Below, in pieces: positions 1-64,000 of a stretch of 64,000 nucleotides of DNA (positions within the stretch are counted from its first letter, which is position 1; every line of letters begins with the position of its first letter). Position numbers and translations under genes: made by a program. Under the pieces are notes generated by a model. That model was not told where the DNA came from, did no database searches, and worked only from the letters and a program-made list of their open reading frames with translations. Origin of the DNA: Rudanella paleaurantiibacter (GTDB lineage: Bacteria; Bacteroidota; Bacteroidia; Cytophagales; Spirosomataceae); NCBI RefSeq assembly GCF_009184635.1, contig NZ_WELI01000001.1, forward strand, positions 1,116,001-1,180,000, in the 5' to 3' direction.

Positions 1-9339: not shown

Positions 9340-10116
9340 TTACAGCCGGGCGAGTGTCAGGCCACCATCGACCATAAACACCTGACCGGTGGAGTAGGGG
9401 AACCCACCCTCGGCAATGGCTGCTACGGCCCGGCCTACATCGTCGGGTAAGCCCCAACGGGGTTGTATGGTCAGACCGTCGGCAATTAGCTTGTCGTATT
9501 TGTCGGTGACGCCTGCCGTCATGTCGGTTTTGATAATGCCCGGCCGCACTTCGTACACCGGAATCCCGAACGCACCGAGCCGGGCCGCGAACAACTGCGT
9601 TGCCATGCTCAAGCCGGCTTTCGACAGGCAGTAGTCGCCCCGGTTTACGGAGGCTACCGTGGCCGAAATAGACGATACCGTGATGATGCTCCCCTCAAAA
9701 TCGGGGTTCGCTTCTTTCTGGGTAATCATCCAGTTGGCCACGGCCTGAGTCAGAAAGTAGGGGCCTTTCAGGTTCACCGTCAGCACTTCATCGAAACTCT
9801 CTTCACTTGCTTCAAGAATGTCGGCCCGAACCCTGGGGGCAATCCCCGCATTGTTTACCAACAGATTCAACTGGCCAAAGTGGGCCTCAATTTGCCTGAG
9901 CATTTGGCGTCGGGCGTCGGCGTCGGCCACGCTGCCCCGGCAGTAAATCACCTCGGTTCCGAGTGTCCGTAACTGATTCAGCACCTCCGTCACGGCCGAC
10001 TCCTCGCGCACCCCGTTGATGGCCAGGTCGAATCCTTTCCGGGCCAGATGTTCGGCAATGCCTAAGCCAATGCCCCGGCTGCTTCCGGTAATAAAAGCGA
10101 CTTTTTTAGGTGTCAT
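9340..10116 (-). CDS. Short-chain dehydrogenase/reductase (SDR), candidate keto-uronate or 3-ketoacyl reductase
   Basis: 258 residues, a classical SDR: TGSSRGIG (10-17) for the NAD(P) dinucleotide, NNAG (88-91), Asn115, and the Ser149-Tyr162-Lys166 catalytic set in VSSISATVASVNRGDYCLSK. It is usually labelled a 3-ketoacyl-ACP reductase by similarity. Its position downstream of an OYE and a GH88 in a uronate-degrading neighbourhood makes a sugar substrate more likely, for example reduction of the keto-uronate (DEH) released by GH88; that is inference. The start lies next to a dispersed repeat element at 10118-10222. Confidence 0.9.
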   Translation of the reverse strand: MTPKKVAFITGSSRGIGLGIAEHLARKGFDLAINGVREESAVTEVLNQLRTLGTEVIYCRGSVADADARRQMLRQIEAHFGQLNLLVNNAGIAPRVRADILEASEESFDEVLTVNLKGPYFLTQAVANWMITQKEANPDFEGSIITVSSISATVASVNRGDYCLSKAGLSMATQLFAARLGAFGIPVYEVRPGIIKTDMTAGVTDKYDKLIADGLTIQPRWGLPDDVGRAVAAIAEGGFPYSTGQVFMVDGGLTLARL

Positions 10117-10117
10117 G

Positions 10118-10222
10118 AGTCAGACAGAATTAAATGAATAATGTAAAATGTACAATGAGATGGTTGATTGTCAGCAGGTAATGCAATTGTTCATTGTACA
10201 TTTTACAGGGTTCATTCACTTA
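10118..10222 (-). repeat. Dispersed 105-bp element, family 2, copy A, directly upstream of the SDR
   Basis: The proximal end, agtcagacagaattaaatg, touches the SDR start codon. Perfect 17-bp arms (10142-10158 and 10191-10207, TGTAAAATGTACAATGA and its complement) enclose a loop containing, on the sense strand, ACCTGCTGACAATCA. The distal end is ttcattcacttat. The same element occurs at 29026-29131, with the first 19 bp identical, and in inverted form near 41289-41418. Confidence 0.85.
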
Positions 10223-10279
10223 TGGCAGGGTACTTTTGGTGAAAGAGCGAAAAGGTGAAAGGGCGCACTCGTTCACTCC

Positions 10280-11719
10280 TTAAAACTTGAGTTCTTTGAG
10301 CTGTTCGGCTTCGGGAAGTTTTTTGTACAGAGTATCGAGCGGGTAACAACCCGAAATAAGCCCGTTTCGAGGAGCGGTGGTGCAGTCGGAGAAGGTGCGG
10401 CAAATCAGGTTGCGCGTCAACGCCTGCCCGGCCAGCATATCGGCGGGCATAGTGGGGTACGACAACACCATCCGGCCGAAGCCCACACTGTCGGCCATGC
10501 CCTCGCGCAGCACGTACTGAGCCACGTTGGGCAGCCATTCCTGCAGGTATGAGTACCCCGATCCGATAATGACCAGCTCTGGAAACGCCTTTTTCAGTTC
10601 GTGAGTCACGTCGATTTGCCGTTTTACGCCCAGCAGCGGGTCTTCGGGCGGCAGGTAGCCGTCGGAGGGCGGAAACAGGGCCGGGCGCATCAGGTGGGGG
10701 TTGTAGTACGGGCTGCCCCCCGTAATGCAGATCATCTGAATCCCCAGCGATTGCGCCAGCTCCAGAAATGCCTTCGGCTCGCTCAGGTCAATAGTCAGGC
10801 CCGATTCTGCCCCGCCAAACGCGTACGGATACGCGTCGGTCGGTTCGGGGATGCCCACATCGGCGGGCCCTTTTTTGAACGGCAACAAATCGAACGCACT
10901 GAGCCGGATGCCCATTTCGAGCCCCGGTGCGGCCTGTCGGATACCGGCCACGATGTTGCGTAGAAACCGCGTCCGGTTTTCAAAACTGCCCCCGTACCGG
11001 CCTTCGCGGTTCACGGCACTCAGAAACTCATGGCCCAGATACCCGTGGCAGTGCTTGATGTCGACAAAGTCGAAACCGGCCTTTTGCGCCAGCACGGCCG
11101 CAGCTACGTAATGTTCAATAATGTCGTCGATTTCGCTGTCGGTGAGTACCGGATAATCGGCGTCCATCCCAAATTTCTGGTTCAGGTAGGGGTGCGCATA
11201 CAGAATCTTCGACTCGAACTGCCGGTGGCTGTTCGGCTTGCAAAACCGGCCCGAATGGGTGAGTTGCAGCCCGATGACTAAGTCGTCGGTACGGTTAAAC
11301 TGCTCAGTGTGTTTATCGAGAATCAGCTGGCGCAGGCTAACAAACTCGTCGAAGTTTTCGGGGTTAATAACCAGCTGATTGGGATTTGCCTTGCCTGAGT
11401 GGCACACGGCCACAGCCTCGCACCCGAACAGGAGTTTGGCTCCGCTTTCGGCAAATTTGAGCCACCGTCGGCGGGTAAAATCAGTCGGTTTACCATCGGG
11501 GGTACCGTCCCAGCCTTCCATCGGCAGAATACACAGGCTGTTGCCAATCGTTTTACCCGATTTGAGGGCAATGGGCTTGCCAAACGGACTTTGGTCCGGG
11601 GGGAGCAGCGTCTCGTCGTACGGTAGATCGATTTGGTGGGTTTGCAGGTAAGCCGATAGGTCGGAGGCCGTTTTTAGCTGGGCCATCCGGGTATATTTGG
11701 GTTTGTATTTGCCGCTCAT
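10280..11719 (-). CDS. NADH:flavin oxidoreductase, old yellow enzyme family
   Basis: 479 residues from the ATG at 11719, whose ATGA overlaps the stop codon of the GH88 gene upstream, suggesting translational coupling. TIM-barrel landmarks are LPMEGWDG near the N-terminus, GLQLTHSGR, and [14 protein letters not shown], which supplies the FMN/substrate histidines. Also seen are [16 protein letters not shown] and [17 protein letters not shown]. It is longer than minimal OYEs (about 360); the extra C-terminus contains a Cys cluster ([19 protein letters not shown]) where some relatives bind an iron-sulfur cluster. It probably reduces an activated C=C bond; the natural substrate is unknown. Confidence 0.88.
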
Positions 11720-13134
11720 TGGTTGGGGGTTGGAACACAGTTGAAGAACGCGTAGTACGGTCCGCCGTCGATTATACGCTGTACGTACAGAGCCAGCTCG
11801 CGCATGTGGTAATCGCCCCACATACTCGACTCCCCGCACGGAATCTGACTGCCCTCGGGGGTATAGTCCCAGCCGTTGGGCCGGTGGTAAATCGAGTGGA
11901 GCAATAGCCCCTCATGCGCGGGGTCGGTGCTGAGGTACGGTTCCTGGAGGAGTGTGTCGAGCACGGTAAGGCCAGCCTGCCAGTACCGCCGACCCGCTTC
12001 AACATCCCGGCCGTTCTGTTGCAGGTAATGACCGAGCCGGAGCAGGCCCTGTGCCCCAATTGCAGCCGCTGAGCTATCGACCGGTTCGTGGTCGTTGTAC
12101 GGTTCGGCGGGCCGGTTCAGGTAATCACCCAGCTTGTAAAGATTCGGGGCCCCGGTGTCCCAGTACGGGACGCCATCGGTGGGGGTGTGTTGCAGGAAAA
12201 AGTCGCAGGTGGCACGAGCTCCCTTGAGCATCATGGCCTCAATGGCTGCCCGCCCACCGAGCCGGTCGAGGTCGGTGTCGGAGAGGAGGGGGAGGGCTTC
12301 CAGCTCTTCGGCAAACCCACACATGGCCCAGGCCAAACCGCGGGTCCAGGTGCTGAAACCCGTGTAACCCTGCTGGGAGTTCGGGCAGCGGTAGTTGCCG
12401 TCGGTGACGTTAAAAACGCTCTCGTGGGCCGTGCGTCCCCAAATATCGTAGCTATCGCGGCCTTCGCCGTAATAGACCGAGAAGCGGGCCGTGGCGTCGA
12501 TGTGCAGCAAGGCCCGTTCGAGGAGGCTGATACGCCGGTCGTTTTCGGCCTGAAAGGTATGGCCCAGCAGGTGGCTCACCACCAGCGCCCGGCACGACCG
12601 GATAGTGTCGACAAACAGCGAGTGCGGCCCGTTGAATGAATGAATAAAACCGGCTTCGGGCATACCAGGAGCCACCGATTGGATGGGCGTCCAGCGATTA
12701 GCCTGCACCGCCCCCGAAATTTTGAGCGCCAGTGCGTAGAAGTTGGCCTCCCACTCGTTTGTCGGAATTTTGCCTTCGCGCATGAGCCGCAGTAAGTTGC
12801 CGTAGGTGCTCACGTTGTTGAACCCGTGGTCGTGTACACCTACGTGGCTCACGTGCGGGGCCATCGACTGGAGCGTTTGCGCCCGGCCGAGGTCGAGAAA
12901 CTCCGCATCGCCCGTAGCATCGAACTGCACAATAGCCGAGCCGTACTGAAAGCCCTGTGTCCATTCGGTCCAGCCGCGGGTCGTGTACCGGCCCTGAACG
13001 GTAAACACGGGTGAGCCTTTACGGGCGTCGTATTGTTTTTCGATGAGCCGGATTTTCCGGGCCGACAGCTCCCAGAATCGCTGTAGTTTGGCGGAAAGGT
13101 AGGCGGGTGTAAGCGAATTGTTGGACTGAACCAT
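11716..13134 (-). CDS. GH88-family unsaturated glucuronyl hydrolase-like enzyme
   Basis: 472 residues from the ATG at 13134; an in-frame start at 13176 is also possible. GH88-type (alpha/alpha)6-barrel landmarks are [72 protein letters not shown] and [13 protein letters not shown]88 enzymes hydrate the double bond of delta-4,5-unsaturated uronic acids at the non-reducing end of lyase products. There is no signal peptide, so it is probably cytoplasmic, acting on imported oligosaccharides. It overlaps the OYE gene by 4 bp and forms an operon with it and probably with the SDR. Confidence 0.85.
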
Positions 13135-13312
13135 ACGAAGTAGAATGACGGAATAGGGGGCAGGCTTGCTGCTCAAGGCAGAAAGCAGCCGTTTTGGCTT
13201 ATTCTACTTTTACTGCTGACAACCAGCTTGCCCCATACGTGGATGCGAGCGGGCACCAACCAGTAATTGGGTGGCCTTCGGCGTGTTTCAACCGCAAACT
13301 AAGTGCGTTGTA

Positions 13313-14419
13313 TTAGCGGGGGATGGTGGGTAACTCGGCAATAAGATCGGGTAAAAACGAGGCCAGCGTTGGGTATCGTTTCCGGTTTGCTTCGTAGCGG
13401 GTCAATTGCTTTTCAAAAAAGGGAAGGTACATCCAGTTGGCATTTTCGGTGCGTAATTGCTGCGCAACTTTCGGTAAACCCAGGGCGAGGGCAATGCGTA
13501 CTTCGCCCGCCCGAACGAGGTGCTCGTTGAAGGAGGTTTCCCAGTCGGAGTATTGCCCTTGTCCCGGAATGGGCTGAAACAGGTTTTTGTGTGCAGCAAG
13601 GGTTGGCGCAATGGCTGGCAGGGCCGTGAGCGGATTAACAAACGTGTGTCCAAATTCGTGGACCGACAGGTTTCGAATCTGTTCCGGGTTATCGAAACCG
13701 GCATCCATAACCCGGTTAGACGGTACCGATTGCTCGCCGAGTGGCGCTGCAATTTGGTTGGCAACCCGGCCGCTTGCGGTAGTTACCTCCCAGGCCATAC
13801 CCCAGTTCGCTTTGAAAAAAGGGTTGATGATCAGGCGGTAAGCCGTCTTGCGGGCACCATAGTAAGCCTCCATAGTGGGGATGAAGCGGGCAGGTGGTAA
13901 GTTACGTTCAACCTGCGCCAACGCTTGTGTGTAAACGTACTGGTATTGCTTTTGAAAGCGGGCAAAACCGGCATCACGGTAAAATGCACTCACCAACAGC
14001 ATATACTCATCAACCAGCCGTGCCGCCGAATCGGCCTGCGGATGGATTGCCTGTAGAATTTCGGGTGAAACGGGGGTGTGCCGACGAGGCCGGGGAAAGC
14101 CTTCGTAAAACAGCGGCAATAGATACACGCCTGTCCCGATTTTTTCGGTCATCCAATGCGTACGTGTTACGGCCGGGTGTTGCCGAAACGGGGCGAAGAA
14201 CTCGTAACTAATGCGCATCAGACGGGTGGTTCGATACAGGTATGGGTCGGCGAGGGAGTCCTTCAAAAACTCGGAAGCATTCTGCACTTCGAGCGCGTTG
14301 ATGAGCTCTACGCCCAAATCCGTCTCAACCCTAATCCGTTGTTTCTGTGCCCAGAGTGAGTGGGTAGAAAGAAAAGCGGTGAGCAGAAGACTCATCAAAA
14401 GGTAGGTTGCTTTAGGCAT
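13313..14419 (-). CDS. Exported DUF4932-type zinc metallopeptidase-like protein
   Basis: 368 residues from the ATG at 14419, which begins the signal peptide (MPKATYLLMSLLLTAFLSTHSLWAQ). An HEFGH motif at 254-258, preceded by NLSVHEFGHTFVNPL, is typical of gluzincin-type metallopeptidases, and later acidic residues (SFNEHLVRAGEVR) could supply the third zinc ligand. The overall pattern matches what I recall of DUF4932 proteins; no substrate is known. It diverges from the heparinase-type gene across a 192-bp region, so the two may share control. An unrelated fold with a fortuitous HExxH is unlikely but not excluded. Confidence 0.72.
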   Translation of the reverse strand: MPKATYLLMSLLLTAFLSTHSLWAQKQRIRVETDLGVELINALEVQNASEFLKDSLADPYLYRTTRLMRISYEFFAPFRQHPAVTRTHWMTEKIGTGVYLLPLFYEGFPRPRRHTPVSPEILQAIHPQADSAARLVDEYMLLVSAFYRDAGFARFQKQYQYVYTQALAQVERNLPPARFIPTMEAYYGARKTAYRLIINPFFKANWGMAWEVTTASGRVANQIAAPLGEQSVPSNRVMDAGFDNPEQIRNLSVHEFGHTFVNPLTALPAIAPTLAAHKNLFQPIPGQGQYSDWETSFNEHLVRAGEVRIALALGLPKVAQQLRTENANWMYLPFFEKQLTRYEANRKRYPTLASFLPDLIAELPTIPR

Positions 14420-14611
14420 AGTCTGTTGGTATTGCTTTACAATATACAATTTTCGATACAATATACACTAAAGCGCAGGCCGGGCGAGCCGGATCGGTTG
14501 TGGGGCTGTAAGGCCCAAATTGCCCCCATCTAGGGTTGTTAAATCGAATGGAGGACGTGTTTTATCCGATACAACACCGTTAGGGATGTCCGACTTAACC
14601 CTTTTGCGGAT

Positions 14612-16567
14612 ATGAAACACCTCCTTTCTTTTCTCTTCCTTTGCGCACTAAGCGCGTCGGCGCAGGTAGTACCGCGCAACGTACTGGTGAGCCGGTATTC
14701 GGCCGAGGCTGTCCGGTCGGCGTTGGTGCCACGGGCTGCCTGGACACCCTACCCGCGGACGCCCGACGCCTGGCAAAAAGCCCTACCCGACAGCCTGCGG
14801 CTCAAACTGGTCCGGGCGGGCGAAGAAACGGCCGCCCAACCGATGCCGACCTTGCCCGCAACCCTTATACTCGAGTTTGTGCGCACGGCCAACCGGAGCC
14901 ACTACGAAGGGGTATCGTTTGCCCGGCGGCATCAGCTCATGGATTTGGTCCTGGCCGAATCGGTGGAGGGGAAGGGGCGGTTTATCGACCCGATTGTGAA
15001 CTACGTCTGGGCTATTTGTGAAGAAAGTTTCTGGGGCATTCCGGCTCACCTGAGTGTGCAAAAAACGGGTAGTGGCCTGCCCAATGTAGAAGACCGTATT
15101 GTGGACCTGTTTGCGGCCGAAACCGGCGCGGTGCTGGCCCTGACCGACTATCTGCTCGGCGACCGGCTGGCAACGGTGTCGCGCCTGATTCGCCCTCGTA
15201 TTTACCACGAAACAAACGAACGGATTTTTAAGCCCATAGCGCAAACAAACCGATACGTATGGCTCAAGCGCGATGCCAAAGTGAACAACTGGAATCCGTG
15301 GATTATGGCAAACTGGCTGACGGCCACCCTGTTGCTTGAGCCCGATGAGCAGCGCCGGAGTCAGATGACGTTTGCTGCCATGGACGGCCTGGATATTTAT
15401 CTCAACGGCCTGGGCGAAGACGGTGGTTGCGACGAAGGGCCGAGCTACTGGTTTGCGGCCGGGGCCTGCGTGTTCGATGCACTCGACCTACTGCACAGCG
15501 CCAGCAATGGCAAGATAGACGTGTATCGGTTGCCGCTTATTCGAAACATGGCTTCGTACGTCTACAAAATGCATATCGACGGTGGCTATTTCGTTGATTT
15601 CGCCGATGCTGACCCCACGCTCAAACCTGACGGGCTGATGCTGTACCGGTTTGGGGAACAGATTGCCGACGATACCCTCAGACGGTTTGGCGCGTGGGCA
15701 TACCAGACATTTACCCAACCCGAACTGAAAGGAAACGCTTTTCGGCAACGTGGTTTTCACCGGCAGCGGCAAGTGCAAAATTTGCTGGCTATACCCCGGC
15801 TGGGCGCTACCCAGACTTCGTTTGCGGGCGTACGGGATGTGTGGTTTCCGGATGTGCAGGTTATGACAGCCCGTTCCGACAAAGGGCTGTATGTGGCTAC
15901 CCACGCGGGTCACAACAACGAAAGCCATAATCATAACGACGTGGGCGATTTTATCCTGTATGCCGATGGCCGCCCGGTAATTATCGACGCTGGGCGGGGA
16001 ACGTACACCGCCAAAACGTTCTCGTCGAAACGCTACAGCCTCTGGTGGACCCAATCGGCTTACCACAACCTGCCAACCATCAACGGATTAGGGCAACCAG
16101 CCGGCCGGAAGTACGAGGCTCAGGCCGTGCGCTATACACCCTCAGCGCGGGGGGCTTCGCTTAGTATGGACATTGCCAAAGCGTATCCGGCCGAAGCGGG
16201 CGTGCAAACGTGGCTGCGGACGGTAGCCCTCGACCGTAAGAACGAAACCGTTTCGGTGGCCGACGAGTACGCACTGGCAACGGCCCCCCGTTCGTTGCAA
16301 CAAAGTTTTATGACCACCTGCCGGGTCGATACGGCTACGCCCGGTCGGGTGGTGTTCCGGTGGAGTGGAGCCGAACCAATGCAGCCGGTGGTGCTGTATT
16401 ACGATGCAAAGCGCTGGCAGGTAGCCGTGGAACCCATTGCCCTGACCGAACCCGACGATGAGGGCTTCAAGAGCAAATGGCCTAATCAGACAATTCAGCG
16501 GGTACTCTTTACCGGCCTCAACCCGGCGGCATCGGGGAAAGTCCAATTTCGCTTTGCCCGGCAGTAG
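14612..16567 (+). CDS. Heparinase II/III-family polysaccharide lyase, exported
   Basis: 651 residues with signal peptide (MKHLLSFLFLCALSASAQ). The N-terminal alpha/alpha toroid (to about 390) contains RDAKVNNWNPWIMANW and GEDGGCDEGPSYWFAAG. The C-terminal beta-sandwich starts around GLYVATHAGHNNESHNHNDVGDFILY; the NHNDVG histidine motif is the hallmark of heparinase II/III-like lyases. QSAYHNLPTINGLGQ follows. The enzyme should cleave a uronic-acid glycan by beta-elimination in the periplasm or at the surface, giving the unsaturated ends that GH88 enzymes (11716 and 27816) process. The exact family and substrate (heparinoid, alginate, other) cannot be told. Confidence 0.87.
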   Translation: MKHLLSFLFLCALSASAQVVPRNVLVSRYSAEAVRSALVPRAAWTPYPRTPDAWQKALPDSLRLKLVRAGEETAAQPMPTLPATLILEFVRTANRSHYEGVSFARRHQLMDLVLAESVEGKGRFIDPIVNYVWAICEESFWGIPAHLSVQKTGSGLPNVEDRIVDLFAAETGAVLALTDYLLGDRLATVSRLIRPRIYHETNERIFKPIAQTNRYVWLKRDAKVNNWNPWIMANWLTATLLLEPDEQRRSQMTFAAMDGLDIYLNGLGEDGGCDEGPSYWFAAGACVFDALDLLHSASNGKIDVYRLPLIRNMASYVYKMHIDGGYFVDFADADPTLKPDGLMLYRFGEQIADDTLRRFGAWAYQTFTQPELKGNAFRQRGFHRQRQVQNLLAIPRLGATQTSFAGVRDVWFPDVQVMTARSDKGLYVATHAGHNNESHNHNDVGDFILYADGRPVIIDAGRGTYTAKTFSSKRYSLWWTQSAYHNLPTINGLGQPAGRKYEAQAVRYTPSARGASLSMDIAKAYPAEAGVQTWLRTVALDRKNETVSVADEYALATAPRSLQQSFMTTCRVDTATPGRVVFRWSGAEPMQPVVLYYDAKRWQVAVEPIALTEPDDEGFKSKWPNQTIQRVLFTGLNPAASGKVQFRFARQ

Positions 16568-16586
16568 AGCAGGTACGGGGCGGGGC

Positions 16587-17210
16587 TTAATCGGACAATC
16601 CAAATGCCTGTTGTACCGATTCGTACCGGCTCCAGTCTACGGCCAGGCGCCCGCCCACGAGCAGACTGGCGGGGATCACCACGACCCGGATAGCGTCGAA
16701 ATCTTCGGGGCCAAGCCGGAAGTTAGTGGTTCGTTTGAGAAACAGGGCCGCACTCAACCCTGAGTTGCCCGGAAAAAGATAGTAGCTGTACGCGTTGCCG
16801 ACGGGTGTTTGCCCCGGCACCGCAAACCAGTACGACAGGCGGTTGCCCTGCGCGTCGGCTACGGTTTGTTTGACGTACACATTAAATGAGCTTTTCTCTA
16901 TTTGGTCGAAGGTGAGCGAACTCGATGCCGGGAAGGTTAGCCGGAGGTCTTCGTTACCCGTATGGGGCCGGGCCGAATACGTAATTTGCAGCACGTTGGC
17001 GGCTCCCTGTACCACCGTCACTACGGTGCTCGAACCCGGTGTTCCGTTCTGCCCAGGGGCTCCGTTCTGCCCGGCAGCCCCGGCAGGCCCTTGTGGTCCG
17101 GCTGGTCCTTGCGGGCCAACCGGCCCTTGTGGGCCTTCAGGACCCCGGCACGCCAGCATCAAAAGGAGCAACCCAAACAGTGTAGATAGAATTGGTACGG
17201 ATAGACGCAT
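16587..17210 (-). CDS. Collagen-like lipoprotein
   Basis: 207 residues from the ATG at 17210, opening a lipoprotein signal (MRLSVPILSTLFGLLLLMLAC). Directly after the lipobox Cys come about a dozen Gly-X-Y triplets, starting GPEGPQGPVGPQGPAGPQG and ending GQNGTPG, then a globular domain of about 150 residues with beta-rich composition. The Gly-X-Y block could form a triple helix that trimerises the protein and holds the head away from the membrane. The head is not one I recognise. It converges with the heparinase gene 19 bp away. Confidence 0.85.
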   Translation of the reverse strand: MRLSVPILSTLFGLLLLMLACRGPEGPQGPVGPQGPAGPQGPAGAAGQNGAPGQNGTPGSSTVVTVVQGAANVLQITYSARPHTGNEDLRLTFPASSSLTFDQIEKSSFNVYVKQTVADAQGNRLSYWFAVPGQTPVGNAYSYYLFPGNSGLSAALFLKRTTNFRLGPEDFDAIRVVVIPASLLVGGRLAVDWSRYESVQQAFGLSD

Positions 17211-17298
17211 AAGGACGATTGAAAACGGTTTACCCGCAAACATAGCCGACCCGGCGCGTTTGTCCAACGTTTGGTTCGTGTGTGGCCCGGCCAACGGG

Positions 17299-17892
17299 TC
17301 AATTAAGACCTTGTTGCGCGGTCAGTTGCGTAATGTATAGGTGCTGGAGCAGCATAATCGTTTTGCCGTCCTGAATCGTGCCCGACCGGATCATCTGTAT
17401 AGCCTCGGTAAGCGGAATTTCGAGCACGTCGATTTCTTCTTCCTCCACCCCGCCCCCTTCGCTCCGTTCGGTGTTGGGGTGGTAGTGCGCCAGGTAAAAA
17501 AACAACTTCTCCGTCACGGAGCCCGGACTCATGTAGGCTTCCATTACCTTCGTAACGTGATGGATGCGGTAGCCGGTTTCCTCCTCAGTCTCGCGACGGA
17601 TAGCTACGTCGGGCGTGTCGTTGTCGAGCAGGCCAGCGCAGGTTTCAATCAGCATCCCGTCGGGCGTGTTGCCGTTGAGGTACGTAGGCATCCGAAACTG
17701 TCGGGTCAGAATCACCGTGTCGGCTTCCGGGTTGTAGAGCAAAATGGTTGCCCCATTGCCCCGGTCGTAAGCCTCGCGCGACTGCTTTACCCATTGGCCG
17801 TTTTTCTGCTGATACTCAAACGTGATTTTGTTCAGAACGTACCAGTTGTCCGACAAAACGGTGCGTTCGATATGGCGAATTCGGTTACTCAT
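17299..17892 (-). CDS. nudK: GDP-mannose pyrophosphatase-type NUDIX hydrolase
   Basis: 197 residues from the ATG at 17892. The NUDIX helix reads CAGLLDNDTPDVAIRRETEEETGY, with the REtEEEtG metal-binding core and the CAGLLDND entry characteristic of NudK rather than generic ADP-ribose NUDIX enzymes. YMSPGSVTEKLFFYLA, GGGVEEEEIDVLEIP and IQDGKTIMLLQHL also match NudK. It hydrolyses GDP-mannose to mannose-1-phosphate and GMP. It shares a 51-bp divergent promoter region with the DeoR-type regulator and may be controlled by it. Confidence 0.9.
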   Translation of the reverse strand: MSNRIRHIERTVLSDNWYVLNKITFEYQQKNGQWVKQSREAYDRGNGATILLYNPEADTVILTRQFRMPTYLNGNTPDGMLIETCAGLLDNDTPDVAIRRETEEETGYRIHHVTKVMEAYMSPGSVTEKLFFYLAHYHPNTERSEGGGVEEEEIDVLEIPLTEAIQMIRSGTIQDGKTIMLLQHLYITQLTAQQGLN

Positions 17893-17943
17893 GTTTGATT
17901 TTGTTTGAAATTGTTTGATATTGTGCAAATGAACTACCTTTGA
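17892..17943. promoter_or_regulatory. Divergent nudK/deoR control region: 10-bp-phased repeats and a TTTG-N18-TACCTTTG promoter
   Basis: Three direct repeats TGTTTGAttT, TGTTTGAaaT, TGTTTGAtaT start at 17892, 17902 and 17912, exactly 10 bp apart, followed by a half-matching TGTGCAAATG. On the plus strand TTTG (17914-17917), an 18-bp spacer and TACCTTTG (17936-17943) match the Bacteroidota sigma consensus and end directly at the deoR ATG. The repeats therefore cover the -33 region and the nudK start, as expected for an operator. Confidence 0.65.
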
Positions 17944-18699
17944 ATGAGCTTTCAAATTCGTAAGGCAAAAATTTTAGGACTCCTTGAGCAAGCGGGAGGA
18001 GCGGTCGACGTGCGCCAATTGGCGGCCTCGCTCGATTTATCGGATATGACCGTTCGGCGCGACCTCAACGCGTTGGCCGAGCAGGGGCTGATTATCCGAA
18101 CGCATGGCGGAGCTATGCTGCCGGGCCTTGCCGACCGCCCGGTTTCGTTTGCCGGTAAGTCGGCTCAACAGCATGAGGCCAAAGAGCAGATTGCCCGGCG
18201 GGCGGCCGCCGAAATTGTCGACGGCGACGTCATTTTCATGGATTGTGGCAGTACCGTGTTTGCCTTGTGTCCCTACATTCGGCAAAAGCGCATTACGGTC
18301 ATAACCAATTCATTGCCGGTGGTAGCCGAGCTGATGCGGTCTAATGTGACCCTGAATCTGGTGGGCGGTGAGGTAGACAAGGAGCGTCAGGCCGTACATG
18401 GCCTGACGGCCGAAAGCCACATTGCCCGCTACCGGGCCGACAAAGCCTTTGTGGGTGTCGATGGGGTGTCGGTTGCTAACGGACTGAGTGCCAATGGTGA
18501 AAAAGAGGCTACCCTTACGTTGGCCCTGATGCGGCAAGCCGCGCATACGTACCTGCTCTGCGACGCTTCCAAACTTGGGCAGGACCGGTATTTGCAATTC
18601 GCGCCCCTGTCGGTGGTTGAGGTGCTTGTTACCGACCCGGCCGCGCCTGACGAGGTGGTACAGGCCTTTGTCGATGCCGGGGTGCGGGTCATTCGGTAA
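17944..18699 (+). CDS. DeoR/GlpR-family transcriptional regulator
   Basis: 251 residues. The N-terminal winged helix-turn-helix (1-57) reads RKAKILGLLEQAGGAVDVRQLAASLDLSDMTVRRDLNALAEQGLIIRTHGGA, the DeoR signature. The C-terminal sensor domain contains VIFMDCGSTVFAL, NSLPVVAEL, LNLVGGEV, KAFVGVDGVS and LCDASKLGQ, which bind a phosphorylated sugar in this family. It is probably a sugar-phosphate-responsive repressor acting on its own gene and on nudK. The start is fixed by the usual distance to the HTH, even though it abuts the promoter -7 element, which implies a leaderless or near-leaderless transcript. Confidence 0.9.
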   Translation: MSFQIRKAKILGLLEQAGGAVDVRQLAASLDLSDMTVRRDLNALAEQGLIIRTHGGAMLPGLADRPVSFAGKSAQQHEAKEQIARRAAAEIVDGDVIFMDCGSTVFALCPYIRQKRITVITNSLPVVAELMRSNVTLNLVGGEVDKERQAVHGLTAESHIARYRADKAFVGVDGVSVANGLSANGEKEATLTLALMRQAAHTYLLCDASKLGQDRYLQFAPLSVVEVLVTDPAAPDEVVQAFVDAGVRVIR

Positions 18700-18771
18700 G
18701 ATGGGCGGGGCGGTTTGGGACCGGGCGCGTTGATAGGGCAGAACCCCATTGTGCAACAAAAGCCCGGACTC

Positions 18772-19272
18772 ATGGCCAAATCGGATCGTGCCTTCAACTA
18801 TGACCTCGATTACCGCAACCTCGACTTGCGCCAACAACCCCACTTGTACCGGGTAGGCAAAGGCGAAATGGGGGTGTTGCTGGTGCGGCCGTACAAAGAC
18901 GAGATTCTGCCCCATTGGCGCTTTAAAACGCCCGAAATCGCCCGCGAGTCGTCGGAGAAAATCTACAGCCTTTTCCTCGATTACAAAGCCAAAGGTGATT
19001 TTGTCGGTATGGACATGGCCCGCAAATTTTTGCAAATGGGCATGACACGAAGCTTACGCTATTATCACCATAAGTCAGGGCAAAAGTATATTGGTCCTGT
19101 ACCTGACGACAAAAAGGGGCAGAGTGGGGCCCACGGCCGCGAGCAGGCCCCTGAAGATAGGGACTATTCAAAATGGGAAAGTGCCCAGATCTTCCGCGAG
19201 AAATATCTTCAGGTGCTGGCTGATGAAGAGTACGTAAAACAGAGAGAAGCGTTTAAAATAAAATATGGATAG
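18772..19272 (+). CDS. DUF4385 protein with a replaced 3' end
   Basis: 166 residues from the ATG at 18772. The text YRVGKGEMGVLLVRPYKDEILPHWRFKTPEIARESSE and DFVGMDMARKFLQMGMTR matches DUF4385 as I recall it; the function is unknown. The first two thirds are GC-rich like the neighbours. From about 19040 the codons become AT-rich, and the last 31 residues (ESAQIFREKYLQ...FKIKYG) are mirrored by a second, host-like 3' end of exactly the same length at 20088-20183 (ESARVFYAKYLQ...WQEKYG). The present C-terminus was therefore probably brought in with the HNH cassette that separates the two ends. Confidence 0.8.
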   Translation: MAKSDRAFNYDLDYRNLDLRQQPHLYRVGKGEMGVLLVRPYKDEILPHWRFKTPEIARESSEKIYSLFLDYKAKGDFVGMDMARKFLQMGMTRSLRYYHHKSGQKYIGPVPDDKKGQSGAHGREQAPEDRDYSKWESAQIFREKYLQVLADEEYVKQREAFKIKYG

Positions 19273-20087
19273 ATAACAACGATGAATTGTGTGCTTATTC
19301 TTGTACTAGCTATGCCAAACCAAAACAAGAAGATCGGAGAATGCTCTGTTGATAATTGTAATCGACAAGCGAAAGCGTTGGGGTATTGTTCTGCACACCA
19401 TGAGCGAATAAAAAAAGGTGCTGGACTGAATCCAGAGAAGCCTTTAAGAAAAGCGGCTATTTCAATTACCGATGATCAACTCTTGGAAGCTGCTCAAAAA
19501 TCGAGTAGTTGGCGTGAGATGCTCAATCATTTAGGATTCGCAACTATGTCAGGTGCTAGAAAGCAGATACAAAATCGAGTTAAGCAACTTGGTATTGATA
19601 CATCCCATTTTCCTGTCCAGAAACCACGTGTGGAATGTTTAGTAGAAGGTTGTGAAGAATTAAGCCACGGAAAAGGGTATTGCTCAAGCCATTATGGCTA
19701 TTTAGTCCGCAATGGTGACCCACAGAAGAAAATGATTGTAGGGAAAAAAAGATATAATGCTGGTGGGTACGTAATGCTTGACGCACCTAAAAGTGATTAT
19801 GTAACTTCAAAATCAGGGCGAATTTTTGAGCATAGGTTAGTTATGTCCCAAAAGCTTGGTAGACCCCTTTTTCCGTATGAGCAGGTGCATCACAAAAATG
19901 GTGTTCGCTCTGATAATCGTATCGAAAATCTGGAGCTTTGGTCAAAAAATCAGCCTATTGGAGGCCGAGTGAGAGATCTTATTATTTGGGCCAAAGAAAT
20001 TTTAGATTTATATGGCTCAGAAGAGTCTAACTTTTGATGAAATAGTACTGATTTAAGTTAGAGAAACATCTGAGGTAATTGTATACC
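19040..20087 (+). mobile_element. HNH homing-type cassette inserted in the 3' end of the DUF4385 gene
   Basis: The segment consists of an AT-rich alternative 3' end for DUF4385 plus an AT-rich HNH endonuclease gene. Downstream the interrupted host 3' end continues without a start codon. Both copies of the 3' end share AAATATCTTCAGG (19201-19213 and 20112-20124). The right border is placed where homology to the host tail begins; the left border is judged from base composition only and is uncertain by some tens of bases. No terminal repeats or transposase are seen, which fits endonuclease-driven gene conversion better than transposition. Confidence 0.6.
19312..20037 (+). CDS. HNH homing endonuclease with two zinc-binding modules
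   Basis: 241 residues from the ATG at 19312; an earlier in-frame start at 19282 adds ten residues. Two modules have identical spacing, C11-x4-C16-x9-C26-x2-H29 and C109-x4-C114-x9-C124-x2-H127, each in a GYCSxH context. Between them lies a likely DNA-binding helical segment (SWREMLNHLGF...RVKQLGIDTSHF). The C-terminal nuclease reads EHRLVMSQKLGRP and YEQVHHKNGVRSDNRIENLELW, with H193-H194, N202 and N206. The gene is much more AT-rich than its neighbours, which indicates recent arrival. It probably cuts an uninvaded DUF4385 allele; restriction or phage-type roles are alternatives. Confidence 0.88.
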   Translation: MPNQNKKIGECSVDNCNRQAKALGYCSAHHERIKKGAGLNPEKPLRKAAISITDDQLLEAAQKSSSWREMLNHLGFATMSGARKQIQNRVKQLGIDTSHFPVQKPRVECLVEGCEELSHGKGYCSSHYGYLVRNGDPQKKMIVGKKRYNAGGYVMLDAPKSDYVTSKSGRIFEHRLVMSQKLGRPLFPYEQVHHKNGVRSDNRIENLELWSKNQPIGGRVRDLIIWAKEILDLYGSEESNF

Positions 20088-20183
20088 GAGTCGGCTCGCG
20101 TTTTCTACGCTAAATATCTTCAGGCTCGTGAAGACCCGGCGTATAAAGCCCTGCGTAAAGCCTGGCAGGAAAAGTACGGCTGA
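20079..20183 (+). pseudogene. Orphaned original 3' end of the DUF4385 gene
   Basis: The frame after the stop at 20076 encodes ESARVFYAKYLQ, then ...AYKALRKAWQEKYG and TGA: 31 residues aligning without gaps to the end of the intact DUF4385 protein. Base composition is GC-rich like the host genome, and there is no start codon. This is what the gene ended with before the cassette arrived. Confidence 0.8.
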
Positions 20184-20253
20184 GGGTACATTTTTGTAAA
20201 ACTATCCTGAGAGTTGGGAAGTTGTTATATAGATTATAATACCTATCAACATT

Positions 20254-20559
20254 ATGGATAAACTGCAAAAGCTTGAGCTAATGAACAAAATTGTTCGGGA
20301 GCTCGAAGACCTTCAGAACAGCCAAACGGCCATTATCACCAAAATTAGCCAGATTGAAGTTGATAACATGAATGGCCTCAACGACAAGTATCTGGAAGAC
20401 CACCTGGGCGATATGCACAGCAAGATTGCGGAAAGCGTAGACGCGGTCAATGAAATATTTGCGCACTTTGAAGCCCAGCGCGACGAGTACGCCGAGAAGA
20501 ACAAAGGGGCTCTGGAAGCTGCGCAGGCTGCTGCTGCAGTCGAAGCCGCCAATTCATAA
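20254..20559 (+). CDS. Small acidic helical protein of unknown function
   Basis: 101 residues, not recognised. It is almost wholly helical in composition, with heptad-like spacing (LQKLELMNKIVRELEDLQNS, HLGDMHSKIAESVDAVNEIFAHF), and ends in an alanine-rich tail (EAAQAAAAVEAANS). There is no signal peptide or membrane segment, so it is cytoplasmic. GC content and codon use are host-like, and a clear terminator follows 43 bp after the stop, supporting a real gene. The upstream TATAAT (20235-20240) is a possible promoter element of low certainty. Confidence 0.7.
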   Translation: MDKLQKLELMNKIVRELEDLQNSQTAIITKISQIEVDNMNGLNDKYLEDHLGDMHSKIAESVDAVNEIFAHFEAQRDEYAEKNKGALEAAQAAAAVEAANS

Positions 20560-20601
20560 TGAACTTCTGACTTTTGGTTAACCCGTTTGGGCATAACCAG
20601 C

Positions 20602-20636
20602 ACCGGCCCGGATTACGTCGCGTAATTCGGGCCGGT
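20602..20636. terminator. Rho-independent terminator after the small helical gene
   Basis: 16-bp near-perfect arms ACCGGCCCGGATTACG and CGTAATTCGGGCCGGT enclose loop TCG, followed by GGTTTTGT. Confidence 0.75.
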
Positions 20637-20792
20637 GGTTTTGTAGGGTATGCAGAGTCGGGCGGTATTTGCGACCTTTGCCCTGTGAAGTGGTTTATCG
20701 CGTTTGCGGTATGGTAAGCGTGTTGGGATCGGTTCGTTTCCCGACTCTAACCGATGAACCGGAACGCCGGCCGCCAAAACTATGCACTCTTT

Positions 20793-22247
20793 ATGACCCT
20801 GATTGCCTTACAAGACGCTACCCTCCGCCGACCCAACGGCTTTACCCTTACCAACCTTAACTGGACACTCGAACCCAATCAGCACTGGGCCATTATGGGG
20901 CCTTCTGGCTCGGGCAAAAGTCTCTTCCTCGAAACCGTTGCCGGTCGGTTGCCCGTAGCCGGTGGCCGGTTGTGCCTCGTCGACGCAACCCTCCGCTCCC
21001 AAATTGAACTGGTGGCGCGTGACTATAGCTTCGACTGGCGCATTGCCGGGGCTGTGCAGTTTTACCAGCAACGGTTCAACACCCAAACGGTCGACGATGG
21101 CCCCACTGTTTGGGACGTGTTGCAGGGGCAGGTGCGGCCCGTGGGCACCATCGACCCCGCATCGGTGCCGTTGCCACCTCCGTTGTACCCTGAAGACTGG
21201 CTCCGCAACCGGGCCGATGTGCTCCGCATTACGCATCTGCTCGATCGGCGGCTCACTTCGCTCTCCAACGGCGAAACCCGCCGTACATTGCTCGTCCGCT
21301 CGTTGCTCAAGCAGCCCCGAATTTTGCTGCTCGACAACCCGTTTTCAGGCCTTGACGCCGATAGCCGGGCTCAACTGCACGAAACAATCGAGCAGGCCGC
21401 GCAAACGGGTGTCTCGCTCGTGATGGTGGTCGATGAACGCGACATGCCAGCTTGTGTTACGCATCGGTTGGTGTTGGAGGGAGGGAAAAAGGAGAAGGGA
21501 GAAGGGAACAAGGAGAAGGGAGAGGAGAGCAGCGCCCCCCTTTCTCCTTCCTCCGTTCTCCCTCCTTCCTTTTCAACCGCCATTCAGATGCAGGACGTGA
21601 CCGTACGGTACGGGGCCAAAACGGTGCTCGACCGGGTCAACTGGACGGTACAGCGGGGCGAAAAGTGGGCCTTGCTGGGTCCGAACGGGTCGGGTAAAAG
21701 TACCTTGCTGAGTCTGATTACGGGCGATAACCCGCAGGCCTACGCCAACAAGCTTCACCTGTTCGACCGCCGGCGGGGTACGGGCGAAAGTATCTGGTGG
21801 ATTAAAAGCCGCATCGGGTTTGTATCGCCCGAACTGCATCTGTATTTTCCGCGTCAAACTCGCGTTTGGGATGTGGTTGCGTCGGGCCTGTTCGATACGA
21901 TGGGCCTTTTCCGAAAACTGGATGCCGAGCAGCAACGTCAGGTCCAAAAGCAATTAGAAACACTCGGCTTGACCAGCTTCCGCGACCGCCGACTGGCCGA
22001 TCTGTCGGCCGGGTTGCAGCGGTGGGTGCTACTGGCGAGGGCATTGGTAAAACGGCCCCCGTTGCTTATTCTCGACGAACCGACGCAGGGACTCGATACG
22101 GAGCAGGTAGCCCAATTTCGGGATTTGATCGACGAAATGGCCACCCAAAACCCCGATCAGACGCTCATTTACGTGACGCATTACCCCGACGAGCTGCCCC
22201 GCTGTGTGACGCAAACCCTCCGATTAGCCGAAGGGCGGGTCGTGTAA
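20793..22247 (+). CDS. ABC ATPase with two nucleotide-binding domains (ModF/PhrA-like)
   Basis: 484 residues from the ATG at 20793. NBD1 has Walker A GPSGSGKS, signature LSNGETRR and Walker [16 protein letters not shown]2 has Walker A GPNGSGKS, signature LSAGLQRW and Walker [13 protein letters not shown]. There are no membrane segments, as in ModF-like soluble tandem ATPases. In NBD1 the catalytic Glu after Walker B is Asn (DN instead of DE), so only NBD2 may hydrolyse ATP efficiently. The interdomain linker ([17 protein letters not shown]...) is encoded by a purine/pyrimidine repeat at 21476-21575. The role is unclear; homologs are linked to molybdenum or photorepair only by annotation. Confidence 0.85.
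21476..21575. repeat. Purine tract followed by pyrimidine tract inside the ABC ATPase gene
   Basis: 54 bases of almost pure G/A with repeats of GGAGAAGGGA (21476-21529) are followed within a few bases by about 42 bases of almost pure C/T (21534-21575). The second half is largely complementary to the first, so a long hairpin can form. It keeps the reading frame and encodes the interdomain linker. Confidence 0.75.
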
Positions 22248-22260
22248 CGCGACAAACGGT

Positions 22261-22268
22261 TATCTTTG
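22261..22268 (+). promoter_or_regulatory. Candidate -7 element of the folD promoter
   Basis: TATCTTTG matches the Bacteroidota TAnnTTTG -7 consensus and lies 26 bp before the folD ATG. No good TTTG is seen at the -33 distance, so the match is partial. Confidence 0.45.
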
Positions 22269-22293
22269 CCTTTTCTTTTTTCTCTCCAGTTTC

Positions 22294-23178
22294 ATGCAAC
22301 TCTTAGACGGTAAACTTCTCTCGGCACAGATCAAAGGGGAAATCGCGGCCGAAGTCGCTCAAATCAAAGCCGAAGGCGGAAAAACTCCGCACCTCGTGGC
22401 TATTCTGGTTGGCAATGCGGGTCGGTCAGAAACCTACGTAGCCAGTAAAATGAAAAGCTGCGAAGAGGTGGGTATGCACTCGACCCTTATCCGGTTTGAA
22501 GACGACGTGACCGAGGAAGAACTGCTCGCGAAGGTTCAGGCCGTCAACGAAAACCCCGATATGGATGGGCTGATTGTGCAGCTGCCGCTGCCTCCGCACA
22601 TCAACCCCGACCGTGTGATGGAGGCCATTGCGCCCGCCAAAGATGTGGATGGGTTTCACCCGATCAATATCGGCCGGATGGCAAAAGGACTGCCCGCCTA
22701 CGTATCGGCTACGCCCCAGGGTATTCTGGAAATGCTCAAGCGGTATCAGATCGAGACAAGTGGCAAGCACTGCGTGGTAGTGGGCCGGAGTCAGATTGTG
22801 GGCCTGCCCATGTCGATCCTGATGCAACGCAACGATTACCCCGGCAACTGCACCGTAACCCTCACGCACTCCAAAACCCAGAATCTGGCCGAGATTTGCC
22901 GATCAGCCGATATTCTGATTGCTGCCCTCGGGCGGCCCGGTTTTATCAAGGCCGACATGGTAAAAGAAGGGGCCGTTGTGATCGACGTGGGTCTTGAGAA
23001 AGTGGCCGATCCGACCAAAAAGAGTGGTTTCGCGCTCCGGGGTGATGTAGATTTTGACGCGGTTGCTCCCAAGGCCGGGTATATTACGCCGGTGCCCGGT
23101 GGAGTTGGCCTGATGACAATCTGCTCCCTGATGCAGAATACGGTCAAGGCAGCCCGGCGCGAGGTTTACGCCGACTAA
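22294..23178 (+). CDS. folD: Bifunctional methylenetetrahydrofolate dehydrogenase/cyclohydrolase
   Basis: 294 residues, normal FolD length. Family motifs are [13 protein letters not shown] with the catalytic Lys, [25 protein letters not shown], the NADP site [17 protein letters not shown], and [15 protein letters not shown] near the C-terminus. It interconverts 5,10-methylene-THF and 10-formyl-THF in the cytoplasm for purine, thymidylate and formyl-Met synthesis. It is a stand-alone gene between the ABC ATPase and the HTCS. Confidence 0.97.
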
Positions 23179-23380
23179 AAGCGGGTGTAGTGTTAACCTG
23201 GTCAGCATAGTTTTCTTCGGGTCAATGCAGGCTCCCTGGCATTGACCCGAAGGATGGCACCAGCTGGCCTAAATTTCCTCCCAAACTACGGTATAACCGG
23301 CCTGCCGATTCATTTTAGATATTCTAACCTCTGACGTAGATAGGCCATGAGCTTACTAACCAGATTGTTAGATTATTGCC

Positions 23381-26300
23381 ATGAATCTGAGACACGTTTT
23401 ATCCGCCCTGTTGCTGCTGTTGGTGCTCGCCCGACCCGATGCTTTGGGGCAGCCCGACGGCATCGCGTTTAGCCATTTGACGGTCGAAGAAGGGCTATCG
23501 CAAAGCAGCGTGTACGCTATTGTGCAGGACACGCAGGGCTTTATGTGGTTTGGTACCCGCGATGGGCTGAACCGGTACGACGCCCGCCGGGTCAATGTGT
23601 ACCAATACCCAAGCGGGCGCAAAGGCGGCTTTGCCTCGAATACCATCAATGCCCTGCTGCTCGACCGGAGTGGCCAACTGTGGGCCGGTACGAGCAAAGG
23701 GCTTACCCGCTACCGCCCTCAACAAGATGATTTTGAACGAATCCCGATTGCCCCCGCCGACTTTGCCGAAGTTCCCGACTCACTCGTAAACGCACTGCTC
23801 GAAGATTCGCACCGGAATCTGTGGGTTGGTACGCAGCGGGGCTTGTATCGGCTCCGGCGCGAATCGCTCCGGTACGAGTCGGTGAAAAAGCTGATTCAAA
23901 CCGGGGCCGACCTGAGCAGCCGACAGATTCGGACGCTGTACGAAGACCCCCACGGTATGTTGTGGGTGGGCACCGCCAATGGCCTGACCCGGCTCCGCCC
24001 GACCGCTTCGGGACGGTTTGAGCTGACCAACTACTCGCTCGAATCGGGGAGTACCGTGTACCAGAATGCGTTCAACGGGGTCAATGCCATAGCCGAAGAC
24101 CGGCAGGGCCGCCTGTGGCTTGGTACCGAGCGCAACGGGGTGCTGCTGTTCGACCGGCAACAGGGACGGGTTATTTCGCACAATGCCGTGCCCCAGTTAG
24201 ACCTGAGCACACAGGCCGTCCGCAGTATTCAGCCCGACGGTAAAGGGAATTTCTGGATTGGAACCATGTCGGGCCTGTTTATTGTGGCGCAGGACGGTAG
24301 CCGGTTTCGGGCATTGATGAACCATCCGGCTGACCCTAACTCGCTTAACGACAATTCGATCCGTTCCATCTTCCGCGACCGGGATGGCTCCATGTGGGTG
24401 GGTACGTACTACGGGGGTGTGGATATGTATAGCCCCCTGGCGCGGCAGTTCAGCGCCTTTCGGCCCGTTGATAAGCACGGTGGTGTTCCGTTCAAAACGG
24501 CGAGCCCCATGCTACCCGCGTCGGGCGGAAAACAACTCTGGCTCGGTACCGAAGACCGGGGCCTGTTTCTGATCAATCCCGACAAAACCATTGCCCGTCA
24601 TTTTTTGCATGACCCGGCCGACGCCCGCAGCTTGTCGAGCGACCGCGTGAAGTGTTTGCTCGCCGACGGGGCGCAGGGGCTCTGGGTTGGGACCCTCAAA
24701 GGGCTGAATTACCTGAACCTGACCGACGGCCAGATTACCCGGTTTTCGCACGAACCGAACAACCCTAATTCGCTCCCGAACGACCGGATTTACGACATCA
24801 AACGCGATACCGACGGCACACTCTGGATTGCGACGAACCTGGGGGGGCTGTGCCGGTTCGATCCGCGAACGCGCACGTTCGAATCCTTCAAGGCCCGCCC
24901 GCAGGAAGCCAAAACACTCAGTGCCAACGGTACAACCTGCCTCCTGCTCGACAACCGGCATCAGTTGTGGGTAGGAACTGTAAACGGCCTGAACCGGAAA
25001 CTTACCGGGCAGCAGGCGTTTTCGCGATTTGCCCACCGCGACGATGATACCACCTCGCTCAGCAGTAACCACATCACCTGTCTGTTTCAGGACCGGAAAG
25101 GCCGATTGTGGATTGGTACCCGCGATACCGGCTTGAATCTGCTTCTGCCCGATGGGCACACGTTTCGGCACTTTGGCCGGACCGATGGTTTTGCCAGCAA
25201 CATGATTGTGAGCATTCAGGAAGATAGTCACGGGCGGTTGTGGATCAGTACCGACAAGGGCCTGACCGAATTTGAACCTGATGATGGCTACCGGGTGGTA
25301 TCGTATAACCGGTACGATGGGCTGGTGTGCAAGGAGTTTACGCCCTACTCGTCGTATCAAGACCCCGCCGGGCAGATGTACTTTGGTGGTTTCAACGGGA
25401 TTATCACGTTTCACCCGGATAGTATTCGGCCGAATCGCACGGCTCCCCAACTGGCCTTCGCCCAACTTCGCCTGTTCAACGAACCGGTAGCGGGCTTGCC
25501 CCTGGGGAATACCGACGAAGGGCTCACATTTACGCACGAGCAGAACGTATTTTCGATCGATTTTGCCGCTTTCAACTACGTCAACTCGGCTAAAAACCGG
25601 TATGCCTACCGGCTGGTGGGTTTTGATAAGGACTGGAACTACGTGAGCGAGCCCCGGGCTATGTACATGAATCTGAGTCCGGGTCACTACACCTTGCAGG
25701 TAAAAGGCAGTAACAACGATGCCGTCTGGAATCAGAAACCGCTCGAACTAAACATTGAGGTGCTGCCACCGTTCTGGAAAACCCCCTGGGCTTATCTGCT
25801 GTACGCGCTGGTGTTTGTGGGTCTGCTGCGGTTGTGGTCGGGTTTTAATCAGAGCCGCCTGCAACTGGCGCACGAGCTGGAAGTGGAGCATCTGGAAAAA
25901 CTCCGGCAGCAGGAGTTACATCAGACCAAGCTTAACTTTTTTACCGAAATCGCCCACGAGATTCGTACCCCTCTGACCTTGGTGCTGGGACCTGTAGAGG
26001 TGCTAACCGACCGCTACGCCGATGATCCGTTTGTGCAGAAACAGGTAACGCTTGTTCGGAACAGTACTGGCCGACTGTTACGGTTGCTGAATCAGTTACT
26101 CGATTTTCGGAAGCACGAAACCGGAAATAGTCAGCTTCAGCCGACCGAAACCGATCTGGTCGCGTTTCTGCGGCAGATTACCGATTCGTTTGGCGAACAT
26201 GCCCGTTCGGGGAACGTACTGCTGACGGCCGAGGCTGAGGTGGATACCTTACCCGCCTGGGTCGACGTGGGCGAACTCGAAAAGGTGCTGTACAACCTCT

Positions 26301-27526
26301 TGCAGAACGCCTTTAAGTTTACGCCCGCTGGTGGTACTATTTCAGTACGGCTTCAGCAGGATTTTGGCCTGACCGACAATGCTGTTATCGTGGTCGAAGA
26401 CACGGGTAGCGGTATTCCGGCCGCCGACCTCGGGCATATTTTCGACCGGTTTTATCAGGCGGGCAAACCCCAAACCCGCGAGCTGGGCTTTGGGTTGGGC
26501 CTTGCCCTGAGCCAACAGATTGTGGCACAGCATCAGGGGCAGATCACCGTCGAGAGTCGCGAAGCCGATTCCGCCGGGCCGGGTTTTACGCGGTTTACCA
26601 TCACACTGCCCGTACGGGCAGTGGTCGGGGCGGTTCCGCTACCAACTACCGGTCCGGTGGCGCTGCTGGCCGATCTGCCACCAACCCATAAAAGCCCTGA
26701 CGCACCCATTTCGGAACCGTCTGTTGCGGCCAATTTACCCCATCCGGTAGCCGACAAGCCGATTATACTGGTGGTTGAAGATCAGGACGATATTCGGATG
26801 TACGTGCGCGACCTGTTCGCCGATTCGTATCAGGTGTTCGAAGCGGCCGATGGACGGGTGGCCTGGGAAAAAGCTGCGCAGGTGCTGCCCGATCTGATTA
26901 TCACCGACGTGGCTATGCCCCACATGGACGGCTTTGCGCTGACGCATAAGCTCAAATCAGACCCGCGTACGAGTCATATTCCGGTGATTATGCTCACGGC
27001 CAAAGACTCAATGGAGCATCAGCTGACGGGCCTGCAAACCGGGGCCGATGATTACGTGGCCAAGCCGTTTCATCCGTTGCTGTTGGTGGCCCGCGTGCGC
27101 AACCTCTTGCTGGTACGTGAGCAATTGAAGGCTAAATACCACCGTTTAGTGACCCTGCAACCCCAGGCCCCGGAGCTGGAGCACCCCGATGCTAAATTCC
27201 TGAATCAGCTCATGGCCGTTCTCAACGCCAATTTGGCCGACCCGGAGTTCAACGTAACGAGCCTGGTGGGCGAAATGGGCATGAGCCGACCGGTATTGTT
27301 CCGTAAGGTGAAAATGCTGACCGATATGTCGGTGATTGATCTGCTGCGAACCACCCGACTCAAAAAAGCCGAACAGCTACTGCGGCAGCGCAAGGCATCG
27401 GTGGCCGAAATCGCCTTTGCCGTGGGCTTCAGCGACCCTAAATATTTCAGTCGGGCGTTCCGAAGTCAGTTTGGTCAAACGCCATCGGAGTACAGTGCAC
27501 AGTCGGCCGGGGCAGACAGTTGCTAA
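23381..27526 (+). CDS. Hybrid two-component system (HTCS) sensor-regulator of glycan utilization
   Basis: 1381 residues in one chain. A signal peptide (to about 23) precedes roughly 14 two-component propeller repeats (LWVGT/LWIGT-type, 30-660) that bind ligand in the periplasm. Then come a Y_Y_Y domain (about 700-780), a transmembrane helix near 785-805, a HisKA domain with His859 in FFTEIAHEIRTPL and an HATPase with GTGSGIPA-like boxes. The receiver has phospho-acceptor Asp1176 in LIITDVAMPHMDG, and an AraC-type HTH (FAVGFSDPKYFSRAFRSQFGQTPSEY) ends the protein. It should sense an oligosaccharide and activate the adjacent PUL (27816-38316). The spacing to folD (202 bp) suggests its own promoter. 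Confidence 0.96.
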   Translation: MNLRHVLSALLLLLVLARPDALGQPDGIAFSHLTVEEGLSQSSVYAIVQDTQGFMWFGTRDGLNRYDARRVNVYQYPSGRKGGFASNTINALLLDRSGQLWAGTSKGLTRYRPQQDDFERIPIAPADFAEVPDSLVNALLEDSHRNLWVGTQRGLYRLRRESLRYESVKKLIQTGADLSSRQIRTLYEDPHGMLWVGTANGLTRLRPTASGRFELTNYSLESGSTVYQNAFNGVNAIAEDRQGRLWLGTERNGVLLFDRQQGRVISHNAVPQLDLSTQAVRSIQPDGKGNFWIGTMSGLFIVAQDGSRFRALMNHPADPNSLNDNSIRSIFRDRDGSMWVGTYYGGVDMYSPLARQFSAFRPVDKHGGVPFKTASPMLPASGGKQLWLGTEDRGLFLINPDKTIARHFLHDPADARSLSSDRVKCLLADGAQGLWVGTLKGLNYLNLTDGQITRFSHEPNNPNSLPNDRIYDIKRDTDGTLWIATNLGGLCRFDPRTRTFESFKARPQEAKTLSANGTTCLLLDNRHQLWVGTVNGLNRKLTGQQAFSRFAHRDDDTTSLSSNHITCLFQDRKGRLWIGTRDTGLNLLLPDGHTFRHFGRTDGFASNMIVSIQEDSHGRLWISTDKGLTEFEPDDGYRVVSYNRYDGLVCKEFTPYSSYQDPAGQMYFGGFNGIITFHPDSIRPNRTAPQLAFAQLRLFNEPVAGLPLGNTDEGLTFTHEQNVFSIDFAAFNYVNSAKNRYAYRLVGFDKDWNYVSEPRAMYMNLSPGHYTLQVKGSNNDAVWNQKPLELNIEVLPPFWKTPWAYLLYALVFVGLLRLWSGFNQSRLQLAHELEVEHLEKLRQQELHQTKLNFFTEIAHEIRTPLTLVLGPVEVLTDRYADDPFVQKQVTLVRNSTGRLLRLLNQLLDFRKHETGNSQLQPTETDLVAFLRQITDSFGEHARSGNVLLTAEAEVDTLPAWVDVGELEKVLYNLLQNAFKFTPAGGTISVRLQQDFGLTDNAVIVVEDTGSGIPAADLGHIFDRFYQAGKPQTRELGFGLGLALSQQIVAQHQGQITVESREADSAGPGFTRFTITLPVRAVVGAVPLPTTGPVALLADLPPTHKSPDAPISEPSVAANLPHPVADKPIILVVEDQDDIRMYVRDLFADSYQVFEAADGRVAWEKAAQVLPDLIITDVAMPHMDGFALTHKLKSDPRTSHIPVIMLTAKDSMEHQLTGLQTGADDYVAKPFHPLLLVARVRNLLLVREQLKAKYHRLVTLQPQAPELEHPDAKFLNQLMAVLNANLADPEFNVTSLVGEMGMSRPVLFRKVKMLTDMSVIDLLRTTRLKKAEQLLRQRKASVAEIAFAVGFSDPKYFSRAFRSQFGQTPSEYSAQSAGADSC

Positions 27527-27557
27527 TTGAGTGATTGAGCGAATTGTCTGCTATACG

Positions 27558-27622
27558 AAAATCAAATACGGTAGAGATGTCATCTTTCTAAACAAGATGA
27601 CATCTCTACCGTATTTGATTTT
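27558..27622. repeat. Dispersed hairpin repeat, family 1, copy 3 (29-bp perfect arms)
   Basis: Arms 27558-27586 and 27594-27622 are perfectly complementary over 29 bp and enclose the family loop TCTAAAC. The inner arm is the family core (AGAGATGTCATCTT), here extended outward by AATCAAATACGGT. It lies 31 bp after the HTCS stop codon and probably terminates or protects its mRNA. Confidence 0.9.
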
Positions 27623-27689
27623 ACAAATACTTCTATTCAACGTGAATTATGGATAACGCAGGTCTTGACTGCTTGATTTACAATTAGTT

Positions 27690-27779
27690 GCTGACGCTTG
27701 GGCCTTCGACAGGCTCAGGCTGACAGGCAGTTCTCAAGTCTACAGTCAGCCTGAGCCTGTCGAAGGCCCAAGCGTCAGC
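27690..27779. repeat. 35-bp perfect inverted repeat carrying CCTGAGCCTGTCGAAGG
   Basis: Arms 27690-27724 and 27745-27779 are exactly complementary, with a 20-nt spacer. The core CCTTCGACAGGCTCAGG is a motif I recall as recurring in many bacterial genomes. Outside the arms, CAACGTGAATTATGGA (near 27638) and TCCATAACTCACGTT (near 27785) form a further imperfect outer stem, so the whole about 170 bp between the convergent HTCS and GH88 genes is a nested hairpin. Confidence 0.88.
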
Positions 27780-27815
27780 CATTTTCCATAACTCACGTTA
27801 TTCAGATAGCACCGC

Positions 27816-29000
27816 TTACTTTCGGGCACGGAGAAGGGCCTCCAGATAGTAGTAATCCGCGTAGATGAGCGGCACATCGCGCTCGAAGGTTTTGGCACCG
27901 GTGCTGTGCAACAACAGGAAACCGCGATTTTGTCCCACGGGCGACGTGTACGTTTTGGCCAGACTCGCCATAACGGCATCGGCTTTGGCGCGGTAGTTTG
28001 ATTTAGGAACGTAGGTGCTCAATTCGTACAGAGCCGAGGCCATTACAGAAGCTGCCGACACGTCGCGGGTTTCGTTCGGAATGCCGGGCGCGTCGTAATC
28101 GTAGTACGGCACCAGGTCGGCGGGCATATTCTTGTGGTTCAGCATAAACCGGGCAATGGCTTCGGCCTGCTTCAGAAACTGCGGGTTTTTGGTTTCACGG
28201 TAGCAGAGTGTGTACCCGTACAAACCCCAGGCTTGCCCCCGCGACCAGGCCGACTCATCGTTGAAGCCTTGATGCGTATTTTTCTTGATAACCCGGCCCG
28301 TCAGCGTGTCGTAATCAACCACGTGGTACGAGCTGTTATCGGGCCGAAAATGATTTTTGAGGGTCGTTTGGGCATGCGAAACGGCAATCTTGTAGAACGT
28401 CGAGTCGCCTGTGAAGCGGGTGGCGGCAAAGAGCAGCTCCAGGTTCATCATGTTGTCGATAATCACAGGACACAGCCATTTTGCCGTGTTGTGGTCCCAC
28501 GACCGGATAATGCCTGCCTTCGGTTTGTAGCGTTTAGAAAGCGTTCGGGCGGCCTGTATCAGAATATCTTTGTAGGCGGGGTCGTTGGTGAGTCGGTAGC
28601 CGTTACCGTAGCTGCAATACAGCTTAAAACCCATGTCGTGCGTACCCGCGTTCATTTTTTCGGATTCGAGCCGGGCGGTAAACTGCCGGGCCAGATCGGC
28701 CCATTCTTTGCGGCCCGTAAACTCGTACAGGTACCAGAGCTGACCCGGAAAGAACCCACTCGTCCAGTCGCGGGCGGGCACCATGTGCAGCTCACCCGCG
28801 TCGGTGAGGGTGCGGGGCGACACCAAGGCTGGCTTGCCCACTGGTTGGGTTTTGGTGGCCTCCGCCACCTGAGCCAGCATAAGCTCTGTTTGGGCTTCGG
28901 CTTTTTTGAATTGATCGCGTATAAACCGGTCGGGGAGGGCGCTTGTCAGAAAGGTACCGGCCAGCAGGGCCAGCGAGGTAATCATCAGAGGTTTTTTCAT
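27816..29000 (-). CDS. GH88 unsaturated glucuronyl hydrolase
   Basis: 394 residues with an N-terminal signal-like hydrophobic segment (MKKPLMITSLALLAGTFLTSALP), so it is probably periplasmic. Family motifs are GTHDMGFKLYCSYGNGYRL with Asp122, IDNMMNLELLF with Asp182 (the spacing of the two catalytic Asp residues in characterised GH88 enzymes), WSRGQAWGLYGYTLCYRET and ADYYYLEALL. It removes delta-4,5-unsaturated uronic acid from lyase-generated oligosaccharides. It is co-directional with the alginate-lyase-superfamily gene upstream, with a family-2 repeat element between them. Confidence 0.94.
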   Translation of the reverse strand: MKKPLMITSLALLAGTFLTSALPDRFIRDQFKKAEAQTELMLAQVAEATKTQPVGKPALVSPRTLTDAGELHMVPARDWTSGFFPGQLWYLYEFTGRKEWADLARQFTARLESEKMNAGTHDMGFKLYCSYGNGYRLTNDPAYKDILIQAARTLSKRYKPKAGIIRSWDHNTAKWLCPVIIDNMMNLELLFAATRFTGDSTFYKIAVSHAQTTLKNHFRPDNSSYHVVDYDTLTGRVIKKNTHQGFNDESAWSRGQAWGLYGYTLCYRETKNPQFLKQAEAIARFMLNHKNMPADLVPYYDYDAPGIPNETRDVSAASVMASALYELSTYVPKSNYRAKADAVMASLAKTYTSPVGQNRGFLLLHSTGAKTFERDVPLIYADYYYLEALLRARK

Positions 29001-29025
29001 GCTATTGAACAGGGGAGACTTAAGT

Positions 29026-29131
29026 AGTCAGACAGAATTAAATGTAAAATGAATAGTGCAAAATGGACAATGAGACGACTGATTATCAGCGGGTAATACA
29101 ATTGTTCATTATACATTGTTCATTCACTTAA
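29026..29131 (-). repeat. Dispersed 105-bp element, family 2, copy B, upstream of GH88
   Basis: The proximal 19 bp (agtcagacagaattaaatg, 29026-29044) are identical to copy A at 10118. An imperfect stem (19 of 23 positions) encloses a loop reading ACCCGCTGATAATCA on the sense strand. It ends with cattcacttaa. It starts 25 bp before the GH88 start codon, in the same orientation relative to the downstream gene as copies A and C. Confidence 0.82.
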
Positions 29132-29169
29132 GATGTAAGGTTTGTCGTTTTTAGTGGCGTGTATATTGT

Positions 29170-30327
29170 TTAGGGAAGCCAGATAATCGGGTTCCGAATG
29201 GGTAGGTTACGGATTACCTCCTCAACGTGTGGGCTGTGGTTCGCTTTTTGCCAGGTCTCGAGCCAGCGCGATTCGTTGAAGGCCACCGCCCCGAACGCCA
29301 GAAACGGTTGCGCCACGGGCCAGTCGTTCCAATACATCACGTCGGGTTTGAGGGGCCAGGTCGTTTTGTCGGCCACATACGGATACAGGTATCGGATGCC
29401 CTGCCGAATACCCCGACCATCGGGCGTTTGGTACGTCCAGAGGTTATCGGCCGGCGTGGACAGAATCTGGCAGATAGTTGCCATGGCGTCGAGGTTGAAC
29501 AATGAGTAACCGTAGGGTTTGGTGCGCCGGAGTTCGAGCGGGAAGCTACCGTCAACGGCCATCTGGTCGGGGAGGAGCACGGTTTTGTACCGGTTTCGGC
29601 AAAACGCCAGCAGCGAGTCGTTGCGGGTCAGCCGGGCAAAGGCGGCTACCTGCATCACCCAGCAGGTGCCGTGGTTGTTTTTGGCGTTCATTTCGTCGGC
29701 ACCGTAGGGGTGCGTAGTGAGCCAATTGAGGTAGTCGGCAAACCACCGCCGAATAGCCGCGACCATGGGCCGGTCAGCGCCTTTAGCCGATTCCATCACC
29801 TGCACGGCCTGCGCCACCTCCATCAGATGAATGGTGTCGATGATGCCAATGCCCCGGCCCGTATGCCGCCCCTTGATGGCCTGCGCGTACAAAAGCGACG
29901 GATTCATGCGGGTTGTGGTGTCGACAAACCAGGCGTTGAGGTGCCGGAACGCGTGCCGTACGTAGGCCTGATTGCCCGTAAGCCGGTAGGCCGATGCCAG
30001 AGCCCCCATCACCCGGCTAAACCGAATCATGGCTTGCCGATGGGCCACAAAATTGTCGGGGTTGGTCATACCATCGCGTTGAATGTAGGGCCCCTGTGGG
30101 TTGCTCGGGTCGGGCCACCAGTAATCCCCTTCCGAGAAAAAATCATGTACTCCGCCAGCACTCCGGGCCGACGTATGGGCCGTAACGGTAACTGGTTGCT
30201 GCTGCATAGCCCACCGGGCCTCGGCGAGCACGTGGGGCTTGAGGGTAGCCCGTATGGCGGACGGCAGCTGCCCGAAGCTGGGGACGCCCAGAATCACCAG
30301 AACCAGAGCAAGTACATACCAGTACAT
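29170..30327 (-). CDS. Alginate lyase-superfamily protein, exported
   Basis: 385 residues from the ATG at 30327, chosen because it opens a signal peptide (MYWYVLALVLVILGVPSFGQ); the frame continues upstream to 30456 without a signal. Motifs of the alginate-lyase (alpha/alpha)6 fold: GDYWWPDPSNPQGPYIQRDG, FVDTTTRMNPSLLYAQAIKG, GRGIGIIDTIHLMEVAQAV and NNHGTCWVMQVAAFARL. It probably depolymerises a uronic-acid glycan by beta-elimination or, as in some relatives, acts on a related linkage. It belongs with the GH88 gene 169 bp downstream. A paralog is at 37111-38316. Confidence 0.87.
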   Translation of the reverse strand: MYWYVLALVLVILGVPSFGQLPSAIRATLKPHVLAEARWAMQQQPVTVTAHTSARSAGGVHDFFSEGDYWWPDPSNPQGPYIQRDGMTNPDNFVAHRQAMIRFSRVMGALASAYRLTGNQAYVRHAFRHLNAWFVDTTTRMNPSLLYAQAIKGRHTGRGIGIIDTIHLMEVAQAVQVMESAKGADRPMVAAIRRWFADYLNWLTTHPYGADEMNAKNNHGTCWVMQVAAFARLTRNDSLLAFCRNRYKTVLLPDQMAVDGSFPLELRRTKPYGYSLFNLDAMATICQILSTPADNLWTYQTPDGRGIRQGIRYLYPYVADKTTWPLKPDVMYWNDWPVAQPFLAFGAVAFNESRWLETWQKANHSPHVEEVIRNLPIRNPIIWLP

Positions 30328-30674
30328 CTTGGTCAAAGCAGCACGGAGAGAAGATACATCAGAAAGAGAGTCAATAGAGCCAGCGAGCCGAGTTCGGCCA
30401 GGGTCAACGTAAAGCGGTCGCGTTTCACAAATGGGGTTTGTCATAGTAGAATGCAAGTTTACGGGAGCTTGAGGTAAGTGGGGTAGGTCGCTGGTATCAA
30501 AAAGGTGGACGAATCGTTCGGGAGGGCTAAAAAGCGTTCAAAAGGGTGGATTGAGCGTTCAGTTTAGATTATTCCGATATTTTTTGTTCACATAGCTACT
30601 ATAATTGTCTGATAAACGGGCGAGTACGGCACCTGGTTGGTGGCTACGACGCTCCCGTAGTGAATCTCAATACT
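30328..30674. other. Divergent control region of the PUL
   Basis: 347 bases between the minus-strand lyase and plus-strand susC. No gene is supported. AT-rich stretches around 30560-30620 (GATATTTTTTG, TACTATAATTG) are possible promoter positions but match the Bacteroidota consensus only imperfectly. HTCS operators are expected here; no clear direct or inverted repeat was found by eye. Confidence 0.5.
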
Positions 30675-33600
30675 ATGTGTAAACCTTTATCTCTAACACT
30701 TCTCCTGCCTGCGGGCTGCTTGGCGCTGTTGCTGATGAGCAGCGATGCCACAGCCCAGGCTACGCCACCGGGTGGGGCTCGACCTGCATCCGGGCAGCAG
30801 GTAGCCAACTACCGACTCAACGGTCGGGTGCTGGACGAAAAGAACACCGGTTTGCCCGGCGCCACGGTGGTGCTGAAAGGCAACGACAAAACGGGCACAA
30901 CGTCCGATGCCGATGGTAAGTTTGTGATCAACATACCAACCGGAGGAGGTACGCTGGTGGTTTCGGCAATTGGGTATCTGTCGAAGGAGGTAGCGGTCAC
31001 GAGTGAATCGACGCTCGACATAGCCCTCGCACCCGACGTGAAAACCCTCAACGAAGTGGTGGTGGTGGGGTACGGTACCCAGAAGAAGGAAAACCTGACG
31101 GGTGCCGTTGCCGCTATCAACATCGATGAAAAGATTTCGAGCCGTTCGCTGTCCAACGTGTCGTCGGCCTTGTCGGGTCTGGTGCCGGGTTTGGCCGTGC
31201 AGCAGTCTACAGGGCAGGCCGGTCGGAGCGGAGCATCGCTCGTGATCCGGGGGCTCGGAACGGTTAACAATGCCGGGCCGCTCATCGTAGTCGATGGGAT
31301 TCCCGATGTTGACATCAACCGGATCGATATGAACGACGTGGCCAGTATTTCGGTGCTGAAAGATGCGGCCTCGGCTTCGGTCTATGGGTCGCGGGCGGCC
31401 AACGGGGTTGTGTTGATTACCACCAAAAACGGTTCGCAAAGCAAGAAGGCGCAGATCAACTATACGGGTACGTTCGGGTTGTCGCAGCCGACTAATTTCT
31501 ACAATTACTTCGACGACTACGCCCGTTCGCTCACCATGCACCTGCGGGCGTCGGCAGCGGGTGCATCGGCCACCACGTACCGCTACGGCACCGTCGACGA
31601 TTGGCTCTCGAAAAGCCTCATCGACCCAATCAACTACCCCAGCACCAACTGGTGGGATGTGATTCTACGCGATCAGGGCCGGATTCAGACCCATAACCTT
31701 TCGGCATCGGGGAGTACCGACAAAGCCAATTTCTACCTCTCGGCCGGTGTGCTCGACGAACTGGGTATTCTGATCAACCACGACTTCAAGCGGTACAACA
31801 CCCGCTTCAACATGGACTACAAGGTGCGCGACGCTATCAAGGTGGGGGTGCGGCTCGATGGACAGTGGTCGAAGCAGGATTATGCCAACGCCGAAGGTCT
31901 GATTACGTATCAAGGCACGGCAGGCTACGACATTCGGTACGCGGTAGCCGGTATTTTGCCGAAAGAGCCCGAAACAGGCCGGTACGGAGGTATTATGGCT
32001 TATGGTGAAGATGCTTTCGCCCGAAACATGCTCACCATCATGGAGGCCAACAAAAATAAGCGTGACCGGCAGGAACTGAACGCCAACCTGTACGGCGAGT
32101 GGAGCCCCATTGAAGGCCTGACTCTCCGGGGCGATTACGGTCTGCGGTATTACAACCAGTTTACCAAAAGTTATTCGTTCCCGACGGACGAGTGGAACTT
32201 CCAGACCAACCAGATTGCCCGCAACGTAATTGCGCCGAGTGCCGGTATCAGCAACGCCGTGAACTCGGGCTACAAAACCCTGTTGCAGGGACGGATCACC
32301 TACAACCGCACGCTGTTTGGCAACCATCAGCTGAGCTTGTTGGGGGCGTATAACGAAGAATATTGGTTTAACCGGAACCTGTCGGCGAGCCGGCAAGACC
32401 GGATTAACCCGCTCCTGAGCGAAATTGACGCGGCCCTGACCACTACACAGGCTGCCGGGGGTAACTCCGACGCCGAGGGGTTGCGGTCAGGTATCGGGCG
32501 GATCAACTACGTGATCAACGACCGGTATCTGTTCGAGGCCAACGCCCGTTACGACGGTTCCAGCAAGTTTTTGCCCGGTTTCCAGTACGGTTTCTTCCCG
32601 TCGGCTTCGGTAGGCTGGCGTATTTCGGAGGAGCCCTTCTTCAGCAAGCTGTCGTCGGTAGTGTCGTCGGCTAAAATCCGGGCTTCGATTGGTAAACTGG
32701 GTAACAACTCAGGGGTAGGCCGGTACGAGCAGCGTGACATTTTCAACCTGACCAATTACATCCTGAACGGAAAAATTGTGAAGGGCTTCAGCTCGGCCAA
32801 GATCATTAACGAAGATTTCTCGTGGGAAGAAACCAACGTGACCAACGTGGGTCTGGATCTGTCGTTTTTCGGCGGCCGGCTGACCACCGAGATTGATGCC
32901 TACAACAAACTGACATCGGGTATGATCCGGCCGTCGTCGCTGTCGACGTTCCTGTCGGGCTACAGTGCCCCACGGGTCAACATTGGCAAGCTGCGTAACG
33001 TAGGTCTGGAGACCAACATCACCTACCGGGCCAAAGTACGCGACGCCAACGTGGGGGCTACGCTCAACCTGGCCTTTAACCGCAACCGCCTGTTGGAGTG
33101 GAACGAGTTTTTGGGTAAGGGCTTCACCTACCTGAATATGCCGTACCACTTTGCCTACAGCCGCGTGTCGACGGGTATTGCGCAGACCTGGGAAGATATT
33201 TCGAACGCACCGTTTCAGGGACAGTACTTCTCGCCGGGCGATATTCTCTACAAAGACATGAACGGCGACGGACAGGTAAACGACGAAGACCGCGTGGCTC
33301 AGCCCCGGTTCAACCGCGATCAGCCGACGGGTACGTTTGGTCTCAACCTGTTTGGCAACTGGCGGGGCTTCGACGTGAGCATTCTGTGGCAGGGCGCTAC
33401 CGGCCGGAAAGACTTCTGGCTCGAGCCGTTCAACCAGGTAAACATCCCCTCGGCGCGCAATGCCTTCCAGGACTTCCTGTGGTACGATACCTGGACTCTC
33501 GACAACCGATCGGCTTCGCTGCCGCGTCTGGTGAGTGGCTCGGGCGGTAACAATCAGGCCGAGTCGACGTTTTGGCTCGACAGCTTCAACTACCTGCGTC

Positions 33601-33821
33601 TGAAAAACATTCAGGCGGGTTACAACATTCCGAGCAAATACAGCAGCCGGGTGGGTATCGGGCGGGTACGGGTGTACCTGACCTCCGAAAACCTGCTGAC
33701 TTTCACGAAGTACCGGGGCGTTGACCCTGAGAAAAGTACGAGTACGTCGGGGGCCGAAAACAACGACGACCCCTTCCCGCTGCTCAAAAGCTATTCGTTT
33801 GGTCTCAACATCAGCCTTTAA
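30675..33821 (+). CDS. SusC/RagA-family TonB-linked outer-membrane transporter
   Basis: 1048 residues from the ATG at 30675 (a GTG at 30660 is an alternative). After the signal region (MCKPLSLTLLLPAGCLALLLMSSDATAQ) comes a CarboxypepD_reg domain (YRLNGRVLDEKNTGLPGATVVLKG). The canonical TonB-box/plug entry LNEVVVVGYGTQKKENLTGAV follows, then VASISVLKDAASASVYGSRAANGVVLITTK and a 22-strand-type barrel ending in NISL. It should import oligosaccharides released by the lyases of this locus. All motifs are consensus, unlike the SusC at 603-3614. Confidence 0.96.
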   Translation: MCKPLSLTLLLPAGCLALLLMSSDATAQATPPGGARPASGQQVANYRLNGRVLDEKNTGLPGATVVLKGNDKTGTTSDADGKFVINIPTGGGTLVVSAIGYLSKEVAVTSESTLDIALAPDVKTLNEVVVVGYGTQKKENLTGAVAAINIDEKISSRSLSNVSSALSGLVPGLAVQQSTGQAGRSGASLVIRGLGTVNNAGPLIVVDGIPDVDINRIDMNDVASISVLKDAASASVYGSRAANGVVLITTKNGSQSKKAQINYTGTFGLSQPTNFYNYFDDYARSLTMHLRASAAGASATTYRYGTVDDWLSKSLIDPINYPSTNWWDVILRDQGRIQTHNLSASGSTDKANFYLSAGVLDELGILINHDFKRYNTRFNMDYKVRDAIKVGVRLDGQWSKQDYANAEGLITYQGTAGYDIRYAVAGILPKEPETGRYGGIMAYGEDAFARNMLTIMEANKNKRDRQELNANLYGEWSPIEGLTLRGDYGLRYYNQFTKSYSFPTDEWNFQTNQIARNVIAPSAGISNAVNSGYKTLLQGRITYNRTLFGNHQLSLLGAYNEEYWFNRNLSASRQDRINPLLSEIDAALTTTQAAGGNSDAEGLRSGIGRINYVINDRYLFEANARYDGSSKFLPGFQYGFFPSASVGWRISEEPFFSKLSSVVSSAKIRASIGKLGNNSGVGRYEQRDIFNLTNYILNGKIVKGFSSAKIINEDFSWEETNVTNVGLDLSFFGGRLTTEIDAYNKLTSGMIRPSSLSTFLSGYSAPRVNIGKLRNVGLETNITYRAKVRDANVGATLNLAFNRNRLLEWNEFLGKGFTYLNMPYHFAYSRVSTGIAQTWEDISNAPFQGQYFSPGDILYKDMNGDGQVNDEDRVAQPRFNRDQPTGTFGLNLFGNWRGFDVSILWQGATGRKDFWLEPFNQVNIPSARNAFQDFLWYDTWTLDNRSASLPRLVSGSGGNNQAESTFWLDSFNYLRLKNIQAGYNIPSKYSSRVGIGRVRVYLTSENLLTFTKYRGVDPEKSTSTSGAENNDDPFPLLKSYSFGLNISL

Positions 33822-33848
33822 TTCATCCCGATGTTTGGTCTATCATCC

Positions 33849-35573
33849 ATGAAACGATTTTCTCCTATATACCTGCTGGTTGGGCTGGCCCTGTTTGTGA
33901 CCGCCTGTACGGAAGACCTGCTCGATCAGGTTCCGACAACCCAGCTTTCGTCTGACCTGTTCTGGAAAACCACCGACGACGCCATTTTTGCCGTCAACGG
34001 GGTGTACGACGCCAACCGGACCACCTTCGACCGTGACTATTACTTCGACGGAGCGGGTGAGTTTGTCAATACTCGGGGCACCAGCAACGGGCAGGGTACC
34101 TATAACCCTGGCCCCATTGGCTCGAGCGGTAACTTCGGGTTTCTCTGGAGCGATTGCTACCGGACCATCAACCGGGCCAACTACGTGTTGCAAAACATCG
34201 GCGCGCTGCGGAAAACACTGACTGCCCCGGCCGATTTGGCCCTGATGGATCGGCTCGTGGCCGAAACCCGGTTTCTGCGCGCGCTCAACTATTTCCGCCT
34301 GATCGATTTGTGGGGCGATGTGCCGTTCTTTACCAAAAAGCTCGACGGTAACACGGAAGCCTTCAGCCTGACGCGCACCCCGCGTGCCGCCGTGAAAGAT
34401 TCGATTCTGGCCGACCTGGCCTATGCGGCAACCGTGCTGCCCGAAACCTATACGGGCGACAACCTCGGCCGGGCTACCAAACTGGCTGCGTGGTCGTTTA
34501 GCGGCAAGGTGAATCTGTTCTGGGCCTGCTGGATGAAAAACGCCGGGAATGGCTCCGAAGCGCAGAAGCACTACACGGCCGCGGCTGCCGATTTCAAAAA
34601 GGTCATCGACAAAAACATTCCTCTGTTTCGGAATGGGGAGCCCGGCCCGGCCGACAACCCGAACTACTGGCATCTGTTCCAGTATTTCAACGAGTACGAC
34701 CCCGAAATTATCTTCTCGGTGCAGTTTGGTGGCCCGCTGCTGAGTCAGGGCGAGGAAATGATGCGTGACTTTGGCACCCGCAACACCGGCAACGCTCAGT
34801 GCTGGGTAGCGCCCACGTTCCGGCTGGCCAATCGCTACCAGCTGATAGCAACGGGCGACTTTGCGCCCCCGCTCGTGCTCAGCCGCAACACCACGCAGGT
34901 CAACAGCGCCACCAACCCCCGTTCCTACGCCGGCCGCGACTATCGGATGCGGGCCACCATGCTCTGGGATGAGCAGAAAATGCTCCGGCTCTCGACCGAC
35001 GGCCTGAACGTACTCGACAGCATTCCGTTCCGGTTCGGTAGCCGCGATGGGGTCACGTATATCAACTACGACGGTGCGCCCTCGGGCTATATTTTCCGGA
35101 AGTGGGTACGCCAGACGGGGGGCATCGGCCGGAGCGATGGGCCGCAGGATATGTACCTCATGCGTTTGCCTGATGTGTGGCTGATGTACGCCGAGGCTGT
35201 CAACGAACTGAGCGGCCCCACACCCGAGACGTTTACGCTGCTCGACCGGATTCGCCGGCGGGGTAACCTGCCCCCACTCAACCGGGCCAAATTTGCCAGC
35301 CGCGACGAGTTCTTCAAGGCCATTGAGCAGGAGCGGATTATTGAGCTGGTGGGCGAAGGACACCGTTTCTTCGACATCCGGCGCTGGAAAAAAGTAGAGG
35401 AAATCTGGCCAATGCCGGGCGGGCAGGTCTTGTTCGATACGCAGGGGACGCGGGTGCGCGACGAGTTTGTGAACGCACCGGACCGGAACTACCAGCGGTT
35501 TTACATCTTCCAGATTCCGACGGGCGAGATCGAGGTGAACCCCAAAATTGTGCAGAACGAGCCCTGGTTATAA
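33849..35573 (+). CDS. SusD/RagB-family outer-membrane lipoprotein
   Basis: 574 residues from the ATG at 33849, which opens a lipoprotein signal (MKRFSPIYLLVGLALFVTAC). SusD motifs are AETRFLRALNYFRLIDLWGDVPFFT, PDVWLMYAEAVNEL and ERIIELVGEGHRFFDIRRWKK. It forms the surface lid of the SusC encoded 27 bp upstream and binds the glycan substrate. It continues into the same operon as two small lipoprotein genes. Confidence 0.96.
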   Translation: MKRFSPIYLLVGLALFVTACTEDLLDQVPTTQLSSDLFWKTTDDAIFAVNGVYDANRTTFDRDYYFDGAGEFVNTRGTSNGQGTYNPGPIGSSGNFGFLWSDCYRTINRANYVLQNIGALRKTLTAPADLALMDRLVAETRFLRALNYFRLIDLWGDVPFFTKKLDGNTEAFSLTRTPRAAVKDSILADLAYAATVLPETYTGDNLGRATKLAAWSFSGKVNLFWACWMKNAGNGSEAQKHYTAAAADFKKVIDKNIPLFRNGEPGPADNPNYWHLFQYFNEYDPEIIFSVQFGGPLLSQGEEMMRDFGTRNTGNAQCWVAPTFRLANRYQLIATGDFAPPLVLSRNTTQVNSATNPRSYAGRDYRMRATMLWDEQKMLRLSTDGLNVLDSIPFRFGSRDGVTYINYDGAPSGYIFRKWVRQTGGIGRSDGPQDMYLMRLPDVWLMYAEAVNELSGPTPETFTLLDRIRRRGNLPPLNRAKFASRDEFFKAIEQERIIELVGEGHRFFDIRRWKKVEEIWPMPGGQVLFDTQGTRVRDEFVNAPDRNYQRFYIFQIPTGEIEVNPKIVQNEPWL

Positions 35574-35592
35574 ACTGATGCTTTCTACTGAA

Positions 35593-35991
35593 ATGATGAA
35601 AAAAAGTATTTTGATCAAATTGATGAGCCTGTTGACGGTGGTCGGTTTGCTTTCGTGTGCGGAAGAACCCGTCGACGAATCGGGCTTGCTCATTACCGGG
35701 CGTTCCCAGTGCTTTATGACCTTTTTCGACCTGTTGGGCTCTGACCACCGCACGGTGCTGGTGAGTGGCCAAACGGTGATTGATACCACGGCCCTGACCG
35801 TGAAAGCCGTAGCTCGGTTTGGTACCAATATGCAGCGGGTGAAACCGTATTGCAGCGTGGTGACCGATGCCATTGTGGAACCAAACATGGGTGTCTGGAC
35901 GGACTTTACCGAGCCCAAACAGTACACGGTGGTGTCGGGCAACCGGAAAGTCCGGAAAACCTACACCATCACGGTAACGCTTCAGAAATAA
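35593..35991 (+). CDS. Small PUL lipoprotein, DUF5018-like
   Basis: 132 residues with lipoprotein signal (MMKKSILIKLMSLLTVVGLLSC). The remainder is one beta-sandwich-like module: TVKAVARFGTNMQRVKPYCSVVTDAIVEPNMGVWTDFTEPKQYTVVSGNRKVRKTYTITV. That pattern (ordered sequence, MGVWTDF, PxxYTVxS) resembles DUF5018-type surface modules of PULs. It lies 19 bp after susD in the position usually held by surface glycan-binding proteins. It is probably an accessory glycan binder; family assignment is from memory and moderate. Confidence 0.75.
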   Translation: MMKKSILIKLMSLLTVVGLLSCAEEPVDESGLLITGRSQCFMTFFDLLGSDHRTVLVSGQTVIDTTALTVKAVARFGTNMQRVKPYCSVVTDAIVEPNMGVWTDFTEPKQYTVVSGNRKVRKTYTITVTLQK

Positions 35992-36011
35992 CCCCTCAAC
36001 CGATTTAGCTC

Positions 36012-37013
36012 ATGAAAACAATAGGTTATGCTATCGGTGCGGTGGTGGGAAGTCTGCTGCTGATAACCGGTTGCCAAAGCGACAAGGTGACGCCCGAAGG
36101 CCCCCTGCGCAACGATCTGCTTAAAAAAACAACCGGCCCCGCCGTTGTCGGCGACCGTATTGAGTTTGCCTACGCCCTCGGCACCGTCGAAGGGAACCTG
36201 CAAAACGTGCGGGCCGAAGCCACCATTGCCGGGGGGGCGGGTACCGGTTTCAGCCGGTTCTCGTGGTTTACCAACCGAAATACGGGCGTCGATCAGCCGG
36301 TGCAAACCGCCACCGATACCGTTACCAACGGAGCCCTCTCGACCGCCCGTATCATCGACTCGCCAACGAGCAACAAGGCCGTGACCCTGCGCTACTTCTA
36401 TTACCCCACGGCCGATGCCAAGGGTAAAGATGTATCGTTTCGGTTTAGCGGTACTTCGTCGACGGGGCAGGAGGTGAGTTTCCAGTCGCCCACGTACCGG
36501 ATCAGCAATATGGACATGCGCCGGTCGCTCGTGCTGGCCGACGGGGCCAAAGCCTACGTGTCGATTGCCGACATGGCCGTGTACACCAAAGCCGAGGTGG
36601 AGCAGAACAATCTGGCCAACAAAATCGATTTTGTGTACATCTACCGCCCTACGCTGGGCACCGGTAACTTCGCGTTCGGGCACGCCATTGTGGCTCCGTC
36701 GAACCCGGAGTATCTTAAAGACGTAACCCTGCCGACGGGTTTGGCCCGTACGCGTACGGCTATCGACAAGCGTGTGGATGTAAAAGACGCCCAACTGCGG
36801 GGTACGTCGGGTTTTGATTTGTATATCGACGATATTGATCTGCAACAAACCACCTTCCCCAGCGCGGCCGATTATGCCTTCGGGTTTGCTGCCGATCAGG
36901 GTGCCTTTGTCAAAACCGCCGATGGCGCTTACAACGCGTATGTGTACGTCAACGCCGTCAACAACACGGCCAGGACTATGACTATCAGTATTAAGCGGCT
37001 GAAAGTAAATTAA
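36012..37013 (+). CDS. PUL surface lipoprotein, DUF4466-like
   Basis: 333 residues with lipoprotein signal (MKTIGYAIGAVVGSLLLITGC). The body contains GDRIEFAYALGTVEGNLQNVRAEATIAGG, then FSWFTNRNTG, LRYFYYPTADAKGKDVSFRFSG and NKIDFVYIYRP, a beta-rich pattern that recalls DUF4466 proteins of Bacteroidota PULs. It starts 20 bp after the previous gene and ends 14 bp before a terminator, so it is the last gene of the susC operon. It probably binds glycan at the cell surface; catalytic activity is not indicated. Confidence 0.72.
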   Translation: MKTIGYAIGAVVGSLLLITGCQSDKVTPEGPLRNDLLKKTTGPAVVGDRIEFAYALGTVEGNLQNVRAEATIAGGAGTGFSRFSWFTNRNTGVDQPVQTATDTVTNGALSTARIIDSPTSNKAVTLRYFYYPTADAKGKDVSFRFSGTSSTGQEVSFQSPTYRISNMDMRRSLVLADGAKAYVSIADMAVYTKAEVEQNNLANKIDFVYIYRPTLGTGNFAFGHAIVAPSNPEYLKDVTLPTGLARTRTAIDKRVDVKDAQLRGTSGFDLYIDDIDLQQTTFPSAADYAFGFAADQGAFVKTADGAYNAYVYVNAVNNTARTMTISIKRLKVN

Positions 37014-37027
37014 TTGTATTGCCAGAG

Positions 37028-37070
37028 CCAGCGCAGAGTTGATATATCCATCAATTCTGCGCTGGTTTTT
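37028..37070 (+). terminator. Rho-independent terminator of the susCD operon
   Basis: 16-bp perfect arms CCAGCGCAGAGTTGAT and ATCAATTCTGCGCTGG (37028-37043 and 37050-37065) with loop ATATCC, followed by TTTTTTAT. It separates the susCD operon from the lyase gene starting at 37111. Confidence 0.9.
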
Positions 37071-37110
37071 TATGGCGCTACCCCGCGCCGAACGAATGGA
37101 TCGAAAACTT

Positions 37111-38316
37111 ATGAACAAACTGGCCTTTTACGGATTGGCATTTCTCTGGCTGCTTGGCTTGCCTACGTCCGCTCAGAACCCCCGAAAGCCAACTACGTTT
37201 CTGCTCAATGCAGAGCGGTTGCAAGCCAACAAGACGAAGATTCGGCAGGGAGACCCTGTTTTGAAGGCGGCTCAGCAGGCGTTTTTAGCAATGGCCGACC
37301 AGACGTTGACCAAGCCGACGTATTCGGTGGTGAATAAGAGCAAAGTGCCTCCGAGCGGTGATAAGCACGATTACATGAGTGTTGGGCCGTACTGGTGGCC
37401 CGATTCCACCAAGCCCGACGGTTTACCCTACATCCGTAAAGACGGGCAGATCAACCCCGAACGGTACGCCATTCAGGACGATGCCTACATGAACGGCCTG
37501 TGCAATGATGTGCAGACGCTGGCAATCGCGTACTACTTCTCCGACAATGAAAAATACGCGCGTCGGGCCGCCGAATTGCTGCGGGCCTGGTTTCTGGACC
37601 CCGCTACCAAAATGAACCCGAATCTGAACTTTGGGCAGGCTATTCCGGGGATTACGCAGGGTAGGGGGATTGGTCTGATTGACTCCCGGGAGCTGGCTGT
37701 TCTGGCCGATGCCGTTCAGCTGATTCGTGGGTCGTCGGCCTGGTCAGCGGCTGACCACCAAGCTTTGCAGGGTTGGTTTCGCCAGTTTCTGGACTGGATG
37801 CTGACTAGCCCAATTGGTAAGGATGAAGAAGACGAGCACAACAATCACGGCACGTATTACGATTTTCAAACGGTGGCCTACGCGTTATTCACCGACAACA
37901 AGCCCCTGGCGAAGCAGATCATCGAGCAAAAGACGTACAAACGAATCGGTAGCCAACTGACCCCCGAGGGAAGCCAGCCCCACGAGTTGGCGCGGACACT
38001 CTCGTGGAACTACTCGGTGATGAATTTGCAGGGCTTCTTCGGTATCGCGCAACTGGCCGAAAACCTAAATATGGACTTGTGGCACTACGAAACGCCAGAC
38101 GGCAAAAGCCTTCAGAAAGCCTTTTTCTGGTTGTTGCCCTACGCCGAAGGGAAACAAAGCTGGACACATAAGCAGATTAAGGCCATGCATCCTGAAAATC
38201 TGTGGCCCATGGCGGTAGTAGCCACCAGACACTATACACTGAAAACGCTGCCAGCGGTAGCCCACGAACAGGCTTCAAAGCAGCCACTGTTTACCCTGAC
38301 ACAGTCGTTATTCTAA
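37111..38316 (+). CDS. Alginate lyase-superfamily protein, exported
   Basis: 401 residues from the ATG at 37111, which opens a signal peptide (MNKLAFYGLAFLWLLGLPTSAQ). Motifs are VGPYWWPDSTKPDGLPYIRKDGQ, FLDPATKMNPNLNFGQAIPG, GRGIGLIDSRELAVLADAVQ, NNHGTYYDFQTVAYALF and ARTLSWNYSVMNLQGF. It is a paralog of the protein at 29170-30327 and the second lyase of the PUL. Transcription may be read-through from susCD past the terminator or from its own promoter in the 97 bp between. Confidence 0.88.
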   Translation: MNKLAFYGLAFLWLLGLPTSAQNPRKPTTFLLNAERLQANKTKIRQGDPVLKAAQQAFLAMADQTLTKPTYSVVNKSKVPPSGDKHDYMSVGPYWWPDSTKPDGLPYIRKDGQINPERYAIQDDAYMNGLCNDVQTLAIAYYFSDNEKYARRAAELLRAWFLDPATKMNPNLNFGQAIPGITQGRGIGLIDSRELAVLADAVQLIRGSSAWSAADHQALQGWFRQFLDWMLTSPIGKDEEDEHNNHGTYYDFQTVAYALFTDNKPLAKQIIEQKTYKRIGSQLTPEGSQPHELARTLSWNYSVMNLQGFFGIAQLAENLNMDLWHYETPDGKSLQKAFFWLLPYAEGKQSWTHKQIKAMHPENLWPMAVVATRHYTLKTLPAVAHEQASKQPLFTLTQSLF

Positions 38317-38606
38317 AGTCGGCAGGTTGTAAAGCATGATTCATTCCGAATTTTAGGTTAGGGGGAGATGCCTTACTCGACCGCCCCGTCAGGGGCCCAA
38401 TATTAATAGAAAAGACGTCTCCTCGGAACACCAGAGCCCCGAAGGGGCGTAACTTGTTTAAGGTTACGCCCCTTCGGGGCTCTGGCCTTGGGTCCATGCT
38501 CGGGTTGCTACCCATGTTCGGCCCCTACGGGGCATCAAAACAGGCGTTGAGCCAAAAACACCTGGACTTTAAAATTCGGGATAACTCATGTTTATGGGGA
38601 CAATTA
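38317..38606. other. Convergent intergenic region rich in GGGGC palindromes
   Basis: 290 bases between the converging lyase and glnS genes without a gene. The left part is plain; the middle holds the palindrome cluster at 38381-38533. No further structure is seen up to the glnS stop codon. Confidence 0.6.
38381..38533. repeat. Cluster of GCCCC...GGGGC palindromes
   Basis: A perfect 23-bp inverted repeat (38431-38453 and 38463-38485, CCAGAGCCCCGAAGGGG... with loop TTGTTTAAG) is flanked by two smaller palindromes of the same flavour, GCCCCGTCAGGGGC near 38384 and GCCCCTACGGGGC at 38521-38533. The layout resembles REP-type palindrome clusters. Confidence 0.75.
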
Positions 38607-40319
38607 TTACCCTTTCTTAACCTCTTTGCCCCAGCTGTCTTTGAGGGTTACGGTCCGGTTGAAAAGGAGCAAATCGGCCGTCGAGTCAGGGTCGACGGTG
38701 AAGTAGCCCTTCCGCATGAACTGCACGCGGTCGCCTACCTGCCGGGTGCTCAGGTTCGGCTCAACCTTCGCCCGAACCACCTGCAATGAGTTGGGGTTGA
38801 TGTACGATTTGAAATCACCTTCCTCACCCGACGGATCTTCGACGGTAAACAGGCGGTCGTACAACCGAACTTCGGCTTCTTTGGCGTGCGGTACCGATAC
38901 CCAATGGATGGTGCCTTTCACGTTGATCCCCGAGGTGTCGGAGCCGCTGCGGCTTTCTGGAATGTAGGTGCAGTTCAGCTGTACCACCGTGCCATCGGCA
39001 TCTTTGACCACCTCGTCGCACCGCACGATGTACGCACCTTTGAGCCGCACCATCTGACCCGGAGCCAGCCGGAAATATTTCTTCGGCGGGTTTTCCATGA
39101 AGTCGTCCCGTTCTACGTACACCTCGCGGCTAAAGGGCACTTCACGGTCGCCAGCCGACGCATCTTCGGGGTTGTTTTCGATGCGCAGCGTTTCGGTTTG
39201 GCCTTCGGGGTAGTTGGTAATAACGAGTTTGATCGGGTTCTCGTCCACCACGGCCATTACGCGGTCGGTGGTTTTGTTTAGTTCTTCCCGAATGCAAAAC
39301 TCGAGCAGACCCACGTCGATCATGTTCTCGCGCTTGGCGATACCAATCCGGTCGGCAAACTCTCGGATACTGGCGGGTGTGTAGCCACGCCGACGCAGGC
39401 CCGAAATGGTGGGCATGCGAGGGTCGTCCCAGCCGGTTACGTGACCTTCGTTAACCAATTGCAGCAGTTTCCGCTTGCTCATGACGGTGTACGTCAGGTT
39501 CAGGCGGGCAAACTCGTACTGTTTGGAGGGGAAAATCTCCAGTTTTTCGATAAACCAATCGTACAGCGGCCGGTGCGGAATAAACTCCAGCGTACACACC
39601 GAATGCGTGATTTCTTCAATCGAATCCGACTGCCCGTGGGCGAAGTCGTACATCGGGTAAATGCACCACTTGTCGCCGGTGCGGTGGTGATGTGCGTGTT
39701 TGATGCGGTAAATAATCGGGTCGCGGAAGTGCATATTGGGCGAGGCCATGTCGATTTTGGCTCGCAGCACTTTAGCCCCATCGGGAAACTCACCCGCCCG
39801 CATCCGACGGAATAAATCCAGGTTTTCGTCGATGCTCCGGTTCCGGTAGGGGCTTTCCTGGCCCGGCTCGGCTGGATTACCTTTTTGGGCAGCAATCTCC
39901 TCCGAGGTCGAATCATCTACATACGCCAGACCCTTCTGAATGAGCGACTCGGCAAATTCGTACAGCTTGTCGAAGTAGTCAGACGCGTAAAACTCGTTCT
40001 CCCACTCGAAACCCAGCCAGCGTACATCGGCCTTGATCGACTCAACGTACTCGGTATCTTCGGTAACTGGGTTGGTGTCGTCAAAGCGCAGGTTCGTCTG
40101 ACCGCCGTACTTGTCGGCCAGCCCAAAATTGAGGCAGATAGACTTGGCGTGGCCGATGTGCAGGTAGCCATTGGGTTCGGGCGGAAAGCGCGTGTGGACC
40201 CGCCCACCGTGTTTACCACTGGCCAGATCGTCTTCGACAATCTGCTCAATAAAATTCAGCGAACGGGCCGACGATTCGTCGTCACGGCGTTCGGTAGCGT
40301 CTGTAGGTGCGCCTGTCAT
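38607..40319 (-). CDS. glnS: Glutaminyl-tRNA synthetase
   Basis: 570 residues, the size of bacterial GlnRS. Class I signatures are [25 protein letters not shown] (HIGH motif) and [11 protein letters not shown] (KMSKS equivalent). The discriminators [27 protein letters not shown] and [32 protein letters not shown] distinguish GlnRS from GluRS. The C-terminal anticodon-binding beta-barrels are present to the end. It charges tRNA-Gln in the cytoplasm. A near-consensus promoter lies just upstream at 40348-40379. Confidence 0.97.
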
Positions 40320-40347
40320 GCGGTTCAGGTTGTACTTGATAAAGGGT

Positions 40348-40379
40348 CAAAATTACGGGTATTGGCCCGTAAAGGCAAG
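40348..40379 (-). promoter_or_regulatory. Candidate glnS promoter
   Basis: On the minus strand CTTG, a 20-bp spacer and TAATTTTG match the Bacteroidota TTTG-N19-20-TAnnTTTG pattern with one mismatch. The -7 element ends 28 bp before the glnS ATG. Confidence 0.55.
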
Positions 40380-40552
40380 TAAAGCGATGAGTAGAAACAC
40401 CGGCCCTTGCCAGGCGAACCGACGGCCCGATAGGGTACACTGACGCTTCGGAAAAGGGCTTGGCGTGCGTTACAGCCTAAAATTTCGGAAAAGCACCCCC
40501 GAATACGCAGCTGTTCTGTGCGACTCTGTGCCGCAGGGTTTACCTTTACGGC

Positions 40553-41233
40553 ATGAATGATTTTACCATCGCAGCTTTGTTTGACATGGACGGTGTGCTG
40601 GTCGACAATTACCGTTACCATGCCGATTCGTGGGTACAGTTTGCGGCTCGTTACGAACGTACGGTCACGCCCGAGCAATATGCCCGGTATATCAATGGTC
40701 GGGTGGCTTCGGATTCGATGCCTTACGTGATGCAGCGCGACCTGCTGCCCGACGAGGTTGTGGCGCTGACGGAGGAAAAAGAAGAAATCTACCGGGCCTT
40801 GTACGCACCCGACCTGGCCCCTACGCCGGGCTTGATTTCGTTTCTGCAATCGCTTCAGGCGCACAATGTTCGCATGGCGGTTGGTACGTCGGCCCCGGTG
40901 AGTAATATCGCCTTTACGCTCGATGGCGCGGGTATTCGGTCGTATTTCCCGACAGTAGTGGATGCGTCGATGGTGCGCCGGGGCAAACCCGACCCGGAGA
41001 TTTACCTCACCGCAGCCCGGCAGTTGGGCGTGCCGCCTGAGCGCTGTGTGGTGTTCGAGGATGCTTTTTCGGGGATAGAGGCCGGTTTGCGGGCTGGTAT
41101 GGCGGTGGTGGCCCTGGCTACTACCCACACCCGCGACGAACTCACTGTGGCCAAAGCTCAACTGGTTATTGACGATTTTACCCAGTTGACCTACGAGGGG
41201 CTAGTTCGGCTGGTAGAGGGCAACTGGCATTAG
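40553..41233 (+). CDS. HAD-superfamily sugar phosphatase/beta-phosphoglucomutase-like protein
   Basis: 226 residues. HAD motifs are FDMDGVLVDN with nucleophile Asp11 and acid/base Asp13, a Thr/Ser loop in VGTSAPVSN, Lys in RRGKPDPEIYL, and VFEDAFSGIEAGLRAGM for Mg2+. The alpha-helical cap follows motif I, as in beta-PGM and sugar-phosphate phosphatases. It is cytoplasmic. The next genes on the same strand encode a ROK kinase-like and a SIS isomerase-like protein, so a sugar phosphate is the likely substrate. Whether it is a mutase or a phosphatase cannot be decided. Confidence 0.9.
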   Translation: MNDFTIAALFDMDGVLVDNYRYHADSWVQFAARYERTVTPEQYARYINGRVASDSMPYVMQRDLLPDEVVALTEEKEEIYRALYAPDLAPTPGLISFLQSLQAHNVRMAVGTSAPVSNIAFTLDGAGIRSYFPTVVDASMVRRGKPDPEIYLTAARQLGVPPERCVVFEDAFSGIEAGLRAGMAVVALATTHTRDELTVAKAQLVIDDFTQLTYEGLVRLVEGNWH

Positions 41234-41288
41234 TAACCCGAAAAGAGAACGAAGAGCGTAAACGAAACGCTATTTAAGTGAAGTGTAC

Positions 41289-41418
41289 TATTTAAGTGAA
41301 TGTATAATGTAAAATGAAGGATGGATAATAGCCTTTCCTGCTGACTGTCAGTGCATTCATTCTACATTATACATTGAGTTTTTGCTACACTACACATTCT
41401 ACATTGAATTTTTGACTC
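41289..41418 (+). repeat. Dispersed element, family 2, copy C (inverted on the map), upstream of the ROK gene
   Basis: The element begins TTTAAGTGAATG, the complement of the distal end of copies A and B. It has 20-bp arms with one mismatch (41299-41318 and 41356-41375) and the loop core CCTGCTGACTGTCA. The proximal part contains a tandem TACATTGAnTTTTTG (near 41370 and 41400) and ends with TTTGACTC shortly before the ROK ATG at 41428. Its orientation relative to the downstream gene equals that of copies A and B. Confidence 0.7.
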
Positions 41419-41427
41419 GGTATTCAG

Positions 41428-42372
41428 ATGAAAGTAGGCATTGAAATAGGCGGCACCAAGCTGCAACTCTTCGCCACCGACGGTTCGGGTCAGGTGAAAG
41501 AGCGGTTCCGGTACGAGGTTGATAAAACGAAAGGAGCCGAAGGGATTCTGGCTAACATCAGTCAGACGTTCAAAAAACTCAATACCCCCATTACAGCGGT
41601 GGGTGTGGGGTTTGGTGGTCCTATCAACAGCGAAACCGGCCAGATTAGCACCTCGTACCAGATTGAAGGCTGGGCTGGCCTTAACCTGGTAAGCTGGCTC
41701 GAAGAGCAAACAGCGGCCCAGACCATTCGGGTGGAGAACGACGCCAACGTGGCCGCTTTGGGCGAAGCCCTGCACGGGGCTGGCCGGGGCTATCGGCATG
41801 TGTTTTACGTGACGGTAGGCAGCGGTATCGGTGGGGGAATGATTGTCGATGGGCAGATCTATCACGGGGCTCTACCGGGTGAGGCCGAATTAGGGCACCT
41901 GTGGTTAGTGCCGCCGGGCGTCGGTACGTCGGGCGAAGCGTCGCCGGGCCAAACGCTGGAGGAGACTTGTTCGGGTTGGGCCGTGGACCGGCAGATTCGC
42001 GAATTATTGCCGCAACTCCCCACCGACTCGCCCCTGCGGCAGATGGTAGAAGCCGCTACAAACGAAGGCCGGGTTGGGGGCGAGGCCCGTTTTCTGCACC
42101 CTGCTTACGAAAAAAGCGACCCGGTCGCCAAGATGCTCATTGAGCAGGTAGGCTCGGTGCTGGCGCTGGGGTTATCGCACGTTACACATCTATTTCACCC
42201 GCAGGTGATTGTGCTGGGCGGGGGGCTGTCACTCATTGGTGAGCCCTTCCGGGTGGCCGTCAAAACAGCGCTGGAACGGTTTGTGATGCCCGCTTTCCGG
42301 CCAGCTCCGCTTGTTTTTGGAGCACAACTCCGTGAAGAAGCCGTACCTATTGGCGCCATCACGATGCTGTAA
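41428..42372 (+). CDS. ROK-family sugar kinase-like protein
   Basis: 314 residues. The ATP-binding phosphate-1 loop is VGIEIGGTKLQLFATDG. GVGFGGPINSETG, VENDANVAALGEAL with the catalytic Asp region, and VTVGSGIGGGMIVDGQIYHGALPGEAELGHLWL follow the ROK pattern. The usual zinc motif CxCGxxGCxE after the ELGH is absent and reads LEETCSGWAVDRQI, so the protein belongs to a zinc-less branch. No HTH precedes it, so it is an enzyme rather than a repressor. It probably phosphorylates a hexose or amino sugar in the cytoplasm. Confidence 0.9.
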   Translation: MKVGIEIGGTKLQLFATDGSGQVKERFRYEVDKTKGAEGILANISQTFKKLNTPITAVGVGFGGPINSETGQISTSYQIEGWAGLNLVSWLEEQTAAQTIRVENDANVAALGEALHGAGRGYRHVFYVTVGSGIGGGMIVDGQIYHGALPGEAELGHLWLVPPGVGTSGEASPGQTLEETCSGWAVDRQIRELLPQLPTDSPLRQMVEAATNEGRVGGEARFLHPAYEKSDPVAKMLIEQVGSVLALGLSHVTHLFHPQVIVLGGGLSLIGEPFRVAVKTALERFVMPAFRPAPLVFGAQLREEAVPIGAITML

Positions 42373-42380
42373 GGGCATGA

Positions 42381-42405
42381 GAGATGACATCTTGTTTGGA
42401 AAGAG
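42381..42405. repeat. Degenerate family-1 hairpin half-copy
   Basis: GAGATGACATCTT, loop GTTTGGA, then AAGAG: a left arm and loop of family 1 with a decayed right arm, 9 bp after the ROK stop codon. Confidence 0.6.
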
Positions 42406-42446
42406 CGGGGCCGGGCGGTTATCTCTAAAAGCCGACTTGTTTAACC

Positions 42447-42481
42447 AGAGATGACATCTCTCTAAACGAGATGTCATCTCT
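42447..42481. repeat. Dispersed hairpin repeat, family 1, copy 4
   Basis: 14-bp perfect arms AGAGATGACATCTC and GAGATGTCATCTCT (42447-42460 and 42468-42481) with loop TCTAAAC, identical to the loop of the copy at 27558. It lies 75 bp downstream of the ROK stop codon on that gene's sense strand. Confidence 0.9.
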
Positions 42482-42501
42482 AAAAGGCTGGCCTATTTAA
42501 C

Positions 42502-42533
42502 AAGATGACATCGCTCGGACCAGATATGTCTTT
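42502..42533. repeat. Degenerate family-1 hairpin copy
   Basis: AAGATGACATC, a 9-bp spacer, then AGATATGTCTTT: recognisable arms with several substitutions and a loop that no longer matches. Together with the copies at 42381 and 42447 it forms a cluster of three, like the cluster at 7701-7879. Confidence 0.5.
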
Positions 42534-42650
42534 GCGCTGTTCTGAATTTCGTTCGGCCGACTCATTAGGCCCAATTATTCATACGCTTTATCAGGTAACG
42601 CCCCATGCCTCAACGGCCGGGGCCTACCGGTTTGTTAACTCCTTATTCCC

Positions 42651-43223
42651 ATGACCTATTTTGCCGAGTACCTGACTCAACAGAAAAACGCGTACGATTC
42701 CATTCCGCTCGCTCAGGTTGCCGAAGTGGCCGAACTAATGACCGATTGCTGGCGTAACGACCGCCAATTGTTTGTTTTCGGAAACGGGGGAAGTGCCGCC
42801 AACGCGTCTCACTTTATCACCGATTTGGGCAAGGGGTCATCGGACCGGGTGCAGCGCGATGGGCTGGGCAAGCGGTTTCGATGCCTGTCGCTCAATGACA
42901 ACGTAGCCTGGCTGACAGCTCTGGGTAATGATTACAGTTACGACGATGTGTTTGTCGGGCAGTTGCAGAACTACGCCCGCCCTGGCGATCTGGTACTGAC
43001 GATGAGCGTGAGCGGCAACTCGCCCAACCTTGTGAAAGCGATTGGCTGGGCCAACGATAACGGCCTGAAAACAGTGGCGTTAGTTGGAGGTAAGCGGGGG
43101 CAACTGGCCGAGTTAGCCCATCATGCTTTAGTGATTGAGTCAGAGCATTACGGCCGGGTCGAAGACGCCCACATGACCATTTGCCACATGCTCTGTTATT
43201 ATTTCATGGAAAGCTTGAAATAA
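42651..43223 (+). CDS. SIS-domain phosphosugar isomerase, GmhA-like
   Basis: 190 residues, one SIS domain. LFVFGNGGSAANASHFITDLGKG binds the sugar phosphate. LSLNDNVAWLTALGNDYSYDDVFVGQL, DLVLTMSVSGNSPNLVKAIGWA and EDAHMTICHMLCYYF follow the sedoheptulose-7-phosphate isomerase pattern, including the late His-containing helix. It is cytoplasmic. GmhA starts ADP-heptose synthesis, but no other heptose gene is nearby. With the HAD and ROK genes it may instead serve another aldose-ketose conversion. Confidence 0.88.
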   Translation: MTYFAEYLTQQKNAYDSIPLAQVAEVAELMTDCWRNDRQLFVFGNGGSAANASHFITDLGKGSSDRVQRDGLGKRFRCLSLNDNVAWLTALGNDYSYDDVFVGQLQNYARPGDLVLTMSVSGNSPNLVKAIGWANDNGLKTVALVGGKRGQLAELAHHALVIESEHYGRVEDAHMTICHMLCYYFMESLK

Positions 43224-43289
43224 TCAAAAAAATCTTAACTTTCAGCTAGTTAAGCTGGTTAAAGGAACAACCGAAAACGCTACGCGGCA

Positions 43290-44153
43290 ATGAAACAAAC
43301 GTTTACGTTCGTGCTTCTTTACCTTTCCACCCTTCTGAGCGTGTCGGCTCAGGGCCTTGTAGAGTATTATCAGGCCGGTAAGCAGGTAAAGACGCATCAA
43401 AGAAACCTGTTGCAGATGCGCTACGGCCCTTATCTGGCTCCGCAATGGTATCTGATGACCGAGGGATTTGTTCGACGCGACAACAGTAAGCTCGACCAAT
43501 CGCTCGGTGGCCTACTGACGGCAAGCCCCGTGACCCGAGTGGGGGGGAGCCTTGGCGTTGGGGTCACGTACCGCAACAAATGGGCGCTGGAGGCCGGACT
43601 GGCGTTGTCGCCGGTACATAATCAGGCTCGTGTCAATACCTATCCGCCCGTTGAAATCGAGACGCGTACCGGCAAGGCAAGTGCCTTTGTACGCGGCAAA
43701 TGGGCGCTGTTAACCACCAGTCGCCACTGGCATCGGTCGGGTTTCTGGCTTACCGGAGGGGCCTGGGCTGTGCCAAACGCAAGCGCAACCGCGGAAGCTT
43801 CGGCCGTGACCGGTTATCGGTACCTTAGTTACGATGCCCGTAGTAAAATGACGCTCGTAAGTCAGGCGCGGCCCGGTAGCGGCCTCACCGCTTTGGCAGA
43901 GCTGGGTGCTGAGTATCAGGTGCGCCTGTCGCCTACGCTCGACATAAGCCTGTTTGCGCGGAGCAACTGGGGGCTCGGTGAAGTACTGGCAACCGATGTT
44001 GCTTATCACGTGAACAATCAGCCTATTGGCGAAACCGTGATTCGGGCGCGGGGCAACGGAGCGAGCTACGGCTTATCGGTCCGGTACGTCTTCCAGCGGC
44101 CAACGGCCAACCCAAAGTCTCTGTATCAACTTCAGGGCAACGCGACGAAGTAA
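43290..44153 (+). CDS. Outer-membrane beta-barrel protein of unknown function
   Basis: 287 residues with signal peptide (MKQTFTFVLLYLSTLLSVSAQ). The body shows alternating polar/aromatic strands (KWALEAGLALSPVHN, KASAFVRGKWALLTT, GFWLTGGAWAV, LDISLFARSNWGLGE) and ends near SYGLSVRYVF followed by a 20-residue periplasmic tail, consistent with a small beta-barrel. A sequence TAACTTTC (43236-43243) with TTGA 17 bp upstream is a possible promoter. No specific family is recognised. Confidence 0.7.
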   Translation: MKQTFTFVLLYLSTLLSVSAQGLVEYYQAGKQVKTHQRNLLQMRYGPYLAPQWYLMTEGFVRRDNSKLDQSLGGLLTASPVTRVGGSLGVGVTYRNKWALEAGLALSPVHNQARVNTYPPVEIETRTGKASAFVRGKWALLTTSRHWHRSGFWLTGGAWAVPNASATAEASAVTGYRYLSYDARSKMTLVSQARPGSGLTALAELGAEYQVRLSPTLDISLFARSNWGLGEVLATDVAYHVNNQPIGETVIRARGNGASYGLSVRYVFQRPTANPKSLYQLQGNATK

Positions 44154-44170
44154 GGTTTGCTATATTTTCA

Positions 44171-44266
44171 GTACTGGACATTCGGACTTCAGACACTGGA
44201 CGTTAGACTTACTACCATTCTGTAGGGAGGTCTAACGTCTACTATCCAACATCTAATGTCCAGTAC
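44171..44266. repeat. Large imperfect inverted repeat (TGGACATT/GTTAGAC type)
   Basis: Outer arms GTACTGGACATT and AATGTCCAGTAC (44171-44182 and 44255-44266) are perfect; inner CGTTAGAC and GTCTAACG (44201-44208 and 44230-44237) are perfect, and the region between is built of similar words (ggacatt, agacactgg, aacatctaatg). It forms one long stem between the convergent barrel and sulfite-oxidase-like genes. Confidence 0.7.
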
Positions 44267-44282
44267 GGAGTACTATATTCAG

Positions 44283-44331
44283 AAAACGGGCGTAAGTCGT
44301 TGACAACATGTCAATCGCTTACGCCCGTTTT
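44283..44331. terminator. Bidirectional terminator hairpin
   Basis: AAAACGGGCGTAAG...CTTACGCCCGTTTT with an imperfect inner stem and loop ACATG. A-rich on the left, T-rich on the right, so it can end both convergent transcripts. Confidence 0.8.
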
Positions 44332-44355
44332 GATTATTGAAGACACCCGTTGGCA

Positions 44356-45063
44356 TTACGAATACCGGTCGTTGCGCCAGGGGTAAGCCGTGTCGGAGTA
44401 GCCCCGTTCTTCCCAGAAGCCCAGCCGGTTGCTCGCCATAAATTCAATCCGTTTAATCCATTTGGAGCCTTTCCAGGCATAGAGTTGCGGAGTAATCATC
44501 CTGACGGGGCCGCCATGTTCTTTGGTGAGTGGTTGGCCATCGGCCGTATGCACCAGCAACACATCGGGTTTGAGCGCTTCTTCCAGGGTCACATTGGTCG
44601 AATAGCCATCGTAGCCGTAGCACATAATGTGGGTTGCTGTACCTTTCGGATCAACCAGGGCGGCCAAATCCATAAACCGAACGCCTACCCAGGGTACATC
44701 GAGCCGCGACCAGGTTGTCACGCAGTGAAAATCACTCGTGTCTTCAACCTGAGGCAGCTCCATAAAGTCGGCCCATTTGAGCCGCACGGGGTTGTTTACT
44801 TCCCCATCAATGTTGAGTTGCCACTTGTCGAGCGGAATAGCCGGTTGGTAGCCAAGGTCGAGCACCGGCCATTTGGTTGTCACGGTTTGCCCAACGGGCA
44901 CCTGTGGCATGCCGTGCCGGTTGGTCGGGCCGGTACCGCGCGCCCGATTGGGGCCCACGAGTTGGTCCGACATCGACGGCGTATTGACCATTTTTTCTTC
45001 AAAACGCCGTTTGAGTTTCATCCGGGCCTCTACAATCCGGTCCAATTTGTCGTTCGATTCCAT
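44356..45063 (-). CDS. Sulfite oxidase-like molybdopterin-binding protein
   Basis: 235 residues from the ATG at 45063; a GTG at 45108 directly abutting the preceding stop is an alternative. It has the oxidoreductase molybdopterin-binding fold: KWQLNIDGEVNNPVRLKWADFMELPQ, DFHCVTTWSRLDVPWVGVRFMDL with the molybdenum-ligating Cys, YSTNVTLEEAL, HGGPVRMITPQLYAWKGSKWIKRIEF. There is no Tat or Sec signal, so it is predicted cytoplasmic, unlike MsrP or classical sulfite dehydrogenases. It closes an operon with a nitrilase-family gene and a large exported protein. Confidence 0.87.
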   Translation of the reverse strand: MESNDKLDRIVEARMKLKRRFEEKMVNTPSMSDQLVGPNRARGTGPTNRHGMPQVPVGQTVTTKWPVLDLGYQPAIPLDKWQLNIDGEVNNPVRLKWADFMELPQVEDTSDFHCVTTWSRLDVPWVGVRFMDLAALVDPKGTATHIMCYGYDGYSTNVTLEEALKPDVLLVHTADGQPLTKEHGGPVRMITPQLYAWKGSKWIKRIEFMASNRLGFWEERGYSDTAYPWRNDRYS

Positions 45064-45108
45064 GAAGGCTATAACCCGCGCTGAATCGGGAAAGTTTTTG
45101 GAGGTCAC

Positions 45109-46737
45109 TTACCGGCTCATCGTCGCCCGGCCGAGGTAGATTTCGTCGCCCCGGAGCTGGATTTGACTGTAAAACCGGTAGCCGTTTTCTACATAACGCA
45201 CCAGCACCCGGGTCGATTGGTTGGCCTGAGCATAGGGCATGGTTGCACTGACCAGAATCTGATCGCCGTTGACAATGGCCCGCACAAACGGTAGTGACTT
45301 GGTTTTGAGTTGATTCGCGTTGTATTTGTACCACGTCTGCCCCCCGTCGAACGAGCACTCGGTATTCTGATTGAGGTATTTCTCCCGCCCATTGAACAGG
45401 TCGCCGTGATGCTTAAACAACCGCCAGAGTCCGTGCAGGTAATGCTCGTAACACGCATAGTTACGGTCGTCGCCGAGGCCCTGTAAAGCCGGGTCGCGCG
45501 GAACAGGCTGGCTGGGCGTCAGTCGGTTATGATCGTCCCAGAACAACACCCCGTAAGCGCCTGTGAACCAGTAGAAAATAGACATACCCTCGGCAATAGC
45601 GGGTGGAGCTGCATTAGAGGCTTTGGCACTATTGGCAAACTCACTGCTTTGGGTGTTGAATAGCCATTGCCAGGCTACCCGTCGCTTGTTTGTTAGAGCC
45701 ATATTAACCTCCTGCTCGCCCACGAGCGAGGCCAGCCAGTGCCGGGCATCGTCGGCATGGTGCGGAATCGTGTAATCGAAGTCGGGGTAGAGGTAGTACG
45801 TGCCGGGCATGGCAATATCCATGTAGTCGGAAAAAGACTTCCCTACGATGTCGTCGGGCATGCCGCGCTGACGACTGGTTGCGGTGTGCTGAGCCGGTTT
45901 AGTCCAGAGCCACTCAGGCCCGGCTGTGTAGTCTGACGTACGCGAATAGCCAAAACTATTGTGGGGTACCGGCGTGATAGAGCCAATCTGGGTGTACGGC
46001 ATGGTGTTTTCCTTTACGGTTTTGGCCATGTACACATACATATTGGCATGCTCCTGCTGATTCCCGGCCGACGTACCATCGTTTTCCAGATCGAAGAAAA
46101 TGAAGCCGTTTGTGTTTTTGAGCGTACCCGGTGGGCAATCGCCGTAGTTCACGCACTGCCCGCATAGCTCATACGATGCCTGATACATGGTTTTGCGGGC
46201 TTGCGGGTGGCTGGGTGGTCGGCGGTACCAGGTTTGCCGGGCCAGTTCGCTATCCCGTGACCATGCCAGTGCAAAGGGCTCGTCGATGTAGTAGTTTCGG
46301 TAAATGGTGAGCGACCGCTGACTTGGTTTCAGGCGGCTCCGCCAGTTGGCCGGGGGCATGCCGGGCTCGCGCCAGACCTCGCTGCCACCCACCATGCGGG
46401 TTTGGTCGATGGCCGAAAAACCCCGACGGAACAGTTTGTCCCAACTCTGATCGACGTGTAGGTTACGACCGGCGGCCGAGAAAATGAGGGTTTTGGTGGG
46501 CGGTAACTGAAAATCACCCACTACGTCGATGTTCCAGTAGCCTTTGCGGGTAGTGGGCCTGAAAAAGGCGCGGGGGGTGGGCTGTAAGGGGGTAAGGGGG
46601 GGGAGTTGTCCCTGTAGTTTTACCCCCACGGGGTCGGGGAGGCCACCAATCATGCCGGCTTTGTCCAGCACGAAAAAACCGCCAGCCAGTGAGGCTAAGG
46701 CGGTTGATAAAAGGAGTATCTTCATGGGGTTACTCAT
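45109..46737 (-). CDS. Large exported protein of unknown function in a nitrilase/sulfite-oxidase operon
   Basis: 542 residues from the ATG at 46737, which overlaps the nitrilase stop by 8 bp; MKILLL at 46725 is an alternative start. The N-terminus (MSNPMKILLLSTALASLAGGFFVLD) is a signal peptide or anchor. I do not recognise the family. Visible features are an unusual Cys cluster CGQCVNYGDCPPGT near residue 200, aromatic-rich segments (GTYYLYPDFDYTIPHHADDARHW), YACYEHYLHGLWRLFKHHGDLF and a C-terminal BNR-like ECSFDGGQTWYKY. The tight spacing on both sides argues for a joint function with its neighbours. Confidence 0.8.
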   Translation of the reverse strand: MSNPMKILLLSTALASLAGGFFVLDKAGMIGGLPDPVGVKLQGQLPPLTPLQPTPRAFFRPTTRKGYWNIDVVGDFQLPPTKTLIFSAAGRNLHVDQSWDKLFRRGFSAIDQTRMVGGSEVWREPGMPPANWRSRLKPSQRSLTIYRNYYIDEPFALAWSRDSELARQTWYRRPPSHPQARKTMYQASYELCGQCVNYGDCPPGTLKNTNGFIFFDLENDGTSAGNQQEHANMYVYMAKTVKENTMPYTQIGSITPVPHNSFGYSRTSDYTAGPEWLWTKPAQHTATSRQRGMPDDIVGKSFSDYMDIAMPGTYYLYPDFDYTIPHHADDARHWLASLVGEQEVNMALTNKRRVAWQWLFNTQSSEFANSAKASNAAPPAIAEGMSIFYWFTGAYGVLFWDDHNRLTPSQPVPRDPALQGLGDDRNYACYEHYLHGLWRLFKHHGDLFNGREKYLNQNTECSFDGGQTWYKYNANQLKTKSLPFVRAIVNGDQILVSATMPYAQANQSTRVLVRYVENGYRFYSQIQLRGDEIYLGRATMSR

Positions 46738-47602
46738 CAATGTACCGTTTGGTAATGGGCTGGTAGGAGTCGATCCGCCGGTCGCGGAAGTACGGCCACG
46801 TAGTGCGGTACCGGTCCGATTGATCGAGGTCTATCTCCTGAACGTGCACAATCTCTTTATCGTGTGGAGCTACGTACAATAGGGACCCGAACGCATTGGT
46901 CACAAATGAGCCACCCCAGAACTGCTGATCGGCCTCACGCCCAACCCGGTTCACGGCCACCACCGGCACCCCATTGGCAATGGCATGGCTCCGCTGAATG
47001 GTTTGCCAGGCGCTATACTGCTCCTCATTGGCTTTGGGGTCGGGTTCAGTCGTATCCCAGCCAATGGCCGTGGGATAAAACAACACCTCGGCCCCCATCA
47101 ACGACGTGATCCGGGCGGCTTCGGGGTACCACTGATCCCAGCAGATCAACACCCCGATTTTGGCCACTTTGGTATCGAATACCTTGTAGCCCAGGTCGCC
47201 GGGGGTAAAGTAAAACTTCTCGTAATAGCCCGGATCGTCGGGAATGTGCATTTTGCGGTACTTACCGAGATAGGTGCCATCGGCATCGAGCACGGCCGTG
47301 GTGTTGTGATACAGGCCCTGTGCACGCTTTTCGAAGAGCGAGGCCACCACCACTACGCCACACTCTTTGGCTACCTCGGCCATGCGGTCGGTAGTAGGGC
47401 CGGGAATCGACTCGGCAAGGCTGAAATTGTGGTGATCTTCGACATCGCAGAAGTACAGCGACCGGAACAGCTCCTGCAAACAAACGATCTGTGCCCCCTT
47501 ACGAGCAGCCTCCCGAACACCCTCAATGGCTTTCTGCACGTTGGCCTCCACATCGTCGGAGCAGGCCATCTGAACAAAGCCGATATTTATCTTTCGTGAC
47601 AT
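46730..47602 (-). CDS. aguB: Carbon-nitrogen hydrolase, N-carbamoylputrescine amidase-like
   Basis: 290 residues. The nitrilase triad is Glu44 (VCLQELF), Lys117 (KYRKMHIPDDPGYYEKFYFTPGD) and Cys154 (GVLICWDQWYPEAAR). The segment around DPGYYEKFYFTPGD and the QWYPEAARI tail match N-carbamoylputrescine amidase, which converts N-carbamoylputrescine to putrescine, CO2 and ammonia. An agmatine deiminase partner is not in the window. First gene of a three-gene operon with an exported unknown protein and a sulfite-oxidase-like protein. Confidence 0.88.
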   Translation of the reverse strand: MSRKINIGFVQMACSDDVEANVQKAIEGVREAARKGAQIVCLQELFRSLYFCDVEDHHNFSLAESIPGPTTDRMAEVAKECGVVVVASLFEKRAQGLYHNTTAVLDADGTYLGKYRKMHIPDDPGYYEKFYFTPGDLGYKVFDTKVAKIGVLICWDQWYPEAARITSLMGAEVLFYPTAIGWDTTEPDPKANEEQYSAWQTIQRSHAIANGVPVVAVNRVGREADQQFWGGSFVTNAFGSLLYVAPHDKEIVHVQEIDLDQSDRYRTTWPYFRDRRIDSYQPITKRYIDE

Positions 47603-47633
47603 GTCTAATTCGTTATGGGTTTATAGTTTGTCG

Positions 47634-47686
47634 TTTTTGGTTTTTAGTGTACCGTTTGGGTATCTGGAGAAACTAAAAACCAAAAA
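47634..47686. repeat. AT-rich inverted repeat between nitrilase and dehydratase genes
   Basis: Perfect 15-bp arms TTTTTGGTTTTTAGT and ACTAAAAACCAAAAA (47634-47648 and 47672-47686), extended by imperfect TTTATAG/CATAAAC words. Similar wording occurs at 9300-9335 (reverse strand). It may end the dehydratase-side transcript or be a degenerate repeat element. Confidence 0.65.
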
Positions 47687-47695
47687 CCATAAACG

Positions 47696-48640
47696 CTAAA
47701 AAGCTAATTTCCCTAAGTCAACGTTGCCGCCGGTCAGGATAATTCCCACTTTTTGACCGGCAAATAGGTCTTTATGTTTTAAAACAACAGCCAGTGGTAC
47801 AGCGCAGGAAGGTTCGATAATGATTTTCATGCGCTCCCAAATCAGCCGCATGGCCGCGATGATCTCCGGGTCGGATACGGTTTTGATGTCGGTTACGTGC
47901 TGCTGGATAATAGCCAGAGTCCGTTCGCTAAGCGTAGTGAGCAGGCCGTCGGCGATGGTGTTGATGTACGGAGCCGACTCGACCCGGCCGCTTTGAAACG
48001 ACAAAATAGCGTCGGCCGCCCCCTCGGGCTCGCCTGCCAGCACGCGGGTGCCCGGTGCAAAATAATGCGCCGAGAGCGCTGTGCCGCTCAACAGTCCCCC
48101 GCCCCCAACGGGAGCCAGCAGCCAATTGAACGGCCGGTTGCCGGTGGCGTCTTCGAGCAACTCTTTGGCTGCAGTAGCCTGCCCGGCAATCACCCGGTCA
48201 TCGTCGAAGGGGTGAATCATGGTGGCCCCGGTGCGGGCAATCACCTCCGCTACGCCCTGTTCGCGGGCGTCGAGGGTGGGTTCGCACTCAATTACCTCGG
48301 CTCCATATCCCCGAACGGCATCTTTTTTGACTTGCGGAGCCGTGCGCGGCATCACAATGTAAGCTTTTGCACCTACCTCGCGGGCTGCGTACGCAATGGC
48401 TTGTGCGTGGTTGCCCGACGAGTGGGTGGTGACCCCCGATTTTAGCTCGTGCGGAGCCAGTTGTAAAACGGCATTAAGCCCCCCCCGTGCCTTAAACGCC
48501 CCAATTTTCTGGAAGTTTTCGCACTTGAAATGTAGTTCGGCCCCTGCCAGCGCATCAATAGTGCGGTTAGTCAGTACGGGCGTGCGGTGAATGTACGAGC
48601 GAATCCGGTCGTGGGCAGAGAGAATGGTTTCGGCGGTCAT
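47696..48640 (-). CDS. PLP-dependent threonine/serine dehydratase-like enzyme
   Basis: 314 residues from the ATG at 48640; a longer frame to 48679 has no support. Fold type II PLP enzyme: ELHFKCENFQKIGAFKARGG with Schiff-base Lys50, HSSGNHAQAIAYAAR, the phosphate-binding GGGGLLSG, and a C-terminal ILTGGNVDLGKL. It lacks the ACT-like regulatory domain of biosynthetic IlvA, so it is of the catabolic threonine dehydratase/serine racemase size. Threonine or serine is the expected substrate; hydroxyaspartate is a possible alternative. Confidence 0.9.
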   Translation of the reverse strand: MTAETILSAHDRIRSYIHRTPVLTNRTIDALAGAELHFKCENFQKIGAFKARGGLNAVLQLAPHELKSGVTTHSSGNHAQAIAYAAREVGAKAYIVMPRTAPQVKKDAVRGYGAEVIECEPTLDAREQGVAEVIARTGATMIHPFDDDRVIAGQATAAKELLEDATGNRPFNWLLAPVGGGGLLSGTALSAHYFAPGTRVLAGEPEGAADAILSFQSGRVESAPYINTIADGLLTTLSERTLAIIQQHVTDIKTVSDPEIIAAMRLIWERMKIIIEPSCAVPLAVVLKHKDLFAGQKVGIILTGGNVDLGKLAF

Positions 48641-48753
48641 TAGTTGAGAGGGGTCAAACGCCGAGTTGCACAAAGGCATCGTCGCACCACACGTGCCTTT
48701 GTATGCCTTTGTGCAACCCTTTATACTACGTAGTTCCTGTTTTTTGGGCGGGA

Positions 48754-49293
48754 CTAAAAATTGTACCGCAACCCTAAGCCCGACTGTACGTTCATGAACA
48801 GGGGAGCGGGTAACACCTCCACGTACAGACCCGATTCCAGAAAGACCGAAAACGGTTTGTCGGGTACGAAATATTCCAGGCCCGCAATGGCTGAGCCACC
48901 GAGCGAAATCTCGGCAATGTAGTCGACCTGTTGTCCGCGCAGATTGTCGGGGTAGTACCGACGGCGGTTTACCTGCCCACCTAATCCGTAGTAGCCCCGC
49001 AGGTTGTCACGGCCAAACAGGCGGTTGTGCCACACATAGTGCCCCTGCACCGAGAGGCCAATACTCCGGTAACGTCCCTGCCGGTACTCACGGGTGTTGC
49101 CATAAAGCCCTCCGTACGACCCTACGTTAAGATCGAACGCTTTAGTGTCGCGGAAATATTTGCGGACATTAATACCGGAGGGTTCGCCTAGCCGGAACCC
49201 AACAGCCCAGTTGTTGTATTGGGCTACCGCCCGACTACCCGGAAACAGCCCCAGCATGAGGGCCACAAAAGCGACCAGAAAGGATTTCTGCAT
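48754..49293 (-). CDS. Small outer-membrane beta-barrel protein
   Basis: 179 residues from the ATG at 49293, which opens the signal peptide (MQKSFLVAFVALMLGLFPGSRAVAQ). Further upstream frame (to 49464) overlaps hisC and is a shadow. Strands such as NWAVGFRLGEPSGINVRKYF, AFDLNVGSYGGLYG, LSVQGHYVW, GYYGLGGQVN and a final GLGLRYNF with terminal Phe are typical of 8-stranded barrels. It lies 44 bp downstream of hisC. Function unknown. Confidence 0.78.
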   Translation of the reverse strand: MQKSFLVAFVALMLGLFPGSRAVAQYNNWAVGFRLGEPSGINVRKYFRDTKAFDLNVGSYGGLYGNTREYRQGRYRSIGLSVQGHYVWHNRLFGRDNLRGYYGLGGQVNRRRYYPDNLRGQQVDYIAEISLGGSAIAGLEYFVPDKPFSVFLESGLYVEVLPAPLFMNVQSGLGLRYNF

Positions 49294-49337
49294 AAAGAAA
49301 AAGATTCGGTAATAGAGATGCGACCGTGGGGGCGGTG

Positions 49338-50435
49338 TCAGTGTGTTACGGCCCCGGTGTCTTCTGTCAAACGGCCAACGTCCTGAAACTGTTGTAACTG
49401 ACTCATAAGTACCGCGTTTTCGGCCGGGGTACCTACCGTAATGCGCAGGCAGCCATCGCACCATTTTACTTTGGAACGGTCGCGGACAATTACTTGTTTA
49501 TCAATTAAATAGTTGAAGACTGCCTTAGCATTGTCGAACCGGACGAGCAAAAAGTTCGCGTCGGAGGGGTACACATGCTGCACAATAGGCAATTCCCGTA
49601 GTGCATCGGCCAGTACAGCCCGCTCGGCCAGAATCTCCCGAACCATGGCGTCCTTATCGGCCACGTGATCGAGGGCTTCGAGGGCGAGGGTCTGCGTCGG
49701 GGCCGAGATGTTGTACGGTGGCTTAATCTTGTTCAGTACCGCAATTAGCTCTTCCGACGCAAAGCACATACCGAGCCGAAGTGCGGCCAGGCCCCAGGCC
49801 TTCGAAAAGGTTTGCAGTACCACCAGATTGGGGTAATGGTCGAGTTGGGCGGTCCAGGACGGGGCATCGGCAAAGTCGATGTACGCTTCGTCGACGACCA
49901 CGAGCGAGTGTGTAGCGGCTTCGAGTACCTGCCGGATGGCGTCGGCTGAGAGCTGATTCCCCGACGGGTTGTTGGGCGAGCAGATCCAGATAACCTTGGT
50001 GTCGGGCTCGATAGCGGCCAGTACGGCTTCTACATCAAGGCCGAAGTCGGGGGTAAGGGGCACCCGAATCTGACGGATGTCGTTGATCGTTGCCGATACC
50101 TCGTACATGCCGTACGTGGGGGGCATAATCAGGACACTGTCGTGACCGGGGCGGCAGGTGGCCCGAATCAGCAGGTCGATGGGTTCGTCGGAACCGTTAC
50201 CCAGAAAAATCTGACCGGGCCGCACGCCTTTGATGGGGGCCAGCTTTTCCTTAATCAGCGCCTGATATGGGTCGGGGTAGCGGTTGTAAGGGCCGGCCGT
50301 AGCCGAACCGAGAGCATTTTCATTGGCATCCAGAAAAATTCCTTCCTTGCCGGTGTACTCGTCGCGGGCCGACGAGTAGGGCGTGAGCGTCAGGATATGG
50401 GGCCGCAGCAGCGTGTTCAGATCAATAGTTGGCAT
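49338..50435 (-). CDS. hisC: Histidinol-phosphate aminotransferase
   Basis: 365 residues, normal length. Aminotransferase class I/II signatures are FLDANENALGS, GNGSDEPIDLLIRA, WICSPNNPSGN, VVDEAYIDFA, and TFSKAWGLAALRLG with PLP Lys212. The C-terminal NFLLVRFDNAKAVFNYLIDKQVIVRDRS and CLRITVGTPAEN are typical of HisC. It catalyses the conversion of imidazole-acetol phosphate to histidinol phosphate in histidine synthesis. It is isolated from other his genes here, and has a full-consensus promoter directly upstream. Confidence 0.95.
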   Translation of the reverse strand: MPTIDLNTLLRPHILTLTPYSSARDEYTGKEGIFLDANENALGSATAGPYNRYPDPYQALIKEKLAPIKGVRPGQIFLGNGSDEPIDLLIRATCRPGHDSVLIMPPTYGMYEVSATINDIRQIRVPLTPDFGLDVEAVLAAIEPDTKVIWICSPNNPSGNQLSADAIRQVLEAATHSLVVVDEAYIDFADAPSWTAQLDHYPNLVVLQTFSKAWGLAALRLGMCFASEELIAVLNKIKPPYNISAPTQTLALEALDHVADKDAMVREILAERAVLADALRELPIVQHVYPSDANFLLVRFDNAKAVFNYLIDKQVIVRDRSKVKWCDGCLRITVGTPAENAVLMSQLQQFQDVGRLTEDTGAVTH

Positions 50436-50455
50436 TCGTCAGAAAGTCGTAAGCG

Positions 50456-50486
50456 CAAAAATACCGCATCTTACTGTACCGACAAA
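50456..50486 (-). promoter_or_regulatory. Consensus Bacteroidota promoter of hisC
   Basis: On the minus strand TTTG (50486-50483), exactly 19 bp, then TATTTTTG (50463-50456): a full match to TTTG-N19-TAnnTTTG. The transcript would start about 14 bases before the hisC ATG. Confidence 0.8.
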
Positions 50487-50575
50487 TTACGGGGGGCTTC
50501 GGTTCGGCCGGGCACAGAAAAAGCCGCCCCTGCGTGTCAGGAGCGGCCAGGGTAGGTTGGGCTTGTTCGAATCAA

Positions 50576-51166
50576 TTACTCGTAATAGCCTCCACCGATG
50601 TCGAATCCCAGCTTGAAGCCGAGGTACGAGTTGTTGGATTTGCCGGGGGCTACGGTCCCATTCATCATAGAAACCGTGTATTTAGTGGTGGGAACGAGGT
50701 TATACTCCACGCCCATGTTAAAATGGCCCAGTTTGAAGCCAACCCGCGCCATAGCTCCCAACTTGCGCGATGCACCTATGCCGAGGTCAGATGAATTCTC
50801 ACTGAAGCTCAGGCTGCCCACCGAATACAGACCACCTCCAATACCTACGTAGGGTCGGAAGTACGTGTTGGTCAGCATGTAGGTACCCGTGAGTACATAC
50901 GACGACGAAATGCTGATTTCTGAGTCGGCCATTTCACCGGCGATCTCGGCAGCGCGGGCCATAAAAGCCCCTTCGATACGGAGACCTACATCAATCTGAT
51001 CGTTGAGACCGTACTTAGGTTCTACCGAAAGCAGAATCCCGGCCGATGAGCCAGCACCCATTGGTTTGGCATACCCCAGCGATGAATTTACTTTAAAGGG
51101 TTTAAAATCCTGGGCGTTGGCTCCGTAAGCCAATAACCCGAGTACTACGGCGAGGACTTTTTTCAT
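50576..51166 (-). CDS. Outer-membrane beta-barrel protein (OmpA-barrel-like)
   Basis: 196 residues from the ATG at 51166, opening a signal peptide (MKKVLAVVLGLLAYGANAQ). Barrel-like strands are SSAGILLSVEPKYGLNDQIDVGLRIEG, SYVLTGTYMLTNTYFRPYVGIGGGLYSVG, ARVGFKLGHFNMGVEYNLVPTTKY and a final NSYLGFKLGFDIGGGYYE. The YVGIGGGLY strand is typical of outer-membrane beta-barrel domain proteins in Bacteroidota. Its function is not evident. Confidence 0.8.
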   Translation of the reverse strand: MKKVLAVVLGLLAYGANAQDFKPFKVNSSLGYAKPMGAGSSAGILLSVEPKYGLNDQIDVGLRIEGAFMARAAEIAGEMADSEISISSSYVLTGTYMLTNTYFRPYVGIGGGLYSVGSLSFSENSSDLGIGASRKLGAMARVGFKLGHFNMGVEYNLVPTTKYTVSMMNGTVAPGKSNNSYLGFKLGFDIGGGYYE

Positions 51167-51500
51167 AAAATTCAATCGTGTAAAGAATGTGGTGGACTTG
51201 TTAGGTAATCCCAACGCTACCTGTGGTGACCAAAGCTACTGTGTCTGAGGACAAAATGAAAATATACAAATCAAAGCGATTCGGTAGGGCAAGCTGATGC
51301 TCAGGTGTTTATGTGTAAAAATTCAATGAAAAAATTTAACTTTCGATGTATTAACGTACAGGAATACCTCTTTGATGAGACAAAGCCCCCTTCGTTTAAT
51401 GGCTGAGACAACCGTTCATCCCAAAATGGGGGTTGCCTATTCGCCGACGGGTCAAAATGCCGTAATTTTAGGGTTTAAATGCACTACAAACGCTTCATAC
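51167..51500. other. Divergent intergenic region
   Basis: 334 bases between the barrel gene and the M3 peptidase. AT-rich near 51310-51350 with TAACTTTC (51337-51344), a one-mismatch -7 element. The peptidase frame is open from 51372, but the added residues lack a signal peptide and look non-coding. No other structure is seen. Confidence 0.5.
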
Positions 51501-53696
51501 ATGTTACCATTTGGAAAACAAGTTAGCACGGTAGCTACGCTGGCTTTGCTGACTCATGCCGGTTTGGCTCAGCAGAACAGCCGCCCGGTCAGCCCAACCA
51601 CGCAGCCGACTTCGGCCCGTGCTGCAACAAAGTCGGCGTCTACCTCTTCTGATCGTATGACTCAAAATCCGCTTCTTCAGGCGTTTTCAACGCCCCACCA
51701 AACGGCCCCGTTCGCGCTCATCAAGAACGAGCATTATCTCCCCGCCATCAAGGAAGGGATGTTACAGGGCCGTAAAGAGGTTGATGCCATTGCAGCCAAC
51801 CCGGCCAAACCAACGTTTGAAAACACGATTGTTGCCCTTGAGCGCTCGGGTGATCTGCTGGGCCGTACAGTCTCGATTCTGTTTAACCTGAACAGTGCCG
51901 AAACAACGCCAGAGCTTCAGGGAATCGTGCGTGAGGCATCGCCTTTGCTGACCGAGTACGGTAACGACATCACCCTCAACGAAAAACTCTTTGGCCGTAT
52001 CAAAGCCGTGTACGACACCCGCGCCAGCCTGAAACTCGATACCGAGAGCCAGATGCTGCTCGAAAAAACGTACAAGCGGTTTGCCCGCAACGGAGCCAAC
52101 CTGAGCGCCAAAGACAAAGACCGGCTGCGTGCTATCGACAAAGAGCTGTCGCAATTGTCGCTTCAGTTTGGTGAGAATGTGCTGAACGAGACAAACGAGT
52201 ACTCGATGCTTGTGACCGACGAGAAAGACCTCGCCGGTTTGCCTGATTTTGCCCGTGAAGCGGCCCGCTCGACGGCCAAGCAGAAGGGAAAAGAAGGCTG
52301 GATGTTTACCCTTCAGGCTCCCAGCTACGGGCCGTTCATGCAGTATGCCGATAACCGGGCGCTGCGCCAGAAGCTGTTCATGGCGTTCAACTCGCGCGGT
52401 TTCCGTGGTGATAAGAACGACAACTCGACCATTATTCAGAAAATGGTCAACCTGCGCTATGAGCGGGCCAACCTGCTGGGCTACAAAACCCATGCTGATT
52501 TTGTGCTGGAAGAGAGCATGGCCGGTTCAAAAGACAAGGTACAGAGCTTCCTGAACGAACTGGTGGCGTACGCCAAGCCGGCTGCTGAGAAGCAATTGAC
52601 TGAGCTGAACACCTATGCGAAAGCGCATGGCTTCACCGGTGACCGCGTGGAGCAGTGGGACTACAGCTACTATTCGGAGAAACTCAAGAAGGAGAAATAC
52701 GACCTTGATGATGAGACGCTGAAGCCGTACTTCAAGCTCGAAAACGTGCTGGAGGGTGTCTTTACGGTGGCTAACAAGATGTATGGCCTGACGTTTAAAG
52801 AGAATAAGTCGATTCCGGTGTACAACTCCGAAGTGCGGGCCTACGAGGTGTTCGACCGCGACGGTAAGTTTATCTCGGTGTTCTATGGTGATTACTTCCC
52901 CCGGCCGGGTAAGCGGAGCGGTGCCTGGATGAACGACGTACAGGGTCAGAAGATCGTGAACGGGCAAAACATCCGGCCTCACATCGTAAACGTTTGTAAT
53001 TTCTCGCGCCCAACCGAGACCAAGCCTTCGCTGCTGAGCTTTTACGAGGTAACTACTCTGTTCCACGAGTTTGGTCATGCCCTGCATGGTATGCTGGCCA
53101 ATGGGCAGTACGAGAGCCTGTCGGGAACGAGCGTACCCCGCGACTTTGTGGAGCTGCCCTCGCAGGTTATGGAAAACTGGTGCTACGATCCCGAAGCACT
53201 CCGTCTGTTTGCGAAACACTACCAGACCGGCGAGGTAATTCCGAACGAACTGGTGGAGAAGATTCGGGCCAGCCAAAACTTTATGGCCGGTATGGCCAAC
53301 CTGCGTCAGCTCCGGTTTGGCCTGGTGGATATGTACTGGCATAGCCAGAAACCCACGGGTGAGTCGGTAACGGAAGTAGAAAGCCGCGTGGATTCGCTGG
53401 TGCAGTTGCTGCCCCCGGTGAAAGGCACCGCATTCAGCCCGGCGTTCTCGCACATTTTTGCTGGTGGGTACTCGGCGGGTTATTATAGCTACAAATGGTC
53501 GGAGGTGCTCGACGCCGACGCCTTTGAAGCCTTCAAGGAAAAAGGTGGCCTGAACAGCCGCGAAGTAGCCGAAAAATTCCGGGCGAACGTGCTCGAAAAA
53601 GGCGGTAGTGAGAAGCCAATGGAACTGTACAAGAAGTTCCGGGGCCGGGAGCCATCGCCCAAGGCTATGTTACGCCGAAGCGGCCTGATTTTGTAA
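51501..53696 (+). CDS. dcp: M3-family metallopeptidase (oligopeptidase/peptidyl-dipeptidase Dcp-like), exported
   Basis: 731 residues from the ATG at 51501, chosen because it opens a signal peptide (MLPFGKQVSTVATLALLTHAGLAQ). The M3 zinc site is FHEFGHALHGML (HEFGH 522-526), with the third ligand in VELPSQVMENWCYDPE. Family segments GYKTHADFVLEESMAGS, FYGDYFPRPGKRSGAWMNDV and HIFAGGYSAGYYSYKWSEVLDADAF are present. It cleaves short peptides, releasing C-terminal dipeptides, here in the periplasm. A linker of about 60 residues rich in Ser/Thr/Pro follows the signal. Confidence 0.94.
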   Translation: MLPFGKQVSTVATLALLTHAGLAQQNSRPVSPTTQPTSARAATKSASTSSDRMTQNPLLQAFSTPHQTAPFALIKNEHYLPAIKEGMLQGRKEVDAIAANPAKPTFENTIVALERSGDLLGRTVSILFNLNSAETTPELQGIVREASPLLTEYGNDITLNEKLFGRIKAVYDTRASLKLDTESQMLLEKTYKRFARNGANLSAKDKDRLRAIDKELSQLSLQFGENVLNETNEYSMLVTDEKDLAGLPDFAREAARSTAKQKGKEGWMFTLQAPSYGPFMQYADNRALRQKLFMAFNSRGFRGDKNDNSTIIQKMVNLRYERANLLGYKTHADFVLEESMAGSKDKVQSFLNELVAYAKPAAEKQLTELNTYAKAHGFTGDRVEQWDYSYYSEKLKKEKYDLDDETLKPYFKLENVLEGVFTVANKMYGLTFKENKSIPVYNSEVRAYEVFDRDGKFISVFYGDYFPRPGKRSGAWMNDVQGQKIVNGQNIRPHIVNVCNFSRPTETKPSLLSFYEVTTLFHEFGHALHGMLANGQYESLSGTSVPRDFVELPSQVMENWCYDPEALRLFAKHYQTGEVIPNELVEKIRASQNFMAGMANLRQLRFGLVDMYWHSQKPTGESVTEVESRVDSLVQLLPPVKGTAFSPAFSHIFAGGYSAGYYSYKWSEVLDADAFEAFKEKGGLNSREVAEKFRANVLEKGGSEKPMELYKKFRGREPSPKAMLRRSGLIL

Positions 53697-54105
53697 GAAG
53701 CTGCTCAAATCAGCGATTTAGAGAATGCGAAAGCCGCCCAACGGGCGGCTTTCGCATTAATAGGGTATTGAAAAACTCATTTGCGTCAGACGTAAACGTA
53801 GTTGCCCCTTTCAACGTATTGTTGAGTCTACTTTTCCGTGACAGGCAATCGTGCCCTACGCATCACGACCGTCGGTACAGATCGAGTTAAGACTGTAGTA
53901 TACTAAGTGACTGCAAAACGCTCACTCAGGTCAGACCCTATTTTTTGTTTGTATGCAAATAGTCTGTATGTGTATAATAGGTTGGTTATGAAATATTTAC
54001 GAAAAATAAGTTTTCTTTTGATCTACGTATAATGTAGGTACCTTTTCCATAAAAACAGCTATCAGGTTGTTGCAAAATTCCTAAAACCACTAACCAGCTA
54101 TTTGT
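53697..54105. other. Intergenic region upstream of the head-repeat adhesin
   Basis: 409 bases: the peptidase terminator, then a GC-average stretch without features, then AT-rich DNA from about 53930 with TATAAT at 53973-53978 and 54028-54033 as possible but unsupported promoter elements. No gene is seen. Confidence 0.5.
53724..53758. terminator. Terminator of the M3 peptidase gene
   Basis: 16-bp perfect arms AATGCGAAAGCCGCCC and GGGCGGCTTTCGCATT with loop AAC, 28 bp after the stop codon. Confidence 0.85.
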
Positions 54106-55383
54106 ATGAAGAAGTTGTCTATTCTCCTGATTTTCGCTTTATGCCATACGGCACTGGCTCAGACGAATTATGTGGCAAATACAGCTAACTCGGCCAGCCC
54201 TGGATCAAACAATACATTGGTTGGCCCTGCAGCTGGTAATACGACTATGACGGGCACGGTAAATACATTCATTGGTGGTGATGCAGGCAAAACTAATACA
54301 ACAGGAACGGCCAATACATTCACGGGGCGTCAGGCGGGCTTTTCGAATACAATAGGGAATTATAACGTTTTTGTGGGTGAACATGCAGGTTATGACAACA
54401 CAGGTGGCGATTACAACACCTTTGTAGGGTTTACGGTGGGTCGGCGAATCACAACGGGTAACAGTAATGTAGCGGTTGGCGTTAGAGCCGGGTACAATAA
54501 CGAAACGGGTAATAATACAATAGCCATCGGAGACTCTGCTGGCTTTAATAACACCATTTCAAAAAATATCTTTATAGGTTCTAAAGCTGGTTATGCCAAT
54601 ACAACAGGGGCTACCAATACGATGGTGGGGTTTGAAGCAGGCAAGAACACGACAACCGGCCAGAACAATACATTTTTGGGCAACATCGCTGGCCTGAGAA
54701 ACACCACTGGCAGCAATAATGTCATCATCGGGCCTGCTTCAGGCTCCGCCCTTACCACTGGGAGTGGGAACATTCTGCTAGGCTTTAACAGTCAGGCTGC
54801 AGCCAATAATTTGGTTAATACGGTTGCCATTGGCACCAACGCCCGTGTTGCCTTGAATAATGCTATTGTGCTGGGTGACCCCACCAACACCAGTATTGCG
54901 GTGGGGATTGGTACCGATTCTCCTCAATTCCCCCTTGATGTTCGGGGTACGATTAATTTACGAAACAATGGTCGAATCAAGTTTGCGCACCTTTCTAACC
55001 CCCTGTATCAGGGGGCAACAGATCAATTCCTGACCGTTAATGAACAGGGGGAAACCGTTCTGGCGTCGTATCGTCTGTGCATCACCAACGTTAATCAATG
55101 GAGTGATAAGGTATTTTCCCAAACCTATCCGTTGAAGCCGTTGTCTCAGGTTGAGCAGTTTATACAAGCGCATGGCCATTTACCCAATATTCCCTCGGCA
55201 GAGGAGGTTGTCAAAGACGGTATTGACCCAGCCAGAATGGACGCCAAGTTGCTGGAAAAGATAGAAGAACTCACGCTGTACAGTATTCAACAACAGAAAC
55301 GCATTGAGCAGTTAGAGCTTCAGCATAAAGAAGAAATTGACCAACTACGCGCCCTCGTCAAACAGCTACTGGATAAGAAGTAA
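54106..55383 (+). CDS. Exported head-repeat (YadA/TMF-like) fiber protein with C-terminal coiled coil
   Basis: 425 residues with signal peptide (MKKLSILLIFALCHTALAQ). Residues about 25-275 are a dozen or so repeats of a 14-16-residue unit of the type NTFVGxxAGxxNTTGxN, as in trimeric autotransporter heads and phage-tail-like fibers. Then GIGTDSPQFPLDVRGTINL, GHLPNIPSAEEVVKDGIDPARMDAKLLEKIEELTLY and a coiled coil to the end. The last part resembles the chaperone-like/intramolecular trimerisation tails of Bacteroidota fiber proteins. No T9SS or barrel anchor is seen. The gene is clearly more AT-rich than its neighbours, suggesting transfer. Confidence 0.82.
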   Translation: MKKLSILLIFALCHTALAQTNYVANTANSASPGSNNTLVGPAAGNTTMTGTVNTFIGGDAGKTNTTGTANTFTGRQAGFSNTIGNYNVFVGEHAGYDNTGGDYNTFVGFTVGRRITTGNSNVAVGVRAGYNNETGNNTIAIGDSAGFNNTISKNIFIGSKAGYANTTGATNTMVGFEAGKNTTTGQNNTFLGNIAGLRNTTGSNNVIIGPASGSALTTGSGNILLGFNSQAAANNLVNTVAIGTNARVALNNAIVLGDPTNTSIAVGIGTDSPQFPLDVRGTINLRNNGRIKFAHLSNPLYQGATDQFLTVNEQGETVLASYRLCITNVNQWSDKVFSQTYPLKPLSQVEQFIQAHGHLPNIPSAEEVVKDGIDPARMDAKLLEKIEELTLYSIQQQKRIEQLELQHKEEIDQLRALVKQLLDKK

Positions 55384-55466
55384 GGCTAATAAGCTACCTG
55401 ACTTAATCACGATAGCCCCATTTGACAAGGCGTTGGGCGAAATGGGATAATGAATGTATGGATAGT

Positions 55467-55502
55467 GCAGAGAAGCGACCCGGAGACGGGTCGCTTCTCT
55501 GC
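55467..55502 (+). terminator. Terminator of the fiber gene
   Basis: 15-bp perfect arms GCAGAGAAGCGACCC and GGGTCGCTTCTCTGC with loop GGAGAC, followed by TTTTGTT. Confidence 0.88.
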
Positions 55503-55682
55503 TTTTGTTATATCAGCCCTTCCGACAAGGGGCAGTGCCAAGTAAATAAGGTATTGTGTCGATCAATGCCCAGGGAAGTCTATAGCCGTGGCGAGTCCAA
55601 AATTGGTCGGCAAAGAAGGGGTTTAGATCGGCACAGGCCCGGACTTGGCAACGGGAAGCGGAAAACGTTTGTAAACTGGCGT

Positions 55683-55819
55683 ATGAAGTTTCTCGAACGG
55701 TATCAGACCCCGTTTCACCTCATAGGCTGGCTGGTGTTTATCAGCTTACCTCTGCTGATTATTCCCGGTTTTTTGCGAAACCCGGCTGTCTCGGATGGTA
55801 CTAACCCTCCAGCTCCATC
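55683..55819 (+). pseudogene. N-terminal remnant of a LytS-type sensor histidine kinase
   Basis: From ATG 55683 the frame reads MKFLERYQTPFHLIGWLVF, then ISLPLLIIPGFLRNPAV, which looks like the first transmembrane helix of a LytS/YehU-type kinase. Kinase sequence stops after about 45 residues and the start of the response regulator gene follows at once. The remaining transmembrane, His_kinase and HATPase parts are missing, so most of the gene has been deleted. The frame runs on to 55940 only as an overlap with the regulator. Confidence 0.6.
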
Positions 55820-56128
55820 ATGCATAAACTTCGTTGTATCGCGGTCGACGACGAACCGTTTGTGCTCGATATTTTGTACGTGGAGGGTCTTAAAGACTAC
55901 GTTAAAATCTACACGATCGGGCAAGCCCGCCCTCTGCTAAGCCGCCTAACGCTGAAGTCCATCGAAGCCAAACTGCCGGTGAACCGGTTTTGCTGGGTCC
56001 ACAAATCGTTTATCGTTGCACTGGACAAAATCAGCTCGTTTCAGCGGTCTAAACTGTACGTTGGCCAGCGGGAAATTCCGGTTGGTAGCAGTTATGTTGA
56101 TCATTTTGAGCAGCGCTACCGGCAATAA
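55820..56128 (+). pseudogene. LytTR response regulator with deleted receiver domain
   Basis: 102 residues. It starts as a normal receiver (MHKLRCIAVDDEPFVLDI) but jumps directly into a LytTR DNA-binding domain (LYVEGLKDYVKIYT... FCWVHKSFIVALDKISSFQRSKLYVGQREIPVGSSY). About 130 residues holding the phospho-acceptor Asp and the start of LytTR are missing. The junction ILYVE, typical of the LytTR entry, abuts the receiver's LDI, consistent with deletion at a short shared word. It could still make a small DNA-binding protein, but phosphorylation control is lost. Confidence 0.72.
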
Positions 56129-56130
56129 AA

Positions 56131-56164
56131 AAAACCTGTGAGGTATTTGGACCTCACAGGTTTT
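56131..56164. terminator. Bidirectional terminator
   Basis: 14-bp perfect arms AAAACCTGTGAGGT and ACCTCACAGGTTTT with loop ATTTGG between the convergent LytTR remnant and the T9SS protein gene; an additional A run precedes it. Confidence 0.88.
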
Positions 56165-56185
56165 AGCTTGTACGTTAACTTCTGT

Positions 56186-59140
56186 TTACTGCTTAATAAT
56201 CTTGGTCGAGGTGGCACGGGTACCATCGCTTACCTGCATAACCAGAACCCCCGCATCCTGATTGCTCAGGTCAAACACGTGCTGACCGGGGCGGTCGTTG
56301 CCCGTGAGGGTGCGGGTAGACACCACATCGCCATTGTAGTTCACAATCCGGAAATCCAGTGTCTCGCCGGTATAGCCTTCCACCACAACCACCAGCTGAT
56401 CAACGACCGGGTTACCCCAGACAGAAATCGTTAATGGTGTTTCTTCCGACGATGCCACGCGGGCGGCTGTGTTGCCGCAGTACGCCCGGAAGTCAAAGGT
56501 GTAGCTCACCGTTACGCCGTTCTGACGGGCTTGCAGCGTGAGGGGCTTTGAACCCGGATCGAGCCGGAGACCGAGATCAACGGTTTGGTTTGGATTGGTG
56601 GTCCAGCCAGTCACGCCAATGGCCATGTACTCAATGGTTGACCCATTGCCGCCCGACGTACGGAACGTTATCTGACCCGTCTGACAGTTATAGGTAGGCA
56701 TGATGAGCTGGAACAATTGGCTTGTCGAAGTGCTTCCCGTGGTTGGACTAAGTCCGCCGACAGTACTTGGAGAGACCGTCGGCGAGGTGGTAGTAAGCGT
56801 GCCCGAACAGTACGCTTTGAACGGAAATGAATACGAGACAGCCACTCCGCTCTGCCGAGCCTGTAACGTCAGCATGGTGGTCATGGGATCTTGCCGCAGG
56901 GCCGCATCCACAATTTGGTTGGGGTTGGTAGTCCAGCCCGTGATGCCTAGCGCCATGTATTCAATGATAGAGCCGTTGCCGCCCGAGGTTTTGAACGTAA
57001 GCGCTCCCGTGTTGCAGTCGTAAGCCGGTGCCAACAGTTGGAGGCCTGTGCTGCTGGTAATGGGGGCAGCAATAGTGGTAGTCAGGGGGGCAGTGGTGGA
57101 GCCTCCTGCACAATACGCCCGGAAATCAAACGTGTACGATACGGTTATGCCGTTTTGGCGAGCCTGTAGCGCCAGCGTTTTGGCCGTTGGGTCTTGCCGG
57201 ATACCTGCATCTACCACCTGATTCGGGTTCGTTGTCCAGCCGGTTACGCCTACAGCCATATACTCAATTGTAGAGCCGTTGCCACCGGTCGTTCTGAAGG
57301 TGAGGGCCCCCGTGTTGCAATCATAGCCGGGAGTAACCAGTTGCAGCCCGGTACCGCTTGGGGCAGTTGGCGTTGGGCTAACCGCGATTGGCGTTGTGAT
57401 AGCCGTGCCTGAGCAGTACGCCTTGAATGGGAACGCATACGATACGGCTACTCCACTCTGCCGCGCTTGCAGGTTGAGCGTAGTGGTCATGGGATCTTGC
57501 CGGATGGCCGCATCCACAATTTGGTTGGGATTGGTAGTCCAGCCTGTGATGCCCAGCGCCATGTATTCAATCGTAGAGCCGTTGCCGCCCGAGGTTTTGA
57601 ACGTGAGCGCCCCCGTGTTGCAGTCGTAAGCTGGGGGTAGCAGTTGCAGGCCCGTAGTACTGGTAATGGGCGCGGTTGGGGTAGGCGTAGGGCTGGTGTA
57701 CGTCGGGGGGGGAGTCGTTGCGACCGGGGTGGCGTTCGGATCAGTCGTAACCGACTCGATTTTTACCCAGCCATTCACATCGGGTCCGTCGTAACGAGGC
57801 CCAAACATAAACTGTACAATCTCCTGATCCGTCCAGCTGCTGCGTTTGCTGAGGTCAATAGCATAGGTATGAAACTGACCGTCGTTGATAATCGGAAAGT
57901 CAATGTACCGATCGGGGGTCGGAATAAACTCCCGGTCGTTCAGTTGCCGCCAAATCATCCGGTACGTGTCCGACTGCCCCTGGAAAGCCGCTCGCAGGTA
58001 GATCACCTTGTTGTCGCGGCCCCGCCAGAAACCTACGGGTGATTTGATGGCCGCTTCTGATTTGTTCGACACCATCACGTGCAGGTTGTTCTGGATTGGC
58101 CAGCCCGTATCCTGCGCCTTGTGGTAGTACCAGCCTTTGCGCGTCTGATCATCGAACCGGTAATTGATGTTCGCGGCCAGGCGTGGCTGGCTGTACACAT
58201 AGTTCCGAATCTGGTCGATAGAACCCACAACCAGATCATAATCCCACTCGTGTACAATGTTGTGGTCGAGTACAACGAAGTCGGAAGCAGCTACGTAGGT
58301 CGAGCTGAAGCCAAATTCACCACTGTTGAAGTTGTCGCCGAAAAAGCCTTTGGTCCACTGGTAATTGTTTCGTTTGAACAAACCCACGCCAAAACCACTG
58401 TTGTTGGTGGCAGCCATCCAGGGCTCGGTTACGGGCCGAACGTACTCCTGCTCAGTTGGGGCAGCAACGCGGGTCAACGGACCATTGGTATAGGGACTAT
58501 TGCCCTGATACATGTACACGTTGTTGTAAGCCGGGTTGATAAAGAGGCAGGGGTGTTCCTGCGAGCGGGCATCGTACTGGGTGCGGTCACTGCGGAAAAG
58601 GCTGATTTTGGCGTGCACCTTTACCACATTCCCCGACAGCCGAATCCAGTGCTCAATGTACACCTCGCCCGGTACGTTGTTGAGGGCAAACTGTTTACCA
58701 ATTGTCTTAACGTAGATTTCGTTGGCCTGTTTCTGAAAGGCTACAACTTCGGAGGGGTTACCGGCCCAGTCGCCACCCTGAATCGGGTTCCAGCCGATAC
58801 TCGACCACATGGGTTGCCCGTTCTGCGAGTAATTGGCCGGGCCACTGTAATTGGAGATTTGAAACTGGCGTCCGGGGTCGAAGTTGTTGACCATGTTCTG
58901 ACCGCCAATTGGGGCGAGGTACGAGATGGCTCCCCCGTAGCGGGAATCGACGCCCACTTTGATGATACCGTTTTCGATGGTTTCCAGCCCATTCAGTGGG
59001 GATTGGGCTGTGGTAGTGTTGGTTGTGGGCGGACCGTCGTGAACGGCTGGCCTCGCTTCTAAAGGTAATGTAACTGAACCATTCAGAAGCGCTCCCAGCG
59101 TGCATAAAGCGGCCAGGCGTTTCAGAGAAACGTGAAGCAT
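56186..59140 (-). CDS. Large secreted multidomain protein with four tandem repeats and a T9SS C-terminal sorting domain
   Basis: 984 residues with signal peptide (to about 30). Residues about 50-460 form an N-terminal domain (ENGIIKVGVDSRYGGAISYLAPIGGQNMVNNFDPGR..., GEVYIEHWIRLSGNVVKVHAKISL), a beta-rich domain I do not recognise, possibly carbohydrate-directed. After a Pro/Thr linker come four repeats of about 80 residues (YDCNTGALTFKTSGGNGSTIEYMALGITGWTTNPNQ..., each ending in FKAYC or FRAYC), separated by Thr/Pro linkers. The last 85 residues (LTISVWGNPVVDQLVVVVEGYTG...STKIIKQ) are a type A T9SS sorting domain. Cys residues at both repeat ends probably form a disulfide. It is exported across the outer membrane. 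Confidence 0.88.
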   Translation of the reverse strand: MLHVSLKRLAALCTLGALLNGSVTLPLEARPAVHDGPPTTNTTTAQSPLNGLETIENGIIKVGVDSRYGGAISYLAPIGGQNMVNNFDPGRQFQISNYSGPANYSQNGQPMWSSIGWNPIQGGDWAGNPSEVVAFQKQANEIYVKTIGKQFALNNVPGEVYIEHWIRLSGNVVKVHAKISLFRSDRTQYDARSQEHPCLFINPAYNNVYMYQGNSPYTNGPLTRVAAPTEQEYVRPVTEPWMAATNNSGFGVGLFKRNNYQWTKGFFGDNFNSGEFGFSSTYVAASDFVVLDHNIVHEWDYDLVVGSIDQIRNYVYSQPRLAANINYRFDDQTRKGWYYHKAQDTGWPIQNNLHVMVSNKSEAAIKSPVGFWRGRDNKVIYLRAAFQGQSDTYRMIWRQLNDREFIPTPDRYIDFPIINDGQFHTYAIDLSKRSSWTDQEIVQFMFGPRYDGPDVNGWVKIESVTTDPNATPVATTPPPTYTSPTPTPTAPITSTTGLQLLPPAYDCNTGALTFKTSGGNGSTIEYMALGITGWTTNPNQIVDAAIRQDPMTTTLNLQARQSGVAVSYAFPFKAYCSGTAITTPIAVSPTPTAPSGTGLQLVTPGYDCNTGALTFRTTGGNGSTIEYMAVGVTGWTTNPNQVVDAGIRQDPTAKTLALQARQNGITVSYTFDFRAYCAGGSTTAPLTTTIAAPITSSTGLQLLAPAYDCNTGALTFKTSGGNGSIIEYMALGITGWTTNPNQIVDAALRQDPMTTMLTLQARQSGVAVSYSFPFKAYCSGTLTTTSPTVSPSTVGGLSPTTGSTSTSQLFQLIMPTYNCQTGQITFRTSGGNGSTIEYMAIGVTGWTTNPNQTVDLGLRLDPGSKPLTLQARQNGVTVSYTFDFRAYCGNTAARVASSEETPLTISVWGNPVVDQLVVVVEGYTGETLDFRIVNYNGDVVSTRTLTGNDRPGQHVFDLSNQDAGVLVMQVSDGTRATSTKIIKQ

Positions 59141-59539
59141 TTCAATCAGTAGGTTTTAAGTGGTAAGTACAAGAAGCAACCACAGCCAACGTACCGAATG
59201 CCCCGCTTCGAATCAGTGACGAACATAGGTGGGTAAGTGGCCTCCCCCGGTGGGGAGGCCATACGAAACATCGTTTTCCTGCCTGATCTACGAACCTGGT
59301 TGATTACCTCAACGCTCCCTGATGTGTTTGCAAAAATCCTCTCAATCGATAGAAGAAGATCCTAAACAACGCGACAAAACGGCTTGTTTGCCGTTCGACT
59401 TGGTTGCAAGTTTAATACTAAACCTATAGACAAAACATTAAAATGCTGTTAGGCTTCCCGACCTCTTGGAATAAGCAAAATTGATTAAGTATCTAAACTC
59501 ATTGAACGTGAGTAGGATACAGTACGGTTTTGTCATATA
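59141..59539. other. Intergenic region upstream of the T9SS protein
   Basis: 399 bases without a gene. A short perfect hairpin GGCCTCCCC-CGGT-GGGGAGGCC lies at 59239-59260; the stretch 59400-59530 is AT-rich and ends at the birA stop. No clear promoter consensus was found. Confidence 0.5.
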
Positions 59540-60343
59540 TCAGTCGTGCAGAAATTCGATTTCCTTAAAATTAAAATGTTGTATATCCGAACCGATCACA
59601 AGAGTCAACTGCCCATTTTCGTTTACGCCTATGATGGTACCTGTAAAAATGGCACCGGTTTGTGCATCCCGAAAGCGGCCTCCCTCCTGAAACCGGTACA
59701 GCCGTTGCAGGTAGGTGGCTTTAAGAATGGCCTCGTGACCGGCTTTGAGCTGAAGGTATCGTTTCTCGATGTGTTCACAGATCGAGGTGAGTACGCCCGG
59801 TAGGTGATAGCCTTCGGGTAGCGGAAACCGCGACTGAAGTGAGGTAGCCGTGGGGTAAGCAAACGTGGTTTGATTGAGGTTGAGCCCCAGCCCCACAATT
59901 GACCACGCCAACCATTGCCCCTGAATCGTGTTTTCGATGAGCAAACCGCCGGTTTTCTGGGTTTCAATGTACAGATCGTTCGGCCACTTGATCCGAATCA
60001 GGCCGTCGGTGAGCGGGAGCAGAGCGTCGGTGATGCCGACAGATATGGCTATGTTGAGCCAGAACTGCCGGGCTGCGGGCAGAAAATTAGGCCGTAGCAC
60101 AAGCGAAAACGTCAGGTTCTGCCCCGGCTCGGCCAACCATATATTGCCCCGTTGCCCGCGACCGGCCGTTTGATTGTCCGTGATGATTAGCGTACCCTCT
60201 GCGAGGTCCGTTTGGCTCAGCAGATCGGCAGCTTCGTCATTCGTAGACTGACAGCTTGGCAGGTATTGACAATTTTGGCCAATAAAAAGAGTTTTGGGAT
60301 GGATTTTGTACAAAAATTTGTTACGTTTAGTGAAAGGCTTCAT
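59540..60343 (-). CDS. birA: Biotin-[acetyl-CoA-carboxylase] ligase
   Basis: 267 residues, the monofunctional form without the N-terminal HTH repressor domain. Signatures are QNCQYLPSCQSTNDEAADLL, DNQTAGRGQRGNIWLAEPGQNLTFSLVLRP with the biotinyl-AMP loop GRGQRG, IRIKWPNDLYIETQKTGGLLIEN with the catalytic Lys, and VGLGLNLNQ. The C-terminal SH3-like domain (GAIFTGTIIGVNENGQLTLV) is present. It attaches biotin to the carboxyl carrier protein in the cytoplasm. It is divergent from rsfS. Confidence 0.96.
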   Translation of the reverse strand: MKPFTKRNKFLYKIHPKTLFIGQNCQYLPSCQSTNDEAADLLSQTDLAEGTLIITDNQTAGRGQRGNIWLAEPGQNLTFSLVLRPNFLPAARQFWLNIAISVGITDALLPLTDGLIRIKWPNDLYIETQKTGGLLIENTIQGQWLAWSIVGLGLNLNQTTFAYPTATSLQSRFPLPEGYHLPGVLTSICEHIEKRYLQLKAGHEAILKATYLQRLYRFQEGGRFRDAQTGAIFTGTIIGVNENGQLTLVIGSDIQHFNFKEIEFLHD

Positions 60344-60408
60344 TGACGGTGCGCGCGACAGACAGACCTGCCCTTTGGTAACGCACCCGCTCGTATAGAC
60401 CTGATGTG

Positions 60409-60439
60409 CAAAACTAAGCTGTGAACGCTTAGCTTGAAA
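60409..60439 (-). promoter_or_regulatory. Candidate birA promoter
   Basis: On the minus strand TTTC, 19 bp, then TAGTTTTG: one mismatch to TTTG-N19-TAnnTTTG. The predicted leader to the birA ATG is about 60 bases. Confidence 0.6.
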
Positions 60440-60454
60440 TTTTAAACCATACGC

Positions 60455-60889
60455 ATGATAATTAACAACTCAACAGCCGTTGAGCGCGTACGCGCCAACA
60501 GCGATCAAGTATCTTCCGAGGAACTGCGGGACCTGATTGTGAAGGGTATGCAGGAGAAGAAAGCCGTGGATATTGCCGTGATGGATCTTCGGGAGGTAAA
60601 AAATGCAATCTGCGATTACTTCGTTATCTGTTCGGGTAACTCGGATACGCAGATTGATGCCATTGCTAATTCAATTGATGAAGAAGTGCATAAAGCCACC
60701 GGTCAGAACCCCTGGCATCAGGAAGGTAAAATGAACAAAGAGTGGATTCTGCTCGACTATGTCGACGTGGTTGCCCACGTGTTTAAGAAAGACCGCCGGG
60801 CATTTTATGATTTAGAGCAACTTTGGGGGGATGCTGACGTTCAGTATCTTGATGAGGCTAACCCCGACGAGGCTCCTATTGCCATTTAA
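60455..60889 (+). CDS. rsfS: Ribosome silencing factor RsfS (Iojap family)
   Basis: 144 residues. Family core KAVDIAVMDLREVKNAICDYFVICSGNSDTQIDAIANSIDEEV, then WHQEGKMNKEWILLDYVDVVAHVFKKDRRAFYDLEQLWGDA. RsfS binds L14 of the large subunit and blocks subunit joining in starvation. An extra N-terminal segment of about 28 residues and a short acidic tail flank the domain. It lies 110 bp upstream of ftsH on the same strand, an arrangement I recall as common in Bacteroidota. Confidence 0.95.
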   Translation: MIINNSTAVERVRANSDQVSSEELRDLIVKGMQEKKAVDIAVMDLREVKNAICDYFVICSGNSDTQIDAIANSIDEEVHKATGQNPWHQEGKMNKEWILLDYVDVVAHVFKKDRRAFYDLEQLWGDADVQYLDEANPDEAPIAI

Positions 60890-60999
60890 GCTTCTTATCC
60901 CTTAATCTGACCGTCTATCAATGGCGTTTCGGCCCCCGAAACATTCACTTTATAAACGGTGTTAGTCTTTGAAAACCCCTTTTTGTACAACCTGTCGAA

Positions 61000-63024
61000 A
61001 TGCCAGAGAATAACAATAGAAATCCGCTATCGTCCCGTGGGCCCAAGCGCCCGAATTTCCAGGGATGGATCGTTTTCCTGCTGATTGCGGCTATTCTGGG
61101 AATCACGTTTATGAGCCGAACAAGCTCAGTTCGCGAGATTTCCCTGAAACGCTTTGAGCGGATGGTGAAAGACCGCGAGGTTGCTGAGGTAACCGTGGTC
61201 AACGATCGGGTGGCTGAAGTAACACTGACCCAACAGGCGCTTCAAGGCCCAAAATACAAAAGTCTGTTTGCCGAGAAACCTTATTTTGGTACCGGCAGCG
61301 GCCCCCATTTCTCGTTTCAGGTTGCATCGGGCGAGTCGTTTAAAGAAGACCTCGATAAACTACAGGCCAACGTTGGCGACAACGAGAAAATTGAGTACAA
61401 ATTTGAACAGCGTAGCGACTGGGGCAGCTTTATCAGCACCTGGGGTATCCTGATTATTATGATTCTGGCAATGTACTTTTTGCTGGGAAGGATGTCGGGA
61501 GCCGGTGGACCCGGTGGGCAGATTTTCAACATTGGTAAATCGCGGGCGGCCCTGTTCGACGCGGAGAACCGGGTGAAAATTACGTTCAACGAGGTAGCTG
61601 GACTGGAAGAAGCTAAGGAGGAAATCAAAGAGATTGTTGATTACCTCAAGGCTCCAACCAAGTTTACCAAGCTGGGCGCTAAAATCCCGAAAGGGGCTCT
61701 GTTGGTCGGCCCTCCAGGTACGGGTAAAACCCTGTTGGCCAAGGCTGTAGCTGGCGAAGCCGGGGTGCCATTCTTCTCGCTTTCAGGCTCCGATTTTGTG
61801 GAGATGTTTGTGGGGGTAGGTGCCGCCCGTGTACGTGACCTCTTCAAGCAGGCCAAAGAAAAAGCCCCCTGTATCATCTTTATCGACGAGATTGATGCCG
61901 TAGGTCGTTCGCGGGGGCGGGGTGCTATGCCCGGAGCCAACGATGAGCGTGAAAACACGCTGAACTCGCTGCTGGTAGAGATGGACGGTTTTGCGACCGA
62001 CTCTGGTATCATTATCCTGGCCGCTACCAACCGCCCTGATGTACTCGACTCAGCGCTGCTGCGCCCCGGCCGTTTCGACCGGCAGATCAGCATCGACAAG
62101 CCCGATATTGTGGGTCGTGAGGCTATCTTTAAGGTGCACCTGAAGCCGCTCAAGCTGCATTCGGATGTTGACCCGAAAGACTTGGCCGCTCAGACACCCG
62201 GTTTTGCCGGTGCCGAAATCGCCAACGTGTGTAACGAAGCGGCCCTGATTGCGGCCCGTCGGGACAAGGAGTCTATTCAGATGATCGATTTCCAGGACGC
62301 TATGGACCGGGTAATTGGTGGTTTGGAGAAGAAGAATAAGCTTATTTCGCCGGAGGAAAAAGAGATTGTGGCGTATCACGAAGCGGGTCATGCCGTAGCC
62401 GGCTGGTATCTCGAACATGCCGATCCCCTCGTGAAGGTGACCATTGTACCGCGTGGTGTGGCCGCTTTGGGCTACGCGCAGTATCTGCCCCGTGAGCAGT
62501 ACTTGTACCGCACTGAGCAACTGCTCGACGAAATGTGCATGGCGCTGGGTGGTCGGGCCGCTGAAGATCTGGTCTTCGGTAAAGTATCGACCGGTGCCCT
62601 GAGCGATCTGGAGCGCATCACCAAATTGGCGTACAGCATGGTAACCATGTACGGCATGAACGACAAGATTGGCAACGTATCGTTCTACGATTCGAAGCAG
62701 TCGGAGTACGCGTTCAACAAGCCGTATTCGGAAGAAACCGCCAAGCATATCGACGAAGAAGTGCGTAAGATTGTCGATGAGGCTTATCAGCGTACTAAAA
62801 ACCTGCTCGCCGACAAGCGCCAGGCTCTGGAGATTATTTCGCAGGAGCTGTTGTCGAAAGAGATTTTGTACCAGGCAGATCTGGAGCGTCTGATTGGGCG
62901 TCGTCCGTTTGAGCGTGACACGGCGTATCAGGCTTACAAGAAGCGGGGCGAAGAAGTGAAGGAGGAAATTGGGCCGGAATCAAAGCCTGCCCAAACCGAA
63001 CCCGAATCGTTACCGCAGATCTAA
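61000..63024 (+). CDS. ftsH: ATP-dependent zinc metalloprotease FtsH
   Basis: 674 residues, full length. Transmembrane helices lie at about 25-43 and 150-170, flanking a periplasmic domain. The AAA+ module has Walker A GPPGTGKT from Gly237, Walker [18 protein letters not shown], and second region of homology [21 protein letters not shown]. The protease zinc site HEAGH is at 460-464. It degrades damaged membrane proteins and regulators at the inner membrane. Unusual only in the Gly-rich SGAGGPGGQ linker after the second helix, which is common in this family. Confidence 0.98.
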
Positions 63025-63035
63025 TGTGATACATT

Positions 63036-63070
63036 ACAAAAAGCCGCCCCAAACCGGGGCGGCTTTTTGT
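63036..63070. terminator. ftsH terminator
   Basis: 15-bp perfect arms ACAAAAAGCCGCCCC and GGGGCGGCTTTTTGT with loop AAACC, 12 bp after the ftsH stop. Its core is the exact reverse complement of the terminator core at 63556-63578. Confidence 0.92.
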
Positions 63071-63136
63071 ATTTTAGCTGCTGCGTCATCTAAATGGAGC
63101 ACTAGTTGCGAAAGAGCAGATTAGATAACGACTACA

Positions 63137-63502
63137 ATGAAAACGGCAGCTTTACTTTTTGGGCTATTGTTTATGTTGGGTTGCCGCTCGACTGAATGGA
63201 CACCAACTCTACTCCGGGTGGCAAACGTTGCTGCCGATACCAGTTTTCATTTGGATAAAACGGCCGGAAGCAAGGTGCCCAGAATTACACTTTGTGCCGT
63301 AGGCTATTTGGACGATTCTGCATCTATCATCCTAGTAAACCCCCGCCAGCCGGAAAAACTATATTGGCGTGTTTTCAGCTTGCCTAAAGGAAGAATTGAT
63401 TCTTTAAAAAGCGTATTTGATTACTATGACTTTGATGTAAATATTCATTATCAGTCTCAGCGTGTAAGGCGAGGTAACTTAAGGGTGGTTGTTAAATACT
63501 AG
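63137..63502 (+). CDS. Small lipoprotein of unknown function
   Basis: 121 residues with a lipoprotein signal (MKTAALLFGLLFMLGC). The remainder (RVANVAADTSFHLDKTAGSKVPRITLCAVGYLDDSASIILVN... RVRRGNLRVVVKY) is probably a small beta-domain; no family is recognised. The gene is noticeably more AT-rich than ftsH and is bracketed by two inverted copies of one terminator hairpin (63036 and 63556), which suggests insertion of a gene next to a duplicated terminator. Confidence 0.75.
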   Translation: MKTAALLFGLLFMLGCRSTEWTPTLLRVANVAADTSFHLDKTAGSKVPRITLCAVGYLDDSASIILVNPRQPEKLYWRVFSLPKGRIDSLKSVFDYYDFDVNIHYQSQRVRRGNLRVVVKY

Positions 63503-63555
63503 TTAAGTTCTTAAAAAGCCTCTGGCTACAGGTGAGTGCCCGCCGGAAATGCTAT

Positions 63556-63585
63556 AGCCGCCCCGGTTTGGGGCGGCTTTTTTAT
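63556..63585. terminator. Terminator downstream of the small lipoprotein gene
   Basis: AGCCGCCCC, loop GGTTT, GGGGCGGCT, then TTTTTTA on the plus strand. It ends the lipoprotein transcript and may also end the converging acetyltransferase gene. Confidence 0.85.
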
Positions 63586-63589
63586 GCCT

Positions 63590-64000
63590 TTAAATTACCT
63601 TTTTCAGGATAACCATGCCTCGGCGCTCTTCTTTCATCTGAGGGAAGTCGAGCAGTACGGTGCCGCAGGTTTCGAATCCTACCCGGTTGTAGAACTGAAG
63701 CGCATCACTCGTGTCCATCGCCTTTAGCCACAATACCGTTTTACCTCGTTCACGGCCCAGATTCTCGGTAAATGTGAGCGCGGCCCGACCAACACCCTGC
63801 CCCGTTACCCGTCCAATCAGATAAATGCGCTCCAGTTCAAAACTATGCGCGTCGGTAGTGCCCGGTAGCGGATTGTCGGGATTGATTTTCAGGAAGCCCA
63901 CAGGCTCCCCGTCCAGGCTTACCAGAAAAAACAAGGCTGTAGGATCGGCCAATTCGGCAGATAGTACCGCCGGGTCAAACGAGCGTTTCATGTACCATTC
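63590..64000 (-). CDS. GNAT-family N-acetyltransferase (N-terminus outside window)
   Basis: The frame is open to the window edge; the ATG at 63991 is probably internal, because a GNAT of this kind needs about 30 more residues before RSFDPAVLSAELADP. Motif A reads ELERIYLIGRVTGQGVGRAALTFTENLGRERGKTVLWLKAM, with QGVGRA as the acetyl-CoA phosphate loop. ALQFYNRVGFETCGTVLLDFPQ forms motif B. PVGFLKINPDN resembles the spermidine/peptide acetyltransferase group. Substrate unknown; cytoplasmic. Confidence 0.88.
   Translation of the reverse strand, partial: EWYMKRSFDPAVLSAELADPTALFFLVSLDGEPVGFLKINPDNPLPGTTDAHSFELERIYLIGRVTGQGVGRAALTFTENLGRERGKTVLWLKAMDTSDALQFYNRVGFETCGTVLLDFPQMKEERRGMVILKKVI

Follow-up and report, generated by a model that had tools for sequence, protein, structure and literature searches.

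The DNA analysed here, a window of 64,000 nucleotides from the genome of Rudanella paleaurantiibacter (G000; 6.7 Mb, 99.9% complete), carries a DUF4385 gene whose 3' end has diverged but been maintained; next come an HNH endonuclease gene and the displaced original end of the DUF4385 gene. The anatomy of this cassette makes it very likely a homing element that would spare its host gene by bringing along a cleavage-resistant 3' end, the leftover tail being its second homology arm. As a selfish HNH element, it could probably enter related genomes without breaking the target gene; we infer cutting, resistance and the use of the leftover as homology from the arrangement of the parts. A homing endonuclease that travels with a replacement for the 3' end of its target gene had been proposed in an earlier, sequence-only reading of the locus, and the proposal gains support from three insertions at one site, two relatives with an empty site, horizontal transfer and a parallel case in Gordonia phage Kabocha.

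The DUF4385 gene (18772-19272, + strand) is full length and intact, and matches columns 1-146 of the 148 columns of PF14328 (E-value, 4.6e-61). Codons 1-90 (18772..19041, +), the proposed left homology arm, belong to the host part of the gene; their nucleotide identity to the sister genome G002 is 0.87-0.93 in all eight 20-codon windows. Codons 91-166 with the stop codon (19042..19272, +) form the substitute C-terminus, which is common to two other genomes, G169 and G067. Directly 3' of the gene, the HNH reading frame (+) opens at 19282, has its likely start at 19312 and ends at 20037. Behind it lies the leftover original DUF4385 3' end (20086..20183, +), the proposed right homology arm, which ends in ...ESARVFYAKYLQAREDPAYKALRKAWQEKYG plus stop and matches the last 29 columns (120-148) of PF14328 with an E-value of 5.6e-4. 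The next host gene (20254..20559, +; 101 aa, no confident family) is located inside the stretch that matches G002. The entire cassette, comprising the substitute 3' end and the HNH gene, thus takes up 1044 bp (19042..20085, +) where G002 has 133 bp. Its right border is given by the start of the right-arm alignment with G002 at 20086, and its left border rests on the codon-window comparison, because the left query used against G002 was cut at 19041. The profile matches and the orthology to G002 agree with the earlier description of an HNH cassette behind an intact DUF4385 gene with the original end left beyond it, and the nucleotide alignment suggested there maps the conversion tract from codon 91 onward. 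The source genome has one match each for the DUF4385 and HNH proteins at an E-value of 0.001.

HNH_3 nucleases can reside in introns, as is stated for phage ICP1 in the available text of PMC10448857, and the insert could on that ground be read as a splicing element (a group I or group II intron, or an intein) with the leftover tail as its true 3' exon. Such a reading is highly improbable. The new tail is read in frame up to a stop codon of its own, and downstream of the insert host codons 91 to about 127 are missing; the host version of the protein could therefore not be regained by splicing. DUF4385 and HNH being separate ORFs, the insert is no intein. No Rfam match was found in 18700-20400 at an E-value of 0.1, and loci L035 and L152 gave only two sub-threshold matches to microRNA families, far from the cassette.

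HNH_3 (PF13392) is the sole Pfam family matched above its cut-off by the HNH protein of the window (41.2 bits against a cut-off of 24.8; E-value, 1.2e-10), which also matches PHROG HNH families. Two Zf_WRKY19 stretches are found as well, both below the cut-off of that family. The protein contains VHHKNG...DNRIENLELW, which we take to be the intact His-His...Asn motif of the HNH_3 domain, and the motif recurs with small changes in G169. A structure model built from three sequences (mean pLDDT of 59, i.e., of low confidence) suggests two Cys/His finger-like modules, a helix-rich stretch (residues 54-93) and the HNH_3 domain. No solved structure was related to the HNH protein by sequence at an E-value of 1; the three matches of DUF4385 to solved structures (E-values, 0.26-0.99) were taken as chance.

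The transition from host to substitute sequence is sharp. The identity of the window gene to G002 is 0.90 at codons 71-90 and drops to 0.53 at codons 91-110, where its identity to G169 is 0.83. The cassette alleles of the window, G169 and G067 share MTRSLRYYHHKSG..., and at the position of MTRSLRYYHH in the substitute end of the window the 27 uninvaded family alleles read [YV]TR[SA]RRYAN (alignment of the best 30 of the family matches to DUF4385, 3 with the cassette and 27 others). The earlier reading had correctly recognized the 3' end as foreign, but had put the replaced tail at 31 codons, while it comprises 76 (codons 91-166, 19042-19269). As it had also noted, the two 31-residue tails, new and leftover, align without gaps (48% identity; E-value, 1.5e-6 within the locus). 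Their score of 32.0 bits lies above the 95% point (27.7) of a null of 99 mismatched comparisons, but the top four null scores run from 30.8 to 42.4; the score alone is therefore not beyond chance, and the identity of the leftover is settled by orthology to G002, to which the leftover tail and the next gene are 90.3% identical over 475 bp from nucleotide 20086. The leftover is accordingly the end of a DUF4385 gene and not of an unrelated one. An AT-rich composition had been said to be common to the HNH gene and the new end; the HNH gene has 40% GC, and the new tail is only patchily AT-rich, with a GC3 of 0.35-0.70 in 20-codon windows and down to 0.25 in codons 151-166.

Within the substitute C-terminus, codons 112-125 (19105..19146, +) make up a host-like patch, as if by patchy gene conversion: 38 of 42 nucleotides equal those of G002, and 29 and 30 of 42 equal those of the other two cassettes. 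Over the preceding codons 91-111, the window shares 34 of 63 nucleotides with G002 and 52 of 63 with G169.

Within the family, DUF4385 is frequent, with matches in 90 of 200 genomes sampled. The HNH gene was found in three of 222 family genomes (E-value, 1e-10), namely those of the window, G169 and G067 (the latter two under one genus label and therefore both called Spirosoma here), and always behind DUF4385; those of G169 and G067 are the further alleles followed by an HNH gene that the earlier reading had suggested looking for. An order-level sample, evidently without G169, gave it in two of 390 genomes, and a scan of the genome contigs of 84,980 species, which relied on two peptide patterns that distant relatives would escape and may not have included records close to the window genome, gave one HNH locus, in Spirosoma utsteinense LMG 31447. 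In all three genomes the left junction is at codon 90/91 and a displaced 3' fragment lies downstream of the HNH gene, the host-type DUF4385 end reading DPVKAESARIFYGKYLEAREDDQYKKLKKEWQEKYG in G169 and DPVKAESARILYAKYLEARQDAEYSQLKKEWQLRYG in G067. The leftover tails begin at different codons, about 127-130 in G169 and G067 and about 135 in the window, which means that the right boundary is not fixed. A C-terminus that matches was found in 57 of the 222 family genomes; within these, the substitute tail is restricted to the three HNH carriers, so that no relative with the new 3' end and without an HNH gene was found. G169 and G067 reach 119 and 116 bits in this comparison and the other 54 genomes at most 89.3, the motif having been read directly in 27 uninvaded loci and the remaining genomes judged by bit score. 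In G165, a member of the same family, three DUF4385 matches are present in one genome, one of them a short fragment with a stop codon.

Two uninvaded relatives, G002 and G039, show clear empty sites. G169 has 1016 bp where G039 has 109 bp; the uncut alignment of the two extends to codon 90 with 94.7% identity, breaks off there and picks up again, with 92.2% identity, within the leftover tail. Empty sites were measured for G169 and the window genome, and G067, which has no near relative in the set, is described by its left border and leftover tail. The two parts of the gene have different histories, as their trees conflict: codons 1-90 place G169 with G039 (support of 96), and codons 91-166 group the three cassette alleles (support of 100).

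Divergence at synonymous sites between G169 and G067 (Nei-Gojobori, intervals from 1000 codon resamplings) is 0.53 (0.38-0.71) for the cassette and 1.50 (1.14-2.37) for host codons, i.e., codons 1-90 of DUF4385 together with folD. The cassette dS being well below that of the hosts, the cassettes split later than the hosts and moved horizontally between the two Spirosoma lineages. The contrast is carried by HNH (0.45, 0.31-0.63) against folD (1.51, 1.09-2.55); taken alone, the value for the substitute tail (0.86, 0.45-2.67) overlaps that for DUF4385 codons 1-90 (1.44, 0.84-5.00). Between the window genome and G169 or G067, whose HNH proteins are 64-66% identical to that of the window, synonymous sites of HNH and DUF4385 are saturated and give no date for the split. 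Mobility of the cassette at a fixed site is thus established by presence and absence together with horizontal transfer, between species and not within one.

Both parts of the cassette are under purifying selection between G169 and G067, with dN/dS of 0.15 (0.08-0.24) for HNH and 0.07 (0.02-0.19) for the substitute tail. Because both are kept by selection, the hybrid DUF4385 protein is very probably functional. Selection on HNH would also suit a domesticated nuclease, directed, e.g., against phages or other DNA, whose position behind DUF4385 is incidental. The distribution of the gene makes this hardly credible: HNH is rare and patchy (3 of 222 genomes), is missing from the closest relatives G039 and G002, and is coupled to the tail swap in three out of three cases. 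In G067, moreover, it appears to be broken by a repeat. There, the gene is split between two contigs, with one piece at an end of each (L036:8423-8529 and the end of L037). One of the breaks is marked by a sequence with 10 occurrences in this genome, many of them where contigs end; the gene is probably interrupted by a multicopy repeat, an insertion sequence.

The search for a donor of the substitute tail gave none in a 296-genome sample of the phylum (13 genomes with DUF4385, of which the 11 new ones were read). Two plasmid records had DUF4385 matches, with 46% and 51% identity. A phage origin of the tail was considered and rejected, as all 80 viral DUF4385 loci read (the best 80 of 300) have TR[SA]RRYANH. 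The one DUF4385 protein read from phage records, 51 of which matched, carries GFTRARRYANH. Scanning viral sequences for the motif of the cassette turned up no relative.

The same layout was found on a terminase gene in Gordonia phage Kabocha (OP867022.1, L152:2459-3326), the HNH protein of which is a distant relative, 32.9% identical over 96% of the window HNH query. Phage Hanem lacks an HNH gene at this place, and its terminase gene and that of Kabocha differ at 18 of 1482 nucleotides, all of them within the last 55 nucleotides; 15 codons and no amino acids are changed. In Kabocha, the terminase gene is followed by the HNH gene, then by the old end, identical to Hanem at 56 of 57 nucleotides, and then by 300 of 300 identical nucleotides. 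Judged by this comparison, the Kabocha cassette carries a synonymously recoded terminase end. Phage Schomber, also without HNH at the terminase gene, has the old end, with 54 of 57 nucleotides equal to the leftover of Kabocha. The terminase end of phage ChisanaKitsune (L158:1719-1775), where HNH is likewise absent, is a mosaic that follows Kabocha over the first ~23 nucleotides and Hanem thereafter; it may be a remnant, or a recombinant that is resistant.

Related HNH loci were surveyed for tail copies by comparing the sequences up- and downstream of HNH in 31 other loci (30 distinct, L166 being the same as L167; L056 and L057, with the same hits as L055, were left out). A clear tail copy was present in one of the 31 loci, that of Kabocha, which implies that most of the HNH family works otherwise or does so undetectably. 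Besides Kabocha, six loci scored above the 95% null point when L166 and L167 are counted once. Second inspection of L172, L176 and L162 showed no copy of the end of the neighbouring gene. In L166, a 35-bp near-identical direct repeat (2422-2456 and 3535-3569) flanks HNH in a viral contig, with no gene-tail copy, and the match in L058, which has no annotation, looks by eye like a low-complexity arginine-rich reading. In the sixth, Gordonia phage Zitch (L168:1714-3975), the minor tail protein encoded before HNH has a C-terminal part with weak similarity to the product of the gene that follows HNH (24% identity over 241 aa; E-value, 5e-5 within the locus); the pair may represent two paralogues or an old case of tail swapping.

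Homologous exchange of gene ends is common, and the host-like patch in the tail of the window suggests that recombination is active at this locus. The arrangement could therefore have come about by ordinary recombination, in which a divergent DUF4385 allele was imported together with an inert HNH gene by an event homologous at one end and illegitimate at the other. We consider this improbable, since it is at odds with the identical insertion point and gene order in three genomes of two genera, and with the dN/dS of HNH, which speaks against an inert gene. Furthermore, a distant HNH has made the same layout on an unrelated gene in Kabocha, where the terminase gene before its last 55 nucleotides, as well as the 300 nucleotides downstream, is identical to Hanem.

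Under the homing interpretation, a donor and an uninvaded allele would meet, and the HNH protein would cut the uninvaded DUF4385 gene within codons 91 to about 127-135. The break would be repaired from the donor allele, with codons 1-90 as the arm on one side and the leftover tail with downstream DNA as the arm on the other. In this way, the recipient would gain the HNH gene and a substitute end that is free of the cut site and leaves the protein complete, and its own old 3' end would become the new leftover. The substitute end would thus provide both rescue and immunity for the nuclease, and the nuclease could die over time with DUF4385 staying intact, as appears to be the case in G067.

The host interval that is absent from the leftovers (codons 91 to about 127-135) holds the motif kept in the 27 uninvaded alleles, and homing sites would typically lie in a motif so conserved. 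With an active enzyme, protection would not require changes in the host-like codons 112-125, which points to codons 91-111 or 126-139 as cut candidates; codons 91-111 (19042-19104) are the most likely region. The sequence-only reading had expected a cut near AAATATCTTCAGG. This sequence occurs in the substitute tail as well as in the leftover one, and cutting there would not spare the cassette, so that this part of the reading has to be dropped.

For annotators of genomes, these loci are a warning that the end of a gene may differ in history from the rest of it. The terminase genes of Kabocha and Hanem, which differ by 18 synonymous changes and the insert alone, constitute a very clean natural experiment: phage crosses could be used to locate the cut, to find the least recoding that confers resistance and to follow the path of repair.

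Free-standing homing endonucleases of phage T4 type, such as SegG, have their genes near the target and spread by break repair with co-conversion. The cassette resembles them in the position of its endonuclease gene and differs by the substitute end and the leftover old end; to our knowledge, the T4-type endonucleases bring no duplicated substitute gene end with the old one left behind. Synthetic gene drives with recoded rescue follow the same logic as proposed here, in that recoding keeps the target protein working.

According to the available text of three studies on phages, endonuclease genes adjoin terminase genes or lie within genes (PMC10448857, PMC12724721, PMC11855218), and in these parts of the three papers no recoded-tail layout is described. 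For the insertion in a methylase gene of phage ShiLan, the first 11 residues are reported to resemble the first 11 after the insertion site (PMC11855218, available text); this insertion could be another substitute-end element. In the literature searched, mostly outside subscription journals, no prokaryotic example of the tail-replacing layout was recognized. In eukaryotes, however, the layout has been described, both in yeast (PMC7282813) and in fungal mitochondria (PMC3630166), as the accessible parts of these papers show.

The mitochondrial cases are mobile ORFs with C-terminal duplication, found at atp6, atp9, cox2 and nad3 in Glomus and at atp6 in Allomyces; a foreign 3' gene end is fused in frame, the native end is left downstream, and hybrid transcripts have been demonstrated (PMC3630166, available text). 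As far as that text goes, the likeness lies in a mobile endonuclease ORF that brings a foreign gene end and leaves the native one downstream, and the difference in the setting, the Glomus cases being mitochondrial and of LAGLIDADG or GIY-YIG type and the present ones HNH_3 elements of a bacterial chromosome and a phage genome.

WHO elements of Torulaspora and Lachancea yeasts, as portrayed in the available text of Coughlan et al. 2020 (PMC7282813), consist of an endonuclease gene downstream of an intact FBA1 gene. With every homing event a resistant version takes the place of the FBA1 3' end; the displaced end persists downstream of the endonuclease gene, where it provides homology, and trees of the 5' and 3' parts of FBA1 disagree. 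Each WHO protein is a fusion of an intein with a zinc finger and acts in nuclear genes of yeast, and cutting by WHO proteins has been demonstrated (PMC7282813). The present cassettes share with this account the intact upstream target, the replaced 3' end, the conflicting histories of the 5' and 3' parts and the displaced fragment behind the nuclease gene. Unlike WHO elements so described, they have an HNH_3 nuclease, for which cutting is predicted, reside in bacterial and phage hosts and, at the three loci inspected (window, G169 and G067), do not form clusters of successive insertions. As its nuclease is HNH_3 and not intein-derived, the DUF4385 cassette would work like a WHO element without being a member of that group.

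A layout known from yeast and fungal mitochondria is thus met here in bacteria and a phage, and its occurrence with an unrelated nuclease suggests a general design with more than one origin. It is likely, with somewhat less assurance than for the DUF4385 cassette itself, that recoded-rescue homing elements form a prokaryotic class of their own, made by a loose HNH_3 family on at least two unrelated genes and convergent with the WHO elements. The recoding would then act as a natural tag of immunity under which the host protein still functions, and in Kabocha it is purely synonymous. Among the systems described, as far as the accessible accounts allow a comparison, the WHO elements appear closest in design to the DUF4385 cassette.
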